In this document: positions 1-64,000 of the stretch, one piece after another
Layout: each line of letters starts with the position of its first letter
Numbering within the stretch: the stretch's first letter is position 1
The notes under the pieces: generated by a model
The model's database searches: none
What the model was told of the DNA's origin: nothing
Seen by the model: only the letters and a program-made list of their open reading frames with translations
Source: an uncultured Flavobacterium sp.
Lineage (GTDB): Bacteria > Bacteroidota > Bacteroidia > Flavobacteriales > Flavobacteriaceae
Length of the DNA: 64,000 nt
Direction of reading: 5' to 3'
Assembly: GCA_913061465.1 (NCBI GenBank)
Contig: CAJXSU010000003.1
Coordinates: 1 to 64,000, forward strand
Made by a program: the position numbers and the translations under genes

Positions 1-46
1 TACACTATCCTCTTCGTCGGCAGCGTCAGATGTGTATAAGAGACAG
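1..46 (+). other. Illumina Nextera adapter remnant (not genomic)
   Basis: Bases 1-5 match the end of the P5 oligo (TACAC), 6-13 read TATCCTCT, which is the Nextera i5 index S503, 14-27 match the Read 1 primer (TCGTCGGCAGCGTC), and 28-46 are the 19-bp Tn5 mosaic end. The four parts are in the exact order of a library molecule. Genomic sequence therefore starts at 47. The Tn5 end here is a library artefact and not a transposon of the organism. Confidence 0.98.
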
Positions 47-312
47 ATAAAACACCTATTATGCAAATTATTTTTCCAATACTGCTAGTTAAGAGAATTT
101 TTAATACAAGTAAAGAATTTTTCTTTTACGAGTTAAATAATTCTAATGAAGTTAAAAATTATACTTTAACAAACGACCCTTCAAGACATTTAAAAAAGTT
201 TAACAACAACTTTTGTTTAGTAAGAGACTTAAAAGTAAAATTTGATGAGAAAATGTATATTGATTTTTCAGAACCAGAGAATGATATCTTTGAGGTTTTA
301 AGTAATAAATAA
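47..312 (+). CDS. Hypothetical protein, 5' truncated by contig start
   Basis: No family is recognised. The frame is open from the first genomic base through the ATG at 61 to a stop at 310-312, and the only upstream stop lies inside the adapter. The gene therefore probably begins off the contig, and the ATG at 61 may be an internal Met. From that ATG there are 83 residues, rich in Asn, Lys and Phe, with no signal peptide, membrane segment or cysteine motif. It lies beside the HUH protein, which is on the opposite strand (convergent), so it may be cargo of the integrated element. It could also be a chance ORF in AT-rich DNA. Confidence 0.4.
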
Positions 313-340
313 CTTTCTTTAGTTAACAAGATCATTTAAG

Positions 341-703
341 TTAAAAATCAATTAAATCATAGTTAATATTTTTACGTCCTATAAACTTAGTCACATAGGA
401 TGTTATTTTTTCTTTGTCATAAACACTTTGCCAATCACCCACTGCAAAGCTTACAGAATTATTAAAGTCTTTATAGGTGATGTCTTTATATGAGGCAATA
501 AGACTATGTGTATGTGAATTTCTATGGTCTCCTTTATCCCATTCAGTAACATAGAACACTTTATAAACATAAGGATGTTTTGCAGATATTTGATTCATCC
601 AATTACGGACAGTCATATAATTTGTTTTGTAGGGAGATCTAAAGGTTGCAAAATAATTCCATTGATAAGAATTTAGCCACTTTGCATAATGATGATTGAC
701 CAT
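341..703 (-). CDS. Small HUH Rep-like single-strand DNA endonuclease (putative)
   Basis: This 120-residue protein shows the three motifs of single-tyrosine HUH endonucleases, the rolling-circle Rep and relaxase fold. There is an early WNYFATF strand (about 15-21), an acidic YVTEWD strand followed by HTHSLI (H64 and H66, the metal-binding HxH), and SYVTKFI near the C-terminus (Y103 as possible nucleophile, K106 three residues later, the usual YxxK). A W-rich GDWQSV segment before the tyrosine also fits Rep proteins. It is much shorter than typical Reps and has no helicase or primase part. It lies in the integrated element, next to a multi-hairpin DNA segment (894-954) that could be its target. 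The family call rests on motifs alone; a decayed or accessory Rep is possible. Confidence 0.55.
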   Translation of the reverse strand: MVNHHYAKWLNSYQWNYFATFRSPYKTNYMTVRNWMNQISAKHPYVYKVFYVTEWDKGDHRNSHTHSLIASYKDITYKDFNNSVSFAVGDWQSVYDKEKITSYVTKFIGRKNINYDLIDF

Positions 704-947
704 AATTTTGAGTTTAGATAATAGCAGATATTAAGGCTATTGAAGCCATTATTTATTGTTAAAAATGTTAATTTGAGACTTTTTAATGCTACGAATTGTA
801 AAAATTATACAATCTTCTTTGTTGAATTGTACTAGAAATATCTGGTAATACTTTAGAAAACCTATCTATAATTAATAGATGTTTGTAAAAAGCGGGTTAA
901 TAGTGCTCAATTACAGTGGTAAAGACCACCTTCGTGTAAATACACGA
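704..947. other. Gene-free segment rich in short inverted repeats
   Basis: This stretch between the HUH gene and the excisionase-like gene has no convincing ORF. It holds ATTGTA-N7-TACAAT (795-813), ATCTAT-N5-ATAGAT (864-880) and most of the three-way junction described at 894-954. Such clustering is common at replication, transfer or regulatory regions, but the base composition (very AT-rich) also produces short dyads by chance. Confidence 0.4.
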
Positions 948-954
948 TTAACCC
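894..954. other. Three-way-junction inverted-repeat structure
   Basis: An 8-bp outer stem (GGGTTAAT 894-901 with ATTAACCC 947-954) encloses two perfect small hairpins: GTGGT-AAAG-ACCAC (916-929) and CGTGT-AAAT-ACACG (933-946). Read leftward, the structure starts at the 3' end of the excisionase-like gene and is followed by GCTTTTT, so it could be an elaborate terminator. As single-stranded DNA it could be a recognition structure for the neighbouring HUH protein. Confidence 0.6.
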
Positions 955-1235
955 ACCCTTTTGTATTTTAAACTTTTGAACTCTTCAAGGTTCTCTTCAA
1001 AATCTTTTCTATTGATGTGATACATACCTCCACCGCCAACTCTGTGAGCTTTAATCTTTCCACATTTGATATAATCCCTAATTGTTCTGGGCTTAACACT
1101 TAATTCATGAGCGACTTCCTTTGTGGTCATGTATTCTGGCTTTTCAGCTTCTTTTGTAATACTTAAAGCTATTTTTATAACTTCTTTGAGTAAAGATTCA
1201 TCTAAGTACTCGTTTTGTTCATTTTTTATGTTCAT
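948..1235 (-). CDS. Excisionase-like helix-turn-helix protein
   Basis: The C-terminal half has the HTH_17/excisionase (MerR-like winged helix) pattern: YMTTKEVAHELSVKPRTIRDYI, then a GKIKAHRVGG wing, then YHINRKDFEENL. Such proteins direct tyrosine integrases toward excision or regulate the element. The frame is open further upstream to 1328, but I choose the ATG at 1235 (MNIKNEQ, 95 residues). The domain needs no more sequence, and the ATG follows an A-rich stretch as is usual in Bacteroidota. It lies just downstream of the integrase gene on the same strand, 213 bases away, which supports an int-xis module. Confidence 0.7.
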   Translation of the reverse strand: MNIKNEQNEYLDESLLKEVIKIALSITKEAEKPEYMTTKEVAHELSVKPRTIRDYIKCGKIKAHRVGGGGMYHINRKDFEENLEEFKSLKYKRVG

Positions 1236-1448
1236 AATGATTAATTTTTTTAATTCACGCATACTTGTGGATACGTTCATTTCAATATTACATCGAAAAT
1301 AATTTAGATCCAAGAAATCAAAATGCACAAAAAGTCTCTATAATACACTTTAAAAGCCGTGCTAAAATTTTAAAAATCAAAAATTTACCAAAAAGACGTC
1401 AGATTGGAGAACATGTGAATGAAAAAGTGATCAAAATAGAACATGACA

Positions 1449-2684
1449 TTAAGCGATTTTAAGCACAGATTCATTACCCCAAACTTGTTTCATGAATTTT
1501 TGAGAATCTGTTACTGTTGGTCTATAATATGAATTGAATGTTTTGATAGATTTATGACCTGTAATACTCATGATAGCTTTAGGTGGAATTCCTTTATTCA
1601 ACATTACTGTAACAAAAGATCTTCTTGCGGTGTGGGTGCTTATCCGTTCATATTTGGGCTGCTTCAACTCAATGATATCATTTCCAATTCGTTTTGTACT
1701 TGTAACCATCTGAGTAAAACCAACAGCTTTGCAAGCTTCTTTTAAATAATCTCTAAATTTCTGATCTGAAATAGTCGGTAATTTATAATCGTATTTTTTC
1801 AAAATAGATTTTGATATCGATGTCAATGGAATTGTAAGATGTTTGGACTTATCCTTGGTTTCTCTTAGTAAAATGGAATCATTCTGAATATTTGACTTAG
1901 AGACTCGCTTAAAATCGCTGTAACGCATTCCAGTTAAGCAGCCAAAAACAAATACATCTCTAACGCGTTCTAATTTTGAGTTCTGAAAGACAAACTTGTA
2001 TATCTGCATGATTTCTTCATGTGTCAAAACCACCTGAGGCGTTACTTCTCGCTTAATCTTAAACTTCTTATAGGTATTATTTTTAGTGTATTTATTTTCT
2101 AAAGCATAGTTCAGAAAGGTTTTTATCAATCCAATGTTTCTTCCAAAGGTATTGACATTGTGTTTTTTTACAGTTTCACAATAATGTTTAAAATTAGCAT
2201 ACCACTTCATAGTAATTGAAGAGAATTGAACCTTACCATGAATAGCTTCAAACCCTCTTATCAAGTTTAAAATGTTTTGGTAACGGTTTTTTGTGCCTTT
2301 AGTCCAATCGCCTAACTTAAATTTGTATTCTACAAACTCATCAAATACCGTCTCAAAGTCATTATTTCGCTTAATAAGTTTAAATTCTTGATCATAGCAA
2401 TCTTTTAAAGCCTTTTTAGTAACGATCTCATCCGTAGCAGCAAATTGCGCATGAAAACTCCTAAACAGCTTTGTATAGCGATCCAGTTGCCCGCTGATAA
2501 GATTGTAAGTGATTTGTTCATCTTTGGCTTTTGACTTCTTTGGATATTGGTTTCTTTTATCCCAATATTGAGGATGGATTCTTTCTCCAGTAGAGTAGAC
2601 AAAACGTTCACCATTTTTAAGATTTGCATAAAATAGAATAAGGGATTCGTTTTTGGAATTAGGTGTTTTTAATTTAAAGTTCAT
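1449..2684 (-). CDS. Tyrosine recombinase / site-specific integrase
   Basis: This is a full-length integrase of the Bacteroidota phage/ICE type (411 residues). It has an N-terminal arm-binding domain (about 1-100), a SAM-like core-binding domain (about 105-205) and a catalytic domain (about 215-400). The active-site residues are present: R254 in TGMRYSD, a lysine in TKDKSKH (277-279), H351 and R354 in HTARR, H377 in TGHKS and the nucleophile Y386. It would carry out integration and excision of the element by strand exchange through a phosphotyrosine. Its start faces the putative attR at 2853-2864, the normal arrangement. No disabling mutation is visible, so the enzyme may be active. Confidence 0.93.
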   Translation of the reverse strand: MNFKLKTPNSKNESLILFYANLKNGERFVYSTGERIHPQYWDKRNQYPKKSKAKDEQITYNLISGQLDRYTKLFRSFHAQFAATDEIVTKKALKDCYDQEFKLIKRNNDFETVFDEFVEYKFKLGDWTKGTKNRYQNILNLIRGFEAIHGKVQFSSITMKWYANFKHYCETVKKHNVNTFGRNIGLIKTFLNYALENKYTKNNTYKKFKIKREVTPQVVLTHEEIMQIYKFVFQNSKLERVRDVFVFGCLTGMRYSDFKRVSKSNIQNDSILLRETKDKSKHLTIPLTSISKSILKKYDYKLPTISDQKFRDYLKEACKAVGFTQMVTSTKRIGNDIIELKQPKYERISTHTARRSFVTVMLNKGIPPKAIMSITGHKSIKTFNSYYRPTVTDSQKFMKQVWGNESVLKIA

Positions 2685-2721
2685 GATCTTATTTTTTAAT
2701 TAATAAATAGTAGTTGCCTGA

Positions 2722-2742
2722 ATCGTTGCCTAAACCAACGAT
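2722..2742. promoter_or_regulatory. 7-bp inverted repeat upstream of the integrase (possible operator)
   Basis: ATCGTTG (2722-2728) and CAACGAT (2736-2742) form a perfect dyad with a 7-base spacer. It lies between the proposed -7 box (2755-2762) and the integrase start at 2684. It may bind the excisionase-like protein or the integrase, or fold in the leader RNA. Confidence 0.4.
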
Positions 2743-2754
2743 ACCATAACAACA

Positions 2755-2762
2755 CAAACATA
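2755..2762 (-). promoter_or_regulatory. -7 box of the integrase promoter
   Basis: On the minus strand this reads TATGTTTG, a full match to the Bacteroidota -7 consensus TAnnTTTG, about 70 bases before the integrase ATG. A TTG lies 14 bases further upstream, closer than the usual spacing. Confidence 0.45.
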
Positions 2763-2852
2763 GTCGTTTGTATTCGCAATTTATTGATAATAAGATGTTT
2801 AGATGTTTTTTGTATGTGTAGATATACGTTTACATACGTTATTGAGTGGAGC

Positions 2853-2864
2853 CTCTTTCTCCGC
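2853..2864 (+). other. Putative attR: 3' end fragment of a tRNA-Ser-like gene
   Basis: CTCTTTCTCCGC resembles the last T-stem bases, the 3' acceptor strand and the discriminator G of a tRNA-Ser. The sequence upstream (2841-2852) cannot make a T-arm, so only the 3' tail is present. The fragment is next to the integrase gene and is followed at once by a strong terminator, as a tRNA end would be. This is what integration into a tRNA 3' end leaves at the distal junction. The intact tRNA should lie beyond base 1. Confidence 0.5.
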
Positions 2865-2870
2865 AAAAGG

Positions 2871-2900
2871 AAACCCACAATAATTATTGTGGGTTTTTAC
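2871..2900 (+). terminator. Rho-independent terminator behind the att-like fragment
   Basis: AAACCCACAATAA (2871-2883) is directly followed by its perfect complement (2884-2896) and a T-run. No intact + strand gene precedes it, so it probably belonged to the tRNA gene whose 3' end is at 2853-2864. Confidence 0.8.
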
Positions 2901-3063
2901 TTTTTTTTTAAAATACTAAATTTTTTTTTCAAAAAATAAGAGATATATTTAATTAATTTAAATGTATTTTTCCTTATGTTAATGAGAAAGCTTTTATGAT
3001 TTAGAAACATTGACTTCTTAATTATAAAAAATTAAATAAATATGATGTAAACATTATATACTA
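2901..3063. other. AT-rich leader region of the T9SS hydrolase gene
   Basis: This contains two long T-runs near 2903-2932 and otherwise plain AT-rich sequence. No full TAnnTTTG box was found, so the promoter of the gene at 3064 is not identified. Confidence 0.3.
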
Positions 3064-4563
3064 ATGAAAAAACTATTTATAATACTTTTTACTTCATTTT
3101 GTTTTTTATCTGGCTATGGACAAGATTCCCCTGAGATAGACTCATTATTTAGAAATAGTTATACTGTCTTTGAACTTCAGAGACTTCAAAATGGTATGTA
3201 TAGAGATGCTACACTTTTTAATGGTTCTGATTATCACCCAATTTCAATAGCTAATACAGGTATGGGGCTAATTGCACTTTGTATTGCCGATGCAATGGGA
3301 TGGATTGATAATGCATCAGAACTGGCATTGAAAACTATTAAAACAGCCACTGGATATACACCAGGTTTTTTACCAGATAGGACAGTAAATGGATTCTATC
3401 GTCATTTTATGGATATTAATACAGGTGAACAGGCTTGGAATTCAGAATATAGTACAATTGATAGTGGGATTTTAGTGTCTGGGGCTTTGTTTTCCATGAA
3501 CTATTTTCAAAATGATAGTATTTCACATTATGCTACGGAACTATGGAATTCAGTAAATTTTAATGATGCTATTAATAATTCCTCGACAGGTCAGATTTAT
3601 TTAAGTTTGGATTCTGACGGTAATGGTATTAATAATTCATTAACCAGTCCATATAATGAATATATGATTGTAGCTTGGCTCGCCAAAAATCACTCAATTG
3701 AGACGGGTACTTCAGGCAATATTTTATGGAATAATTATTATAGTTCTCCTAGTGTATTGCCATCGATATTATATCAGGGAAGTTCAGTATTGTCAGATAA
3801 TAATAATTCTTTTCTTTCTTCATTTACTCACCAGTTTAATTTTTTCCTTTGTCATTATTTCACTACTTCAACTGAATATTTAACATATCTTAAAAATTCT
3901 CAAGAAGCTGATAGTTCTTGGTGGCAAAATATGGATTATAATTCTTTTGAATGGGGGCTAGGTGCAGGTAGTGCAATAACTTATTCCTATCATGCTGATG
4001 CAATTAATAATAATGAAGACATGATTGTTTCCCCACACATAATAGCTGGTTATATTCCTGTAAATCCAGAAAGTAAAAGTAATTTGATTGATTTATGGAC
4101 TAATAATTTTGGAAAGCTTAATCTTCCAAATGTAAATGATGATCCTATTCTTTGGAGGTATAGTAAGTCTAATACTTCATGGATACCTAATGAAATTATT
4201 GGGATTGATTATGCTTCTATGCTATTTGGTTTGTCTACTCTACCAGAGTATCTTGGGATTGATTTCTTTTCAACGTACAATGATTTTTTTACATCTTCAT
4301 CTCTTTATACAAATCAATTGGAGTCAAGGTTTGAAATTAAAGTTTACCCAAATCCAACGTCAGATCATTTGCATATTGAGTTAGGTAAATCCTATATAAA
4401 TATTTCTCTTTCCATTGAAAATCACCTAGGACAAGCCGTCTTAAGAAATACTTACTACAACTTAGAAAAAATAAATATTCCATTAAAACTTAATAAGGGC
4501 CTTTATTTTTTAACTTTAAATTATAGTGGAGGAATGGAAACCTTTAAAGTGATACTTAAATAA
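3064..4563 (+). CDS. Secreted glucoamylase/GH144-like glycoside hydrolase with T9SS tail
   Basis: A signal peptide (MKKLFIILFTSFCFLSGYGQ, cleavage near 20) is followed by an alpha/alpha-barrel-like domain (about 25-410) matching the PF10091 pattern: GFYRHFMD, then STIDSGILVSGAL, then NEYMIVAWLA, then WGLGAG, and IAGYIPVNPE. PF10091 includes GH144 endo-beta-1,2-glucanases of Bacteroidota and other glucoamylase-like enzymes. The substrate cannot be read from the sequence. The last 75 residues (YPNPTSDHLHIEL to the C-terminal lysine) are a Por-type sorting domain for T9SS export across the outer membrane. The gene stands alone between two tRNA-end-like motifs (2853 and 4838), so it may be island cargo. 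Codon usage looks like the rest of the window. Confidence 0.75.
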   Translation: MKKLFIILFTSFCFLSGYGQDSPEIDSLFRNSYTVFELQRLQNGMYRDATLFNGSDYHPISIANTGMGLIALCIADAMGWIDNASELALKTIKTATGYTPGFLPDRTVNGFYRHFMDINTGEQAWNSEYSTIDSGILVSGALFSMNYFQNDSISHYATELWNSVNFNDAINNSSTGQIYLSLDSDGNGINNSLTSPYNEYMIVAWLAKNHSIETGTSGNILWNNYYSSPSVLPSILYQGSSVLSDNNNSFLSSFTHQFNFFLCHYFTTSTEYLTYLKNSQEADSSWWQNMDYNSFEWGLGAGSAITYSYHADAINNNEDMIVSPHIIAGYIPVNPESKSNLIDLWTNNFGKLNLPNVNDDPILWRYSKSNTSWIPNEIIGIDYASMLFGLSTLPEYLGIDFFSTYNDFFTSSSLYTNQLESRFEIKVYPNPTSDHLHIELGKSYINISLSIENHLGQAVLRNTYYNLEKINIPLKLNKGLYFLTLNYSGGMETFKVILK

Positions 4564-4667
4564 CTCCGTTTAGTATAAATTTATTAGCAAAGAATTTGTT
4601 TTCTTAACCCATAAATTAAATATTTTAATAATGATATTGAGGTTTTTAATATGTACTATTTATAAAG

Positions 4668-4675
4668 TATCTTTG
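4668..4675 (+). promoter_or_regulatory. Orphan -7 box (TATCTTTG)
   Basis: This is a perfect TAnnTTTG box pointing right, but no + strand gene follows before 7121. The surrounding 40 bases closely resemble the promoter region at 7005-7045. A dyad TTTGATT-GTAT-AATCAAA (4672-4689) overlaps it. Confidence 0.35.
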
Positions 4676-4762
4676 ATTGTATAATCAAAACATATCTTTT
4701 GACGATCTGTTTTTTTTTCAGTAAAATGCCTTTTAAATTATTCATATAGTTATTAATAAAGC

Positions 4763-4788
4763 AAAAAAATTAACACACAAAGTGTGTT
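4763..4788 (-). terminator. Terminator for the leftward 5634-4915 unit
   Basis: On the minus strand a 7-bp stem (AACACAC with GTGTGTT, 3-base loop) is followed by TAATTTTTTT. It lies about 130 bases after the methyltransferase-like stop. Confidence 0.55.
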
Positions 4789-4837
4789 TGAGTTTCTATG
4801 CTTGCTTGTTATTTCCTGTTGGGATGCACGAAGTAAA

Positions 4838-4851
4838 TCCCTCTTCCTCCA
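4838..4851 (+). other. Second tRNA-3'-end-like motif (possible att scar)
   Basis: ATCCCTCTTCCTCCA looks like the 3' part of a T-arm plus an acceptor strand and discriminator A. The T-loop consensus and 5' stem are absent. It resembles the fragment at 2853-2864 and has the same orientation. Confidence 0.3.
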
Positions 4852-4914
4852 AAACAACCCTTGTAAATTATTAATTTGTAGTTTTTTAGTTTCATTACTA
4901 AATTACAATAGGTA

Positions 4915-5634
4915 TTAATTTTTTTTAACAAAAACCATACAATGTTGCCAAGGAAGATTAGTTATATTTTTTTTGAGTTTAAAACCAGCTGCTTCCATTT
5001 CTTTGACAGCTTGTTTTTCAGACATTTTGTGTATTTCTTTAATCGGAACACTAGAGTCTTCACTTCTGTATTCAATTAAGAACAACTCTCCATTCAGTTT
5101 TAAGGCTTGTTTTATTGAAATAATGATTTCTACCGGAAAATTAAATTCATGATATACATCAACCATTAAAATTTTGTCAACTGAATTTGATGGTAATTGA
5201 ATACTTTTTTCAGTTCCTAGAATAGTTTCAATATTTTTAATTTTACCAGTTTCTTTTGTTTCTTCTATCACCATTAACATTTCTGGCTGAATGTCTACGG
5301 CATAAACAAAACCATTCTTAGTTAAAGATGCTATTTTAAATGTATGGTATCCAGATCCAGCTCCTATGTCAGCAACAATATCATTGGGTTTAATTCTCAT
5401 GTTTTTAATTAATTTAGAAACATCTTCCTCCTCTTCTCGTTCAGATCTTTCTAACCAACTAATACCTTCAAAACCCATTACATAAGCAATTTCTCTACCC
5501 ATATACCATTTTCCAATTCCGTTATAATCTCCTCTTTTAAATGTGTAGTTATTGTCTTTATTGGTGTTTTGACCCAAAAATTCATTGGAAAATAAAAACA
5601 TTACGGATATCAAGATTAAAGTAGTTTTTTTCAC
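4915..5634 (-). CDS. Exported class I SAM-dependent methyltransferase-like protein
   Basis: The 239-residue product has a signal peptide (MKKTTLILISVMFLFSNEFLGQ) and a Rossmann methyltransferase core: VADIGAGSGYHT (motif I, SAM binding, near 90-101), VYAVDIQPEML (motif II), ILMVDVYHEF (motif IV/post-IV) and GELFLIEYR. The fold is clear. The substrate is not, and the predicted export is strange because SAM is cytoplasmic. It starts 9 bases after the stop of the unknown exported protein at 5644-6858, so the two are probably one transcript. Alternatives are an inner-membrane anchor or a repurposed fold. Confidence 0.75.
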   Translation of the reverse strand: MKKTTLILISVMFLFSNEFLGQNTNKDNNYTFKRGDYNGIGKWYMGREIAYVMGFEGISWLERSEREEEEDVSKLIKNMRIKPNDIVADIGAGSGYHTFKIASLTKNGFVYAVDIQPEMLMVIEETKETGKIKNIETILGTEKSIQLPSNSVDKILMVDVYHEFNFPVEIIISIKQALKLNGELFLIEYRSEDSSVPIKEIHKMSEKQAVKEMEAAGFKLKKNITNLPWQHCMVFVKKN

Positions 5635-5643
5635 TTTTAAAAT

Positions 5644-6858
5644 TTATTTATATCTTTTAAAAACATCGCTCATATAAGAATTAAATATATTTCTTAAAGC
5701 ATTGGGCATATTAAATTCTTGTGGCATGCTTGTTCTGTATTTTTTTAGAAGAGGATAAGCTCTTCTGTCAGAATCTTTTGTTGCTAAAAAAAAACTATCA
5801 TTATGTTCTTTAGAAATATTTATTTTTTTGGTATCTAATATATTTCCATTATTATCTATAATTTCAACTATAAGTTCTACATAGCCAGAAGCGGTTAATT
5901 CATATTTATACCCTTCACAATACCATTTTTTAACGGTACCATCTTTTTTCTTTTTTTCTTTTGTATTTGAGTAAAACTCCTTGCTTTTAATAACGGTTGG
6001 CCCAGCATAATATCTAGAAAACTTAAACTTTACTAATTCATCAATATTTTTAAGTTGAGCTTTCCCTTTATCATTAAGCATCCCTAAATTTCTTAATTGA
6101 ATTTTATTACTAATTTCTGTATAATTAGCAAAAGTGTAATTATTAAAAAACCCAGTTGTATTGCTAACCAAGAACTCCATCGCTTTTTTATTACTTCTAT
6201 TGTTACTTAAATTTCTTACAGGGAAATAACCAATATTTAAGATGGATAAATTCAGAGATTTATCTAAATATGCATTAATGTCTTTGTATTCTTCAATATA
6301 GTTTTTAGAATTTTTAAATATTTTGTAGGCCTCTCTATACTCGTATTTGTTTTTGGCATTGTTAAATACTTTAATTCCTTCAGTGTAAAATTCATCAGCT
6401 GCATTATTGTTGTAAGCATTCAGCAAATTCTCGGCTTCATTTCTATTTTTTTCATAATCAACGGTATGAAGTAAAATGAACTTTTGTTGTTTTGAAGACA
6501 AGCTATTAGATACTTCTAGTAATTTTTTTTGAACATTGTCTAAATTAGCATAGGTGATGAAAATTTCTTTCATTGGAGCTACAGATTGGTAGTCTTTATA
6601 AGGAATTGAACTGGCTTCTAATTCTTTGATATAGCTGGCTGCCCATGTGTTTATTTGAGATAGCGCTTTTTCAAAAATATCATTAGATTTTTTAAAATTC
6701 TTTTTCGCTTTTAGAGATTCTATAGATTTTAGTGTTGCGGTCACATAATCTTTTTTATTTAAAGCTCTTTTTGCTTCTCTATAAGGTTTTCTGAAGTTTT
6801 GAGCACTAATGAGTTGAATACCAAAACATAAAAGGATAACTAGGCTTAATTTTTTCAT
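5644..6858 (-). CDS. Unknown exported protein, helical repeat-rich N-terminus
   Basis: I do not recognise a characterised family. The 404 residues begin with a signal peptide (MKKLSLVILLCFGIQLISAQ). An Ala/Lys-rich helical region follows (about 20-200), with TPR-like spacing (REAKRALNKKDYVTATLKSIESL). Then comes a more beta-like C-terminal half with ELTASGYVELIVEIIDNNGNIL (about 325-345). No lipobox, cysteine cluster or T9SS tail is seen, so it is probably periplasmic. It is the promoter-proximal partner of the exported methyltransferase-like gene. A U9 run in the message lies near residue 352 (DSFFLATKD). Confidence 0.7.
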   Translation of the reverse strand: MKKLSLVILLCFGIQLISAQNFRKPYREAKRALNKKDYVTATLKSIESLKAKKNFKKSNDIFEKALSQINTWAASYIKELEASSIPYKDYQSVAPMKEIFITYANLDNVQKKLLEVSNSLSSKQQKFILLHTVDYEKNRNEAENLLNAYNNNAADEFYTEGIKVFNNAKNKYEYREAYKIFKNSKNYIEEYKDINAYLDKSLNLSILNIGYFPVRNLSNNRSNKKAMEFLVSNTTGFFNNYTFANYTEISNKIQLRNLGMLNDKGKAQLKNIDELVKFKFSRYYAGPTVIKSKEFYSNTKEKKKKDGTVKKWYCEGYKYELTASGYVELIVEIIDNNGNILDTKKINISKEHNDSFFLATKDSDRRAYPLLKKYRTSMPQEFNMPNALRNIFNSYMSDVFKRYK

Positions 6859-7016
6859 TTTTTTTCTGTAAAAACATTATTAGGTATGGTTTCTTTGTCT
6901 AAGAAACTGAATAATGATGAGTATAAAAAATTTATTGTTGTAAAAATATCAAATTAATTTCTTGAAATTTAAGTTGAATAATTAGTACTCTTTTTTATTT
7001 TCTACGTTATAAAAAG

Positions 7017-7024
7017 TATCTTTG
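7017..7024 (+). promoter_or_regulatory. -7 box before the amidase gene
   Basis: TATCTTTG matches TAnnTTTG fully and lies about 97 bases upstream of the ATG at 7121. No good -33 TTG was found at standard spacing. Confidence 0.5.
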
Positions 7025-7120
7025 ATTTTGTAACAAAAATATACAATCAATATTTCTGATTATATTATAAATTACAACTTATTGAATAATATAGTTCTAT
7101 AAAAATTAAAAAATTATCAC

Positions 7121-8764
7121 ATGAAAAAAATAATTTTTCTTATTGCTTTTTTGGTTTTATTTTCTTGTGAAAATAAAAAAGACTCAATTTTTTTTAAAGC
7201 ATATGATGAATCAGAACTCATACAAAAACAGCAAGATCACAAAATTTCTAGAATGAAATTTAAATTAGTTCAATCTAAGGTTTTAGATATGAATGTTGTT
7301 TTTAAACCGTTCAATGATGAACTTGCTACTAATTTTTCTGAAGAAGAATACAATAAGCTAAAACCTTTAATCTTAGAGCAAAATATTCCATCGATTCACA
7401 AAAGTATATCTGAAGGACTTTTATCACATGAAAAATTAACTTTATTTTATTTGTACAGAATAAGGAAATTTGAAAGTAATAATAAAACCGCATTGAATGC
7501 TATTATTTCTTTAAATCCAAATGCTCTTAAAGAGGCTAGGGCTAGAGACCTTAATAGAGATAACAATAAACTTCTACTAGATATTTCTATGTATGGAATG
7601 CCAATATTAATTAAAGATAATATAAATACAGCTGGAATGCCAACAACAGCCGGTGCTATAGTTTTATCAGAAAATAAAAATACACAAGATGCTTTTATCA
7701 TAAAAAAATTAAAAGAAGATGGTGCAATTATTTTGGGAAAGTCAAACTTAAGTGAATGGGCTTATTATTTTTGTGGTATTTGCCCAGTTGGTTATAGTGC
7801 CATTGGAGGGCAAACTCTAAATCCATATGGTAGAGCTGTTTTTGAATCTGGAGGGTCAAGTTCAGGAAGTGGTGCAAGTGTTGCTGCAAATTATGCTGTT
7901 GCAGCTGTTGGTACAGAAACTTCTGGGTCCATAACTTCTCCGTCTAGTCAAAACTCTATTGTGGGTTTAAAACCTACTATTGGGTTGTTAAGTAGAACTG
8001 GAATTGTACCTATTTCTGGCACTTTAGATACCCCAGGGCCCATGACCAAAAACGTTACTGATAGTTTTATTTTGTTAAATTCAATGTTGGGTTATGACGC
8101 TTCTGACCCAAAATCTATTGAAGTTGCAAAAGATTTAACAGGTCTAGAAGTATCTTTCAAAGGAAAACGATTTGGAGTATTTAAAGACATTTTTAGAGAT
8201 TCAATTTTTAAGAAAAATATGGATCAAATACAAGAAGCAGGGGGTGAAATAGTAGTAATAGTACCAAGAAAAGTTAACCTTCCAGGTTTTTTATCAATCT
8301 TAAACCTTGAAATGAAAGATGAATTACCAAAATATTTAAATAATTATACTGATAAAGAGGTAAAGGTTTCAACTATAAAAGACATCATTTCTTATAATAA
8401 TCTAGAAAAAGAAATAAGAGCTCCTTATGGTCAGTTAAGATTTACTAATATTGGAAAAGATACGACATCACTAGCTGATCTTGAACGCATTAAAACTAAT
8501 CTAAAGACTAGAGCAAGAACTTTTTTTGAAGATTTAGAAACACAGAACTTAGATGCTATTTTATCAGTAAATAATTTCCATTCTGCATATTCTGCAGTTG
8601 CTGAATATCCTAACCTCACAATACCAATGGGCTACAAGAAAACAGGTGAACCTATTAGTCTTACTTTTATTGTAAAATCAAACGAGGAGGTTAAATTATT
8701 ATCACTAGGGTATGCCTTTGAACAATTAACGAACCATAGAAAACTACCAGAAAATTTCAAGTAA
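7121..8764 (+). CDS. Amidase-signature family lipoprotein
   Basis: The N-terminus has a lipobox (LFSC, C16), so the protein is probably membrane-anchored outside the cytoplasm. The body is an amidase-signature enzyme (547 residues) with the Ser-cisSer-Lys triad visible: K165 in PILIKDN, S246 in the GGSSSGSG loop and nucleophile S270 in GTETSGSI. These enzymes hydrolyse C-N bonds of amides; the family includes peptide amidases and GatA. The lipobox and the absence of gatB/gatC nearby argue against GatA. A ~100-residue region precedes the catalytic domain. The substrate cannot be told. Confidence 0.88.
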   Translation: MKKIIFLIAFLVLFSCENKKDSIFFKAYDESELIQKQQDHKISRMKFKLVQSKVLDMNVVFKPFNDELATNFSEEEYNKLKPLILEQNIPSIHKSISEGLLSHEKLTLFYLYRIRKFESNNKTALNAIISLNPNALKEARARDLNRDNNKLLLDISMYGMPILIKDNINTAGMPTTAGAIVLSENKNTQDAFIIKKLKEDGAIILGKSNLSEWAYYFCGICPVGYSAIGGQTLNPYGRAVFESGGSSSGSGASVAANYAVAAVGTETSGSITSPSSQNSIVGLKPTIGLLSRTGIVPISGTLDTPGPMTKNVTDSFILLNSMLGYDASDPKSIEVAKDLTGLEVSFKGKRFGVFKDIFRDSIFKKNMDQIQEAGGEIVVIVPRKVNLPGFLSILNLEMKDELPKYLNNYTDKEVKVSTIKDIISYNNLEKEIRAPYGQLRFTNIGKDTTSLADLERIKTNLKTRARTFFEDLETQNLDAILSVNNFHSAYSAVAEYPNLTIPMGYKKTGEPISLTFIVKSNEEVKLLSLGYAFEQLTNHRKLPENFK

Positions 8765-8782
8765 GATTCACTTTATAAAACG

Positions 8783-8790
8783 TATTTTTG
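8783..8790 (+). promoter_or_regulatory. -7 box of the rimO promoter
   Basis: TATTTTTG lies 19 bases before the rimO ATG and matches TAnnTTTG. Confidence 0.5.
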
Positions 8791-8809
8791 TTGTCCTTAA
8801 AAATTAACA

Positions 8810-10123
8810 ATGAGAACTAAATCGATAAAGAAAAATAAGATTAATGTAGTTACATTAGGATGCTCTAAAAATATTTACGATTCTGAAGTCTTGATGGGGC
8901 AGTTAAAAGCCAATGGTAAAGATGTAGTTCATGAAGATAAAAATGATGAAGGTAATATCGTTGTAATAAACACTTGTGGTTTTATAGGAAAAGCAAAGGA
9001 AGAGTCTGTAGATACTATTTTACATTATGTAGAAAAGAAAGTTGCAGGTGATGTAGATAAGGTTTTTGTAACGGGTTGTTTAAGTGAACGCTATAAACCT
9101 GATTTAGAAAAAGAAATCACAGATGTGGATCAGTATTTTGGCACACATGATTTACCAAATCTTTTAAAAGTTTTAGAGGCAGATTATAAACATGAGCTTA
9201 TAGGTGAACGTTTAACTACTACACCAAAACATTATGCTTATTTTAAAATAGCGGAAGGTTGTGATCGTCCATGTTCTTTTTGTGCTATTCCCTTGATGCG
9301 TGGAAAACACAAATCTACTCCAATTGAAGAACTAGTTATTGAAGCAGAGAAATTAGCTGAGAAAGGCATTAAAGAAATTATGCTTATTGCTCAAGATTTA
9401 ACCTATTATGGTTTAGATATCTATAAAAAAAGAGCATTAGCATCTCTTCTAGAAGCTTTAGCTAAAGTAGATGGAATTGAATGGATTCGTATGCATTATG
9501 CATTTCCAACCGGTTTCCCTATGGATGTTTTAGAGGTAATGAAAAATGAACCAAAGGTTTGTAATTATTTAGATATTCCTTTACAGCACATCAATACAGA
9601 GATTTTAAAATCTATGAAACGGGGTACTACTCACGAAAAAACAACAGCTTTGATTCATAAATTTCGAGAGGCAGTTCCTAATATGGGTATTAGAACTACA
9701 TTAATTGTCGGATACCCGGGTGAAACAGAAGAACAATTTCAAGAATTAAAAGATTGGGTCGAGGAAATGCGTTTTGAGCGTTTGGGTGCTTTTGAATATT
9801 CACATGAAGAAAATACAGGCGCATATGTTTTAGAAGATAGTGTCCCAGCAGAAGTGAAGTTCCGAAGAGTGAATGAAATTATGGAAATCCAATCTCAAAT
9901 TTCTTGGGAAATTAACCAAGAAAAAATAGGAAAAACGTTTACTTGTTTGTTTGATAGAAAAGAAGGAAATTATTTTTATGGTAGAACAGAATTTGATTCA
10001 CCAGATGTAGATAATGATGTTTTAGTTGATGCTAGAGAACATTACATAAAAATAGGAGAGTTTATACCTATAAAAATTCATGAGGCGGGAGACTTCGATT
10101 TATATGGTACTCCTATAAAATAA
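8810..10123 (+). CDS. rimO: Ribosomal protein S12 methylthiotransferase RimO
   Basis: RimO adds a methylthio group to an aspartate of ribosomal protein S12 using two Fe-S clusters and SAM. The 437 residues show the order UPF0004 domain (TLGCSKNIYDSEVL near 16), radical SAM domain (CDRPCSFC with C151, C155 and C158 binding the [4Fe-4S] cluster, then IRTTLIVGYPGET) and a C-terminal TRAM domain. The TLGCSKN start and the DRPCSFCAIP motif separate RimO from the tRNA enzyme MiaB. The upstream amidase gene ends 45 bases before, and rimO has its own -7 box. Confidence 0.96.
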   Translation: MRTKSIKKNKINVVTLGCSKNIYDSEVLMGQLKANGKDVVHEDKNDEGNIVVINTCGFIGKAKEESVDTILHYVEKKVAGDVDKVFVTGCLSERYKPDLEKEITDVDQYFGTHDLPNLLKVLEADYKHELIGERLTTTPKHYAYFKIAEGCDRPCSFCAIPLMRGKHKSTPIEELVIEAEKLAEKGIKEIMLIAQDLTYYGLDIYKKRALASLLEALAKVDGIEWIRMHYAFPTGFPMDVLEVMKNEPKVCNYLDIPLQHINTEILKSMKRGTTHEKTTALIHKFREAVPNMGIRTTLIVGYPGETEEQFQELKDWVEEMRFERLGAFEYSHEENTGAYVLEDSVPAEVKFRRVNEIMEIQSQISWEINQEKIGKTFTCLFDRKEGNYFYGRTEFDSPDVDNDVLVDAREHYIKIGEFIPIKIHEAGDFDLYGTPIK

Positions 10124-10221
10124 TTTTACAATTTATAGCAGTATTATCTTTTGTAAAATTCTAATTAACAGATACTTGTATTTTTTAGTTATTTCTTTAT
10201 CTTTAAAGAAAACTAAAAATA

Positions 10222-11484
10222 ATGGATAAAAGAGAATTTTTAAAAAATGTATCTCTTGCAGCAGTTAGTCTTCCTTTAATTAACACTTCTTTTGCTAATA
10301 CTCTAAAGACTTTTGAACATCTATCACCAAAACAAATAACTTCTGAGGAAGATTTTTGGTTACAGGTTAGAAAAGATTATTCATTGAAACCCGACTATAT
10401 TAACCTAGAAAGTGGTTACTATAATATTATTCCTAATCCTACATTAAATCATATGTTAGATCATGCTAGAATGGTAAACTATGAAGGATCTTATTACATG
10501 AGAACTGTTCAATGGGATAATAAAAAATCTATGGTTTCTAAATTGGCTAGAGTCGTAGGAACTAGTGATAAAAATTTAATTATAACAAGAAATACTACAG
10601 AATCATTAGATATGGTTATAAAGGGTATGGATTGGATAAAGGGAGATGAAGCTGTTTACGCTAAACAAGACTATGGTGCTATGCAAATGATGTTTGAGCA
10701 AATTTCGAAGCGGTATGGAACAAAAAATATTGTAGTTTCTATTCCTAATCATCCCGCCTCTGATGAAGAAATAGTCAGCATTTATGAAAATGTTATCACT
10801 CCTAAAACTAAGTTACTCATGGTGTGTCATATGATTAATATTACTGGCCAAATACTACCTATCAAAAAGATTTGTGAAATGGCTCACAGGAAGGGAGTTC
10901 AGGTAATGGTTGATGGTGCACATTGTGTAGGACACTTTCAATTTAAAATAAATGATTTAGGTTGTGATTATTATGGTTCTAGTTTACACAAATGGTTAGC
11001 AGTTCCGTTAGGTACAGGAATTTTATATGTAGATGATAAGCACATAGATAAACTTTGGCCTGTATTTGCAGAACATCACAGAGAGCCAGGAGATATTTCT
11101 AGATTAAATCATATTGGAACTCATCCTGTATATCATGATTTAAGTATAGAAAATGCTATAGAATATTATAATATGTTGGGAGCAGAGAGAAAAGAATCTA
11201 GACTACGCTATTTACAAGAATATTGGACTAAAAAAGTTAGAAATCAATCTAATATAATTGTGAATACTCCAAATGATTCCCATAGAGCATGTGGTATAGC
11301 AAATGTTGGTCTTAAAAACATGACTCCTAAGGAATTAGCAAAAAAGTTAATGAGTGATTATAATATATTTACCGTTGCCATTAATTATGCTAATGTAAAA
11401 GGATGTAGAATCAGTCCTAATGTATTTACAACTACAGATGAACTGGATGTTTTTGTTAGAGCATTGAAGGAGTTAGCGGCCTAA
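10222..11484 (+). CDS. Exported class V PLP aminotransferase-like enzyme
   Basis: A Tat-like leader (DKREFLKNVSLAAVSLPL) precedes a class V (isopenicillin N epimerase / cysteine desulfurase-like) PLP fold. The twin-arginine position reads KR instead of RR. Visible parts are NLESGYYN, ITRNTTESLD, VDGAHCVGHF and the PLP lysine K257 in SSLHKWL. The reaction may be an aminotransferase, epimerase or lyase step and cannot be fixed from the sequence. Export in folded form with cofactor would fit Tat, but the KR variant leaves this open. The gene stands alone on the + strand and is convergent with mnmE. Confidence 0.82.
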   Translation: MDKREFLKNVSLAAVSLPLINTSFANTLKTFEHLSPKQITSEEDFWLQVRKDYSLKPDYINLESGYYNIIPNPTLNHMLDHARMVNYEGSYYMRTVQWDNKKSMVSKLARVVGTSDKNLIITRNTTESLDMVIKGMDWIKGDEAVYAKQDYGAMQMMFEQISKRYGTKNIVVSIPNHPASDEEIVSIYENVITPKTKLLMVCHMINITGQILPIKKICEMAHRKGVQVMVDGAHCVGHFQFKINDLGCDYYGSSLHKWLAVPLGTGILYVDDKHIDKLWPVFAEHHREPGDISRLNHIGTHPVYHDLSIENAIEYYNMLGAERKESRLRYLQEYWTKKVRNQSNIIVNTPNDSHRACGIANVGLKNMTPKELAKKLMSDYNIFTVAINYANVKGCRISPNVFTTTDELDVFVRALKELAA

Positions 11485-11616
11485 AGAATTAATTTTTTGT
11501 AAAGCTTATTTCTTACAATCAAAGTATTTTGAAAGAAAAGATACAATAAATGAAGAGTTAAATAGAATAATGAAATCAATTAAAATAAGGGATGAGCTAT
11601 TAAACAGAAAGTAACT

Positions 11617-13008
11617 TTACTTTCCAATACAAAAATTAGAAAATATATGACCTAAAATATCTTTATCTACGTCATATTCTCCAGTAATATTTCCCATATG
11701 TCTTAAACATTCTCTGATATCTATAGAAAATAAGTCTGTAGATATTTCCAAGTCAATTCCTTTCTTAACAGATATAATAGCTGTTAACGCATTATTAAGG
11801 GCCTCAAAGTGTCTGGAGTTTGTAACTATAGTTTCATTATTGCTCAATGCTCCTTTATTTACTAGAGAAGTCAAATGCATTAAAAGAGTTTCTACACCAA
11901 TATTTTCTTTGGCAGAAAGTAATAAAATATCATCGATATCGGCACGTATTTCATTTTTCTCAGTAGTTGAAATAGTATCTATTTTATTAGCAATTACCAA
12001 AACTCTTTTTTTAGGAAAACGATTTTTAATTATTGTTATTTCAGACAGAAAAACCTCTTTGGATTTAGAAAATTTATTAGAGTCAATGAGGAAGATAATT
12101 AATTGAGCATTTTCTGCTTTTTCATAAGCTTTTTTGATTCCAATACTCTCTATACGATCATTGGTCTCTCTAATACCAGCTGTATCGATAAATCTGAAAG
12201 CAACTCCATCAATAATTAATTCGTCTTCAATGGCATCTCTTGTAGTTCCTGCTATGTCAGACACAATAGCTTTTTCTTCTTTTAATAATGTATTCAATAA
12301 GGTAGATTTTCCAACATTTGGTTCACCTATAATGGCAACTGGTATTCCATTTTTCATTGCATTTCCAAAAGAAAAACTTTCAATTAAACGTTTTAGAACA
12401 GCGGTAATTGTATGAACTAATTTCTTAAATTTTGCTCTATCTGCAAATTCAACATCTTCACCAGAAAAATCAAGTTCTAGTTCTATCAAAGCCGCAAAAT
12501 CTAATAATTGAGCCCTCAACTCCTTTAATTCATTAGTAATACCACCACGCATTTGTTGGATCGCCATTTGATGAGATGCTGCAGAATTTGAGGCAATTAC
12601 ATCTGCCACAGCTTCGGCTTGGCTTAAATCCATTTTTCCGTTCAAAAATGCCCTCATGGTAAATTCACCATTGTCTGCCATTCTACATCCATTCTTGAGA
12701 AATAATTGAATGATTTCTTGTTGAATGAAACTTGAACCATGGCAAGAGATTTCTACAATATTTTCTCCTGTGTAGGAACGAGGATTTTTAAAAACAGAAA
12801 CTAGCACTTCATCGATTATTTGAGAATTATTTATAATATTCCCTAAATGAATAGTATGTGTTTTTTGATTCTTTAATTGTTTCCCACTTTTAGATATAAA
12901 AAATTTAGAAACAATTTCAATAGCGTCTTCTCCAGAAATACGTATTACCGAGATCGCTCCAATACCTGAGGGTGTGGCTAAAGCTATTATAGAATCTTTT
13001 TCAATCAT
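11617..13008 (-). CDS. mnmE: tRNA modification GTPase MnmE
   Basis: MnmE works with MnmG to install 5-carboxymethylaminomethyl on U34 of several tRNAs. It has the N-terminal folate-binding domain (about 1-120), a helical domain and a G domain inserted near 215-370 with GEPNVGKST (G1), IAGTTRD (G2), DTAG (G3) and NKID (G4). It ends in CIGK, the cysteine-containing tail typical of the family. The longest frame begins at 13029, but I place the start at ATG 13008 (MIEKDSIIAL, 463 residues), where homologous N-termini begin. A perfect -7 box (TATATTTG, 13020-13013) then lies only 4 bases before that ATG, implying an almost leaderless message. Confidence 0.95.
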   Translation of the reverse strand: MIEKDSIIALATPSGIGAISVIRISGEDAIEIVSKFFISKSGKQLKNQKTHTIHLGNIINNSQIIDEVLVSVFKNPRSYTGENIVEISCHGSSFIQQEIIQLFLKNGCRMADNGEFTMRAFLNGKMDLSQAEAVADVIASNSAASHQMAIQQMRGGITNELKELRAQLLDFAALIELELDFSGEDVEFADRAKFKKLVHTITAVLKRLIESFSFGNAMKNGIPVAIIGEPNVGKSTLLNTLLKEEKAIVSDIAGTTRDAIEDELIIDGVAFRFIDTAGIRETNDRIESIGIKKAYEKAENAQLIIFLIDSNKFSKSKEVFLSEITIIKNRFPKKRVLVIANKIDTISTTEKNEIRADIDDILLLSAKENIGVETLLMHLTSLVNKGALSNNETIVTNSRHFEALNNALTAIISVKKGIDLEISTDLFSIDIRECLRHMGNITGEYDVDKDILGHIFSNFCIGK

Positions 13009-13012
13009 GCTA

Positions 13013-13020
13013 CAAATATA
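13013..13020 (-). promoter_or_regulatory. -7 box abutting the mnmE start
   Basis: TATATTTG on the minus strand, four bases before the ATG at 13008. If used, transcription starts at or next to the start codon. Confidence 0.5.
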
Positions 13021-13107
13021 CAAGTTCATTGTATTTAATCCCTAAAGTGTAACAATAAGTATTTCTGTTCGTCTAATTATTGTATTATTAATAAATAGAG
13101 TTCCATA

Positions 13108-13449
13108 ATGATGATAGAAAACAGACAGTTATTAGTTTTAACTCACTTGAGCCAGTTGTTAGATCTTGTAACTGGTGTTGGGGGATTTATAGTACCGCTT
13201 GTTATTTGGTTAACTAAGAAAGATGATGTTATTGATATGGATTTACATGGTAAGGCCATACTTAACTTTAGAATTTCTATGTTTATATATTTATTAATTT
13301 GTGTTCCAGCAATTTTTTTATTTGGTTTGGGGATTCTTGGTTTTATTGTTTTAGGTATATTTTACCTTGTTTATCCGATAATTAATGCTCTTAGAGCGAG
13401 CAATAATGAACAACCAAATTATCCTTTAAGTATTCAATTCTTGAAATAA
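13108..13449 (+). CDS. DUF4870 family small membrane protein
   Basis: The 113-residue protein has the DUF4870 (Tic20-like) pattern: LTHLSQLLDLVTGVGGFIVPLVIWL, then a polar DLHGKAILNFRIS loop, then two close hydrophobic helices (about 55-92). Three to four membrane segments are likely, with placement in the inner membrane. Function is unknown for the family. It starts ATGATG, so either Met may be used. It is divergent from mnmE and convergent with the DUF4268 gene, 6 bases away. Confidence 0.85.
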   Translation: MMIENRQLLVLTHLSQLLDLVTGVGGFIVPLVIWLTKKDDVIDMDLHGKAILNFRISMFIYLLICVPAIFLFGLGILGFIVLGIFYLVYPIINALRASNNEQPNYPLSIQFLK

Positions 13450-13455
13450 GAAAAA

Positions 13456-13890
13456 TTAAACACAGTTAATTATATCTTTGTATTCACGAAAAAATAGTTC
13501 GAATTTTGGCATTATTTCTATATAAAACTCATAGCAAGAACTCCATGTATCTTTATTATAAATACTAAATTTCTCCCTGTGATTTATATAAATTCGATGA
13601 ATACTTTTTCCATTTTCTAAAATGTAGGAATCATCAAAGATAACTTCGGTTACATAGTCTTCTTTTAAAATTATTTTTAGTGATAAAATTTTATCAAAAA
13701 GAATTTTATTAACCCTTTCATCTGCATGTTCTATATCCAGACAAATCATTGCATTTTTTCGATTAGCAACAAATTTAAAACTCAACCCTTTTATTTTGGT
13801 ATTGTATAAGATCCATTTACGTGGAAAGGATTTCCCAAAACATGTCCAAAATTCCTTTCTAAGTGAAGTAGATTCTTCTTTACTAAACAT
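13456..13890 (-). CDS. DUF4268 domain protein
   Basis: The sequence begins MFSKEESTSLRKEFWTCFGK and continues FPRKWILYNTKIKGLSFKF, the pattern of short DUF4268 proteins common in Flavobacteriaceae (144 residues). The nuclease-related DUF4268 fold has been suggested for longer members, but no catalytic motif can be pointed to here. It follows miaE by 14 bases on the same strand, so the two are probably cotranscribed. A role in RNA or DNA handling is only a guess. Confidence 0.8.
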   Translation of the reverse strand: MFSKEESTSLRKEFWTCFGKSFPRKWILYNTKIKGLSFKFVANRKNAMICLDIEHADERVNKILFDKILSLKIILKEDYVTEVIFDDSYILENGKSIHRIYINHREKFSIYNKDTWSSCYEFYIEIMPKFELFFREYKDIINCV

Positions 13891-13904
13891 AACCTTTTTC
13901 AGAA

Positions 13905-14486
13905 TTAACCGTGAACTCTTGCAGTTTTTCCCCTTGTTTTCATCATTTCAGCTTCAAATTTTAAAAGGTTTTCCCATTTTTGATCAACAATTTTTCTATC
14001 CATATACTTTCTAGCATATCCTAAGAATAATGTATAATGATTAGCTTCTGAAATCATTAAATCTTTATAAAATTTAGAAAGTTCTTGATCTTTCATATTT
14101 TCTGAAAACACTTTAAAACGTTCACAACTTCTGGCTTCAATTAAAGCAGCTACCAATAATCTATGAATTAATGCTGTTGGTCTATCTTTTGTTTTTGGAA
14201 AAAATTTTTGAAGGGATTTTGCATAATCATTGTGTTGCTCTCTCCCCAAAATCATTCCTCTATTAGTCATTAATTCATGTACCATTTTGAAATGCTCTAA
14301 TTCTTCTAAGGCAATGGATGTCATATCTTTTACCAATGCTGTTTCCTCAGAGTAATTAATAATTATAGAAATAGCATTTGCTGATGCTTTTTGCTCAGCA
14401 AACGCATGATCGGTAAGAATTTGTTCTAGGTTGTCTTCTGCAATCTCTGCCCACGAAGTTGCAGTTTCAAATTTTAATCCAAGCAT
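13905..14486 (-). CDS. miaE: tRNA-(ms2io6A)-hydroxylase MiaE-like
   Basis: This diiron four-helix-bundle enzyme hydroxylates the ms2i6A modification at position 37 of tRNAs, the last step after MiaA and MiaB. In 193 residues the metal-ligand pattern is visible: DHAFAEQKA early, EELEHFK in the middle, then EARSCERF and SEANHY, each giving Glu or His ligands. The EARSCERF box is a strong family mark. miaA is also in this window (50804-51712), so the substrate can be made. The SulP transporter gene lies 48 bases upstream on the same strand. Confidence 0.9.
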   Translation of the reverse strand: MLGLKFETATSWAEIAEDNLEQILTDHAFAEQKASANAISIIINYSEETALVKDMTSIALEELEHFKMVHELMTNRGMILGREQHNDYAKSLQKFFPKTKDRPTALIHRLLVAALIEARSCERFKVFSENMKDQELSKFYKDLMISEANHYTLFLGYARKYMDRKIVDQKWENLLKFEAEMMKTRGKTARVHG

Positions 14487-14534
14487 TTTTTAATTTTTAT
14501 TCCAATAATATTTAGGTTATTTATGGTATATAAT

Positions 14535-16727
14535 TTATGAAATATTTTGTTTTAATCTTAGTCCAAAATCAGCTAAAGCTTTAATTTCTTTGATCCCAGA
14601 TAAACGTTCATTTTCAAATATCAATACCCCTTTTTCATTTGATTCTATATGATAATACTTATTACTTTCAAAAAATAAAATTAACTCGTCACTAAAAAAC
14701 TCTCTTATTTTTTCTTCATTCTTTCCCGATAAATAAAATCGTTTTGAAAAATCTGGATGATTATCAATATCAATATCTTTAAATCCTGCAAAGTGTATTA
14801 TATATTCAAAAATCCCCTCTTTATCTAGTGTAAATTGAGGGATATCATTTTTCAATTCTAAATACATCATTGTTACTTTTACATTTTGTTTGGCTATTAA
14901 TTCTCCTTCAGAGAATTCTAAATCAAACAATGTACATTCCTCGTTAGACAAAATGTTAGATACTTTAGTAATTTGTCTAGTTTTAAAGTAACCAAAATTT
15001 GCTAACTCCTTAATTTCTTTTTTATATTCAGAGGTGTAATTCCAATGTAAACCCTCACTAATCTTATGAAGTGCCTTTTGCCTTTTGGTTAGTGTTATAG
15101 TTTTATCTTTTGGTTTACCAATAACAAATTTTCTTAATGCAAATGGATGACTACTACCTGACTTGTAGCCGTCTAAACCAATAATTTCAAAATGTCCTCC
15201 TTTTCTTCTGAAGCTTTCAGAATAGCTGTTTATGTTTTCCATTACCGTATGATCCACAAAATCACACCTAGAAAAATCTATAATAACATCCTCACTCTCT
15301 GGGATTTGATCTAATTTTGATTTTAATTTAGAATAGTTTAAAAAACTTGAAAAATTCTCTACACTTACAAAATATTTTTCACCCTCTTCAAACATCAAAA
15401 CATTTGGTTTCAGTAAATTTCTTATAAATAAAGAAATATTTTTATTGATAATTATATGAATTATAAACGTAGTAAGTATACCAATTAGAATACCACTAAT
15501 TAGGTTTGTGAGTATTGTAACAAATAAGGTGATTAAAAATATAATTAATTGTTCTGAACCTACTTGAAATGTTTTTTTAATGTTTTCAGGTGATGCTAAT
15601 TTATAACCAGTGTAAACCAATATAGCTGCAAGAGCTGATAAGGGGATATGTTTTAATTCATTTGCAAATAAAACAATAAAGGCAACAAGAAACAGGGCAT
15701 GGAAAAAGTTTGCAGATCTATTACTCCCTCTATTATTAACATTTACAGAGCTACGTGCAATCACAGTAACTACATTTAACCCTCCTAAAAAACCACTAAT
15801 TACTGTGGCAATTCCCAATGATCGTATATCTTTATTTATGTTTGATCTTCTTTTTTCAGGATCTAGTTTATCTACTGCTTTAATACTTAATAGAGATTCA
15901 ATACTAGCAATTAAAGTAATGGCTACAACAGCACTGATAAATTCATAGGTAAAGAGTTTTGTGAAATTAGGTTGTGGAAATTTGCTAAAAATTTTATCAG
16001 GCAAATTGATCATGAATTCATCTGCTATCGGATATGTTTCTGTTGAAAAAATTTCAAAATAATAATACATCCCAACACTAAAAAGAACAATCCACATCGG
16101 TGCGGGTACTAATTGAAAATATTTATTTCTTAATTTACTGTAAAATATCATTATTAGTAAACTAATAGTACCAACAGTTCCTGCATAAAAAACACTTTTA
16201 TCAGTAGTTTTAATAAATATCAATAAATCTTCTGGAATAAAATATAGTAGCTCTAAAATACTTCCTGATACATTTAGGTTCCCGAGCATTACATGGATCT
16301 GCTTTGCTAATATTCCAATCCCGATAGCCGCCAACATTCCTTGTATTGCCGATGAGGGAAAGAAATTACTCAATGACCCTAATCTAAGAACTCCTAAAAA
16401 AAACATTAATATACCAGAAATAATAATAGCTGCGAGTGTATATAGATAACCTTCATACATATTTCCTTCTCCTAGGATGGTTATGGCACTTAAAATAACA
16501 ACAACCAAACCATTACCAGGTCCAGTGATTGTTACATTAGAACCTCCTAAAATAGCACAAACCACTCCGCCAACTATTGCTGCTATAATTCCTGAAATTG
16601 GAGGTGCACCAGATGCTAAAGCTAATCCTAAACCTAGAGGTAAAGCAACCAAAGACACAACAAATCCAGAGAAAATATTTCTTGGAAGATCACTGATGAA
16701 TAATTTTCTGGAACTTTTCTTATTCAT
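14535..16727 (-). CDS. SulP/SLC26-family inorganic anion transporter with extended C-terminus
   Basis: The first ~430 residues form the SulP transport domain: FSGFVVSLVALPLGLGLALASGAPP at the start, GGSNVTITGPGNGLVVVIL, and repeated membrane helices. A STAS domain follows (about 450-545; DVIIDFSRCDFVDHTVMENI). A further ~180-residue cytosolic tail (550-730) that I do not recognise completes the 730 residues, longer than usual bacterial members. Members carry sulfate, bicarbonate or dicarboxylates; the substrate here is not fixed by sequence. Its ATG overlaps the stop of the upstream universal stress protein gene (TAATG), so the two are translationally coupled and probably functionally linked. 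Confidence 0.88.
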   Translation of the reverse strand: MNKKSSRKLFISDLPRNIFSGFVVSLVALPLGLGLALASGAPPISGIIAAIVGGVVCAILGGSNVTITGPGNGLVVVILSAITILGEGNMYEGYLYTLAAIIISGILMFFLGVLRLGSLSNFFPSSAIQGMLAAIGIGILAKQIHVMLGNLNVSGSILELLYFIPEDLLIFIKTTDKSVFYAGTVGTISLLIMIFYSKLRNKYFQLVPAPMWIVLFSVGMYYYFEIFSTETYPIADEFMINLPDKIFSKFPQPNFTKLFTYEFISAVVAITLIASIESLLSIKAVDKLDPEKRRSNINKDIRSLGIATVISGFLGGLNVVTVIARSSVNVNNRGSNRSANFFHALFLVAFIVLFANELKHIPLSALAAILVYTGYKLASPENIKKTFQVGSEQLIIFLITLFVTILTNLISGILIGILTTFIIHIIINKNISLFIRNLLKPNVLMFEEGEKYFVSVENFSSFLNYSKLKSKLDQIPESEDVIIDFSRCDFVDHTVMENINSYSESFRRKGGHFEIIGLDGYKSGSSHPFALRKFVIGKPKDKTITLTKRQKALHKISEGLHWNYTSEYKKEIKELANFGYFKTRQITKVSNILSNEECTLFDLEFSEGELIAKQNVKVTMMYLELKNDIPQFTLDKEGIFEYIIHFAGFKDIDIDNHPDFSKRFYLSGKNEEKIREFFSDELILFFESNKYYHIESNEKGVLIFENERLSGIKEIKALADFGLRLKQNIS

Positions 16728-17560
16728 TACTTTACTATTAAAACATCTGTTGGAAGTTCTGAGAGAATATACTCAATATCATGTGGGAAAATTCTATCTA
16801 AGATTGTAGTTTTTGTTGGAGCATTCATAACTAATAAATCAGCTCTTTTTACTTTGGCATAATGTCCAATTGAGTATCCACGTTTTCCAAAAATACTTTG
16901 AATTTTAACTGAAATTCCTTCAGTGTTGATTGTTTCCAATATTTTATGAACCCTAGAATCTTCTCTTCTTTTTAATTTTTCTTTTTTAATAGTTGCTTTT
17001 CGTAAAGAGTAATCATCCGATACTTTTACTTCAATTTCTTTTTGGCTAATTTCTTCAACTATAGTAATTCTTTTACATGCTAAAGCTTCAGAAATTAAAA
17101 AAGAAGCCTTAATGGTTTCATTAGTTTTTTTATCTTTTAAACCATTCACAACAATATGATTACATTTAACTCTATCTATTGAGGGTTTTATAAGAAGTAA
17201 AACAGAACAACTGGCTTTTCTAGTTAATTCTCTAGCTACTGAACCAACATAGTATTTATATATATTTTCTTGTTGTATAGCACCTAAAATTAAAAGGTCA
17301 ATAGTCTCTTCTAAGCACGTAGAGAGAATAATATCAATTGGTTTTCCTTTTTTCCATACGGTTTTTATTGGGAAATTTAAAGAAGGGGCCTCAGAAATCA
17401 ATTGTAATAATTGTTTTTCTTTTTTAGAGGTTTTCTCACCAACATGAACACCAACAAGTTGAGCACCAAACATATTAGCTAACCTAATAGCTTCAAAAAT
17501 ATTTGGTTTTAAGTTCGGAGAAAAAGCAATACCAACTAAAATTTTTTTTATGCTTTTCAA
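16727..17560 (-). CDS. Tandem universal stress protein (UspA family)
   Basis: Two Usp domains are fused in 277 residues. The first (about 1-140) starts KKILVGIAFSPN and has LLILGAIQQENIYKYYVGSVARELTRKASCSVLLL. The second (about 145-277) ends ADLLVMNAPTKTTILDRIFPHDIEYILSELPTDVLIV. The nucleotide-binding glycine signature is only partly kept in domain 1 and largely lost in domain 2, so ATP binding is uncertain. The gene is coupled to the SulP transporter by a one-base overlap, suggesting it senses or regulates anion transport. It is divergent from the antiporter gene at 17691. Confidence 0.85.
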   Translation of the reverse strand: MKSIKKILVGIAFSPNLKPNIFEAIRLANMFGAQLVGVHVGEKTSKKEKQLLQLISEAPSLNFPIKTVWKKGKPIDIILSTCLEETIDLLILGAIQQENIYKYYVGSVARELTRKASCSVLLLIKPSIDRVKCNHIVVNGLKDKKTNETIKASFLISEALACKRITIVEEISQKEIEVKVSDDYSLRKATIKKEKLKRREDSRVHKILETINTEGISVKIQSIFGKRGYSIGHYAKVKRADLLVMNAPTKTTILDRIFPHDIEYILSELPTDVLIVK

Positions 17561-17690
17561 TTGTCCTTTTTTTTCAAATTAAAAGTACAATATAGAACAT
17601 TCATTTTAAGAAAAAAACATAAAATTAAATTTTAGACTACTTTTAAGTTTAACTATTTTTTGTATTTTAGAAATTAATATTTTAATAGAT

Positions 17691-19508
17691 ATGTTAGAAT
17701 TAGCAGGAATAATTATACTAGGAATATTGGCCCAATGGGTGGCTTGGAGATTTAAAATACCTGCAATACTTCCTTTAATTCTAATTGGTCTTTTGGTTGG
17801 ACCCATTGCAGCTGAGTTCTTAACAGATGACAAAACAAAATATATTGAGCCCATATGGAATGGAACTTATGGACTTTTTCCTGGAGATGGATTGTATTAT
17901 TTTGTTTCATTAGCGATCAGTATTATTTTATTTGAAGGAGGTTTAACCTTAAAAAGAGACGAAATAAAAAATGTTGGTCCAGTTATTACGAAGTTAATTA
18001 CCTTAGGTTCTTCTGTTACTTTTTTTGGTGCTGGTTTTTTAGCACATTATATTTTTGATTTGTCTTGGGAAATCTCCTTTTTATTTTCAGGTTTAATCAT
18101 TGTAACTGGTCCAACTGTTATTACGCCTATTCTTAGAAATATTCCATTGAGGAAAGATATTTCTGCTGTTTTAAAATGGGAAGGAATACTTATAGATCCT
18201 ATTGGGGCTTTAGTGGCAGTTTTGGTTTTTGAATTTATAAGTGTAGGGGGGGGAAGTGGATTTACTAAAACAGCACTTACTGAATTTGGTAAAATATTAT
18301 TATTCGGAACTTCATTCGGATTTACTTTTGCTCATGCACTAACCTTTGTAATTAATAAAAAATGGATACCTCATTATCTTTTAAATGTAGTCTCCTTGTC
18401 TACTGTTCTATTTGTATTTGTAGAATCGGAAATATTTGCTCACGAATCAGGATTACTTGCTGTTGTAGTAATGGGTATGGTACTTGGAAATGGAAAATTG
18501 AAAAATCTGAAAGAACTATTATATTTTAAAGAATCATTAAGTGTTTTATTGATTTCAATTCTGTTTATACTTTTATCAGCAAATATCAATATGGTAGACT
18601 TAATGCTACTTTATAACTGGAAAACAGTATTATTATTTTTCCTCATTGTACTTATCATAAGACCACTAGGAGTATTTCTAAGTACTTATAAATCAAATTT
18701 AAAATTCAAAGAAAAACTCTTTATAAGTTGGGTTGGCCCCAGAGGTATTGTAGCTGCTGGTATTGCCTCTCTTTTTGGAAGTAAATTATTAAAACAAGGA
18801 GTAGAAGGAGCAGAGTATATTACACCATTAGTTTTTATGATTGTTTTAGGTACTGTATTGTTAAATGCTACCACAGCTAGATTATTTGCAAAAATTGTAG
18901 GTGTGTTTTTGAAAAATTCTGATGGTATTCTTATTGTTGGAGCTTCCAAAGCATCTAGACTTATCGCCAATTATTTACAAAATTTGGAAAAAAGAGTAGT
19001 ATTGATTGATGCCAATACTTTTTTTATAGAAGAATCTAATAAACAGGGACTAGAGGCCTATGTGGTTAATATATATGATGATGATTTAACTGACAATATC
19101 GAGTTAAATGATATTGGATATTTAATAGCATTATCAGGGAGTGATGCTGTAAATAAGTTTGCCGTAAATAGCTTTGCAACTACTTTTGGGGAACATGGTT
19201 CATTTCGCTTAATTAGTGCTGAAGAAGTAAAAAGTCAGGATTATGAATATAAAAAACAATTTTTCACTCCAAAGGATGATTATATAAATCTTAGTGAAGC
19301 CGTTAGAGATTTTCCAAATTTATATGAAATAATAATAGACTCAGAGGAAGATTATAAACAAACTCTAGAAAAGTTACACAATCAATTAGAGTCTGTTCCT
19401 CTGTTTGTAAAAACTTCTAGTAATAATATATTCGTAATTAATGAATTTGAGTCAAAAAAACTACCAAAAAAAGGTATCACTTTGATTTATGTAGGGCAAA
19501 AAATTTAA
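17691..19508 (+). CDS. CPA1-type Na+(K+)/H+ antiporter with TrkA-N domain
   Basis: About twelve membrane helices (1-405) match the monovalent cation:proton antiporter-1 family: LAGIIILGILAQWVAWRFKIPAILPL, LFEGGLTLKRDEIKNV, GPTVITPILRNIP and a WVGPRGIVAAGIASL helix near the end. The C-terminal part begins DGILIVGASKASRLIANYL (about 409), a TrkA-N/RCK-like Rossmann domain that could bind a nucleotide. It should export Na+ or K+ in exchange for protons. An uninterrupted G8 tract at 18246-18253 (GGG residues near 187) is a possible slippage site. The gene shares its upstream region with the Usp-SulP pair, forming an ion homeostasis cluster. Confidence 0.9.
   Translation: MLELAGIIILGILAQWVAWRFKIPAILPLILIGLLVGPIAAEFLTDDKTKYIEPIWNGTYGLFPGDGLYYFVSLAISIILFEGGLTLKRDEIKNVGPVITKLITLGSSVTFFGAGFLAHYIFDLSWEISFLFSGLIIVTGPTVITPILRNIPLRKDISAVLKWEGILIDPIGALVAVLVFEFISVGGGSGFTKTALTEFGKILLFGTSFGFTFAHALTFVINKKWIPHYLLNVVSLSTVLFVFVESEIFAHESGLLAVVVMGMVLGNGKLKNLKELLYFKESLSVLLISILFILLSANINMVDLMLLYNWKTVLLFFLIVLIIRPLGVFLSTYKSNLKFKEKLFISWVGPRGIVAAGIASLFGSKLLKQGVEGAEYITPLVFMIVLGTVLLNATTARLFAKIVGVFLKNSDGILIVGASKASRLIANYLQNLEKRVVLIDANTFFIEESNKQGLEAYVVNIYDDDLTDNIELNDIGYLIALSGSDAVNKFAVNSFATTFGEHGSFRLISAEEVKSQDYEYKKQFFTPKDDYINLSEAVRDFPNLYEIIIDSEEDYKQTLEKLHNQLESVPLFVKTSSNNIFVINEFESKKLPKKGITLIYVGQKI
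18246..18253 (+). repeat. G8 homopolymer inside the antiporter gene
   Basis: Eight consecutive G bases encode part of SVGGGSG. It was the longest G or C run noticed in this AT-rich window. Gain or loss of one base would frameshift the antiporter near residue 187. Confidence 0.9.
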
Positions 19509-19513
19509 GAATA

Positions 19514-21214
19514 CTAGAGGTCTAACTGGAAAGTATCTTTAAGTATCTTTATATATGGATTTTTTTCTTTTAATTTATTGTATTTCTCTTGGGGAGTGTA
19601 GGCAAATTTCTTTTCTACAGTTTCACTTACCGTAACATTTATAGTAATACTATAATTATTCAGAGACTCTCTTAAAAATTTGAGAAGTTTTGGTTTACCT
19701 AACTTTAATTGATCCTCCATAAGTTTATTGGGGAGCATAAAGTGAATATTAAAGTTTTCTAAGAGTTCAGGTTGAGAAGTAGCTAAAATTGAAGCCATAC
19801 TTTTTTCACCTTTTTTAATTTGTAATTTTTGATAATTACTCCATGTTTTTTCCAAATCTTTGTCAGAAAATGAATCTTTAGGGTGATTTTCATAATTAAT
19901 TTCAATTGGCTTCTTTTGTTGCTCCTTCTTTTGATGAATGCTTTTTAAAGAAAGTGAATTATTTCTTCTTTTAAGGTTTTGCAAAATTGGAGACTTTGTA
20001 ATTTCTATTTCTTTAGAAGTTACTTTTTTCAAGGAATTATCTAAAACTTCTTTTTTTGTAGGTTCGGGTTTTTTTGTGATTTCCAGTTTTTTTACTGGAG
20101 ATAATGAAGTAAAAAATGTTGCAGGTATTATATAGTTAGCTGTTTTTTTTTTTTCTCCATCAAAAGTGATAGAGGCAATTTGCATTAGGGTTAGCTCTAC
20201 AAGAAGTCGTTGATTTTTACTGGTCCTATAATTTAAATCACATTGATTGGCCTTTTCTATAGATTGTATGAGAAAAGAAATGGAGACTTTAGAAGATTGT
20301 TCTAAATATTTTTTTTTTGCATTATCACCTACCTCAAGAAGGCTTATTGTTGAGTTATCTTTTGCAACTAATATATCTCTAAAATGAGAAGCCAACCCAT
20401 TTATGAAATGGTGACCCTCAAAACCTTTAGCCAAGATCGTGTTAAAGTTGTTTAAAACCTCTGGAATTTTATTTTCCAACAAGAGCTCTGTCATTGAAAA
20501 ATAAGTATCATAATCTAATACATTTAAGTTTTGAGTAACTGCTTCTCGGGTTAATTTATTGCCAGAAAAACTTATAACTCTGTCAAAAATTGATAAAGCA
20601 TCACGCATTGCACCATCAGCTTTTTGGGCAATAATATGAAGGGCGTCATCATCTGCAACAATACCTTCTTTTTCTGAAATAGTTTTTAAAAATTTTTTAG
20701 TATCTAAAACAGTAATTCGTTTAAAATCAAAAATTTGACATCGTGACAGAATTGTTGGAATAATTTTATGTTTTTCTGTAGTAGCTAATATAAATATAGC
20801 ATGAGCTGGTGGCTCCTCTAAAGTTTTTAAAAAAGCATTAAAGGCCGCTTGAGATAACATATGAACTTCATCAATAATATAGACTTTATAATTCCCGGTT
20901 TGAGGAGGTATCCTAACTTGATCAGTTAAGTTTCTTATATCATCAACTGAATTATTAGAAGCAGCATCCAATTCAAAAATATTAAATGCAAAATCTTCAT
21001 CATCTGAAATTAAATCCTGTTGATTAATACTTTTTGCTAAAATTCTAGCACAAGAAGTTTTTCCAACTCCTCTTGGTCCTGTAAAAAGTAAAGCTTGGGC
21101 TAAATGATTGTTTTTTATAGCGTTTTGAAGCGTGTTAGTGATAGCTTGTTGCCCAACAACATCCTCAAAATTTTGTGGTCTGTATTTACGTGCAGAAACT
21201 ATAAAATGCTCCAT
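19514..21214 (-). CDS. dnaX: DNA polymerase III subunit tau/gamma (DnaX)
   Basis: This is the clamp-loader ATPase. The Walker A GPRGVGKT (46-53), Walker B IIDEVHML (D115, E116) and SRC motif (157-159) are intact. Domain III ends near 345 (VELTLMQIAS). The remainder, a Lys/Pro/Glu linker and a C-terminal domain to residue 566, is tau-specific. The zinc module of other DnaX proteins is absent: after C55 the usual C-x8-C-x2-C-x2-C is replaced by a short acidic loop. The frame runs up to a TTG at 21241, but that lies in the -7 box, so I start at ATG 21214 (MEHFIVSARKYRP). A12 at 20154-20143 (codons 354-358) is a likely slippage site giving a gamma-like form. It is convergent with the antiporter gene. 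Confidence 0.96.
   Translation of the reverse strand: MEHFIVSARKYRPQNFEDVVGQQAITNTLQNAIKNNHLAQALLFTGPRGVGKTSCARILAKSINQQDLISDDEDFAFNIFELDAASNNSVDDIRNLTDQVRIPPQTGNYKVYIIDEVHMLSQAAFNAFLKTLEEPPAHAIFILATTEKHKIIPTILSRCQIFDFKRITVLDTKKFLKTISEKEGIVADDDALHIIAQKADGAMRDALSIFDRVISFSGNKLTREAVTQNLNVLDYDTYFSMTELLLENKIPEVLNNFNTILAKGFEGHHFINGLASHFRDILVAKDNSTISLLEVGDNAKKKYLEQSSKVSISFLIQSIEKANQCDLNYRTSKNQRLLVELTLMQIASITFDGEKKKTANYIIPATFFTSLSPVKKLEITKKPEPTKKEVLDNSLKKVTSKEIEITKSPILQNLKRRNNSLSLKSIHQKKEQQKKPIEINYENHPKDSFSDKDLEKTWSNYQKLQIKKGEKSMASILATSQPELLENFNIHFMLPNKLMEDQLKLGKPKLLKFLRESLNNYSITINVTVSETVEKKFAYTPQEKYNKLKEKNPYIKILKDTFQLDL
20143..20154 (-). other. A12 run in dnaX: probable transcriptional slippage/frameshift site
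   Basis: The coding strand has 12 consecutive A bases spanning E354-K-K-K-T358, about ten residues past the end of the clamp-loader core. With one extra A the frame reads K, N, S and stops (359 residues). With one A fewer it reads Q, L, T, I and stops (361 residues). Thermus dnaX is a known case of slippage on an A9 run to make gamma. Confidence 0.65.
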
Positions 21215-21238
21215 ATTTGATTGCGTATCTTTGTCTAA

Positions 21239-21246
21239 CAAATGTA
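21239..21246 (-). promoter_or_regulatory. -7 box of the dnaX promoter
   Basis: TACATTTG on the minus strand, 24 bases before the ATG at 21214. Its final bases make up the TTG that would otherwise be an alternative start, which supports the ATG as the true start. Confidence 0.55.
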
Positions 21247-21320
21247 AGTATCTACAATAGTAATTACAATATGCTTTCTCAACAAAACACTAAAGTTGTA
21301 AACAAATTGTATTAATTAAT

Positions 21321-21328
21321 TACTTTTG
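21321..21328 (+). promoter_or_regulatory. Promoter of msrA (-7 box)
   Basis: TACTTTTG matches TAnnTTTG, with a TTG 22 bases upstream (21296-21298) as -33 element. The start codon is 26 bases downstream. Confidence 0.55.
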
Positions 21329-21354
21329 AGAGTATCAAACAAATAAATTTAAAT

Positions 21355-22005
21355 ATGAAAGTTAATAAGAATATTATTTTCACTTGTGTGTTAATTTTTT
21401 TAGTAGTTTCCTATAGTTTTAAAGAATCATTCAGTACACCCAATTTTGAAATTCAAGAGATTGGTCCTAATGACGAAGTAGCTTATTTTGCTAGTGGCTG
21501 TTTTTGGTGTGTAGAAGCTATTTTTGAAAGTGTAGAAGGTGTAAGTGAGGCCATTTCTGGTTATGCAGGAGGTCATACAAAAAATCCAACATATCAATCA
21601 ATTGGAACAGGAAGAACTGGACATGCTGAGGCAGTGGCAGTGTATTATGACCCTCAAATAGTAAACTTTGAAACATTAGTAGATGTATTTTTTGGTTCTC
21701 ATGATCCAACTACTAAAAATGGACAACACCCAGATTACGGAAGTCAATACAGGTCAATTGCTTTTTATAGTTCAATAAAAGAGAAAGAGATTATTGAAAA
21801 GGCTATAAGTAAACTAAATACAGAAGTTTATAATCATAAAATTGTTACTGAGGTAAGCAAACATGTTATTTTTTACAAAGCTGAATCTTATCATCAAAAT
21901 TATGAGAAACTCAATCCTTACAATAGTTATGTAAGAAACGTATCTGTTCCAAGATTAAAACGTTTTAAGAAAAAATTCCCTAAACTTTTGAAAGAAAAAA
22001 AATAA
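21355..22005 (+). CDS. msrA: Peptide methionine-S-sulfoxide reductase MsrA, exported
   Basis: MsrA reduces S-methionine sulfoxide in proteins. The catalytic GCFWC motif gives nucleophile C49, followed by E54 and the conserved SGYAGG, GHAEAV, SHDPT and QYRS boxes. The enzyme normally starts close to the GCFWC motif. Here about 45 residues precede it, including a hydrophobic helix (VLIFLVVSYSF, about 12-22), so the protein is exported or membrane-anchored and repairs envelope proteins. No lipobox is evident. It has its own promoter and is convergent with the acyl-CoA synthetase gene. Confidence 0.95.
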   Translation: MKVNKNIIFTCVLIFLVVSYSFKESFSTPNFEIQEIGPNDEVAYFASGCFWCVEAIFESVEGVSEAISGYAGGHTKNPTYQSIGTGRTGHAEAVAVYYDPQIVNFETLVDVFFGSHDPTTKNGQHPDYGSQYRSIAFYSSIKEKEIIEKAISKLNTEVYNHKIVTEVSKHVIFYKAESYHQNYEKLNPYNSYVRNVSVPRLKRFKKKFPKLLKEKK

Positions 22006-22034
22006 AGATTTTCAAGTTTTATTTTATCTGCAAT

Positions 22035-22057
22035 AAAAAAACGCTGTAAATACAGCG
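22035..22057 (-). terminator. Terminator of the acyl-CoA synthetase gene
   Basis: Leftward it reads CGCTGT-ATTT-ACAGCG followed by seven T bases. The hairpin may also stop msrA transcripts from the other side, though the + strand T-run is weak. Confidence 0.75.
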
Positions 22058-22067
22058 CTTTAAATCA

Positions 22068-23852
22068 TTATCCCCTATAAATTTTCTCGTAAAGGTCTTT
22101 GTAGTTTTCTTTTATTATTTCTCTTTTCATTTTCATAGTAGGTGTTAAATGACCTCCATCTATAGTCCACTCATTAGGTGTCAATTCAAATTTTTTGATT
22201 TGTTCCCATTTTCCAAAGTTCTCGTTGCATTGATCTACCTCTAACTGAACTCTATCGATGATAATCTGAGCACTTGCAATTTCTTCGCAAGAGGTCCCAA
22301 TTTTATGACCTTTTCTTTCAATCCAATCTCTAATAAAAACAAAATTTGGTTGTATTAAAGCAGCTGGCATTTTTTCATTTTCACCAATAACCATAACTTG
22401 TTCTATAAATAAAGATTGTTTTAAGTCTCCCTCTAGTAAAGGTGGAACAATGTATTTACCCCCAGAGGTTTTAAACATTTCTTTTGTTCTTCCTGTAATT
22501 TTTAAAAATCCATCAGAGTCTATTTCTCCTTTATCACCAGTGTGAAAGTAACCGTCTTTAATTACCTCGGCTGTTTTTTTCGAATCTTTGTAATACCCTT
22601 GCATCACATTTGGTCCTTTTACTAAAATTTCACCATTTTCAGCAATTTTCACCTCCACATTTTTTAAAATTCGACCTACAGTTCCAACTCTAAATCCACG
22701 AACACCATTTTGTTCCATAAAGCTAACTGATGTTACAGGTGATGTTTCAGTTAATCCATATCCTTCCATAATTGGCATACCAGCTGCGGTAAAAACTCTT
22801 GTTAGTCTTTGCTGCAACGCAGAAGCTCCTGAAACCATTAGTTTAAGTTCTCCTCCTAAAGCTGCTTGCCATTTTGAGAAAATTAGTTTACGAGCCAAAC
22901 CTAACTGTTTTTCATACCACCAACCATTGGCTCCATAAGGTTCATATTTTAAACCTAGATCGACGGCCCAAAAAAACAATTTCTTTTTTATACCAGTTAA
23001 TTCTTGTCCTTTTAAAACAATACTGTCATATATTTTTTCATATAACCTTGGAACAGCTGTCAGAACATGAGGTTTAACTTCTTGAGAATTTTCAACTAAT
23101 TTTTCAACCCCCTCAGCAAAATAGATCTCTACACCACAGTATTGATATAAATAAAGTATCATACGTTCAAAAATATGGCATACCGGGAGAAAACTTAAGG
23201 CTTTATCATTTCCTTTGGTTAACGGAACACTTTCTTCACTAGTTAAAACATTTGATACAATATTTCCATGAGACAACATCACTCCTTTGGGCCTTCCTGT
23301 AGTTCCAGAGGTGTAAATAAGCGTAGCTAAATCTTCACTTTTTACGGCATCTTTTCTAGCTTCAACATCACTTTGATTAGAAGTGTCTTTTCCCAGTTCT
23401 AGAAGTTCTTTCCAATTTTTCTCATCAGATATCTCATCAAAAGTATACACCTTTTTGAGTTTTGTATTTCCTTTAATTTTGTTGATTTTTTCTACAATAG
23501 ATATATCTGAAACAAAACAATAAATAGATTCAGAATGATTTAAAACATATTCATAATCTTCTTTGGATATGGTAGGGTATATAGGTACATTTTGAGCACC
23601 GGTTTGAAGAATCCCTATATCCATAATATTCCACTCAGTTCTATTTGTAGAGGAAATAACAGCAATTTTATCATTTGTTTTTACTCCTAAACGAAGTAAT
23701 GCTCTACTAATAGTATTTGCCTTAGCTATGTACTCTCCACTTGAAGTAGATACCCATTTGTTTTCGTATTTAGTAACCAAAGCATTATCTAGGTTATATT
23801 TTTTGTGGGCAAAGTAAGGGAAGTCAAATAATCTGGTTATTTCTGAAGACAT
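22068..23852 (-). CDS. Long-chain acyl-CoA synthetase (AMP-forming), copy 1
   Basis: The enzyme activates fatty acids to acyl-CoA through an acyl-adenylate. The AMP-binding core is complete in 594 residues: LIYTSGTTGRPKGVMLSH (P-loop), GYGLTETSPV, YFHTGDKGEIDSDGFLKITGR and FKTSGGKYIVPP (C-terminal lysine region). It belongs to the long-chain FadD/ACSL-like branch, with the broad N-terminal domain starting near FPYFAHKKYN. A close paralogue lies directly upstream on the same strand (23939-25699), 86 bases away. The pair looks like a tandem duplication that has diverged. It probably serves beta-oxidation or lipid remodelling. Confidence 0.92.
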   Translation of the reverse strand: MSSEITRLFDFPYFAHKKYNLDNALVTKYENKWVSTSSGEYIAKANTISRALLRLGVKTNDKIAVISSTNRTEWNIMDIGILQTGAQNVPIYPTISKEDYEYVLNHSESIYCFVSDISIVEKINKIKGNTKLKKVYTFDEISDEKNWKELLELGKDTSNQSDVEARKDAVKSEDLATLIYTSGTTGRPKGVMLSHGNIVSNVLTSEESVPLTKGNDKALSFLPVCHIFERMILYLYQYCGVEIYFAEGVEKLVENSQEVKPHVLTAVPRLYEKIYDSIVLKGQELTGIKKKLFFWAVDLGLKYEPYGANGWWYEKQLGLARKLIFSKWQAALGGELKLMVSGASALQQRLTRVFTAAGMPIMEGYGLTETSPVTSVSFMEQNGVRGFRVGTVGRILKNVEVKIAENGEILVKGPNVMQGYYKDSKKTAEVIKDGYFHTGDKGEIDSDGFLKITGRTKEMFKTSGGKYIVPPLLEGDLKQSLFIEQVMVIGENEKMPAALIQPNFVFIRDWIERKGHKIGTSCEEIASAQIIIDRVQLEVDQCNENFGKWEQIKKFELTPNEWTIDGGHLTPTMKMKREIIKENYKDLYEKIYRG

Positions 23853-23938
23853 AAAGTAGTTTTATTTTTTTTAAGTTACGAAGCCAAATTACAAAAAACC
23901 AATAGATTTCACAATATGATATTTTAAGGCATTATTTC

Positions 23939-25699
23939 TTAAAGATTATATATTTTGTCGTATAAATTTTTATGTTTTTCTAAAATTATTTTTCTTTTCA
24001 TTTTTAGAGTAGGGGTTAGATGACCAGATGTCGCCGTCCATTCTTCGTTGGTGATTTCAAATTTTTTAATTTGCTCCCATTTACCAAAATCCTTGTTGCA
24101 AACATCTATTTCTTGTTTAATTCTACTTCTTACTTCATTACTATCTTGCAGATTATCAACCTTATACCCTTTTCTATTAACCCATTCATTTACATAATCG
24201 AAGTTTATTTGAATAAGCGCAGCTGGCATTTTTTGAGCTTCGCCAATAACCATTACCTGTTCTATAAAACGAGATTTTTTTAATTCACTTTCAATTACTG
24301 TTGGAGCAATATATTTTCCACCTGAAGTTTTGAAAATTTCTTTTTTTCTATCAGTTATTTTTAAAAACCCTTCAGAATCAATTTCTCCAATGTCTCCAGA
24401 GTGAAGATATCCATCTTTTATAGTTTCATTGGTCAAATCATCTCTTTTGTAATATCCCTGCATTATACAATGTCCTTTCATTAAAATCTCACCATCATCT
24501 GCAATTTTAATTTCTATCCCTTTTAAAGGTTTTCCTACAGTTCCAATTTTCAAGCCATTATTTCTTAAATCATTCAATGTAGCTCCTGGAGATGATTCAG
24601 TCATCCCATAGCCCTCATAAACAGGAATTCCAGCTGCTGTAAAAACTCTTATTAAACGCGGTTGAAGAGGGGCACTTCCGGAAATCATAAATTCTAAATT
24701 ACTGCCCAAAGCATCTTGCCATTTTCCAAAAATTAACTTTCTAGCAATACTGAGTTGAAAATGATACCATAATCCATTTTTATGGTATGGTTCATATTGC
24801 TCTCCTAGTTTAAGTGCCCAAAAGAAAAGTTTTTTCTTCATCCCTGATAACTTACTTCCTTTATCCACAATTTTATCAAATATTTTTTCTAAAAGTCGTG
24901 GAACAACAGCTATCATATTAGGTTTAACTTCTCTAATATTATCACCTAACAGTTCTATGCTTTCTGCAAAGTAAATATTAATGCCCATCATTTGACAATA
25001 ATATCCAGAAACTCTTTCAAAGACATGACTTACCGGAAGGTAGCTTATTGTCTTTTTACCATATCCATTAAGATCTAATCTATCTGCAGTAACTTTAACA
25101 TTTTGAACAATGTTTTCATGTGACAACATAACTCCTTTGGGAGTTCCTGTAGTACCTGAAGTATAAATTATTGTAGCTATATTTTGAGGACTTATATTAT
25201 TTTTGATTTCCCTAATCTTAGATAGAAAATTTTTATTTTTTCCAAGTTCTAAAAAAGAATTCCAACCAATTTTAGAGTTCTCATCAATACGATAAACTTC
25301 TTTAAGTTGGGTTTTACTTTTTACAGCGTTAACTTTTTCATAAATATCATCTCCTGCAATAAAGCAATATTTAGAATCTGAATGATTTAGTACATATTCG
25401 TAATCTTTTTCAGACAATGTTGCATAAAGAGGAACATTTTGTGCACCTATTTGTAGGATTCCAATATCTAAAAAGTGCCATTTTGGTTGGTTTACAGGAA
25501 CAATAATTGCAATTTTATCATTTGGCTTAATTCCTAAGGTTAATAAAGCGCTACTAACTTGATTGGCAATTGTAATAAATTCTTCACTAGAATAACTTAT
25601 CCATTTGCCTTTCTCTTTGTAAACTAATGCTTCTTTTTGTGGATAGTTGGAGTTTTGATATTCGATACAATCAAAAACTCGGGTTATTTTTTCCGTCAT
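23939..25699 (-). CDS. Long-chain acyl-CoA synthetase (AMP-forming), copy 2
   Basis: This is a paralogue of the gene at 22068-23852 with the same layout (586 residues): IIYTSGTTGTPKGVMLSH, GYGMTESSPG, YLHSGDIGEIDSEGFLKITDR and FKTSGGKYIAPT. Both copies also share the YLPVSHVFER-type motif and the same C-terminal end (HLTPTLKMKRKII). The two differ mainly in the middle and N-terminal parts, which suggests different chain-length preference. All catalytic boxes look intact in both. It follows purL, from which it is separated by a terminator at 25724-25754. Confidence 0.92.
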   Translation of the reverse strand: MTEKITRVFDCIEYQNSNYPQKEALVYKEKGKWISYSSEEFITIANQVSSALLTLGIKPNDKIAIIVPVNQPKWHFLDIGILQIGAQNVPLYATLSEKDYEYVLNHSDSKYCFIAGDDIYEKVNAVKSKTQLKEVYRIDENSKIGWNSFLELGKNKNFLSKIREIKNNISPQNIATIIYTSGTTGTPKGVMLSHENIVQNVKVTADRLDLNGYGKKTISYLPVSHVFERVSGYYCQMMGINIYFAESIELLGDNIREVKPNMIAVVPRLLEKIFDKIVDKGSKLSGMKKKLFFWALKLGEQYEPYHKNGLWYHFQLSIARKLIFGKWQDALGSNLEFMISGSAPLQPRLIRVFTAAGIPVYEGYGMTESSPGATLNDLRNNGLKIGTVGKPLKGIEIKIADDGEILMKGHCIMQGYYKRDDLTNETIKDGYLHSGDIGEIDSEGFLKITDRKKEIFKTSGGKYIAPTVIESELKKSRFIEQVMVIGEAQKMPAALIQINFDYVNEWVNRKGYKVDNLQDSNEVRSRIKQEIDVCNKDFGKWEQIKKFEITNEEWTATSGHLTPTLKMKRKIILEKHKNLYDKIYNL

Positions 25700-25723
25700 A
25701 ATTATTTAATATGATGACAAGAT

Positions 25724-25754
25724 AAAAAAAAATAGGCTTCATTTCTGAAGCCTA
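25724..25754 (-). terminator. Terminator of purL
   Basis: On the minus strand TAGGCTTC-AGAAAT-GAAGCCTA (8-bp stem) is followed by nine T bases after the stem end. It lies 114 bases after the purL stop. Confidence 0.85.
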
Positions 25755-25867
25755 GATAATTGATGTAAAAATTTTTACCCCTAAAAATGAAAAATCAATC
25801 GATACAAATCTAAATAAAAAAATATAAAACAAAGTATTATTTTTAAAAAATAATAATAAATTTTTTA

Positions 25868-28800
25868 CTATTTTTTATTCAACCATCGCCTAGCATTCAC
25901 AAATGCTTCTATCCATGGAGAAACTTCATCTTTTCTATCTTCCACATAGTTAGCCCAATTCCATTGATAAGTAGATCTTTCTATATGGGGCATAGTGGCT
26001 AAATGCCTTCCTGACTTATCACACATCATGGCTGTATTAAAATCAGAGCCGTTTGGATTGTGTGGATAGGCATCGTAGGCGTATTTGGCTACAATTTCAT
26101 AATTGTCTTCAGGATAGGGGAACTTAAACTTACCTTCACCATGAGATATCCAAACTCCTAGGGTTGATCCTGCTAAGCTTGATAACATCACAGAATTATT
26201 TTCTTGAATTTTTACTGATGTAAATGCACTTTCATGCTTCTTGGAATCATTGTAAGTCATTTTTCCATGAACTTCATGTCCTGGATTAATTAATTCCAGT
26301 TCCATCCATAATTGACATCCGTTACATATTCCTACACTTAAAGTATCTTTTCTATCAAAGAAAGATTTTAGAGCTTTTTTTGCTTTTTCATTATATAAAA
26401 AAGCACCAGCCCATCCTTTTGCTGATCCAAGAACATCAGAATTAGAAAAGCCTCCAACAGCGCCAATAAATTGAATGTCTTTTAATGTTTCTCTACCAGA
26501 TATTAAATCTGTCATGTGAACATCTTTAACATCAAAACCTGCTATATACATAGCATTTGCCATTTCACGTTCAGAATTACTTCCCTTTTCACGAATAATT
26601 GCTGCTTTTGGTCTTGGCAGTTTTTCATTAATCTTTGGAAGTTTTCCTGAAAAATTTTCAGGAAATTTAAATTGTAAAGGTTGTTTTTTAAAATTATTGA
26701 ATCGATGTTGAGCTAAACCATTTGAAGTTTGTTTTTGATCTAGTAAATAAGATGTTGTAAACCAAGTGTCTCTTACAGAAGAAACATCAAAATTAAAAAT
26801 ATCTTCATGATTTTTAATAGTTACAGTCCCTTTGTTTATAACTTTCCCGATCTTGAAAAATTCAATATTTTTATCTTGTAAAGATTTTTCAATAGAGAGA
26901 TCACCTTGAAATACTATTCCAGCATTTTCAGAAAATAGTAATTTAATAGAATCAATCTCTGACAGTGATGTTAAATCAATTTTTGCTCCAAGCTTATTAT
27001 CTGCAAAACACATTTCAAGTAAGGTTGTGATTAAACCTCCAGAAGCTACATCATGTCCAGAGTGAATTTTATCTTCTTTGATTAGGTTTTGTATGGTGTT
27101 AAATGTATTTCTTACAAAGGCTACATTTTTTACATCTGGAGCTTCGTTACCAATAGTATTTAAAATTTGATTAAATGAACTTCCACCTAATTTATAGGAA
27201 TCTTGTGATATATTTATATAATAAATAAAGGTATTGTTATGTTTTAAAACTGGTTCAACTACTTTGCTTATTTGATTACAGTTTCCTGCAGCAGATATAA
27301 TTACTGTTCCTGGTGAGATAACCTCTTCATTTGAATATTTCTGTTTCATAGATAATGAATCTTTACCCGTGGGAACGTTAATACCTAATTCAATTGAGAA
27401 TTTTGAAATTGCTTCTACAGCCTCGTATAGTCGAGCATCTTCACCCTCGTTTTTACATGGCCACATCCAATTTGCAGATAAAGACACGCTTTTTAAATTC
27501 TCTTTCAGTGGGGCCCAAACCATATTTGTAAGTGCCTCAGTGATTGCATTTCTACTCCCAGCTTTAGGATCTATTAAAGCAGCAATAGGAGAGTGGCCAA
27601 TAGATGTTGCTACCCCTTCTTTTCCGTTGTAATCTAATGCCATTACACCAACATTATTGAGAGGGATTTGAAGAGGTCCTACACATTGTTGTTTGGCAAC
27701 TTTACCACCTACACACCTATCTACTTTATTTGTTAACCAATCCTTACAAGCTACAGCCTCTAATTGTAAGACTTGAGTTAAATAAGTGTGTAAATTTTTG
27801 GTTTTATATCTAGGGTTTTTATAATTTCTTTTTACAGTTTTATCTGTCATTATGGTTTTTGGAGAGCTTCCGAACATATCCTCTAGTTCCAAATCCATTG
27901 GGGTGTCACCATTAGTTTTAGATGTAAATGTGAATCTATTATTGCCAGTAACATCTCCTACTTTATACATTGGTGAACGTTCTCTGTCAGCTATTTTCTG
28001 AAGCATGTCTGAATGTTTTTCTGCTATAACTAAGCCCATTCTTTCTTGTGATTCATTCCCAATAATTTCTTTAGCAGATAATGTAGGATCTCCAACTGGT
28101 AGTTTATCTAAATTTATTTTACCTCCTGTATCCTCAACTAATTCAGATAAACAATTTAAATGACCACCTGCTCCATGATCATGAATTGAAACTATGAAGT
28201 TTTCTTCACTCTCTATCATTCCTCTTACAGCATTTGCGGCACGTTTTTGCATTTCAGGATTAGATCTTTGAACAGCATTAAGTTCAATTCCAGATGCAAA
28301 TTCTCCAGTATCTGCTGATGATACCGCAGCTCCTCCCATTCCAATTCTATAATTTTCTCCACCTAAAATAACAATTTTATCACCTTCTTTAGGCTTGTCT
28401 TTTAGTGCTTGATTAGCTTTTCCGTACCCAATACCTCCAGCTTGCATAATAACTTTATCAAATCCAAGTTTTCTTGCAGCTGATGAACTAGAAGATGAAT
28501 TTTCTTCATGTTCAAATGTTAATACAGATCCAGATATGAGGGGTTGTCCAAACTTATTTCCAAAGTCAGAGGCTCCATTGGATGCTTTGATTAAAATATC
28601 CATAGGAGTTTGATATAACCATGGACGTTCTTTCATTTTTTGTTCCCAAAATCTATCTTTGGTTAGACGTGAATAAGATGTCATATAAACTGCAGTTCCA
28701 GCTAGAGGTAAAGAACCTTTTCCACCAGCCAGTCGATCTCTAATTTCACCCCCAGATCCAGTAGCAGCACCATTAAAGGGTTCTACAGTTGTAGGGAAGT

Positions 28801-29566
28801 TGTGGGTCTCTGCTTTTAAAGAAATAACAGAATCAAATTTTTCTGTTTTATAATAGTCAGGAATGTCTGCTCTTTTTGGTGCAAATTGTTCTACAGAAGG
28901 TCCTTTTATGAATGCTACATTATCCTTGTAAGCAGAAACAATATCGTTGGGGTGTTGTTTAGAGGTTTCTTTAATCATTTTGAAAAGAGAGGTGGGTTTT
29001 TCTTCACCATCAATAACAAAAGTCCCATTAAAAATTTTATGTCTACAATGTTCAGAATTAACTTGTGAAAATCCAAAAACCTCAGAATCTGTTAGTTTTC
29101 TATTAATTTTTTTAGAAACACCCTCCAAATATGTAATTTCTTCTTCATTTAATGCCAATCCTTCTTTACTGTTGAAGGAGGTTATGTCATCGATTAAATA
29201 AATGGGTTCTGGTTTAATATCTATGGTAAATATATTTTGATCTAGACCTGAAAATTTTTCAAATATCATAACATCATAATCAGAAAAGTCTTTATGAACT
29301 TGATTGAATTCTTCTATTCTTATGATCCCTTTAATTCCCATATTTTGGGTAATTTCAACAGCATTAGTACTCCATGGAGTTATCATTGCTGATCTTGGGC
29401 CAATAAAAAAGTTATTAATAGATGACACCAAATTATTAGTTTCCTTTGAAACTAGCTCAGAGCATGAAAATAACCATGTTAGTTTAGTTTTATTTTCATT
29501 ACTTAGTTCTTTTGTTGTTTGAACAGCAAATATTTTGCTATTTGGGTTTCCAAAGAAATTGATCAT
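25868..29566 (-). CDS. purL: Phosphoribosylformylglycinamidine synthase PurL (single-chain)
   Basis: This enzyme catalyses the fourth step of purine synthesis, FGAR plus glutamine plus ATP to FGAM. At 1232 residues it is the long single-chain form, with the N-terminal domain, two AIRS-like halves and a C-terminal glutaminase. Visible marks are VNSEHCRHKIF, SLKAETHNFPTTVEPFNGAATG, VSIHDHGAGGHLNC and the glutaminase nucleophile C1081 in VGICNGCQL, with HGEGKF and a final PHIERS histidine-glutamate region. No truncation is seen. A perfect -7 box lies 30 bases upstream. A terminator follows the gene. Confidence 0.97.
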   Translation of the reverse strand: MINFFGNPNSKIFAVQTTKELSNENKTKLTWLFSCSELVSKETNNLVSSINNFFIGPRSAMITPWSTNAVEITQNMGIKGIIRIEEFNQVHKDFSDYDVMIFEKFSGLDQNIFTIDIKPEPIYLIDDITSFNSKEGLALNEEEITYLEGVSKKINRKLTDSEVFGFSQVNSEHCRHKIFNGTFVIDGEEKPTSLFKMIKETSKQHPNDIVSAYKDNVAFIKGPSVEQFAPKRADIPDYYKTEKFDSVISLKAETHNFPTTVEPFNGAATGSGGEIRDRLAGGKGSLPLAGTAVYMTSYSRLTKDRFWEQKMKERPWLYQTPMDILIKASNGASDFGNKFGQPLISGSVLTFEHEENSSSSSSAARKLGFDKVIMQAGGIGYGKANQALKDKPKEGDKIVILGGENYRIGMGGAAVSSADTGEFASGIELNAVQRSNPEMQKRAANAVRGMIESEENFIVSIHDHGAGGHLNCLSELVEDTGGKINLDKLPVGDPTLSAKEIIGNESQERMGLVIAEKHSDMLQKIADRERSPMYKVGDVTGNNRFTFTSKTNGDTPMDLELEDMFGSSPKTIMTDKTVKRNYKNPRYKTKNLHTYLTQVLQLEAVACKDWLTNKVDRCVGGKVAKQQCVGPLQIPLNNVGVMALDYNGKEGVATSIGHSPIAALIDPKAGSRNAITEALTNMVWAPLKENLKSVSLSANWMWPCKNEGEDARLYEAVEAISKFSIELGINVPTGKDSLSMKQKYSNEEVISPGTVIISAAGNCNQISKVVEPVLKHNNTFIYYINISQDSYKLGGSSFNQILNTIGNEAPDVKNVAFVRNTFNTIQNLIKEDKIHSGHDVASGGLITTLLEMCFADNKLGAKIDLTSLSEIDSIKLLFSENAGIVFQGDLSIEKSLQDKNIEFFKIGKVINKGTVTIKNHEDIFNFDVSSVRDTWFTTSYLLDQKQTSNGLAQHRFNNFKKQPLQFKFPENFSGKLPKINEKLPRPKAAIIREKGSNSEREMANAMYIAGFDVKDVHMTDLISGRETLKDIQFIGAVGGFSNSDVLGSAKGWAGAFLYNEKAKKALKSFFDRKDTLSVGICNGCQLWMELELINPGHEVHGKMTYNDSKKHESAFTSVKIQENNSVMLSSLAGSTLGVWISHGEGKFKFPYPEDNYEIVAKYAYDAYPHNPNGSDFNTAMMCDKSGRHLATMPHIERSTYQWNWANYVEDRKDEVSPWIEAFVNARRWLNKK

Positions 29567-29595
29567 TCTAAATATGATTTGTTAAATTATTATAG

Positions 29596-29603
29596 CAAAT
29601 TTA
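29596..29603 (-). promoter_or_regulatory. -7 box of the purL promoter
   Basis: TAAATTTG on the minus strand, 29 bases before the ATG at 29566. No purine riboswitch-like structure was noticed here. Confidence 0.5.
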
Positions 29604-29778
29604 AAAACTTTCACTCTTAAGTTTAACAATCTAAACCTCTTTTTTCAAAGGTTATAAATCATTTATCAACAAAAAATTAATATATTGAATGAATATATTT
29701 AAAAATGTATTTTTTAGCTGAAGATAGAGCCTTAAAATTTTAAATTATTTAATTTTTTAAAACCAACCTCTACTTTAA

Positions 29779-29799
29779 ACTATCGGAAAAAACGATAGT
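29779..29799. promoter_or_regulatory. Perfect 21-bp inverted repeat before the peroxidase gene (possible operator)
   Basis: ACTATCG-GAAAAAA-CGATAGT lies 20 bases before the ATG at 29820. The perfect 7-bp arms and spacing of about two helix turns fit a repressor or activator site. It could also be a leader hairpin. Confidence 0.5.
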
Positions 29800-29819
29800 C
29801 TAAGTATAAATTTATTACA

Positions 29820-31217
29820 ATGAAAAAAATCTCAAATGCAGTAAGTTTATTATGTCTTCTTTTTATTTTGATTAGTGGAACCATAGACTTAGATGACTTA
29901 TTTAATTATGAGAACCAAAATATTCCCTCCTATATTACAAAAGATAATACACCAGTAACAAATCAGATCATCAACCAAATAACTACTTTGGGAAGAGTTT
30001 TATTTTATGATAAAAATCTATCTAAAAATAATACAATAGCTTGTGCAAGTTGTCATCAGCAAGCTTTTGCTTTTAGTGACCCTTTAACTTCTAGTGTTGG
30101 ATTAAACGGAGGCAATACTGGTAGACATTCAATGCGATTGGTTAATAGTCGATTTTCTAATGAAGAAAATTTTTTTTGGGATGAAAGAGCTGCTAATTTA
30201 GAAAATCAAGTTACTCAACCCATTCAAGATCACATAGAAATGGGCTTTAGTGGAACTAATGGTGATCCAGATTTCAATGATTTAATAACAAAACTTTCGG
30301 CAATAGATTATTATCAAACATTGTTTGAGTTTTCTTTTGGGGACTCTTCTATCGATGAAGATAAAATTCAAAGAGCTTTGGCTCAGTTTATAAGAAGTAT
30401 TCAATCTTTTGATTCTAAATTTGATGAAGGTTTTGTGCAATCTCCAAACTTAAATGCACCTTTTCCAAATTATACTCCCCAAGAAAATTTAGGAAAACAA
30501 TTATTTTTAAATCCACCTCCAAATGGTGGGGCTGGATGTGTTGGATGTCATGCACCTCCTGAGTTTGATATAGATCCCAATACATTAAATAATGGAGTGA
30601 TTGGAGTAATAGGTAATTCATCTGAAATAGATGTGAATAATACTAGATCACCATCTTTAAGAGATATAGTTAATCCAGATGGAAGTTTAAATGGGCCGAT
30701 GATGCATGATGGAAGTTTGACTACTTTATTGGAGGTTATAGAACATTATAATAATATTCCTAATAATCCTGATAACACAAATTTGGATAATAGATTACAG
30801 GGACCTGGAAATCAAACCCAACAATTAAATCTAACCAACAATGAAAAAAATGCTTTAGAGGCTTTCTTAAAAACATTAACGGGTTCAGATATTTACACTA
30901 ATGAAAAATGGTCCAATCCTTTTGATGAAGAAGGAAATATTTCTATTATAGGCGGCCAATTGTCAACAAATGAAAATAGTTTTGAAAAGTCTATTATTGT
31001 TTTTCCAAATCCAGTAGAGACTGATATGAATATCCAATTAGAAAACGGAAAATATAGGGTCCTAGTTTATAATGTTAAGGGTAGAACGGTATCTGAAAAT
31101 AAGATTTTTGGAAATGAGATTTTAAATTTAGAAACCTTAACAAAAGGAATTTATCTCCTATTAATTAAAGATGTTGAATCTTCTAAAGTGTATAAAAAGA
31201 AGTTTATAAAACTGTAA
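29820..31217 (+). CDS. T9SS-secreted di-heme cytochrome c peroxidase (CCP/MauG family)
   Basis: Two c-heme sites are present, CASCH (C75, C78, H79) and CVGCH (C240, C243, H244), in the order and spacing of bacterial di-heme peroxidases and MauG-like proteins. A MHDGSLTTL motif near 295-303 could provide a distal ligand region. A signal peptide opens the 465 residues, and the last ~70 (FPNPVETDMNI to KKKFIKL) are a T9SS sorting domain. The enzyme would therefore be at the cell surface or released. A role in peroxide reduction or oxidation of a protein partner is likely. A perfect dyad upstream suggests regulation. Confidence 0.92.
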   Translation: MKKISNAVSLLCLLFILISGTIDLDDLFNYENQNIPSYITKDNTPVTNQIINQITTLGRVLFYDKNLSKNNTIACASCHQQAFAFSDPLTSSVGLNGGNTGRHSMRLVNSRFSNEENFFWDERAANLENQVTQPIQDHIEMGFSGTNGDPDFNDLITKLSAIDYYQTLFEFSFGDSSIDEDKIQRALAQFIRSIQSFDSKFDEGFVQSPNLNAPFPNYTPQENLGKQLFLNPPPNGGAGCVGCHAPPEFDIDPNTLNNGVIGVIGNSSEIDVNNTRSPSLRDIVNPDGSLNGPMMHDGSLTTLLEVIEHYNNIPNNPDNTNLDNRLQGPGNQTQQLNLTNNEKNALEAFLKTLTGSDIYTNEKWSNPFDEEGNISIIGGQLSTNENSFEKSIIVFPNPVETDMNIQLENGKYRVLVYNVKGRTVSENKIFGNEILNLETLTKGIYLLLIKDVESSKVYKKKFIKL

Positions 31218-31250
31218 AAAATTGTGTAAACAACTTTTATTACTTCACAT

Positions 31251-32339
31251 TTATTTTTTAATAAACTTTCTAGTGATTGAACTACTATTATTAGATATTT
31301 TAACAATATAAATACCTCTATTGATAGAAGAAATATCAAGTTGAGAGTTTTCAGGGTATATAGTCTTTTTAAGTAGTTCTTTGCCTAGAATGGAATATAT
31401 CTTAACTGTTACCCTTTCTTTATTTATAATTTGAATATAATTACCAACAGTAGGGTTTGGATATATAGACGTTTGGTTATTTAGTGAATACTCTGGATCT
31501 GAGAGTAATGCGCCCCAAATTAAATCAACATATTCTGGGTAATCTATAAAAGGATTTCTATTTCCCTGAAAGTTATATGCTTCATTATTTCTCTTTATTT
31601 CACGTGCGCTTACAGGGTCATCATTATGCCATTTGTAAAGTAATTGTAAATACCATACCTCATAAACTTGATTGTTAGTCCCATTTAATGGGTTATTAGT
31701 TATTGTGTGATTATCCCATGAATTATCAGTTACCTCGTCTTCATATCTCACAGCAAAATACAATAGCATTCTAGCAATATCTCCTTTAAATTCATCTATG
31801 GGTTCAAAAACGATCCCAGAATATGATCCAAAAGTATTTTGACCAACTTTTGAACCATTATTTGAGATCCAAGTATCATTAGTAACTTCACCAAAAGGAT
31901 AATTTGCCCTCCTATTATTTACATAACCGTCAGTTGGAACAACATGATGAATATCTGTTCTCATAGGAAGTTGCTCATTGAAAAAACCTTGAGGAAAAAT
32001 ATGTTCACGGTTGTAGCAATCATTTTCAGAATTATAGTTTCCACAGGTTCTGTTGTTATGATTGTAATTATAGGAATCACTACCTGATGAATTTTCTGAA
32101 TACATGTCTAAAACAGTATTATCATTTTCATAAAATGAATCATTATCACTAAGAATATAGGCATCATATAAAGCATTATATCCTTGATCTATATGGCCAT
32201 TTGAAATGATTGATTTTAATTGTGTTTTTAATGTATATCCATTTCCTGTAGCAGAATTATAATAGCCAGGTGGGATTTGGGCATAAGAATTTATTCCTAA
32301 TGTGATTAAGACAAATGTTAGTATTTTTTTTGTAATCAA
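31251..32339 (-). CDS. T9SS-secreted endonuclease I family nuclease, short form
   Basis: The endonuclease I (PF04231) catalytic region is clear: CYNREHIFPQGFF, DIHHVVPTDGYVNNRRA, PFGEV and DIARMLLYFAVRY, a beta-beta-alpha-metal-type nuclease site. A signal peptide (ITKKILTFVLITLGINSYAQ) and a ~70-residue T9SS tail (YPNPTVGNYIQI onward) frame it in 362 residues. The start is TTG, overlapping the stop of the upstream nuclease gene (TTGA), with no better ATG. Translation is probably coupled. It would degrade extracellular DNA or RNA. Confidence 0.9.
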   Translation of the reverse strand: MITKKILTFVLITLGINSYAQIPPGYYNSATGNGYTLKTQLKSIISNGHIDQGYNALYDAYILSDNDSFYENDNTVLDMYSENSSGSDSYNYNHNNRTCGNYNSENDCYNREHIFPQGFFNEQLPMRTDIHHVVPTDGYVNNRRANYPFGEVTNDTWISNNGSKVGQNTFGSYSGIVFEPIDEFKGDIARMLLYFAVRYEDEVTDNSWDNHTITNNPLNGTNNQVYEVWYLQLLYKWHNDDPVSAREIKRNNEAYNFQGNRNPFIDYPEYVDLIWGALLSDPEYSLNNQTSIYPNPTVGNYIQIINKERVTVKIYSILGKELLKKTIYPENSQLDISSINRGIYIVKISNNSSSITRKFIKK

Positions 32340-34480
32340 ATTTTGATAATTTTTGTTGATAAAGACATTCCCTTATGAGAAAATTTAATAAAATAAATAC
32401 CTTTAGATAATGCTGAAATATCTAATATAGAATCTATTTGATTAAGTTTTGTATGAATCAATTTTTTTCCAAAGATACTAAATACTTCTACTTTTACATC
32501 TTGGTTAAATTTAATATTTAAAAAACCGTCTGAAGTTGGATTTGGATATACAGATAATTGTTTCCACTGAACTTCTTCAGTACTCAGAGTAAGATGAGTT
32601 CCACCGATATCATCAAAAGTATCCATAGGGAAAATTTCCCATTCAGTATCGAGATCAAAATTGATATTAGGTTCAACTACTGTTGACTTCCTTCTCAGTG
32701 TTTTATCTTTTGCAAAATTTGAGCTACCTCCTCCAAATTCACCTACAATGTCAATTAAAATATCATCTTTGAATAAGCCAACAGGATCATTTCCATTAAA
32801 GTTTAAAGGTTCTCCATAATTAGTACTTTGGTTATTAGCAACTATTATATCAGCCTGATCTAAAAGGATTTGAGAATTTGCATTTGCATTTATAATGACG
32901 ATAACATCTCCTACATTAATTGTTCCAGTTAAATCAAATCTTTCTGACCATTCACCACCGCCATTACTATCTCTTCTTAGGTTGTATCCATCAAGTTCAA
33001 CAGGTGATGTTATTAAATTTGCAATTTCAATCGCTTTGTTATTACTACTGCCCTCCACATACTCTGAAATTAAAAGCTCCATGGGAGTATTTGAATTACC
33101 GTCAGTTGTTGTTGCATTTACAGGAGCACTTTGTGCAGATGTATTATTAACTTCATCAACTGCCTCTAGAGTTACGATATAGGTTGTAGATGCTGTTAAA
33201 CCATTAATAATATAAGTGCTAATATTAATCATATCATAGAAATTATTATCAATGTAAATATTATAATGAATAACTTCTGTATTGTCTGAAGATGGATCCC
33301 AAGTAATCTTAAATGAGACATCGGTTTCGTCACTAATAACAATATTTGTAGGAACTGAAGGAGCTTCAATATCTTCCTGTGTTGTTACTGATAATGGTGA
33401 GCTTTGTGCAGATATATTATCTGCAATATCTCTAGCTGATACAGTAAAATCATATGTGATATTGGAAGATAGTCCAGTAATTGTATAGTTTGTATTTGAA
33501 GTTGAGGTTTCTAAATTTCCATCAACATAAATATCATAACTACTAACTCCCACATTGTCAGTAGAAGCATTCCATGAGAGTTCAATCGAATATGTAGTAG
33601 TATTAGCGGCAGTTAATCCAGAGGGCACTGAAGGGGCTTCAGTATCTGTATTCGAGTAAATACCCCAAATGTCTTCAGCTTCTGGTCCACCCCATATTCT
33701 TGTGGCTAACCTTGGATTATCTATAAATGGATTTCTATTTCCTTGTGCATCAGAATTAGAAGTGTTTTCATGGTATGGATTACGTTGTTTTTCAATATCT
33801 GAAACTGGGTCAACAGCATTCCATTGTAAAAACAAATCAATCATATCATCTGGAGTGTCTGTATTGCTTCCAATTCCAACATTAGATGGTAGAGTTCTAT
33901 CATCATATCGTAGATACATATACATGATAATTCTTGCTACATCACCTTTCCATTCATCACCAGGATACCAACCAGTTCCTGTTGCCCCAGAATTTCCAGA
34001 TCCTTCTATAAATTTTTTATTTCCTCTTGAAGAATTTCTTTGTGAATCACAAGGTCTTAAATTATGTGCATCTGCATAGGGAGGGCCATTTGTTCCATCT
34101 TCGTCTAAATCTGGTGTAGCTAAAGAGGTAGGGTATACATGTTCTCTATTCCATAGACCACTGCAACTACTTGATGTGCAATTATCATTAATATTTCTTT
34201 CGCGATCATTTGTGCTATCTGCGTCAGATCCGTTTTCAAATCCATAAACAAGTAATACTTCATCACTATCGATAGGGTTCATGTCAGTAACCATTACAGC
34301 ATTCCATATGCCTGGAGTATATGATAAATTGTTTGTATGGGTTGTTATAATTTTAGTTGCTAAAGCTTCTTTTAAACTTATTCCTGTAAGATTTAAATTC
34401 ACATCATTATAATAGCTTTCTTGAGCTAGAATAAATATTGAATACAAGCTGATACTTAAAAAAAGTAATTGTTTTTTCAT
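32336..34480 (-). CDS. T9SS-secreted endonuclease I with FnIII repeats and lamin-tail domain
   Basis: After a signal peptide (MKKQLLFLSISLYSIFILAQ) there is an endonuclease I domain (about 25-275) with LWNREHVYPTSL, DAHNLRPCDSQRNSSRGNK and DVARIIMYMYLRY. Two fibronectin III repeats follow (about 280-365 and 370-460; each starts APSVP). Next is a lamin-tail-like domain (LLISEYVEGSSNNKAIEI, about 466-600), and a T9SS tail ends the 714 residues (YPNPTSDGFLNI). The non-catalytic domains probably bind the surface or substrate. It is the first gene of a two-gene nuclease unit. Confidence 0.92.
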   Translation of the reverse strand: MKKQLLFLSISLYSIFILAQESYYNDVNLNLTGISLKEALATKIITTHTNNLSYTPGIWNAVMVTDMNPIDSDEVLLVYGFENGSDADSTNDRERNINDNCTSSSCSGLWNREHVYPTSLATPDLDEDGTNGPPYADAHNLRPCDSQRNSSRGNKKFIEGSGNSGATGTGWYPGDEWKGDVARIIMYMYLRYDDRTLPSNVGIGSNTDTPDDMIDLFLQWNAVDPVSDIEKQRNPYHENTSNSDAQGNRNPFIDNPRLATRIWGGPEAEDIWGIYSNTDTEAPSVPSGLTAANTTTYSIELSWNASTDNVGVSSYDIYVDGNLETSTSNTNYTITGLSSNITYDFTVSARDIADNISAQSSPLSVTTQEDIEAPSVPTNIVISDETDVSFKITWDPSSDNTEVIHYNIYIDNNFYDMINISTYIINGLTASTTYIVTLEAVDEVNNTSAQSAPVNATTTDGNSNTPMELLISEYVEGSSNNKAIEIANLITSPVELDGYNLRRDSNGGGEWSERFDLTGTINVGDVIVIINANANSQILLDQADIIVANNQSTNYGEPLNFNGNDPVGLFKDDILIDIVGEFGGGSSNFAKDKTLRRKSTVVEPNINFDLDTEWEIFPMDTFDDIGGTHLTLSTEEVQWKQLSVYPNPTSDGFLNIKFNQDVKVEVFSIFGKKLIHTKLNQIDSILDISALSKGIYFIKFSHKGMSLSTKIIKI

Positions 34481-34568
34481 TATTTTTTAAATAAAAATTA
34501 ATAGTTACTCAATTTCTTGAGTACATCTTAAAACAAAACTTTTTCAATGCATTTTTTTTTCACTTTTC

Positions 34569-34605
34569 ACATCTTTTGATAAAGATGTTGAGCATGTGAT
34601 GCTCA
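34569..34605. other. Two back-to-back perfect hairpins after the rRNA methyltransferase gene
   Basis: ACATCTTT-TGAT-AAAGATGT (34569-34588) is immediately followed by TGAGCAT-GTG-ATGCTCA (34589-34605). No T-run follows on either strand, so this is not a standard terminator. It lies 3' of the methyltransferase gene and 5' of the nuclease unit. Confidence 0.65.
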
Positions 34606-34606
34606 C

Positions 34607-35818
34607 TTATTTCCGCTCTAATTGAGCCATATAAAACCCATCAAAACCAGAGGTATGAGCTAATACTTTATTGTCTTTAACTAATTTAAAATCTTTTCCT
34701 GATTCTGAAGCTAAAAATTCAACTATTTGATTCTGGTTTTCAGATGGAAGAACGGAACAGGTAGCATAGACTAATTTTCCACCTTGTTTTACCATCTTAG
34801 CATATTGTTGTAGGATTTCTTGTTGTACCTTTTTTATATTTTCAAGAAATTCGGGTTGAAGTTTCCACTTAGAATCAGGGTTTCTTCTCAAAACACCCAA
34901 TCCTGAACAAGGTGCATCAATTAATACTCTATCAGCCTTACCGTATAATTTTTTAATAGGTTTAGTAGAATCTATGACCCTTGTATCTATGTTATGAACT
35001 TTATTTCTTCTCGCTCTTACTTTAAGTTTTCTTAATTTACTTTCGTAAATATCCATGGCAATAATTTGTCCTTTATTTTTCATAAAAGATGCTAAATGCA
35101 ATGTTTTACCTCCTGCACCAGCACAGGTGTCAATTACTTTCATTCCAGGCTCTACATCTAAATATTCTGCAACCAATTGTGAGGAGGCATCTTGAACCTC
35201 AAAATATCCATTTTTGAAAGCTTCTGTTCTAAAAACATTTGCTCGTTCAATTAATCTCAGTGCATCTTCATGGTTGGGAATAAATTCAGTAAAAATACTT
35301 TCTTCATGAAGTATTTTTTGAAGTTCTTTTTTGGTGGTATTTAACGTGTTGGTTCTTAAAATAACTTCTGCTTGTTTATTAAGAGCAGCTAGTTCTTTTG
35401 TCCATAATTCTTCTCCAAGTTCAGATATAGCAAGGTTATCTATCCAATCAGGAACAGATTCTCTAAATTTTCGTATTCTCGATAATTCATCAAACCTCCC
35501 TTTAATTCTCCGCGTGGGAGTGGGCTCAATTTGATTCCAATCTGGTAAAGCAATACCCTTTAAGACACACCAAACTGAAAATATTCTCCATAGATTATTT
35601 CTGTCAAAAGGTTCTTTAACAGTTGCAATTTCAGCATAAAGTCGTTTCCATCGTACAATTTCATAAATTGTCTCTGCAACAAATTTACGATCGCGACTTC
35701 CCCATCGTTTATCTCTTTTTAGTGCTTTTTCAACTGCTTTGTCTGCGTAAACACCTTCATTAAAAATATCACGGATACTATCTATAACGGTATATACTAA
35801 GTTTCTATGTAACCTCAA
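34607..35818 (-). CDS. RsmB/NOP2-family rRNA cytosine-5 methyltransferase
   Basis: The C-terminal half is a class I methyltransferase of the NOL1/NOP2/Fmu type: VIDTCAGAGGKTLHLA (SAM site, near 220), DAPCSGLGVLRRNPD and YATCSVLPSENQNQ, which supply the two catalytic cysteines for 5-methylcytosine formation. The N-terminal ~140 residues are NusB-like helices (AVEKALKRDKRWGSRDRKFVAETIYEIVRW). Target is probably 16S rRNA, but the exact position (as for RsmB C967) cannot be claimed, so no symbol is given. It is divergent from recG, with a good -7 box. Confidence 0.9.
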   Translation of the reverse strand: MRLHRNLVYTVIDSIRDIFNEGVYADKAVEKALKRDKRWGSRDRKFVAETIYEIVRWKRLYAEIATVKEPFDRNNLWRIFSVWCVLKGIALPDWNQIEPTPTRRIKGRFDELSRIRKFRESVPDWIDNLAISELGEELWTKELAALNKQAEVILRTNTLNTTKKELQKILHEESIFTEFIPNHEDALRLIERANVFRTEAFKNGYFEVQDASSQLVAEYLDVEPGMKVIDTCAGAGGKTLHLASFMKNKGQIIAMDIYESKLRKLKVRARRNKVHNIDTRVIDSTKPIKKLYGKADRVLIDAPCSGLGVLRRNPDSKWKLQPEFLENIKKVQQEILQQYAKMVKQGGKLVYATCSVLPSENQNQIVEFLASESGKDFKLVKDNKVLAHTSGFDGFYMAQLERK

Positions 35819-35837
35819 TATTAAAAATTTAATGCTG

Positions 35838-35845
35838 CAAAGATA
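35838..35845 (-). promoter_or_regulatory. -7 box of the rRNA methyltransferase gene
   Basis: TATCTTTG on the minus strand, 19 bases before the ATG at 35818, followed by the frequent GCA. Confidence 0.5.
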
Positions 35846-35968
35846 ACAATAGACTTTGAGTAAAAAACCTTAAATGTTTTTCTTTTTTGGGTATCTTTTT
35901 TTCATTTTTTTTTTATCACAAAAAAAATTAATTTAATATGATTAAATTCGCTTCAAATAGTCTGATTG

Positions 35969-38065
35969 ATGAATTTAAATAACCCTATTTATTACATTAA
36001 AGGTGTCAGTAACGTTAGGGCTAGTTTAATTTCTGCTGAACTTGGCTTAACTAAAATTATTGACTTACTTCATTTTTTTCCCTACAGGTATATAGATCGG
36101 ACTAAGTTTTATAAAATAAATGCGCTTATAGATAATAATTCTGACATTCAAATTATCGGAAGAATTACTTCCATTAAAACAATTCAACAAAAAAAAGGAA
36201 GTAGATTAATAGGGAAGTTTCAAGACGAGACAGGAACTATGGACTTAGTTTGGTTTAAAGGCCATAAGTGGTTGAAAGATGCTATTAAAATTAATACTCC
36301 CTACGTTATTTATGGTAAATTAAATCATTTTAAAGGAAATTTTTCTATTGTTCATCCTGAGATGGACTTATTAGAAGATCACAAAAAAAAAATACAAACT
36401 AAATTACAGCCAGTATATTCTTCAACGGATAGGTTAGTAAATAGTGGATTAAGTAATAAAATTTTTAGAGGTTATATTCAGAATATTTTACTTCAAATAT
36501 TTGAGCAAATTCAAGAAAGTTTATCCACTGAACTAATATCTAATCATGGTCTTATTGGGAAAAAAGAGGCTTTATTAAATATTCATTTTCCTACATCATC
36601 AGAAATGTTAGAAAGAGCTCAATTTCGATTGAAGTTTGAGGAACTTTTTTTTATTCAATTACAACTGATTCGTAAAAAAATCATTAGAAAAAATAAAATT
36701 AAAGGATATGTTTTTGCTAAAGTTGGAACTATTTTTAATGAATTTTACAATGAATATCTACCTTTTAAACTTACCAACGCTCAAAAAGTAGTGCTTAAAG
36801 AAATTAGAAATGATGTTGCTTCTAATACACATATGAATCGTTTATTACAAGGAGATGTTGGCTCAGGGAAAACAATTGTAGCTTTATTAGCGATGTTGTT
36901 AGCTATAGATAATGGCTTTCAAGCCAGTATTATTGCTCCAACAGAAATTTTAGCTACTCAACATTTTAAAGCAATTGATGAATTATTAAAGAAATTAGAT
37001 GTTTCTGTTGCTTTATTAACAGGCTCTAGTTCAGTAAAAAAAAGAAGGGAAATTCATGAAAGTTTAGAGAATGGAAACCTAAATATATTAATTGGAACAC
37101 ATGCATTATTAGAGGATAAAGTTAAATTTCATAATCTTGGAATTGCTATCATAGATGAACAGCATAGGTTTGGTGTTGCACAACGTTCTAAAATGTGGCA
37201 AAAGAATACGTTACCTCCACATATCTTAGTAATGACAGCGACACCTATTCCTAGAACCCTTGCCATGAGTGTCTATGGAGATTTGGATATTTCTGTAATT
37301 GATGAATTACCACCAGGTAGGAAAGAGGTGAAAACTGTGCATAGGAATGACAATAACAGATTAGCTGTATTTAAATTTATGAAGCAAGAAATAGAAAAAG
37401 GTAGACAAGTCTATGTTGTATATCCGTTAATTCAGGAATCTCAAGCCATGGATTATAAAGACTTAATGGATGGATATGAGAGTATTTCAAGAGAGTTTCC
37501 TGTGCCAAAATACCAAATCAGTATTGTTCACGGTAAGATGAAAGCAACTGATAAGGAATATGAAATGCAACGTTTTGTAAAAGGACAAACTCAGATAATG
37601 GTTGCAACTACTGTAATAGAGGTAGGAGTTAACGTACCAAATGCTAGTATTATGGTAATTGAAAGTTCAGAACGTTTTGGTTTGAGTCAATTGCATCAAT
37701 TAAGAGGTAGAGTAGGTCGAGGGGCAGATCAGAGTTATTGTGTTTTATTATCTAGTTTTAAATTATCAACTGAGGCAAAAACAAGATTGAAAACTATGGT
37801 GGAAACATCAGATGGTTTTAAAATTGCTGAGGTAGATTTAAAATTGCGTGGTCCTGGGAATATGATGGGTACCCAACAAAGCGGTGTGTTAAATTTAAAA
37901 ATTGCTGATGTAGTAAAAGACACCCCCATACTTTACAAAGCGAGAAATTCAGCTATAGAAATTTTGCAAGAGGATCCAAATCTTTCAAAAATTAAAAATA
38001 ATATAATTCAAAAAACATACGCTGAGATTTCTAAAACAACAGGAGCTTGGTCAAATATCAGTTAG
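35969..38065 (+). CDS. recG: ATP-dependent DNA helicase RecG
   Basis: RecG remodels stalled forks and Holliday junctions. The 698 residues have an N-terminal wedge domain (about 60-150, OB-fold with VIYGKLNHFKGNFSIVHPEM), helicase motif I GDVGSGKT, motif II DEQH (IIDEQHRFG), motif III MTATPIPRT and the C-terminal GRVGRG and GTQQSG motifs. The frame also allows a TTG at 35966 one codon before; I use the ATG. An A10 run lies in the wedge region near residue 138. It is convergent with tag, overlapping its 3' end by 8 bases. Confidence 0.97.
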   Translation: MNLNNPIYYIKGVSNVRASLISAELGLTKIIDLLHFFPYRYIDRTKFYKINALIDNNSDIQIIGRITSIKTIQQKKGSRLIGKFQDETGTMDLVWFKGHKWLKDAIKINTPYVIYGKLNHFKGNFSIVHPEMDLLEDHKKKIQTKLQPVYSSTDRLVNSGLSNKIFRGYIQNILLQIFEQIQESLSTELISNHGLIGKKEALLNIHFPTSSEMLERAQFRLKFEELFFIQLQLIRKKIIRKNKIKGYVFAKVGTIFNEFYNEYLPFKLTNAQKVVLKEIRNDVASNTHMNRLLQGDVGSGKTIVALLAMLLAIDNGFQASIIAPTEILATQHFKAIDELLKKLDVSVALLTGSSSVKKRREIHESLENGNLNILIGTHALLEDKVKFHNLGIAIIDEQHRFGVAQRSKMWQKNTLPPHILVMTATPIPRTLAMSVYGDLDISVIDELPPGRKEVKTVHRNDNNRLAVFKFMKQEIEKGRQVYVVYPLIQESQAMDYKDLMDGYESISREFPVPKYQISIVHGKMKATDKEYEMQRFVKGQTQIMVATTVIEVGVNVPNASIMVIESSERFGLSQLHQLRGRVGRGADQSYCVLLSSFKLSTEAKTRLKTMVETSDGFKIAEVDLKLRGPGNMMGTQQSGVLNLKIADVVKDTPILYKARNSAIEILQEDPNLSKIKNNIIQKTYAEISKTTGAWSNIS

Positions 38066-38612
38066 TGTTCCATTTTGGGTTTTCTTTTAAAATTTTTTCA
38101 TAAATAATGCAGTTTTTTTGATGAGCTCCTTTTAAGTATCCTGTACTCATTAAAAATTCATTAGTAATCTCTCCTCCGGTAAATTTAAATGTTTTCTTAA
38201 ATAATTTCACCCATTCGTCTCTTGTCTTTGGATGATTATTATCTAGCCATGATTGAAAAGAACCAAACTTTTTTTGAATTTGTATTATAATTTGAGCATT
38301 ATAAATAACTGCATTTATTTTAAGTCTATTTCTTATAATTCCTGTATCATTTAATAATCGTGTACGTGCTTTATCATCATAATTAGCAATTGTTTTAATT
38401 GAGTAGTTTGAATAGGCTTTTCTAAAATTATCTTGCTTATTTAGAATGGTATTCCATGACAAGCCTGCTTGATTGATTTCTAAAATTAACCTACCAAATA
38501 GCTCATTGTCAGAATCTAAGGTATATCCATATTGAGTATCGTGATAAATTTTATGAACATTATTTTTATCTAAGTTTTTTATGTAATTGCAATAGGTAGT
38601 TTCATTGGCCAT
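38058..38612 (-). CDS. tag: DNA-3-methyladenine glycosylase I
   Basis: Tag removes 3-methyladenine from DNA. The zinc ligands known from E. coli Tag are all present: C8, H24, H164 and C168. The helix-hairpin-helix body carries ELFGRLILEINQAGLSWNTIL and NDTGIIRNRLKINAVI motifs typical of the family, including the catalytic-site glutamate and tryptophan region. The length (184) is normal. It is single-gene, with its 3' end overlapping recG, and shares a 215-base divergent region with pheT. Confidence 0.95.
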   Translation of the reverse strand: MANETTYCNYIKNLDKNNVHKIYHDTQYGYTLDSDNELFGRLILEINQAGLSWNTILNKQDNFRKAYSNYSIKTIANYDDKARTRLLNDTGIIRNRLKINAVIYNAQIIIQIQKKFGSFQSWLDNNHPKTRDEWVKLFKKTFKFTGGEITNEFLMSTGYLKGAHQKNCIIYEKILKENPKWNTN

Positions 38613-38641
38613 AAATAAATGAAATTCGTGGTTTTTATTAA

Positions 38642-38663
38642 AAAAGAGTGTTTTTACTCTTTT
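38642..38663. other. Hairpin in the tag-pheT divergent region
   Basis: AAAAGAGT-GTTTTT-ACTCTTTT is a perfect 8-bp stem with T-rich or A-rich flanks on both strands, like an intrinsic terminator or attenuator. No gene ends here, so its role is unclear. Confidence 0.4.
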
Positions 38664-38798
38664 AGGTCTTAAGATAGTTATTAGTTTTTTATGTTCTTAA
38701 AATAGATGTAAAGAACAATATTATTTTTATAAAACAGATATTAAATTTTACTCTTTGTAAATTCTTAAAAATCTTCCCTAAAAAACCTTTAATTTCTT

Positions 38799-38806
38799 TA
38801 AATTTG
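38799..38806 (+). promoter_or_regulatory. -7 box of the pheT promoter
   Basis: TAAATTTG followed by CAACT, 21 bases before the pheT ATG. No -33 TTG at ideal spacing. Confidence 0.5.
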
Positions 38807-38827
38807 CAACTAAATCTAAAACATTAG

Positions 38828-41254
38828 ATGAAAATATCATATAATTGGTTAAAAAAATTTTTACAAACAGATTGGGAAGTAAATAAAACAAGTGAATTAT
38901 TAACTGACCTTGGTTTAGAAGTTGAAGGAGTTGAGACTATTGAGTCTATCAAAGGTAGCCTTGAAGGAGTTGTAGTAGGAGAGGTACTAACATGTGTTCA
39001 ACATCCTAATGCTGATCGTTTAAAACTAACAACTGTAGATTTAGGATCTGGAGATCCAGTTCAAATTGTTTGTGGGGCTCCCAATGTTGCTGCAGGCCAA
39101 AAGGTTCCTGTAGCTACAATAGGAACAATGTTGTATGATGATTCAGGCTCTGGTTTTAAAATTAAGAAAGGTAAAATTAGAGGAGAGGAAAGTCATGGAA
39201 TGATTTGTGCTGAAGATGAATTGGGTTTAGGAGCTAGTCATGATGGTATTCTAATTCTTGATAATCAATTAAAATCAGGTACTAAGGCAGCTGATGTCTT
39301 CAATATAGAAATTGACAAAGTTTTTGAAATTGGTTTAACTCCAAATAGGGCAGATGCTATGAGTCATTATGGAGTTGCTAGAGATTTTCGTGCTGGTTTA
39401 ATTCAACACGGTATTAATTTAGAGCTTATTACCCCTTCTGTCAGTGATTTTCAGGTTGATGAAAGAAGGTTGAGAATAGACGTTGAAGTAGATAAAAAAG
39501 AATCATCACCTCGTTATTGTGGAATATCAATTGTAGATGTTGAGGTAAAAGATTCTCCTGAATGGATTCAAAACCGCCTAAAATCTATTGGCTTAACACC
39601 AAAAAATAACATAGTAGACATTACAAATTATGTTTTACACGAATTAGGACAACCCTTACATGCATTTGATGCAAAAAAAATAGAAGGCAATAAAGTTGTT
39701 GTCAAAACATTAAAATCTGGAACAAAATTCACCACTTTAGACGGTATTGAAAGAGAATTACATTCTGAAGATATTATGATTTGTGATGCGGCATCAAACC
39801 CGTTATGCATTGCAGGTGTTTTTGGAGGAATAAATTCTGGTGTAACAGAAAAAACAACTTCTATATTTTTAGAAAGTGCTTATTTTAATCCTGTTTCTAT
39901 TAGAAAAACAGCTAAAAGACATGCGTTAAATACTGACGCTTCATTTCGTTTTGAACGAGGTATTGATATTAATTTCACAAAATATGCATTAAAACGAGCT
40001 GCAATTTTAATAAAAGAATATTCAAATGGAAAAATAGCATCAGATATCATGGACTTTTATCCTGAAAAAATGGAAGATTTTCAGGTCTTTTTCTCCTACG
40101 AAAATGCTTTTAGATTAATTGGTCAAGAGTTAGATAAAGAAACTGTTAAAAATATTTTAGCTTCTTTAGAAATTAAAATCAGTAGTGAGACTGAAGCAGG
40201 TCTTGGGTTAACAATACCTTCATTTAGGGTAGATGTTCAAAGAGAAGCGGATATTATAGAAGAAATTCTTAGAGTTTATGGATACAATAATATCAAATTT
40301 TCACATAAATTAAATTCATCAATTTCTTTTAACGGTAATAAAGATATTTACTTAGAAAATATTATTGCGAACCAATTGACTTCATTAGGTTTTAATGAAA
40401 CCATGGCTAACTCCTTAACAAAAGAAGATTATATTTCTTTTTCAAAGAATTTAAAAACTGAATTTAACGTTAGCATTTTAAACCCCTTGAGTAATGATTT
40501 AAAAGTTTTAAGACAATCATTACTTTTTAGCGGATTAGAATCTATATCCTACAATCTCAACCGAAAAAATAACTCACTGAAGTTTTATGAATTTGGAAAA
40601 ACATATCATAAGTACGAACACGGATATCAAGAAGATAAACACCTGACTATTTTTATCTCAGGGGCAAGAACTAAGGATACTTGGACAAACCCATCCCAAA
40701 ATTCTGATTTCTTTTATTTAAAAGGAATTATAAGGTCTATTTTAGAAAGAATAGGGGTTTCAAATTTAAAAACAAGCCCAATAAAGACTGATGTATTTTC
40801 TGAAGGTATAGTATTTAGTTTAGGAAAAAAGAAATTGGTAGAATTTGGTGTAGTTTCTAAACAAATACGAAAAGAATTTGGGATCAAACAAGAAGTTTTA
40901 TTTGCAGATTTTGATTGGTCAACAATTCTTTCAATTTCCGGTAATAAAAAAATAAAAGTTTCTAGCTTAACTAAATTTCCATCAGTAAAAAGAGATTTAG
41001 CGCTATTGTTAGACGAAAAAGTTACATTCAAAGAAATATATGATTTGGCATTTCAATCTGAACGAAATTTATTAAAAGATGTTGATTTGTTTGACGTTTA
41101 TCAGGGAGATAAGCTTCCCGAAGGGAAAAAATCATATGCTGTAAGTTTTGTTTTACAAGATCAAAATAAGACGTTAGAAGATCGTCAAATAGATAAAATA
41201 ATGCAAAAACTACAACAGTCATTTGAAAAGAATTTAGAGGCTGTTTTAAGATAA
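38828..41254 (+). CDS. pheT: Phenylalanine-tRNA ligase beta subunit
   Basis: PheT forms the beta part of the alpha2-beta2 synthetase charging tRNA-Phe. Domains run in the usual order over 808 residues: OB-fold tRNA-binding domain (about 40-150; GVVVGEVLTCVQHPNADRLK), B3/B4 editing domain (about 210-385), B5 (about 405-475), the catalytic-like core, and the FDX-ACB anticodon-binding domain (last ~90 residues, KFPSVKRDLALLLD onward). pheS is not in the window. pyrD follows 36 bases later on the same strand. Confidence 0.97.
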   Translation: MKISYNWLKKFLQTDWEVNKTSELLTDLGLEVEGVETIESIKGSLEGVVVGEVLTCVQHPNADRLKLTTVDLGSGDPVQIVCGAPNVAAGQKVPVATIGTMLYDDSGSGFKIKKGKIRGEESHGMICAEDELGLGASHDGILILDNQLKSGTKAADVFNIEIDKVFEIGLTPNRADAMSHYGVARDFRAGLIQHGINLELITPSVSDFQVDERRLRIDVEVDKKESSPRYCGISIVDVEVKDSPEWIQNRLKSIGLTPKNNIVDITNYVLHELGQPLHAFDAKKIEGNKVVVKTLKSGTKFTTLDGIERELHSEDIMICDAASNPLCIAGVFGGINSGVTEKTTSIFLESAYFNPVSIRKTAKRHALNTDASFRFERGIDINFTKYALKRAAILIKEYSNGKIASDIMDFYPEKMEDFQVFFSYENAFRLIGQELDKETVKNILASLEIKISSETEAGLGLTIPSFRVDVQREADIIEEILRVYGYNNIKFSHKLNSSISFNGNKDIYLENIIANQLTSLGFNETMANSLTKEDYISFSKNLKTEFNVSILNPLSNDLKVLRQSLLFSGLESISYNLNRKNNSLKFYEFGKTYHKYEHGYQEDKHLTIFISGARTKDTWTNPSQNSDFFYLKGIIRSILERIGVSNLKTSPIKTDVFSEGIVFSLGKKKLVEFGVVSKQIRKEFGIKQEVLFADFDWSTILSISGNKKIKVSSLTKFPSVKRDLALLLDEKVTFKEIYDLAFQSERNLLKDVDLFDVYQGDKLPEGKKSYAVSFVLQDQNKTLEDRQIDKIMQKLQQSFEKNLEAVLR

Positions 41255-41290
41255 TAACAAGCTCCTTTTTGGGTTTTTTTTTAATTTAAT

Positions 41291-42322
41291 ATGTATAAAC
41301 TATTCATTCGTCCATTTCTGTTTTTATTTGACCCTGAGAAGATACATTATATTACTTTTTCTTTAATTCGTTTCTTATGTAAAGTTCCTTTAATGGCTTT
41401 AATATTTAGAAGTATTTATAAAATTGAAGACAAAAGATTAGAAAGAACACTTTTTGGGATTACATTTAAAAATCCAGTCGGTTTAGCCGCAGGTTTTGAT
41501 AAAAATGCTGTTTTGTTCAATGAATTGGCAAATTTTGGTTTTGGTTTTATAGAAATTGGAACTGTAACACCATTAGGTCAAGAAGGTAATCCTAAAAAAA
41601 GACTATTTAGATTAAAAGAGGATAATGGGATCATAAATAGAATGGGTTTTAATAATGATGGTTTAGAGATAGCAATCCAACAATTAAAGAAAAATAAAGG
41701 AAAACTTATTATTGGTGGAAATATTGGAAAAAATACACAAACGAGTTCAGAGAACTACACAGCTGATTATGAATTATGTTTTAAGGGGCTTTATCCTTTT
41801 GTAGATTATTTTGTTTTAAATGTAAGTTGTCCTAACGTTGCAAGTCATGCAAAGTTAAATGACAAATCTTATTTAATAGAGTTAATTACAGCTATTCAAA
41901 AACTAAACAACCAAGAAATTATTCAAAAACCAATTTTATTAAAAATTGCACCTGATTTAAACAATAATCAACTTGATGAAATCATTGAATTGGTAGCAGA
42001 AACAAAAATCGATGGTGTTATAGCCTCTAATACTTCAACAACTAGAAATAATTTAAAAGCCTCAAATCGTCTTTTAAAAGAAATTGGTAATGGTGGTTTA
42101 AGTGGACAGCCAATTAAGGAATTAAGTACTAAAGTAATTAAGTATTTAGCTCAGAATTCTAATAAGGCATTTCCAATTATTGGGGTAGGAGGTATACACT
42201 CAGCAGAAGATGCTCTTGATAAAATTGAGGCAGGTGCAGATTTGGTTCAGATTTATACTGGCTTTATTTATGAAGGACCAGGTTTAATTAAAAAAATTAA
42301 TAAGGCATTATTAACTCTTTAG
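41291..42322 (+). CDS. pyrD: Quinone-dependent dihydroorotate dehydrogenase (class 2)
   Basis: PyrD oxidises dihydroorotate to orotate in pyrimidine synthesis, with FMN and a membrane quinone. Class 2 features are visible: an N-terminal amphipathic helix ([23 protein letters not shown]), [29 protein letters not shown] with the catalytic serine, and SGQPIKELS with [13 protein letters not shown] for FMN phosphate. The length is 343. It is followed 13 bases later by the LysE-type gene. Confidence 0.97.
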
Positions 42323-42335
42323 TTGTAAACCAAAA

Positions 42336-42950
42336 ATGGAGGTTTTAATATCTTTTGTATTTGCTGTTACTTTATTGGCAATTTCCCCAGGTCCAGATAA
42401 TGTTTTTGTGTTAATGCAAAGTGTAATTTATGGAAAGAAATATGGACTAGCGACCATTCTTGGATTAATGACAGGTTGCATTATTCATACAATATTTTTA
42501 GCGGTAGGAATTTCCTCAATTATTAAGGATAATAATAATAATATTTTTCTTGGAATTAAACTATTTGGCGCTGTCTATCTTTTGTATTTAGCTTATAAAG
42601 TATATAGGAGTAGTTCTGTGATTTCAGTTAGTACAAATAAAATTGAAAAAAAAACACCTTTTCAATTGTATAAAATAGGATTTATTATGAATGTACTAAA
42701 CCCTAAAGTTACTATCTTTTTTCTAGCACTATTTCCTGGGTTTTTATTTACAGAAAAACTATCCATAAGCCTTCAGTTTCTTATTTTAGGTACTTTGTTT
42801 ATACTGGTGTCATCTGTTGTTTTTTCATGTATAGCTTTGCTTGGAGGAACTATTTCTGAGAAAATTAAAACAAGTAAAAAAATTGGTATTTGGTTACAGT
42901 GGATTCAAATTTTAGTATTTATTGGTATTGCTGTCTTTATTTTGATATAG
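42336..42950 (+). CDS. LysE/RhtB-family amino acid exporter
   Basis: The 204 residues form about six membrane helices with the family signature near the start: LLAISPGPDNVFVLMQS and KYGLATILGLMTGC. Later IGFIMNVLNPKVTIFFLALFPGF is also typical. It probably exports an amino acid or derivative by proton exchange; the substrate is not predictable. It is cotranscribed with pyrD (13-base gap). An A9 run in the cytosolic loop (IEKKTPF) is the only oddity. Confidence 0.92.
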   Translation: MEVLISFVFAVTLLAISPGPDNVFVLMQSVIYGKKYGLATILGLMTGCIIHTIFLAVGISSIIKDNNNNIFLGIKLFGAVYLLYLAYKVYRSSSVISVSTNKIEKKTPFQLYKIGFIMNVLNPKVTIFFLALFPGFLFTEKLSISLQFLILGTLFILVSSVVFSCIALLGGTISEKIKTSKKIGIWLQWIQILVFIGIAVFILI

Positions 42951-42968
42951 ATTCAATGCTTTAAATTG

Positions 42969-42976
42969 TATCTTTG
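42969..42976 (+). promoter_or_regulatory. -7 box abutting the HMG-CoA lyase-like start
   Basis: TATCTTTG ends 5 bases before the ATG at 42982; a TTG lies 24 bases upstream (42942-42944). If used, the message is almost leaderless, as for mnmE. Confidence 0.5.
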
Positions 42977-42981
42977 AGTAG

Positions 42982-43836
42982 ATGAATAAAGTGAAAATTA
43001 TAGAATGTCCGAGAGATGCCATGCAGGGTATTAAAAGTCATTTTATTTCTACAGATGCTAAAGCAAGATATATTAACTCTTTACTGAAAGTTGGTTTTGA
43101 TACTATAGATTTTGGAAGTTTTGTATCCCCTAAAGCAATCCCTCAGATGCGAGACACTGCAGCTGTTTTATCAAAACTAGACCTTTCACAAACTCAAAGT
43201 AAATTATTAGCAATTATTGCGAATAGGAGGGGAGCTAATGATGCTATCCAATTTGAAGAAATTAATTATTTAGGATATCCATTTTCAATTTCTGAAAATT
43301 TTCAAATGCGGAATACACACAAAACAATTCAACAATCCATTAAAGAATTAGAAGAGATTTTATCTATTGCTTCAAAAAAGAATAAAGAAGTTGTTACATA
43401 CTTGTCTATGGGGTTTGGAAATCCTTACGGTGATCCTTGGAATATAAATATTGTGGGAGAATGGACAGAAAAACTATCTGATATGGGCGTTAAAATAATA
43501 TCGTTATCGGATACTATTGGAAGTTCTAAACCAGATGTGATTGAATATTTATTTTCAAACTTAATTTATAACTATCCGAAAATTGAATTTGGAGCTCATT
43601 TGCATACTACTCCTGACTCATGGCATCAAAAAGTTGATGCTGCCTTTAAAGCCGGATGTAAGCGATTTGATGGAGCCATAAAAGGATTCGGTGGATGTCC
43701 AATGGCTAAAGATGAGTTAACTGGTAATATGCCAACAGAAAAGCTTCTTTCTTATTTTACTGCTCAAAAAGTCAATACAGGAATAAAACCAATGAGTTTT
43801 GAAAGTGCTTACAATCAAGCTTTGAAAACTTTCTAA
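42982..43836 (+). CDS. Hydroxymethylglutaryl-CoA lyase-like enzyme
   Basis: This HMGL-like TIM-barrel enzyme has the substrate-site ECPRDAMQG near residue 8-16, the metal ligands in FGAHLHTTPD, and the signature GFGGCPMAKDELTGN with catalytic cysteine C239. HMG-CoA lyase splits HMG-CoA into acetyl-CoA and acetoacetate at the end of leucine breakdown. The length of 284 is normal. The usual GPRDGLQ reads CPRDAMQ here, a divergence common to this branch, so a related aldolase-type activity remains possible. It sits 31 bases after the LysE-type gene. Confidence 0.87.
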   Translation: MNKVKIIECPRDAMQGIKSHFISTDAKARYINSLLKVGFDTIDFGSFVSPKAIPQMRDTAAVLSKLDLSQTQSKLLAIIANRRGANDAIQFEEINYLGYPFSISENFQMRNTHKTIQQSIKELEEILSIASKKNKEVVTYLSMGFGNPYGDPWNINIVGEWTEKLSDMGVKIISLSDTIGSSKPDVIEYLFSNLIYNYPKIEFGAHLHTTPDSWHQKVDAAFKAGCKRFDGAIKGFGGCPMAKDELTGNMPTEKLLSYFTAQKVNTGIKPMSFESAYNQALKTF

Positions 43837-43853
43837 CCCCATAAGTAAAACCT

Positions 43854-45404
43854 ATGAAATATTTCAAACCAATTTTATTTTTTTTATCTGCATTACTATT
43901 ATTATCCTGTTCTTCAGATGATGATAAGATCTCATTTACCCTGTTGCAATTAAATGATGTTTACGAAATTTCTTCAATTCAAGGAGGGAACTTTGGTGGA
44001 ATGGCTAGGGTTGAAACCATTCATAAAGAATTACTAAAAGAGAATGAGAATACAATGCTAGTGATGGCAGGCGATTTTTTAAATCCATCGTTGTTGGGAG
44101 GAATGAAACTAAATGGTGAAAAAATTCGTGGTAAACAAATGATTGAGGTAATGAATGCTATGAATTTTGATTTGGTAGCTTTTGGAAATCATGAATTTGA
44201 CATTCCAAAAAAAGATCTTCAAAACAGAATAAATGAAAGTAGTTTTCCATGGATTTCTTCAAACGTATTCAATAGAACTAAAGAAAGTATTAAACCATTT
44301 TATCAAGAAATAAATGGATTTAAAACCTCTATAAATGGGTCATTCATAAAGGAGATTTCAGATGCTGATGGTACAAATATTAAAATAGGTTTTATAAGTG
44401 TTTGCATTCCATCTAACCCAAAAGAGTATGTGTTATATAAAGATATGTTTAGTTCTATTCAAAATGAGTATAACCTTATTAAAGAGGAAGTAGATGTTGT
44501 TTTAGGTCTTACACACGTTAAAATAGAACATGATAGAGAAATTGCTAGATTATTACCCAATATTCCATTGATTATGGGAGGCCATGAACATGATCATAAA
44601 AATGAAATGATAGGTAATGTAAAAATTACCAAAGCAGATGCTAATGCTAAAACCGCTTATATTCATACTATAAACTTTAATAGAAAGACCAAACAAACCT
44701 CCATTTCGTCATTATTAAAAACAATAGATACCAATATTGTAGATGATAAAAAAGTAAAGTTAGTAGTTGATAAATGGATGGAGGTCATGAATTCTCAAAT
44801 ATCAAAAATTGTAGAAAATCCATATGAAATTATTTACAACACAAAAATTCCTTTAGATGGAAGAGATATTCCAATTAGATCTAAACAAACGAACCTTGGA
44901 CAATTGATAGCGAAATCTATGGCCAATTCATACAATAATGAAGTAGACTGTTCTATTGTGAACGGTGGTTCTATTCGAATTGATGACCAATTAGTTGGTG
45001 ATATTAACAGCGTAGATGCTTTTAGAGTATTACCTTTTGGAGGGTCAGTTTTAAAAGTAAAAATGAAAGGAAGTTTATTGAATAAAGTTTTAGAGTATGG
45101 TAACAATGCAGCTGGTTCAGGTGCTTATTTACAACGTAGCTCTATTGAAATGAATGATACTCTATTTTCTATAAACAATAGCACTATCAATCCTTTAAAA
45201 ACATATACAATTGCTATTAGTGATTATTTAATGAAAGGATTTGATATCCCTTTTTTAACATCTGAACATCCTGAGGTGCTTTCTGTGTACCATCCTAACT
45301 CAATTGAGATTTCCTCAGATATCAGAAGAGCAATGATATTGTATCTGAAAAATTTAAAAAAAAGAGAGGTACATGAACCCCTCTTCCCTAAGTTAAAAAA
45401 ATGA
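43854..45404 (+). CDS. Lipoprotein 5'-nucleotidase / metallophosphatase (UshA family)
   Basis: A lipobox (LLSC, C19) anchors the protein in the envelope. The N-terminal metallophosphatase domain has LLQLNDVYEI, VMAGDFLNPS, FGNHEFD and GGHEHDH, the metal ligands of the calcineurin-like fold. The C-terminal 5'-nucleotidase domain (about 325-490) carries NGGSIRIDD and FGGSVLKVKMKG. The family normally has DxH in the first motif; here it is ND-V, so one metal ligand differs. The protein would release phosphate and nucleosides at the surface. It is 17 bases behind the HMGL-like gene and convergent with the TonB receptor. Confidence 0.9.
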   Translation: MKYFKPILFFLSALLLLSCSSDDDKISFTLLQLNDVYEISSIQGGNFGGMARVETIHKELLKENENTMLVMAGDFLNPSLLGGMKLNGEKIRGKQMIEVMNAMNFDLVAFGNHEFDIPKKDLQNRINESSFPWISSNVFNRTKESIKPFYQEINGFKTSINGSFIKEISDADGTNIKIGFISVCIPSNPKEYVLYKDMFSSIQNEYNLIKEEVDVVLGLTHVKIEHDREIARLLPNIPLIMGGHEHDHKNEMIGNVKITKADANAKTAYIHTINFNRKTKQTSISSLLKTIDTNIVDDKKVKLVVDKWMEVMNSQISKIVENPYEIIYNTKIPLDGRDIPIRSKQTNLGQLIAKSMANSYNNEVDCSIVNGGSIRIDDQLVGDINSVDAFRVLPFGGSVLKVKMKGSLLNKVLEYGNNAAGSGAYLQRSSIEMNDTLFSINNSTINPLKTYTIAISDYLMKGFDIPFLTSEHPEVLSVYHPNSIEISSDIRRAMILYLKNLKKREVHEPLFPKLKK

Positions 45405-45408
45405 AAAT

Positions 45409-47643
45409 TTAGAATTTAAATTGAATTCCTAGATATGCACCAAATGGATGACCAGGTCGAAGTCCTGCTGGAACTCTTGATGCCGCATAAACATTATCTA
45501 ATAAATTAATGATGTTAACAGTAGTTGAGATGTTTTCAGTAATAAAATACTTTCCAGAAAAGTCAATCACAAAATTTGAATTTACTAATTCATCCTCTGG
45601 AATAGATCCTTTTCCTGCTTGAGTTCTAAATTTCCCATTAAAACGTCCATTAAAATTGAACTCATATTTTTCATGTTCTAAAGATATTCCAATATTAAAT
45701 TGATGTTTAGATAAATAGGGTAATTCGTCACCACTTATAACTTCTCCCCATAGATCTTCATCGCTTCCAAAACTATTTTTAAACTCAGTATTTGTAAAAG
45801 TATATCCAAAAGTAAAAGGAATTTTAATAGTTGATTCTTGATCAAGTAAATCGTAATTTAAAAGAAATTCAAGACCGTTAACATTTACTTCTCCAGCATT
45901 AAATTGATCTAATGAGCCTGTACCACCAGTAGCAGCTAAATCACTACCTAATAAGTTACTATAGTCATTAAAAAAGAAGACAGCTTCTCCTTTTAATTTT
46001 CCTACACCAAATCTACTTCCAAGCTCATAATTGATACTTTCTTCAGGTTTTTGACCTTCCTGATTGCCTGGAGGTGAAAACCCTTTGTGTATCCCTCCAA
46101 AAATTGAAAAATTATTATTGAATTTATAATTTGTTCCAATACCTGGAATAAATACATCTACGTTATTTTCTCTAGTAGATAAATTATCTCCAGTTCTTGA
46201 AGGATCACTCCCCCCAAAGTTCTCTCTTTGTAAAGAAATATTTTCATAGCGAATTCCAGGAGTAAAAGTCCAAGCTTTATATTTTAATCTATAAGTTGCT
46301 GAAGCTGCAAATGCTTTGGCACTACTAATTCGATTGGCGTTTGACCCAGGTATTCCTGCATTTGATAAACTTAATACTCCATTATTTATACTATAATCAT
46401 CTATCCATTGAAAACGATCTTCATCATCATAATGGTATCGTAAACCAATCTCAATATCATGAAAAACATCATTATCATACCAATGGTAGTCAAATTTTGT
46501 TTGAATTCCCTTCGAATTATACACTCTATTATTGGCTCTTACATTCATGAAATCATCGCCATCTGAATTAATTTCACCTTTTGCAAAAGAAAGATGATTG
46601 ATGAAATTATTTTGGTTTCCAAAAACTTTACCAATAGATTGTCTATCCCCATCAAATGTGATGTAATCTGCTTTGTACCAATTTCTTCTAAAATAATTAT
46701 GATAAGCATTCGTTGTTATTCTAAAGTTTTTTGTAAAATCTACAGTATGAGTAAGAACAATTTGTTTATGAATATTTTTCATTAAATCAACAGCAGACCC
46801 ATCATATCTGTTGAATGGATTCGTATTAAAATCATTATCCGTTAACCCTAAATATGTTTCGTTAGATTCCTCATCAGAATATTGTAATTTAATATCTAAA
46901 GCATGTTTAACTGCTAACTTAGGAAATAAGTTTACTTTAAATTTTAACACAATATCGTTTTTATTAAAACCAGTATTTTGATCATTGGATAATTTTTTAA
47001 AACCATCTGAACCATAATTCAAATATTCTAAAGAATATCCAAAATTATTCATGTTATCACCAATAATTGAATGAAATTGGGAAGAATTAAAACTACCATA
47101 ACTACTTCTTATTCTACCACTAAAAGATTCTGGAATTTGATTAGAAATCATATTAATAGCACCACCAGTAGTAAAAGGACCAAATTGGATTTGACTACTA
47201 CCTTTTAAAACTTCTACAGCTTCCATCCTAGCTATTGTTGGAAAATAATACGCAGATGAAGCACTGTAGGGAGCAGGAGCAATTAACACACCATCTTCCA
47301 TCATAGTTATTTTAGAACTTCTTTCTGGAGACGTTCCTCTTAGACTTATATTTGGTCTTAATCCAAAACCATCTTCTTCATATATATTTACACCGGGAAC
47401 AGATCTTAATGCTCTATTTATATCAGTAAAACTGAATTTTTTTAATTCTTTAGGAGAGATATAATACGCAGATCCTGTTCTGTTACTCGCTACAAATTTA
47501 TTTCCAAATATTAAATTTGAATTAATTATTATTTCATCTAATTTCTGAATTGAATCAATTTTATTATCAGTTTTTTTTAACTTTGTTTGAGAAATTATTT
47601 GATTACTTATAATACAAATTGTAAATATGACAATTCTTTTCAC
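45409..47643 (-). CDS. TonB-dependent outer-membrane receptor, FecA-like
   Basis: A signal peptide (MKRIVIFTICIISNQIISQ) is followed by a plug domain (about 50-170) with INRALRSVPGVNIYEEDGFGLRPNISLRGTSPERS and VEVLKGSSQIQFGPFTTGGAINM, then a beta-barrel to the C-terminal phenylalanine (QFKF). The GLRPNISLRG...EDGVLIAPAPYS plug pattern is that of ferric-citrate-type receptors, so iron-siderophore uptake is likely. The N-terminal signalling domain of E. coli FecA is missing, so it would not control a sigma factor. A TTATTTAGAwTAAwT repeat upstream may be an iron-responsive operator. Confidence 0.9.
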   Translation of the reverse strand: MKRIVIFTICIISNQIISQTKLKKTDNKIDSIQKLDEIIINSNLIFGNKFVASNRTGSAYYISPKELKKFSFTDINRALRSVPGVNIYEEDGFGLRPNISLRGTSPERSSKITMMEDGVLIAPAPYSASSAYYFPTIARMEAVEVLKGSSQIQFGPFTTGGAINMISNQIPESFSGRIRSSYGSFNSSQFHSIIGDNMNNFGYSLEYLNYGSDGFKKLSNDQNTGFNKNDIVLKFKVNLFPKLAVKHALDIKLQYSDEESNETYLGLTDNDFNTNPFNRYDGSAVDLMKNIHKQIVLTHTVDFTKNFRITTNAYHNYFRRNWYKADYITFDGDRQSIGKVFGNQNNFINHLSFAKGEINSDGDDFMNVRANNRVYNSKGIQTKFDYHWYDNDVFHDIEIGLRYHYDDEDRFQWIDDYSINNGVLSLSNAGIPGSNANRISSAKAFAASATYRLKYKAWTFTPGIRYENISLQRENFGGSDPSRTGDNLSTRENNVDVFIPGIGTNYKFNNNFSIFGGIHKGFSPPGNQEGQKPEESINYELGSRFGVGKLKGEAVFFFNDYSNLLGSDLAATGGTGSLDQFNAGEVNVNGLEFLLNYDLLDQESTIKIPFTFGYTFTNTEFKNSFGSDEDLWGEVISGDELPYLSKHQFNIGISLEHEKYEFNFNGRFNGKFRTQAGKGSIPEDELVNSNFVIDFSGKYFITENISTTVNIINLLDNVYAASRVPAGLRPGHPFGAYLGIQFKF

Positions 47644-47649
47644 TTGTTT

Positions 47650-47664
47650 TTATTTAGATTAATT
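47650..47664. promoter_or_regulatory. TTATTTAGAwTAAwT motif, copy near the receptor start
   Basis: TTATTTAGATTAATT lies 7 bases before the receptor start codon (on its upstream side). It shares the pattern with 47722-47736. A site here could block translation or transcription. Confidence 0.3.
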
Positions 47665-47720
47665 AAAAATAATTTTCATAATTTCATGTAAAAATACAAT
47701 AGAAATTGTGTTATACAAAA

Positions 47721-47739
47721 TTTATTTAGAATAAATAAA
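47721..47739. promoter_or_regulatory. 19-bp palindrome upstream of the TonB receptor (possible Fur-like box)
   Basis: TTTATTTA-GAA-TAAATAAA is a perfect inverted repeat of 19 bp, the length of a Fur box, about 80 bases before the receptor gene. Involvement of Fur is inferred from length, position and the iron-receptor type only. Confidence 0.4.
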
Positions 47740-47838
47740 CATAAAAATCCTAGGCATTTGATTATCAATAAATTATATAGAATGATTATGAATAAGAGAA
47801 TTGTAAAATTAAATAATTTTTAAATTAAAGACTTTATT

Positions 47839-47846
47839 TAACTTTG
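47839..47846 (+). promoter_or_regulatory. -7 box before the unknown membrane protein gene
   Basis: TAACTTTG, 19 bases before the ATG at 47866. Confidence 0.45.
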
Positions 47847-47865
47847 ATATAACAAAAATTCAGTT

Positions 47866-48585
47866 ATGTTAAAACCCATAGATATACACAAAACTCTAAT
47901 TAAACAAAGAAACAAGGAAGATAAATCTTTTGATATTACTACATGGGTTAATTCAATTATCAATGAGATTTCTTCAGATAATAATGTTCTAAAAAGGCTT
48001 TCACTTTCACCCATAAACAGGAATATTAATAAGTTTAGTTTTGATATTTTAGATACAAATGCAATTTTTCACATTAGTCACATTGAAAAAATATGTGTTA
48101 ATTATCGTCTTCGTTTTTTAGATACAAAATATTTTAAGGGAACTTACCCCGAAGAGGTTGTCGATAAGATAAATACTTTAGAAAAAACACACAATACCGT
48201 ATTAGATGGTTTTAAAATTATAGCGCCCTCTAAACTATTTAGACTAGACAAGGCAGACGATCCATTGTTATTTGCTCCTATGGGGAACGGATATTATTAT
48301 TTAATTCACAAATGGGGTACCGATTTGCATCCATTAAGAAGAATTAAATATTGGGGTGTTAAAAATGTAGAAAATCTTGGAATTTCAATCTTTTTGTTAA
48401 GTTTACTTTCCACTATCCTAACAAAAAATCTTATCTACGGAGACACCAACCATGTAGGGTATCTATTTATGTTATTTTTATTTTATGTAAAAGGCTATGT
48501 AGGAATGTTGTTTTTATTAGGGGCTTCCTCTGGAAAAAATTTCAGTCAATATTCGTGGCTAAGTAAGTACGACAAAATAAGTTAA
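47866..48585 (+). CDS. Unknown two-helix membrane protein
   Basis: I do not recognise the family. The 239 residues have a mixed alpha/beta cytosolic part (1-170; no nucleotide or metal motif) with FKIIAPSKLFRLDKADDPLLFAPMGNGYYYLIHKWG. Two membrane helices follow (about 172-190 ISIFLLSLLSTIL and 198-219 GYLFMLFLFYVKGYVGMLFLL) and a short tail. The ORF is clean, has a promoter box and lies between the TonB receptor and guaB, so it is a real gene. The layout suggests a membrane-anchored cytosolic domain. Function unknown. Confidence 0.75.
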   Translation: MLKPIDIHKTLIKQRNKEDKSFDITTWVNSIINEISSDNNVLKRLSLSPINRNINKFSFDILDTNAIFHISHIEKICVNYRLRFLDTKYFKGTYPEEVVDKINTLEKTHNTVLDGFKIIAPSKLFRLDKADDPLLFAPMGNGYYYLIHKWGTDLHPLRRIKYWGVKNVENLGISIFLLSLLSTILTKNLIYGDTNHVGYLFMLFLFYVKGYVGMLFLLGASSGKNFSQYSWLSKYDKIS

Positions 48586-48629
48586 CAATTCTTGCAATTA
48601 CTGATGTTTACTATCTAGAAAATAAGTTG

Positions 48630-48637
48630 TAAATTTG
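48630..48637 (+). promoter_or_regulatory. -7 box of the guaB promoter
   Basis: TAAATTTG, 29 bases before the guaB ATG. Confidence 0.5.
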
Positions 48638-48666
48638 GTTGCAATTAATTTTAATTTAATTGTACT

Positions 48667-50142
48667 ATGATTGCTCACAATTCTAAGATTGTAGGAGAAG
48701 GTTTAACATACGATGATGTTTTATTAGTTCCTGCTTATTCAGATGTTCTTCCAAGAGAAGTATCTATCCAAACAAAATTCACTCGAAATATTACCATTAA
48801 TGTGCCAATTGTGTCTGCCGCTATGGATACAGTTACAGAATCTTCTATGGCTATTGCTATTGCCAGAGAAGGTGGAATAGGGGTCTTGCATAAAAATATG
48901 TCTATAGAGAAGCAAGCACAGGAGGTTAGAAAGGTAAAAAGAGCAGAAAGTGGTATGATCATAGACCCAGTAACACTTCCGCTTACTGCTGTGGTAGCTG
49001 ATGCTAATAATGCCATGAGAGAACATAAAATTGGCGGTATTCCAGTAATTGATAACCTAGGTAAATTAAGAGGTATTGTTACTAATAGAGATTTACGTTT
49101 TGAACACAATAATGATAGAGCTATTGTAGAGGTAATGACAGAGAAAAATTTGATTACGGCTCCAGTGGGTACTTCATTAAAAGATGCAGAATCTATTTTA
49201 CAATTAAATAAAATTGAAAAGCTTCTAATAGTAGACGATGAATATAAATTACGAGGGTTAATTACTTTTAGAGACATTACAAAAGTTACTCAAAAACCGA
49301 TAGCCAATAAAGATAGTTTTGGAAGATTACGTGTCGCAGCTGCCTTAGGTGTTACAGCAGATGCTGTAGATAGAGCAAAGGCTCTGGTGAATGCTGGAGT
49401 AGATGCAGTAATTATAGATACTGCACACGGACATACAAAAGGAGTTGTAACAGTCTTAAAAGCTGTAAAAAAAGCATTTCCAGCACTAGATGTAGTAGTA
49501 GGCAATATTGCTACAGCTGAAGCTGCAACTTACTTAGTTAAAGCTGGTGCTGATGCTGTGAAAGTTGGAATAGGTCCTGGTTCTATTTGTACAACAAGAG
49601 TTGTGGCAGGAGTTGGTTTTCCTCAATTCTCAGCTGTTTTAGAAGTCGCTGAAGCTATTAAAGGCTCAGGTGTTCCAGTTATAGCTGATGGTGGAATTCG
49701 TTACACGGGAGATATTCCGAAAGCCATTGCAGCAGGAGCAGATTCTGTAATGTTAGGATCTCTTTTAGCAGGAACTAAAGAATCTCCCGGAGAAACCATT
49801 ATTTACGAGGGTAGGAAATTTAAATCTTACAGAGGTATGGGGTCCGTTGAAGCCATGAAACAGGGTTCTAAAGATCGTTATTTCCAAGATGTAGAAGATG
49901 ATATTAAAAAATTAGTTCCTGAAGGTATTGTTGGAAGAGTTCCTTATAAAGGAAATTTAGATGAAAGTATTCATCAGTTTATTGGAGGTTTAAAAGCAGG
50001 AATGGGATATTGTGGGTCAAAAGACATTGAAACTCTAAAAAGTATAGGAAAGTTTGTTAGAATAACTAGTTCTGGTATTAATGAGAGTCATCCTCATGAT
50101 GTAGCTATTACTAAAGAAGCTCCAAATTATAGTAGAAGATAA
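48667..50142 (+). CDS. guaB: Inosine-5'-monophosphate dehydrogenase GuaB
   Basis: GuaB oxidises IMP to XMP with NAD+, the first step toward GMP. The barrel has the catalytic loop [13 protein letters not shown] with C308, DGGIRYTGD for phosphate binding, and [10 protein letters not shown]. Two CBS domains are inserted near 95-205 ([20 protein letters not shown] and [15 protein letters not shown]), which usually bind purine nucleotides and regulate activity. The 491 residues are complete. With purL, this window holds two purine genes, but they are far apart and not cotranscribed. Confidence 0.98.
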
Positions 50143-50150
50143 ATTCTAAA

Positions 50151-50198
50151 TATATTCATAAAAAAGAGAGGCTTTTGCCTCTCTTTTTTATGAATATA
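50151..50198. terminator. Bidirectional terminator, 22-bp perfect stem
   Basis: A perfect 22-bp inverted repeat with a TTTT loop (50151-50172 and 50177-50198), with GAGAGGC/GCCTCTC at the tip and A6/T6 tracts in the stem. It separates the convergent guaB and OmpH-like genes. Confidence 0.95.
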
Positions 50199-50211
50199 TT
50201 TTATAATAATC

Positions 50212-50733
50212 TTATTTTTTTGAAGGTGGAGGCATTTTTATCCCCAATTTAGCCATTACCTTTTCTGTAATGTCAAATGTTTCATCTATATATGCAAATT
50301 CATTGCCAGAGGAGGTTAAAATTTGCGTAAAACCTTCAGATTTAGCTAATTCAGTAATCGCTTCACCTAAAATCTGATATAATGGATTCATTAATTGATC
50401 TCTTTTAAGATTAATTAAACTATTTCCATTTTGTTGACTTTTTTGTAAGTCTTGCTCCAATTCATTAATTTCTTCAATTTTAACTTTCTTAAAGTTATCT
50501 GATAAACTTGGATCAAGTTTTTGAAAAGCAGTAACTTTAGCATTATAATCTGATAATTTAACTTGGTAAGTTGAATCTAATCTTGCGGCATATATTTTCA
50601 ACTCACTTAAAACCTGTTTAGACTCAGGCATTAATCCAACTATAAATTCTGAATTTATAGTACCAACTTTGGTTTGACCGTTAACAAAAAAACCTGCAAA
50701 ACAAAAAACAACTATTAATAATTTTACTTTCAT
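50212..50733 (-). CDS. OmpH/Skp-family periplasmic chaperone
   Basis: A signal peptide (MKVKLLIVVFCFAGFFVNGQ) precedes an OmpH-type chaperone: KVGTINSEFIVGLMPESKQVL, then a long coiled-coil helix pair (about 40-120), then AITELAKSEGFTQIL. Such proteins hold unfolded outer-membrane proteins in the periplasm. The frame is open to 50784, but the extra residues spoil the signal peptide and sit on the promoter (TATCTTTG at 50758-50751), so I start at 50733 (173 residues). It is separated from miaA by about 70 bases and has its own promoter. Confidence 0.9.
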   Translation of the reverse strand: MKVKLLIVVFCFAGFFVNGQTKVGTINSEFIVGLMPESKQVLSELKIYAARLDSTYQVKLSDYNAKVTAFQKLDPSLSDNFKKVKIEEINELEQDLQKSQQNGNSLINLKRDQLMNPLYQILGEAITELAKSEGFTQILTSSGNEFAYIDETFDITEKVMAKLGIKMPPPSKK

Positions 50734-50750
50734 TTTATATATAATTTGAA

Positions 50751-50758
50751 CAAAGATA
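50751..50758 (-). promoter_or_regulatory. -7 box of the OmpH-like gene
   Basis: TATCTTTG on the minus strand, 17 bases before the chosen ATG; it decides against the longer ORF start. Confidence 0.55.
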
Positions 50759-50803
50759 AAAAAGGGATTTAATATTGAAAGCATTATATGCTTTAAAAAA
50801 TAT

Positions 50804-51712
50804 TTATATTTTTTTCAACTTTTTGATTAAATCACTAAGATCTGTTTCAAAATCAAACCACATTATATTGGTGTTTTTTTTAAACCAAGTGAGTTGTCTT
50901 TTAGCAAATCTTCGTGTGTTTTTTTTGATTTCTTCTACAGCATATTCTTTGGTGATTTTTCCATCAAAAAATAAAAATAATTCTTTGTACCCAACTGTTT
51001 GTAGTGCGTTTAAAGATTTTTGAGGATGTAATTTTTTGGCCTCATCCAGCAATCCTTTTTCCATCATTAAATCAACTCTGTAGTTTATTCGATCATAGAT
51101 TTTTTGACGATCACCATTTAAACCTACAATAATCGATACAAAATCTCTTTTCCTTTTTCCTTTACCTTTAAAACTGGAATATGGTAAATTTGTACCTATA
51201 CAAATTTCTAAAGCTCTAATAACTCTTTGTGGATTATCTAATGAAATTGTATTGTAGGTCTCTATATCTAATTTTTTAAGTTGTTGTTGTAAAGGAATAA
51301 TCCCTTCATTTTTGTAAATATTATTTAATTCTAGTCTAATAGTTGAATCAATTTTCGGAAAATCATCTAAGCCTTCAATGACTGCTTTTACATACAAGCC
51401 GCTTCCTCCAACCATCACAACAATATTGTGTTTTTTAAACAAAGTATCTAATACGTTTAGTGCATCTCTTTCAAAGGCACCCACATTATAGTCTTCAAAA
51501 ACACTTCTGTTTTGAATAAAATGATGAGGTACTTCTGCTAACTCCTCTTTTTCAGGCACTGCAGTCCCTATGGTCATTTCCTTATAAAATTGTCTAGAGT
51601 CACATGAAATTATTTCTGTTTTAAAATAAGACGCAATTAAGATACTTAGAGAGGTTTTTCCAATAGCAGTAGGTCCCACAATGGTGATTAGTGTCTTTTT
51701 TGAGTTGCCCAT
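50804..51712 (-). CDS. miaA: tRNA dimethylallyltransferase MiaA
   Basis: MiaA attaches a dimethylallyl group to A37 of tRNAs reading U-starting codons. The P-loop GPTAIGKT (13-20), ISCDSRQFYKEMTIGTA (substrate Asp/Arg), GGSGLYVKAV and the C-terminal RRFAKRQLTWFKK motif are present in 302 residues. Its ATG overlaps the stop of the upstream K+ channel gene (TAATG), so translation is coupled. The MiaE-like hydroxylase at 13905 would act downstream in the same modification. Confidence 0.97.
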   Translation of the reverse strand: MGNSKKTLITIVGPTAIGKTSLSILIASYFKTEIISCDSRQFYKEMTIGTAVPEKEELAEVPHHFIQNRSVFEDYNVGAFERDALNVLDTLFKKHNIVVMVGGSGLYVKAVIEGLDDFPKIDSTIRLELNNIYKNEGIIPLQQQLKKLDIETYNTISLDNPQRVIRALEICIGTNLPYSSFKGKGKRKRDFVSIIVGLNGDRQKIYDRINYRVDLMMEKGLLDEAKKLHPQKSLNALQTVGYKELFLFFDGKITKEYAVEEIKKNTRRFAKRQLTWFKKNTNIMWFDFETDLSDLIKKLKKI

Positions 51713-52536
51713 TATTCATTTAATTTATCACCACAATGATAACAAAATATAGCTTCATCTTGATGAGAGTCTCGCATGCAATTAGGACAACCCTGAGTAT
51801 TGGTATGAATTTTAGCATTTATCATTTCAGAACCAACAATTCCAGTTGGTATCGCTATGATTGCATATCCTAAAATCATGATAGCGCTTGCTATTAATTG
51901 ACCTATTGGAGTTCCCGGAGCAATATCTCCATATCCTACTGTAGTTAGGGTTACTATAGCCCAATACACACTTGTTGGAATACTAGTAAAACCATTTTCA
52001 GCTCCTTCAACCATGTACATAATAGTACCTAAAATGATGCAAAGAACTAATACAAAGAGTAAAAAAACTGCAATTTTTGCTCTACTAGACCTCAAGGCTA
52101 ATAACAATTTATTAGAAGCTCCTATATAGCGAGTTATCTTTAAAATTCTGAATATGCGTAACAATCTTAATGCTCTTAAAACAGCTAAGTTATGACTATC
52201 CATTAGTATTAAAGAAACATATTTTGGAATGGTTGACAATAAATCTATAATACCATAGAAGCTAAAAATATATTTCCAAGGTTTTTTTACAGTTACAATT
52301 CTTAACACATATTCTAGAGAAAATAAGATGGTGATTACCCATTCTGCAACATCCAAAAAAGGACCGTATTTTTTATCAATACTTTGAACACTTTCAAGCA
52401 TTACAAAGAGAATACTTGCCAGAATTGCAATTAATAATATGACATCAAACAATCTACCACCACTGGTGTCTGCCTCATAAATAATTTCATGAAGTCTGTG
52501 TTTTAAAGATGGTTTATTTTTTTGTTGAGAATTCAA
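51712..52536 (-). CDS. Voltage-gated K+ channel-like protein with C-terminal zinc ribbon
   Basis: Six membrane helices fit a Kv-type ion channel. S4 has spaced arginines (RALRLLRIFRILKITRY, about 121-137), and the pore loop has the selectivity filter TVGYGD (199-204). After S6 (IIAIPTGIVGSEMI) a short linker leads to a zinc-ribbon-like end, CPNC (250-253) and CYHC (265-268). This is an unusual cytosolic end for a Kv channel. It should conduct K+ and could be sensitive to zinc or redox through the ribbon. It overlaps miaA by one base and follows the exonuclease gene by 32 bases. Confidence 0.9.
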   Translation of the reverse strand: MNSQQKNKPSLKHRLHEIIYEADTSGGRLFDVILLIAILASILFVMLESVQSIDKKYGPFLDVAEWVITILFSLEYVLRIVTVKKPWKYIFSFYGIIDLLSTIPKYVSLILMDSHNLAVLRALRLLRIFRILKITRYIGASNKLLLALRSSRAKIAVFLLFVLVLCIILGTIMYMVEGAENGFTSIPTSVYWAIVTLTTVGYGDIAPGTPIGQLIASAIMILGYAIIAIPTGIVGSEMINAKIHTNTQGCPNCMRDSHQDEAIFCYHCGDKLNE

Positions 52537-52568
52537 ATTATTGTTTTCTAATACTACAATATACTACA

Positions 52569-53648
52569 TTACAATCTTATTATTTTTGAAACACTATTAT
52601 TATTCAAATAATTTTTCACAATAGACTTAGCTAAATCTTTATTTTCAATTGGGGTTAAAATAGATTTTAATATTGATATTTTTGATTCTTGAAAAGCTAA
52701 ATTTGTGTATCCATACCCAACAACTTCATTATTTTCAATTAAAATAAGTCCATTTTCCTCAACTTCTCGACCATTTAGTTGAATTATAAAGTCTGGGTGA
52801 GAAAATTGTTGAACTGTTAATTTTTTCTTTTTTTTGAAATTGTATTTTGGCTTAAGAGTTTCCAATTCTATATGGTATTTTAATCTATTAAATAACTCAT
52901 TTCCACTAAATTGGTAAGTTACTTTATCTACTCTTTCCTGAACTTTTAAGGCGCGTTTACTTTGCTTCAAAAAAAGTTTAGTAACTTCAGATTTAAGATT
53001 GTTTCCTCTACCAATAAATATAACTCTACCTTCATGATTGTGAATATAATATACCCCCATTTTAACAGGGATGCTATCTAGAATGGCATTAATTTTATTT
53101 TTGATATTTCTATTATCAAAGTATTTAATAGAGTTTTGTGTAATGTCTTTATTTATGTCTTTATTTAAAAGTAATTTGAATAGTTGAACTGTTGCTAAAG
53201 CATCTCCAGATGCTCTATGTCTGTCACTCATGGGTATACCAAGAGATTTACACAATTTACCAAGACTATAGGATTTTTCATCAGGAATTAACTTTCTACT
53301 TAATTCTATGGTACATATTGAATTTCTCTTATAGTCAAACCCTAATCTATCAAATTCTGTTTTTAAAATTCTAGTATCAAATTCTGCATTGTGAGCCACT
53401 AATGTTACATCTTTTGTAATTTCAACGATACGTTTAGCAACCTCATAAAATTTAGGAGCATTTCTGAGCATTTTGTTATTGATTCCTGTAAGCTTTACAA
53501 CAAATTCTTGAATTGGTTTTTCTGGATTTACCAAGCTCACAAATTGATCTATTGTTGAATGTCCATCAAATTTATAGATGGCTATTTCTGTAATGCCCTC
53601 CTCATTAAATTTACCTCCCGTAGTTTCTATGTCTAAAATTGCGTACAA
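52569..53648 (-). CDS. DnaQ-like 3'-5' exonuclease fused to a GIY-YIG domain
   Basis: The N-terminal domain (1-165) is a DEDDh exonuclease: D6 and E8 in LDIETTGG, D91 in HNAEFD, H144 and D149 in HRASGDA. Residues about 190-285 form a UvrC/Cho-like GIY-YIG domain (KMGVYYIHNHEGRVIFIGRG, R214 kept; E at the usual C-terminal position probably in NELFNRLKYH). A ~75-residue tail ends the 359-residue protein. The layout suggests a role in DNA repair, as in UvrC-Cho-type incision coupled to exonuclease. The GIY signature is degenerate (GVY-YI), so nicking is not certain. Its start lies 3 bases after the YggS-like stop. Confidence 0.88.
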   Translation of the reverse strand: MYAILDIETTGGKFNEEGITEIAIYKFDGHSTIDQFVSLVNPEKPIQEFVVKLTGINNKMLRNAPKFYEVAKRIVEITKDVTLVAHNAEFDTRILKTEFDRLGFDYKRNSICTIELSRKLIPDEKSYSLGKLCKSLGIPMSDRHRASGDALATVQLFKLLLNKDINKDITQNSIKYFDNRNIKNKINAILDSIPVKMGVYYIHNHEGRVIFIGRGNNLKSEVTKLFLKQSKRALKVQERVDKVTYQFSGNELFNRLKYHIELETLKPKYNFKKKKKLTVQQFSHPDFIIQLNGREVEENGLILIENNEVVGYGYTNLAFQESKISILKSILTPIENKDLAKSIVKNYLNNNSVSKIIRL

Positions 53649-53651
53649 ATT

Positions 53652-54317
53652 CTATGCGATATAATTTCTAGAACCAAAAATAGAACTACCAACTCTAATC
53701 ATGGTACTTCCGTTTTTGATAGCTAATTTGTAATCTCCACTCATTCCCATTGATAGTATTGTGAAATCTAGGTGTTGTTTTTTATGAAGGTTGTATAAAG
53801 TTTCTAATTCAGAAAATTCTTCATTTAAAATAGCCTCATTTTTTGTGAAAGTTGCCATGCCCATAAAACCACAAATTTTTACATTAGTAAAGGATTTTAG
53901 TTCATCAGAATTTAAAATATCAGATACATCCTCTGGTGTTAACCCAAATTTTGTTTCTTCTTTAGCTATTCTTACTTGCAGCAAACAGTTAATTACTCTT
54001 TCGTGTTTAAGTGCTTGTTTATTTATTTCCTTTAAAGTCTTTAAGCTATCTACTCCATGAATTAAGTCTACAAAATGAGCCATATACTTCACTTTATTTC
54101 GTTGAAGATGACCTATCATATGCCACTCTATATCTTTAGGTAGAGCGTCATGTTTTGTAACCATTTCCTGTATTTTGTTTTCCCCAAAAACTCTCTGACC
54201 AGCTTCATATGCTTCAAACAAATCTACAATAGGTTTGGTTTTGGACACTGCAACAAGAACAGTTTTTTCTGAAATTGATGTTTTAATTTTTTCTAAATTT
54301 TCTTTAATATAACTCAT
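53652..54317 (-). CDS. YggS/PLPBP-family PLP homeostasis protein
   Basis: This alanine-racemase-fold single-domain protein binds PLP without known catalysis and buffers the free PLP pool. The PLP lysine is in VAVSKTKP (K26), and FGENKIQEM, WHMIGHLQRNK, LQVRIAKEETKFGL, SMGMSGDY and RVGSSIFG are classic family motifs. The 221-residue length is normal. It lies 2 bases after the DUF1015 gene and 3 bases before the exonuclease, inside the serC-miaA run. Its presence fits because serC is itself PLP-dependent. Confidence 0.94.
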   Translation of the reverse strand: MSYIKENLEKIKTSISEKTVLVAVSKTKPIVDLFEAYEAGQRVFGENKIQEMVTKHDALPKDIEWHMIGHLQRNKVKYMAHFVDLIHGVDSLKTLKEINKQALKHERVINCLLQVRIAKEETKFGLTPEDVSDILNSDELKSFTNVKICGFMGMATFTKNEAILNEEFSELETLYNLHKKQHLDFTILSMGMSGDYKLAIKNGSTMIRVGSSIFGSRNYIA

Positions 54318-54319
54318 AA

Positions 54320-55555
54320 TTAAAATTCATACATGGTTAAACCACTCCTTAATTTAGGTTCTATATAACTAGTCTTAGGTGGCATTATCAATTGTGCGTC
54401 AGCTATTTTTTTCATTTCATCAATCGTAATTGGTAACATTCCAAAACCAATATCAAACTGACCATTATCAACCAAAGTTTTGATAGATAACATATCTAAT
54501 TTATTATTTCGATATTTTATTCTATCATTATTATTTAAGTTATCAATTCCTAAGATAGGCTTTAAAATGGTTCTGTAAAGAATTTCTGCATCAAGTTTAG
54601 ATAGTGCATCTTTATAAGCATAGACACTTTTTCTAAGATATAATGAATAAAACTTACCATCTAGATACATGCTAAAATGATGTTTTTGAGAGGGTTTATA
54701 AAAACGTTCTCCTTTTTCTTCTATTCTGTAGCTTTTATCCAATTCAATTAAAAATTCATCAATAGTTAATCCATTTAAATCTTTTATAAATCTATTAAAT
54801 TCTGAAATTTTTAAATTTGATTCAGGAATGATATAACTCATGAAATAGTTATAGTTTTCTGTTCCGTTATGATGATTATTTTCTTTCTGTAAAGCTTTTT
54901 TTAATAGAGACGAAGACGCGCTTCTATGGTGTCCATCAGCTATGTATAGCGCCTCTTTTTTTTCAAAAAAAGAAGTAATTTTTTCTATATTAATTTCATC
55001 ATCAATCAACCATAAACGATGTAGCTTTTTATCTGTTGTTGAAAATTCATATTCTGGTCTTTTTTCTTTTAAAGTTTGTAGCAATTTGTTGAAATTTTCA
55101 TCATCTTCATAGGTTAGTAAGACTGGTTCTGCATTAAAACCAGTCGCTTTTAAATAGGTTTCAAATAATTGTTCCCTTTTTTTTATAGTTCCTTCATGCT
55201 TTTTTATGGTACCGTTGTCGTAGTCATCAACTGCTGTTGCTGCAATAATCCCACAAAATGAATTGTGAGTATCTGAACTTTCATAGATGTAAAACGAATC
55301 TGAACTATCTTTAATGAAAATTTTATTTTCCTTAAATTCTTCATATCTATTATGAATCATTTGGAAGCGTTGCTCACCAGTAAATTCTTGATGATATTTA
55401 TACCCAGGATTAATGATGTGTAAAAAAGTAAAAGGGTTAAATTCTAGCTTAGCATCTAACTCTTTATCTGTATATGCATCATAAGATTTTGAAGATACTA
55501 AAGCAACTTTGTCTCTGTTTGGTCTTACGGCTTTAAATGGTTTTACAATGGCCAT
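54320..55555 (-). CDS. DUF1015 family protein
   Basis: The start (MAIVKPFKAVRPNRDKVALVSSKSYD) and the later YIADGHHRSASS box are the marks of DUF1015 (PF06245), a widely conserved family of unknown function, 411 residues here. The GHHRS segment suggests a metal or phosphate site but is unproven. In many Bacteroidota it lies next to serA/serC, as it does here, so a link with serine metabolism is plausible. It is 2 bases ahead of the YggS-like gene and 67 behind the SerA-like gene. Confidence 0.92.
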   Translation of the reverse strand: MAIVKPFKAVRPNRDKVALVSSKSYDAYTDKELDAKLEFNPFTFLHIINPGYKYHQEFTGEQRFQMIHNRYEEFKENKIFIKDSSDSFYIYESSDTHNSFCGIIAATAVDDYDNGTIKKHEGTIKKREQLFETYLKATGFNAEPVLLTYEDDENFNKLLQTLKEKRPEYEFSTTDKKLHRLWLIDDEINIEKITSFFEKKEALYIADGHHRSASSSLLKKALQKENNHHNGTENYNYFMSYIIPESNLKISEFNRFIKDLNGLTIDEFLIELDKSYRIEEKGERFYKPSQKHHFSMYLDGKFYSLYLRKSVYAYKDALSKLDAEILYRTILKPILGIDNLNNNDRIKYRNNKLDMLSIKTLVDNGQFDIGFGMLPITIDEMKKIADAQLIMPPKTSYIEPKLRSGLTMYEF

Positions 55556-55622
55556 TATTACTAGTTATTTGTTCATGGTAATACTTGAATTTTTTATTAA
55601 ATTCAATGATTGAAGTACTCGT

Positions 55623-56576
55623 TTATTCTTTTAATAATGCTATGATTTGTGTTGCTAATTCAGTTCCTATTCTGTCTTGGGCTTCAATTGTTGCGGCACC
55701 TATATGAGGAGTTAATGACAATTCAGGATTCATTAATAATTGTATTTCTGGGTTTGGCTCTTTTTCAAAAACATCTAACCCAGCAAATTTTACTTTATTT
55801 TTTTTTATTGCTTTTATCAATGCTACTTCATCAATTACACCTCCTCTTGCGGCATTGATAATACAAATACCTGTTTTCATTTTTGAAATTTCTTTTGTGC
55901 CAATTACATAATTTTCTTGAACAGGTACATGCAAACTAATGAAGTCGCTTTCTTTTAAGAGCGTATCTAAATCTGTAGTTTCAATTGTAATGGTGATTTT
56001 CTGACCGTTAAAAAACTCTATAGATATTGGTGCACTTTCTATAAAACGGTCTGTTGCTAAGACCTCCATACCTATGCCAAGTGCTATTCTTGCTACTTCT
56101 TGACCAATTCTTCCAAACCCTATGATACCGATTTTTTTACCTCTTAGTTCAGAGCCCAAAGCATATGCTTTTTTTAAATCTTTAAATCTAGAATCTCCTT
56201 CTAAAGGCATTTCTCTGTTAGATTGATGAAGAAAACGAACCATTCCAAAAAGGTGAGCAAAGACTAATTCTGCAACAGAATTAGAGGATGCTTTGGGAGT
56301 ATTAATGACATGAATTCCTTGATCTATGGCATAGTCTGCATCTATATTATCCATTCCAACACCACCACGACCAATAAGCTTTATACTTGGGCAAGCATCT
56401 ATTAATTCCTGCCTTATTTGGGTAGCACTTCTTACTAAAATACCATCTATTTGATGTTTATTAATAAAATTTTCTAACTGTACCTGTGCTACTTTGGTAG
56501 TTATTACCTCAAATCCATTATTTTGAAGGGATTCTATACCACTTTGTGAAATTCCGTCGTTTGCTAATATTTTCAT
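55623..56576 (-). CDS. serA: D-3-phosphoglycerate dehydrogenase-like (SerA family)
   Basis: This D-2-hydroxyacid dehydrogenase would make 3-phosphohydroxypyruvate from 3-phosphoglycerate, the first step of serine synthesis. The NAD site is GIIGFGRIGQEVA, the active-site arginine lies in NAARGGVIDE (arginine 243), the glutamate near DVFEKEPNP (about 270) and the histidine in LTPHIGAAT. The 317 residues lack the C-terminal ACT/regulatory domain of classical SerA. It begins one base after the serC stop, which strongly supports the serine role; another 2-hydroxyacid substrate is less likely. Confidence 0.9.
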   Translation of the reverse strand: MKILANDGISQSGIESLQNNGFEVITTKVAQVQLENFINKHQIDGILVRSATQIRQELIDACPSIKLIGRGGVGMDNIDADYAIDQGIHVINTPKASSNSVAELVFAHLFGMVRFLHQSNREMPLEGDSRFKDLKKAYALGSELRGKKIGIIGFGRIGQEVARIALGIGMEVLATDRFIESAPISIEFFNGQKITITIETTDLDTLLKESDFISLHVPVQENYVIGTKEISKMKTGICIINAARGGVIDEVALIKAIKKNKVKFAGLDVFEKEPNPEIQLLMNPELSLTPHIGAATIEAQDRIGTELATQIIALLKE

Positions 56577-56577
56577 C

Positions 56578-57642
56578 TTATGCTTTTCTTTCTAATTCCT
56601 GCATGGTATCAACTAGTGCTTGAACGCTATATAATGGTAATGCATTATACATACTTGCTCTGTATCCACCAACACTTCTATGACCGTTTAATCCATTTAT
56701 TCTAGTTTCTTTCCACATGCTATCAAAAAGTTCTTTTAAAGACTCATCGTGTAGTGAAAATGTAGCATTCATAGTACTTCTGTCTTCTCTAGCTACAATT
56801 CCCTTAAATAGTGGATTTCTGTCGATTTCTTTGTACAATAAATCAGCTTTTCTATTGTTTACTTTTTCAATAAAAGAAATTCCTCCTATATCTTTTAACC
56901 ATTCTAACGTTAACATAGATACATAGATAGGAAATACAGCTGGGGTATTAAACATACTATCTTTACCTATGTGTACTTTATAATCCAACATGGAAGGGAT
57001 TGCTCTTTGAACTTTACCAAGAATGTCTTCTTTTATAATAACTACGGTTGTACCAGCTGGTCCCATGTTTTTTTGAGCTCCAGCATATATTAAATCAAAT
57101 TTTGAAAAATTTAGTTGACGAGAAAAAATATCAGAACTCATGTCACAGACAAGAGGTATGTCTAATGTCGGAAATTCTTTAATTTGAGTTCCAAAAATAG
57201 TATTGTTACTGGTGCAGTGAAAATAATCTGCATCTGAAGGGATGTTGTATTGTGTTGGGATATATGTGAAATTTTTATCTTTTGACGTGGCTACTTCTAC
57301 CAATTCACCAAATAGTTTTGCTTCTTTGATGGCTTTATCTGACCAAGTACCGGTATTTAGATAAGCAGCCTTCTTATTTAATAGGTTGTAGGCAGTCATT
57401 AAAAATTGAGTACTAGCACCTCCGTGAAGGAATAAAACTTGATATCCTTTGTTTTCAAGTCCTAATAATTCTAAGGTTAGTAGTTTAGCATTCTCTATAA
57501 CATCTACAAAAGGTTTGCTTCTGTGAGATATTTCAAGTAAAGAAAGATCATCATTATTAAAATCAATGACTGCTCTTGAGGCTTGCTGCAATACTTCTTC
57601 AGGTAAGATGCATGGTCCAGCACTAAAATTGTGTTTTTTCAT
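56578..57642 (-). CDS. serC: Phosphoserine aminotransferase SerC
   Basis: SerC transfers the amino group of glutamate to 3-phosphohydroxypyruvate, giving phosphoserine. It begins NFSAGPCILPEEV, with FLHGGASTQF, the PLP lysine K191 in YAGAQKNMGPAG and a C-terminal GHRSVGGYRASMYNALPL motif, in 354 residues, all family marks. The next gene, serA-like, starts one base after its stop. It is the first gene of the long leftward run down to miaA, but no clear promoter box was found ahead of it. Confidence 0.97.
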   Translation of the reverse strand: MKKHNFSAGPCILPEEVLQQASRAVIDFNNDDLSLLEISHRSKPFVDVIENAKLLTLELLGLENKGYQVLFLHGGASTQFLMTAYNLLNKKAAYLNTGTWSDKAIKEAKLFGELVEVATSKDKNFTYIPTQYNIPSDADYFHCTSNNTIFGTQIKEFPTLDIPLVCDMSSDIFSRQLNFSKFDLIYAGAQKNMGPAGTTVVIIKEDILGKVQRAIPSMLDYKVHIGKDSMFNTPAVFPIYVSMLTLEWLKDIGGISFIEKVNNRKADLLYKEIDRNPLFKGIVAREDRSTMNATFSLHDESLKELFDSMWKETRINGLNGHRSVGGYRASMYNALPLYSVQALVDTMQELERKA

Positions 57643-57703
57643 TATAACTATATTTTCAAATGGTAAATTTCTAATATTTTAATCAATTTTTTGTCTTTAT
57701 AAA

Positions 57704-58765
57704 TTAAATTTTAGATAAAAATTCAATGGTATTGACTCCGTCTGCATAGTCCCATAATTTTGGATGTTGTGTTTGACCAAATTTAACTTCATTTTCAATG
57801 AAGTTATTGGCTACAATGCACTGAATATTTTCTGACTCACTTATAATTTTTAATTTTAAATCAGTTAAATTATCATAGTATTCGTAAAAAACAGTGGCTA
57901 TAGGAGATGCAAAGTTTGTGTCTTCTTTAATCATTAAAAATCCATTTTCTAAAATAGAAAATTCACTCATTAAGAATACTGCCTTATTATAATCATAATT
58001 GTTGGCATATTTTGCATTATTTATGATAGGGTGGTAGGTATACATGCCTTTAAAAAAATCATCAAAATTATACCCTTTTGGAACAAATAATTTTGATACA
58101 CTTCTACAGCCTAGACCAAAATATCTAAAAATATCTTCACTAAGATTTTCTATATCCTCTTTGGTTTCTTTTCCAGTTATAACGGCAACAGAATTTCTAT
58201 TCTTACGTATTATATTTGGTTTGCTCTTAAAGTAATACTCAAAATAGCGAGTTGTATTAGTGCTTCCAGTGGCTATTACAGCATCGAAATTTTTTAATCT
58301 TTCTTCAGTAAAAGAAATTTTTCCCTTTAAGTTTTCATCTACATACTCTAAGTATTTTGCCAAATACGGAATAAGTTGTTTATCATTTGAAGATTGTTTT
58401 ACTAAAACTGAATGCCCACATATTAATACAGATAAAAAATCATGAAATCCAACCAAAGGGATATTTCCTGCCATAATTATGGCTACAGTTTTTGAAGGTT
58501 TTTCAACGATATTCTCATTAGATATCCATTGGGTTATATTCTTATGAGTTAAAGCATTAGCCCAATTTTCAATTGAAAATAATATTGCATCTTTAGTGAA
58601 CCAACTGTTTTGTTCCTCTGCTAATTTAATTTGATGAATAAATCCATCAAAGAATAAATCATTGAATAAAACTGAGGTTTTTTTTGCAATTTTGATTGAA
58701 TTAAATTGATTTAAAAAATCACCTAATGCTGCAAAAGCATTAATTCTATTTTGAATACTACTCAT
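57704..58765 (-). CDS. LuxC-like acyl-CoA reductase
   Basis: The 353 residues match the LuxC acyl-CoA reductase family (PF05893): [48 protein letters not shown] and the probable catalytic cysteine in [13 protein letters not shown]. The family reduces activated fatty acids to aldehydes in luciferase systems, but flavobacterial copies are widespread without lux genes, so their role is unclear. The gene is divergent from the ferredoxin gene, and the two promoter boxes face each other. A ferredoxin-fed reaction is possible but only inferred. Confidence 0.85.
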
Positions 58766-58793
58766 TATTTTTGGTTGCTACCTTTTTAGAGGT

Positions 58794-58801
58794 TATTTTT
58801 G
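58794..58801 (+). promoter_or_regulatory. -7 box of the ferredoxin promoter
   Basis: TATTTTTG with TTG 20 bases upstream (58771-58773), near the ideal spacing. The start codon is 34 bases downstream. Confidence 0.6.
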
Positions 58802-58806
58802 CACAG

Positions 58807-58814
58807 CAAAGTTA
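58807..58814 (-). promoter_or_regulatory. -7 box of the LuxC-like gene
   Basis: TAACTTTG on the minus strand, facing the ferredoxin -7 box across 5 bases. The TTG partner is 25 bases away, a little far. Confidence 0.5.
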
Positions 58815-58835
58815 CACAAACTAAAGATAATAATA

Positions 58836-59186
58836 ATGGCAATCATCATTACAGACGAATGTATAAATTGCGGGGCTTGCGAACCCGAATGTCCTAACAC
58901 AGCTATTTATGAGGGTGCAGATGATTGGAAGTTTTCAGACGGAACAGACCTAACAGGAGATGTAATTCTTCCTAATGGGAATGCAGTCAAATCTGATGAA
59001 GAACAGGAGCCGATTTCTGATGAAATATATTATATAGTAGCAGACAAATGTACTGAATGTGTAGGTTTTCATGAAGAGCCACAATGTGCTGCAGTATGCC
59101 CTGTAGATTGTTGTGTGCCAGATGAAGACAATGTTGAAACAGAGGAAGAGTTGCTGGGCAAACAAAAATTTATGCATCAAGATTAA
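58836..59186 (+). CDS. 2[4Fe-4S] dicluster ferredoxin
   Basis: Two cluster motifs are present: [12 protein letters not shown] in the N-terminal part, and the longer-spaced [18 protein letters not shown] in the second half. The extra spacing between the second and third cysteines is the Allochromatium-type (YfhL-like) ferredoxin pattern. An acidic middle (EEQEPISDE) and tail complete 116 residues. It is a low-potential electron carrier in the cytosol. It has its own promoter and terminator and lies opposite the LuxC-like gene, as in many Flavobacteriaceae. Confidence 0.94.
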
Positions 59187-59207
59187 ACCAAAAAAATAGT
59201 TCATATC

Positions 59208-59232
59208 AAATCCCGATTTTCGGGATTTTTTT
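59208..59232 (+). terminator. Terminator of the ferredoxin gene
   Basis: AAATCCCG-ATTTT-CGGGATTT followed by T-run (T7 from 59226). Confidence 0.9.
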
Positions 59233-59244
59233 GTGATAAAAAAG

Positions 59245-59252
59245 TATATTTG
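59245..59252 (+). promoter_or_regulatory. -7 box of the ychF promoter
   Basis: TATATTTG followed by CAACC, 20 bases before the ychF ATG. Confidence 0.5.
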
Positions 59253-59272
59253 CAACCGAAATTATAAGATTT

Positions 59273-60364
59273 ATGAAAGCTGGAATTGTAGGATTACCAA
59301 ACGTTGGAAAATCAACTTTATTTAATTGTTTGTCCAATGCGAAAGCACAAAGTGCTAATTTCCCATTTTGTACTATAGAACCAAATATTGGCGTAGTTAA
59401 TGTGCCAGATACTCGTTTGGAAAAATTAGAGGAATTAGTTAATCCAGAAAAAGTGATTCCTGCTACTGTAGAAATTGTAGATATTGCAGGTTTGGTTAAA
59501 GGTGCAAGTAAAGGAGAGGGGTTAGGAAATCAGTTTTTAGCCAATATTCGTGAAACAGATGCTCTATTACATGTACTTAGATGTTTTGATAATGATAACA
59601 TTATACATGTAGATACTTCAATTGATCCTGTTAGAGATAAAGAAACAATCGATATTGAACTACAATTAAAAGATTTAGAAACGGTTCAGAAACGCTTAGA
59701 ACGTGTTAAAAGAACTGCAAAAACAGGAAATAAAGAAGCTCAGGCAGAATTAGTTGTTTTGTTAAAAATTGAAGAAACTTTATTACAAGGAATTTCTGTA
59801 AGAGCCATTGACTTTTCCGAAAAAGAGCAGGAATTTATAACTCCATTACAGTTTATCACGTCTAAACCTGTTTTATATGTTTGTAATGTTGATGAAAGTT
59901 CTGCAGTGACTGGGAATGCATATGTAGACCGAGTAAAAGAGGCGGTAAAAAACGAAGATGCTGAAGTTATTGTTTTAGCGGTTGGAACAGAAGCAGATAT
60001 TACAGAATTAGAAGACTACGATGAACGTCAGTTATTCCTAGAAGATATAGGACTAGAAGAAGCAGGTGTTTCTCGTTTAATTCGCTCTGCTTATAAATTA
60101 TTAAACCTTCAAACCTATTTCACTGCTGGTGTAAAGGAGGTAAGAGCTTGGACAATTCAAATTGGAGCTACCGGGCCACAAGCAGCTGGAGTTATCCATA
60201 CTGATTTTGAAAAAGGTTTTATCCGAGCTGAAACCATCAGTTATCAAGATTATGTAACTTTTGGAACAGAAGCAAAGGTAAAAGAAGCCGGAAAAATGAG
60301 AGTAGAAGGAAAAGAATATGTTGTGCAAGACGGAGATGTGATGCACTTTAGATTTAATGTTTAG
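59273..60364 (+). CDS. ychF: Redox-responsive ATPase YchF (OLA1/Obg family)
   Basis: YchF is a TRAFAC-class ATPase that binds the ribosome. The G1 motif GLPNVGKST (7-15), DIAGLVKGASKGEGLGN (G3 region) and the C-terminal TGS domain (last ~85 residues; TYFTAGVKEVRAWTI) are typical. The G4 motif reads CNVDES where GTPases have NKxD, the change that gives ATP preference in this family. The 363 residues are complete. A bidirectional terminator follows. Confidence 0.98.
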   Translation: MKAGIVGLPNVGKSTLFNCLSNAKAQSANFPFCTIEPNIGVVNVPDTRLEKLEELVNPEKVIPATVEIVDIAGLVKGASKGEGLGNQFLANIRETDALLHVLRCFDNDNIIHVDTSIDPVRDKETIDIELQLKDLETVQKRLERVKRTAKTGNKEAQAELVVLLKIEETLLQGISVRAIDFSEKEQEFITPLQFITSKPVLYVCNVDESSAVTGNAYVDRVKEAVKNEDAEVIVLAVGTEADITELEDYDERQLFLEDIGLEEAGVSRLIRSAYKLLNLQTYFTAGVKEVRAWTIQIGATGPQAAGVIHTDFEKGFIRAETISYQDYVTFGTEAKVKEAGKMRVEGKEYVVQDGDVMHFRFNV

Positions 60365-60405
60365 TCAACACTAATCATTAAGTTTACTTAATAAAAGTAA
60401 AACCA

Positions 60406-60436
60406 AAAAACCTACAGCTATTCACTGTAGGTTTTT
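60406..60436. terminator. Bidirectional terminator between ychF and the PPIase gene
   Basis: AAAAACCTACAG with CTGTAGGTTTTT around a 7-base loop forms a 12-bp stem with A and T flanks on both sides. Confidence 0.9.
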
Positions 60437-60464
60437 AAGTTTTTAGAATTTTTATACTTTTCGA

Positions 60465-61394
60465 TTAATTAACACCCATTAATTCAACATCAAAAATTAG
60501 TGTAGCATTTGGTGGAATAACTCCGCCAGCTCCACTTTCTCCATAAGCTAAGTTGGAAGGAATTACAAAACGTGCTTTATCTCCTACTTTTAACAAAAGT
60601 ATTCCTTCATCCCATCCGGCAATAACCTGACCAACACCAACAGAAAATTCAATTGGCTGCTTACGTTTGTATGAAGAGTCAAATACAGTACCGTCTAATA
60701 ATTGTCCTTTATAATGTACAGAAACATTAGCTCCTTTTGTAGCTTTATTTCCATCGCCGTTTTGTAAAATTTTATAACGTAAACCGCTCTGAGTTTCTTC
60801 ATAACCTTTTGCCACGGTATCTAGGATCTCTTGTTGTTTTTTTCTTTCTTCTTCCTCTCGTTTTGCTCTCAAACCTTCAAAGGTTCTGAAGGACTCAACT
60901 GCATTATAGGCTTCAGCATCTGTTCCTACTCTGAGGATTTCTATAGACATTTCATCTCCCTGAGAAATAGTATCAACAACATTTTGTCCTTCAACAACAT
61001 TTCCAAAAACTGTATGTTTTCCGTCTAACCATGGGGTTTCAATGTGAGTTATGAAAAATTGAGATCCATTGGTAGCTGGTCCTGAATTGGCCATCGATAA
61101 TTTTCCTGGACCGTCATGTTTAAGATCTGGATGAATTTCGTCATCAAATTTATAACCCGGGTCTCCAGTTCCTGTCCCTAATGGACACCCCCCTTGAATC
61201 ATGAAATCTGGAATTACACGATGAAACTTTAAACCATCGTAATATGGTGTTCCTTGTTTTTTTACACTGTTTTCTAGATTTCCTTCTGCTAGGGCAACAA
61301 AGTTTCCAACAGTACCAGGTGTTTTTTCATATGCTAAACTTACTAAAATATCTCCTTTTGAAGTTTTGAATTTTGCGTAGATTCCGTTATCCAT
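60465..61394 (-). CDS. Dual-family prolyl isomerase: cyclophilin fused to FKBP
   Basis: The N-terminal part (about 5-160) is a cyclophilin: [24 protein letters not shown] and [10 protein letters not shown] charged helix (about 170-200; [11 protein letters not shown]) links to an FKBP domain (about 210-309): [39 protein letters not shown] and [13 protein letters not shown]. Both sites look complete, so two different isomerase folds act in one chain. Such CFBP-type dual immunophilins are known from flavobacteria. There is no signal peptide, so it is cytosolic. It follows prfC by 47 bases on the same strand. Confidence 0.95.
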
Positions 61395-61441
61395 TATTTA
61401 ATTTATTTAATTTATTTTAAACTATTCTTTCTCTTAATTTT

Positions 61442-63031
61442 TTATTCGTATTCGCTAGTGAAATGAAGCTTTACGGTAGGGTATTTACTTTGTGTCATTT
61501 GGATGGTAAATGCTGAATCAGCCAAAAAAACCAATTGTCCCTGTTTATCTTTCGCTAAATAGCGTTGTTTTACTCTCTTAAATTCTTTAAACTCATCATT
61601 CTTTTGGTCTTCAGCTTGTACCCAACAAGCTTTATGAACATTGATATTTTCGTAAGAACATTTTGCACCGTATTCATGTTCTAAACGATACTGTATCACT
61701 TCATATTGAAGAGCCCCCACAGTTCCTATAATTTTTCTACTGTTCATATCTAAAGTGAACAGTTGAGCAACACCCTCATCCATCAATTGGTCTAAGCCTT
61801 TAAAAAGTTGTTTAGACTTCATAGGGTCTGCATTATTTACATACCTGAAATGTTCAGGAGAAAAACTAGGGATTCCTTTAAAATTTAATTGTTCTCCTTC
61901 GGTAAGCGTATCCCCAATTTTAAAATTGCCTGTATCATGTAATCCTACAATATCTCCAGGAAATGACTCGTCAACGATTTCTTTTTTTTCTGCAAAGAAT
62001 GTATTTGGACTTGAGAATTTTACTTTTTTGCCATTTCTTACATGTAAATATGGGGCATTTCTTTTAAAGGTACCCGATACAATTTTTATAAAGGCTAGAC
62101 GATCTCTATGTTTTGGATCCATATTTGCATGAATCTTAAAAACAAAACCTGTTAATTTCTCTTCTTTAGAATCAACTAACCTTTCTTCGGCTCTTTTGGG
62201 TTGTGGTCTTGGTGCAATTTCTATAAAAGCATCTAACAATTCTTTGACTCCAAAATTATTTAAAGCAGATCCAAAAAATACAGGTTGTAATTTACCTTCT
62301 AGATATTCTAAATTGTTAAACTTAGGGTAAACCTCATAAATTAGTTCTAATTCCTCACGAAGCGTCTCAGCAGCACTTTCACCCACAACTTCATCTAATT
62401 CAGTATTTTTTATATCATCAAATTCAATACCTGCAGAAATACCTTGTTTATTATCACCAGAAAAAATATTTAATTTCTTTTCATATATGTTATATATACC
62501 TTTAAAATCATAACCCATTCCAATAGGAAAACTCATTGGAGTCACACGAAGGCCAAGCTTTTGTTCTACTTCATCTAATAAGTCAAAGGCATCTTTACCT
62601 TCACGATCTAATTTATTTATAAAAACAAGCATTGGAATATTTCGCATTCTACATACTTCAACTAACTTCTCTGTTTGTTCTTCTACCCCTTTCGCTACAT
62701 CTATGACAACAATAACACTATCTACAGCTGTTAACGTTCTAAAAGTATCTTCAGCAAAATCTTTGTGCCCAGGGGTATCTAAAATATTTATCTTTTTATT
62801 TTTATAAATAAAGGCTAGAACTGAAGTTGCTACTGAAATTCCACGTTGACGTTCAATTTCCATAAAATCTGACGTAGCTCCCTTTTTGATTTTATTATTT
62901 TTTACTGCACCAGCTTCTTGAATCGCTCCACCAAATAATAAAAGTTTTTCGGTTAAGGTAGTTTTTCCAGCATCTGGATGGGATATTATACCAAAAGTTC
63001 TTCTGCGGTCTATTTCCTTTAAAAAGCTCAT
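61442..63031 (-). CDS. prfC: Peptide chain release factor 3
   Basis: RF3 is a GTPase that recycles RF1/RF2 from the ribosome. The G1 motif SHPDAGKTTL, DTPGHKDFAEDTFRTL (G3) and NKLDREGKD (G4) are clear. EF-G-like beta domains and the C-terminal RF3 domain (YEVIQYRLEHEYGAK) follow, 529 residues. The frame has a TTG at 63037 two codons earlier, but the ATG at 63031 is a better start and lies 17 bases from the TAACTTTG box at 63056-63049. Confidence 0.97.
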   Translation of the reverse strand: MSFLKEIDRRRTFGIISHPDAGKTTLTEKLLLFGGAIQEAGAVKNNKIKKGATSDFMEIERQRGISVATSVLAFIYKNKKINILDTPGHKDFAEDTFRTLTAVDSVIVVIDVAKGVEEQTEKLVEVCRMRNIPMLVFINKLDREGKDAFDLLDEVEQKLGLRVTPMSFPIGMGYDFKGIYNIYEKKLNIFSGDNKQGISAGIEFDDIKNTELDEVVGESAAETLREELELIYEVYPKFNNLEYLEGKLQPVFFGSALNNFGVKELLDAFIEIAPRPQPKRAEERLVDSKEEKLTGFVFKIHANMDPKHRDRLAFIKIVSGTFKRNAPYLHVRNGKKVKFSSPNTFFAEKKEIVDESFPGDIVGLHDTGNFKIGDTLTEGEQLNFKGIPSFSPEHFRYVNNADPMKSKQLFKGLDQLMDEGVAQLFTLDMNSRKIIGTVGALQYEVIQYRLEHEYGAKCSYENINVHKACWVQAEDQKNDEFKEFKRVKQRYLAKDKQGQLVFLADSAFTIQMTQSKYPTVKLHFTSEYE

Positions 63032-63048
63032 CTTCAAAAATTGAGGTG

Positions 63049-63056
63049 CAAAGTTA
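63049..63056 (-). promoter_or_regulatory. -7 box of the prfC promoter
   Basis: TAACTTTG followed by GCA, 17 bases before the ATG at 63031. Confidence 0.55.
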
Positions 63057-63156
63057 CGTTTTATTCTAAAATTAGAGAATACAAGATTTATAAATAGTTT
63101 TCAATGATTTTAATTTAATATGTCATATTTTTATAGCTCATAAGATTTAAATTTAA

Positions 63157-63642
63157 ATGAAAAAAATTATTACTATTTGTTGTTTTACTCTATTAATGGG
63201 TTGTAATTCTAGCACTTCACAAAATTCAAATCGTAATAATCTTGAGTTAAATCAAAAAAAATCAATATATTTAGATTTGGAAAATAATGAAGTAAACTTG
63301 TCTTCATTTAAAGGAAAAAAAATTTTAATAAATTATTGGGCAACTTGGTGTGGACCTTGTATACAGGAAATGCCATCTCTTGTTAGAGCACAAGAACAAT
63401 TAAAGTCAGAGTATGTTTTTTTGTTAGTTTCAGAGGAATCTACTCAGAGAATCACTAGGTTTAAAAGCCGTAAAAAATTTAATTTCAACTACATAAGATC
63501 AAGGGTCTCATTAGCTTCAATAGGAATATATTCTCTACCAATAACTATCATTTACGATGAAGAGGGTAAAGAAATAAAAACCATAGAAGGATCTGTAGTT
63601 TGGGACTCAAATAGAATGATTAAAAAACTTAAAGCCATATAA
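63157..63642 (+). CDS. TlpA/ResA-like thioredoxin-fold lipoprotein
   Basis: A lipobox (LMGC, C16) is followed by a short linker and a TlpA-type thioredoxin domain with WATWCGPCIQEMP, the redox pair being C65 and C68, and the cis-proline in YSLPIT. Such proteins reduce disulfides in the envelope, for example during cytochrome c maturation. The 161-residue length is short but complete. The next gene starts with a TTG one base after this stop, so the pair is probably coupled. Confidence 0.92.
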   Translation: MKKIITICCFTLLMGCNSSTSQNSNRNNLELNQKKSIYLDLENNEVNLSSFKGKKILINYWATWCGPCIQEMPSLVRAQEQLKSEYVFLLVSEESTQRITRFKSRKKFNFNYIRSRVSLASIGIYSLPITIIYDEEGKEIKTIEGSVVWDSNRMIKKLKAI

Positions 63643-63643
63643 T

Positions 63644-64000
63644 TTGAATAGAGTTGTTTTTTTAGTTTTATTTCTTTTTTTAGCTTCTTGTGCAAGAAAA
63701 GATTTTGTAGTTGAAGAAATACAATTTTCTTTCGGTAAAAATAACGCTCAGCCAAACCTTGTCTCTGATGGTGATAATTTAACCCTTTCTTGGATTTCAT
63801 CAGAGGAAGAGGAAGATAAAGAGGCAATATTATTTTACAGCCAATATGAAGATAATAAGTGGAAAGAACCAATTTCTATAGCATCTGGTTCTGATTGGTT
63901 TGTAAATTGGGCGGATTTTCCTGCAAATGCCATAAGTGAAGATTTACTATTAACTAGTTACTTAAAAAAATCTGATTCAGGAACTTATACTTATGATGTA
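63644..64000 (+). CDS. Lipoprotein with BNR-like repeats, 3' end cut by the window
   Basis: The frame opens with TTG one base after the TlpA-like stop and stays open to the window end (119 codons). It reads a signal peptide with lipobox (LVLFLFLASC, C18) followed by PNLVSDGDNLTLSWIS and a tryptophan-rich KWKEPISIASGSDWFVNWADF segment, like the Asp-box or BNR repeats of sialidase-type beta-propellers. The family is a weak guess. The start codon is a guess too, but no ATG lies upstream within the gap. Cotranscription with the TlpA-like gene is likely. Confidence 0.7.
   Translation, partial: MNRVVFLVLFLFLASCARKDFVVEEIQFSFGKNNAQPNLVSDGDNLTLSWISSEEEEDKEAILFYSQYEDNKWKEPISIASGSDWFVNWADFPANAISEDLLLTSYLKKSDSGTYTYDV

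Follow-up and report, generated by a model that had tools for sequence, protein, structure and literature searches.

A conserved A-run abutted by an RNA hairpin as a probable programmed slippage site in dnaX of Flavobacteriaceae

Introduction

The dnaX gene of Escherichia coli yields two clamp-loader subunits, tau and gamma, from one gene via a -1 ribosomal frameshift (PMC5009743, PMC3711429), and in dnaX of Thermus thermophilus transcriptional slippage takes place on a run of nine A (Larsen 2000, as cited in PMC1088944 and PMC5009743). According to the accessible text of Antonov 2013 (PMC3711429), whose genome set included 20 Bacteroidetes species, 17 dnaX genes consist of two open reading frames, nine of them with A10, and can produce tau only by recoding. 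Transcriptional realignment was suggested there, with -1 frameshifts only reported for dnaX, and the occurrence of both directions among orthologues was considered a sign of such realignment. Moreover, in Roseiflexus IS630 a nascent-RNA hairpin is located directly 5' of the slippage motif, U5C5, which loses one base (Penno 2015, via PMC5009743).

Here, dnaX was analyzed in a window of 64,000 nucleotides, i.e., the whole stretch of DNA under study (positions 1 to 64,000 of contig CAJXSU010000003.1 of an uncultured Flavobacterium sp.). The locus has in common with Thermus the gene itself, an A-run behind the core, an in-frame tau reading, stop codons in the two other frames and, as we infer here, the production of gamma by slippage. 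The run measures A12 in the window and A9 to A14 in relatives, against A9 in Thermus, and unlike in the Thermus model the frame of tau changes among the Bacteroidota relatives. An abutting hairpin with codon-level selection characterizes dnaX of Flavobacteriaceae. Such a hairpin 5'-adjacent to the slippage motif is shared with Roseiflexus IS630, here as a predicted structure, whereas the motif consists of A only and belongs to a housekeeping gene, instead of U5C5 with its one-base deletion. The two-ORF genes of Antonov 2013 have the same architecture as the out-of-phase relatives described below, whereas the window differs in having its tail in frame; the accessible text of that paper mentions neither the hairpin nor the frozen stop codon (PMC3711429). 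The proposed outcome, tau plus gamma, is that of E. coli dnaX.

Materials and Methods

Four sets of dnaX genes were compared. For the congeners, 97 genomes were searched, 92 were over the cut-off, and 90 were used including the window, after leaving out two with incomplete genes (G031 and G089). The named Bacteroidota loci were the best 80 of at least 594. In the phylum sample, which excluded the window's family, 293 of 296 matched and 90 were examined (the 30 best and 60 chosen for family spread among the matches listed), and in the family sample, covering other genera of Flavobacteriaceae, 148 of 149 matched and 70 were examined (the 30 best and about every third of the rest). Together these sets hold 330 genes and may share species. 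The window was assigned to Flavobacteriaceae through its named relatives. The quantity counted was the longest A-run just behind the dnaX core.

Hairpins were evaluated by keeping the amino acids fixed and redrawing the codons, with 300 draws for the window. One congener with Thr for Ala (L017) lacks the alignment motif, which leaves 89 of the 90 congeners in the codon comparison upstream of the run. For the set of 62 distinct hairpins, 12 rows with a run below nine or another register were dropped, and two genes with extra loop bases (L034 and L042) were left out of the hairpin tests tied to the tree.

Results

The window encodes dnaX on the minus strand at 19514..21214, with a tau subunit of 566 amino acids counted from ATG and an inferred gamma-like short form; the product scores above the cut-off of NCBIfam NF011531 and TIGR02397. 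The plus strand reads T12 at 20143-20154, hence A12 in the sense of dnaX, beginning in codon 354 and extending over codons 354-358. The match to dnaX_nterm ends at residue 355 of the 575-residue reading started at TTG, corresponding to residue 346 from ATG, about 8 residues before the run, in agreement with an earlier note on this DNA that had placed an A12 shortly behind the ATPase/collar core. The same note had called it the longest mononucleotide run within a gene, and it is indeed the longest homopolymer of the window, the next reaching 10. Translated in silico, A12 gives 566, A13 359, A11 361, A10 358 and A14 362 amino acids, so that the lengths given before for the full product and for one A more or fewer are exact.

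The genome of the window (assembled to 2.35 Mb in 123 contigs, with 84% completeness) contains A12 or longer in only two places. The other one, at G000:C37:21522-21535 (L281), is an A14, the only longer A-run of the genome, and lies, probably ahead of the start codon, at position 5 of an open stretch. Runs of at least A10 number 38 when both strands are counted, and by a simple test 24 of them lie in a sense open stretch, with two in dnaX and some of the rest preceding the likely start codon. As A10 or longer is not rare in this genome, also within genes, the run by itself is no proof, and the case rests on comparison. The second A10 of dnaX (20309-20318, minus strand) covers a Lys-Lys-Lys motif at residues 300-302 of the core. 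Its abutting hairpin is weak (-1.8 kcal/mol) and the site is not conserved, with A9 or longer in 2 of 24 and 0 of 50 genes at the neighbouring Lys-Lys-Lys registers (residues 300 and 301). Because slippage at this position would break the core, a plain A10 may slip little, and the 22 other runs of at least A10 in sense open stretches of the genome likewise suggest that such runs may not slip much here.

At least nine A were found in 89 of the 90 congeners (A9 in 1, A10 in 62, A11 in 22, A12 in 3 and A14 in 1). The only exception (L158) has A7, and its tail is also broken by a stop about 75 codons on, suggestive of a homopolymer error of the assembly. The run was also present in all 70 sampled genes from other genera of Flavobacteriaceae, in 71 of the named Bacteroidota loci (9 of these best 80 of at least 594 being without it) and in 60 of the 90 genes of the phylum sample outside the window's family. 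Over all sets this amounts to 290 of 330 genes with A9 or longer, 215 of them with exactly A10, while A8 was found at the dnaX site in 0 of the 330. As an internal control, the other Lys-Lys-Lys motifs of dnaX were encoded with A9 or longer in 4 of 98 cases among the congeners and in 1 of 10 among the named loci (best 80 of at least 594). The A12 is therefore no chance run, given its conservation, and the earlier proposal of a programmed slippage site is supported by this comparison; orthologues with mixed AAA and AAG codons and no run, which had been named as the contrary outcome, were not what the congeners and the other family genera displayed. The A12 thus appears to belong to a slippage site that is kept widely across Bacteroidota.

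Conservation of the run extends to GC-rich genomes. Three Hymenobacter genes (L104, L106 and L107) have kept A10 at 60-63% GC with AAA making up 10-33% of their Lys codons, and A10 is found at 63-64% GC in three genes of the phylum sample (L222, L231 and L233). Among the phylum-sample genes with at least 55% GC the run is present in 10 of 21, absence being common there as well. Seven genes of family f17, which belongs to another class (L229-L235), carry A9 or A10 at 53-64% GC, three of them having an out-of-frame and four an in-frame tail. The run is missing in 40 of the 330 genes, including three named Bacteroides/Bacteroidaceae loci. Eight genes (L064, L066, L075, L085, L088, L091, L192 and L224) have no A-run longer than 4 behind the core and a tail in frame, and the site is apparently absent from them; they comprise three named Bacteroides/Bacteroidaceae, three other Bacteroidales and two members of family f11.

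Both other frames are closed shortly behind the run. Reading in silico with one A more ends at a TAA at 20136..20138 (minus strand) after 359 amino acids, and with one A fewer at a TAA at 20128..20130 (minus strand) after 361. The latter stop, read from 20130 to 20128, is made by the Ile codon ATA at 20129..20131 (minus strand). The double stop pointed out in the earlier note is kept, as both frames are closed at most six codons from the run in 90/90 congeners. All of these also have the motif [YF]-I-[IV]-P, encoded in the first 20 codons behind the run, and its first Ile is ATA in every one of the 90, compared with 25% of the remaining Ile codons in these genes. At the following Ile, where no such stop would result, ATA is used in 9/90, and in the congeners the TAA in that shifted frame arises from ATA only. 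In the named loci (best 80 of at least 594) the motif was found in 16 of 80, with ATA in 16/16, and a looser motif in the family sample gave 38 ATA, 8 ATT and 24 genes in which the motif was not found. The fixation of ATA and the off-frame stops speak for actual reading of the shifted frame. Besides, codon preferences were seen at 20132-20137, where Asn is AAC in 80 of 88 congeners (31% elsewhere) and Tyr is TAC in 75 of 81 (33% elsewhere). These C-endings are not required for the stops, and with them the short tail of the shifted frame ends in Thr-Thr instead of Ile-Ile, which perhaps spares the short product a degradation signal, an idea only.

Directly upstream of the run, at 20155..20174 (minus strand), the transcript can form an 8-bp hairpin, CUCUAUCA-CUUU-UGAUGGAG, which was recognized by the codon draws and by frozen wobble codons. 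Its 3' arm touches the run, the last G adjoining the first A, or lying one base earlier in a subgroup. In the window the hairpin has -7.8 kcal/mol against a mean of -2.7 over 300 draws (p 0.003), and among the congeners it is significant at p<=0.05 in 87 of 89 (mean -7.7 versus -2.6 kcal/mol). Moreover, it is the most stable hairpin abutting any of the 38 runs of A10 or longer in the window's genome, the next having -5.2 kcal/mol and the median being 0. Within the named loci (best 80 of at least 594), p<=0.05 was reached by 15 of 20 Flavobacteriaceae (L031-L049 and L052), or by 15 of 22 when two more loci are added whose titles also point to this family (L053 and L056, both p 1.0), and by 11 of 51 other loci. 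In the other genera of Flavobacteriaceae the hairpin is significant at that level in 42 of 70 and not in 28, and in the phylum sample outside this family in 3 of 60, i.e., at chance level. The hairpin as a phylum-wide feature was consequently dropped on the basis of this last count. Unlike the run, which occurs widely in the phylum, the hairpin belongs mainly to Flavobacteriaceae, as judged by codon draws.

The codons underlying the hairpin are under selection. In the congeners Ala is GCC in 89/89 (13% elsewhere), Ser is TCT in 87/89 (45% elsewhere), Ile is ATC in 87/89 (9% elsewhere) and Gly is GGA in 87/87 (38% elsewhere). The codons preceding this set vary, and the frozen bases pair in the hairpin. 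The wobble C of Ala is present in 135 of 138 genes that have the GGAG arm and absent in 22 of 28 without it (two rows left out and kinship ignored). Compensated hairpins were often seen, such as CUCUGUC/GGCGGAG (L320), CUCUGUC/GACGGAG (L297), CUCUCUC/GAGGGAG (L338) and a C-G to U-A exchange (L159). In the 62 distinct hairpins, two-sided cells number 21 against 10.1 in 1000 arm shuffles and pairing amounts to 77.4% against 72.5% (both 0/1000, with shuffles that ignore kinship); pairs with two-sided change showed no excess in this set (4 versus 3.8 shuffled, 609/1000). For 21 typed hairpins compared column-wise, 83.3% is paired versus 79.9% after shuffling (0/500), and the covariation signal is weak, its score being reached by 6/500 shuffles and as many doubly changed pairs being obtained in 175/500. 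A phylogeny-aware test of the pairs went in the expected direction, with four usable pairs, too few to reach significance. Taken from codon usage, the hairpin is held by codon choice in Flavobacteriaceae.

The tau tail of the window is in frame with the core, as in 235 of the 290 run-bearing genes, and phase is thus not indifferent. In the other 55 the tail is out of frame, and since standard reading cannot give tau there, slippage is needed for it, which makes the earlier claim if anything too modest, with 55 of 290 relatives needing slippage for tau itself. Most of these tails stay open over about 190-260 residues (shorter in L090, 64, and L093, 124). An offset of 2, requiring one added A, applies to 47 of the 55, and an offset of 1, requiring one A removed or two added, to 8. 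This ratio of about six to one agrees with additions of A being more frequent than losses, as holds for Thermus according to the review of Atkins et al. (PMC5009743). A FastTree tree built from the 330 cores requires no fewer than 36 phase changes. Out-of-phase alleles include A10 with offset 2 in four Flavobacterium loci (L045-L048), A9 with offset 1 in another (L049), identical A10-TAG with offset 1 in L137 and L143, and identical A11 with offset 2 in L122 and L133. In the family sample 10 of 70 genes are out of phase, and the open frame of dnaX was shorter than 440 amino acids in 22 of the 148 family matches. Assembly errors in the homopolymer could account for some isolated out-of-phase cases, and out-of-phase species are likely annotated with a truncated or broken dnaX.

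Discussion

The A12 of dnaX is, with good confidence on our part, a programmed frame-splitting site, at which hairpin-assisted slippage of RNA polymerase would give rise to tau and a gamma-like subunit. RNA polymerase would slip on the run and produce mRNAs with more or fewer A, of which those in frame would be translated into the tau of 566 amino acids. The other mRNAs would reach a stop within a few codons and yield a gamma-like subunit of about 358-362 amino acids with the ATPase and collar core and without the tau tail, the frozen ATA ensuring an immediate end of one shifted frame. Production of both proteins, and the ratio between them, is what we infer from this scheme. In Flavobacteriaceae the hairpin in the nascent RNA, just upstream of the A-run, would probably act on the polymerase and promote slippage, much like the hairpin of a terminator.

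A slipping polymerase would make all three frames, and the frame of the tau tail could therefore drift. A wider reading, to which we give an even chance, is that this is an old dnaX slippage site of Bacteroidota, in which the tail frame has drifted at least 36 times, such that the long subunit came to need slippage in some lineages and the short one in others. In Flavobacteriaceae, a terminator-like module, consisting of the hairpin and an A-run of about the length of the RNA-DNA hybrid, would then single out dnaX from the numerous plain A10 runs in AT-rich genomes of this kind; the hybrid measures 9-10 bp (PMC5009743, figure legend).

Of the other explanations, programmed -1 ribosomal frameshifting in the manner of E. 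coli survives best, and we nevertheless consider it unlikely. The ribosome would step back one base on the A-run and meet a stop, giving gamma. In 42 of 90 congeners the run ends as A10-G with an in-frame AAG and contains A_AAA_AAG, 47 of the 55 out-of-phase tails are in the frame reachable by a -1 shift, and GGAG, which is part of the hairpin arm, lies directly before the run. The heptamer is, however, not conserved, other congeners having A10-T (20), A11-C (9), A11-T (9) or A12-C (3 of 90), as does the window with A12-C, and the kept run is 9-10 instead of 7, A8 being absent throughout. Structure downstream of the run as a stimulator of the ribosome was rejected as well, since a stem-loop beyond the expectation from codon draws was significant (p<=0.05) in 5/89 and 3/71 genes only, which is chance level; the window itself, with p 0.065, is not quite nothing in this respect. 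Moreover, the eight genes with offset 1 need the opposite direction, which a -1 ribosomal shift cannot serve, and orthologues that need opposite directions, if judged as in Antonov et al. (PMC3711429, accessible text), argue for polymerase slippage over a ribosomal shift. Without a conserved A_AAA_AAG or a downstream stem-loop signal, and with a longer run and both directions, the locus is thus unlike E. coli dnaX. Furthermore, poor frameshifting at prfB and rare use of Shine-Dalgarno sequences are reported for Flavobacterium johnsoniae (PMC12421855, 2025, accessible text), and a ribosomal mechanism is thereby less likely for Flavobacteriaceae.

A hypermutable contingency run, in which replication slippage would toggle cells between tau-on and tau-off states by phase variation, is very improbable. 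The DNA run does change in length, from A9 to A14, and at least 36 phase changes are seen on the tree. Yet dnaX is a core replication gene and not a surface antigen, and phase variation is unlikely for such a gene. Out-of-phase alleles are shared within groups, as in the four Flavobacterium loci with A10 and offset 2 whose tails are open over 210-234 codons, and since shared alleles keep their tails open, those tails must be expressed. Selection on the hairpin and on ATA is not expected under phase variation, and the retention of exactly A10 in some GC-rich genomes also speaks against it. Finally, a chance lysine-rich linker in an AT-rich genome, as could be imagined from the 82% share of AAA among Lys codons (the genus median) and the 22 other long A-runs in sense open stretches, is refuted by the conservation comparison with other Lys-Lys-Lys motifs, is at odds with the out-of-phase tails, the frozen ATA and the genes that retain the run at 60-64% GC, and has next to no probability.

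Slippage in dnaX and two-ORF dnaX genes with A10 are already known (Antonov 2013, PMC3711429, accessible text), and as that genome set includes 20 Bacteroidetes, part of the out-of-phase set may already be theirs. Beyond that paper, nothing on dnaX slippage in Bacteroidota was found in the literature searched, which was largely open access, and neither the hairpin nor the frozen stop codon nor the reach of the site through the phylum was found mentioned in it. The frozen ATA stop codon and the abutting hairpin of the family, held by codon choice, accordingly seem to be new, as far as a search of this scope can tell; these two features and the reach through the phylum also go beyond the earlier note.

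If polymerase slippage on the A-run is the correct reading, a replication gene is expressed via deliberate slippage of RNA polymerase across much of a phylum, which would imply that making both the tau and the gamma form is worth keeping. The hairpin and the A-run together would offer a simple model for site-specific polymerase slippage. Lineages that lack the run, the named Bacteroidaceae loci among them, would serve as natural controls for the purpose of gamma.
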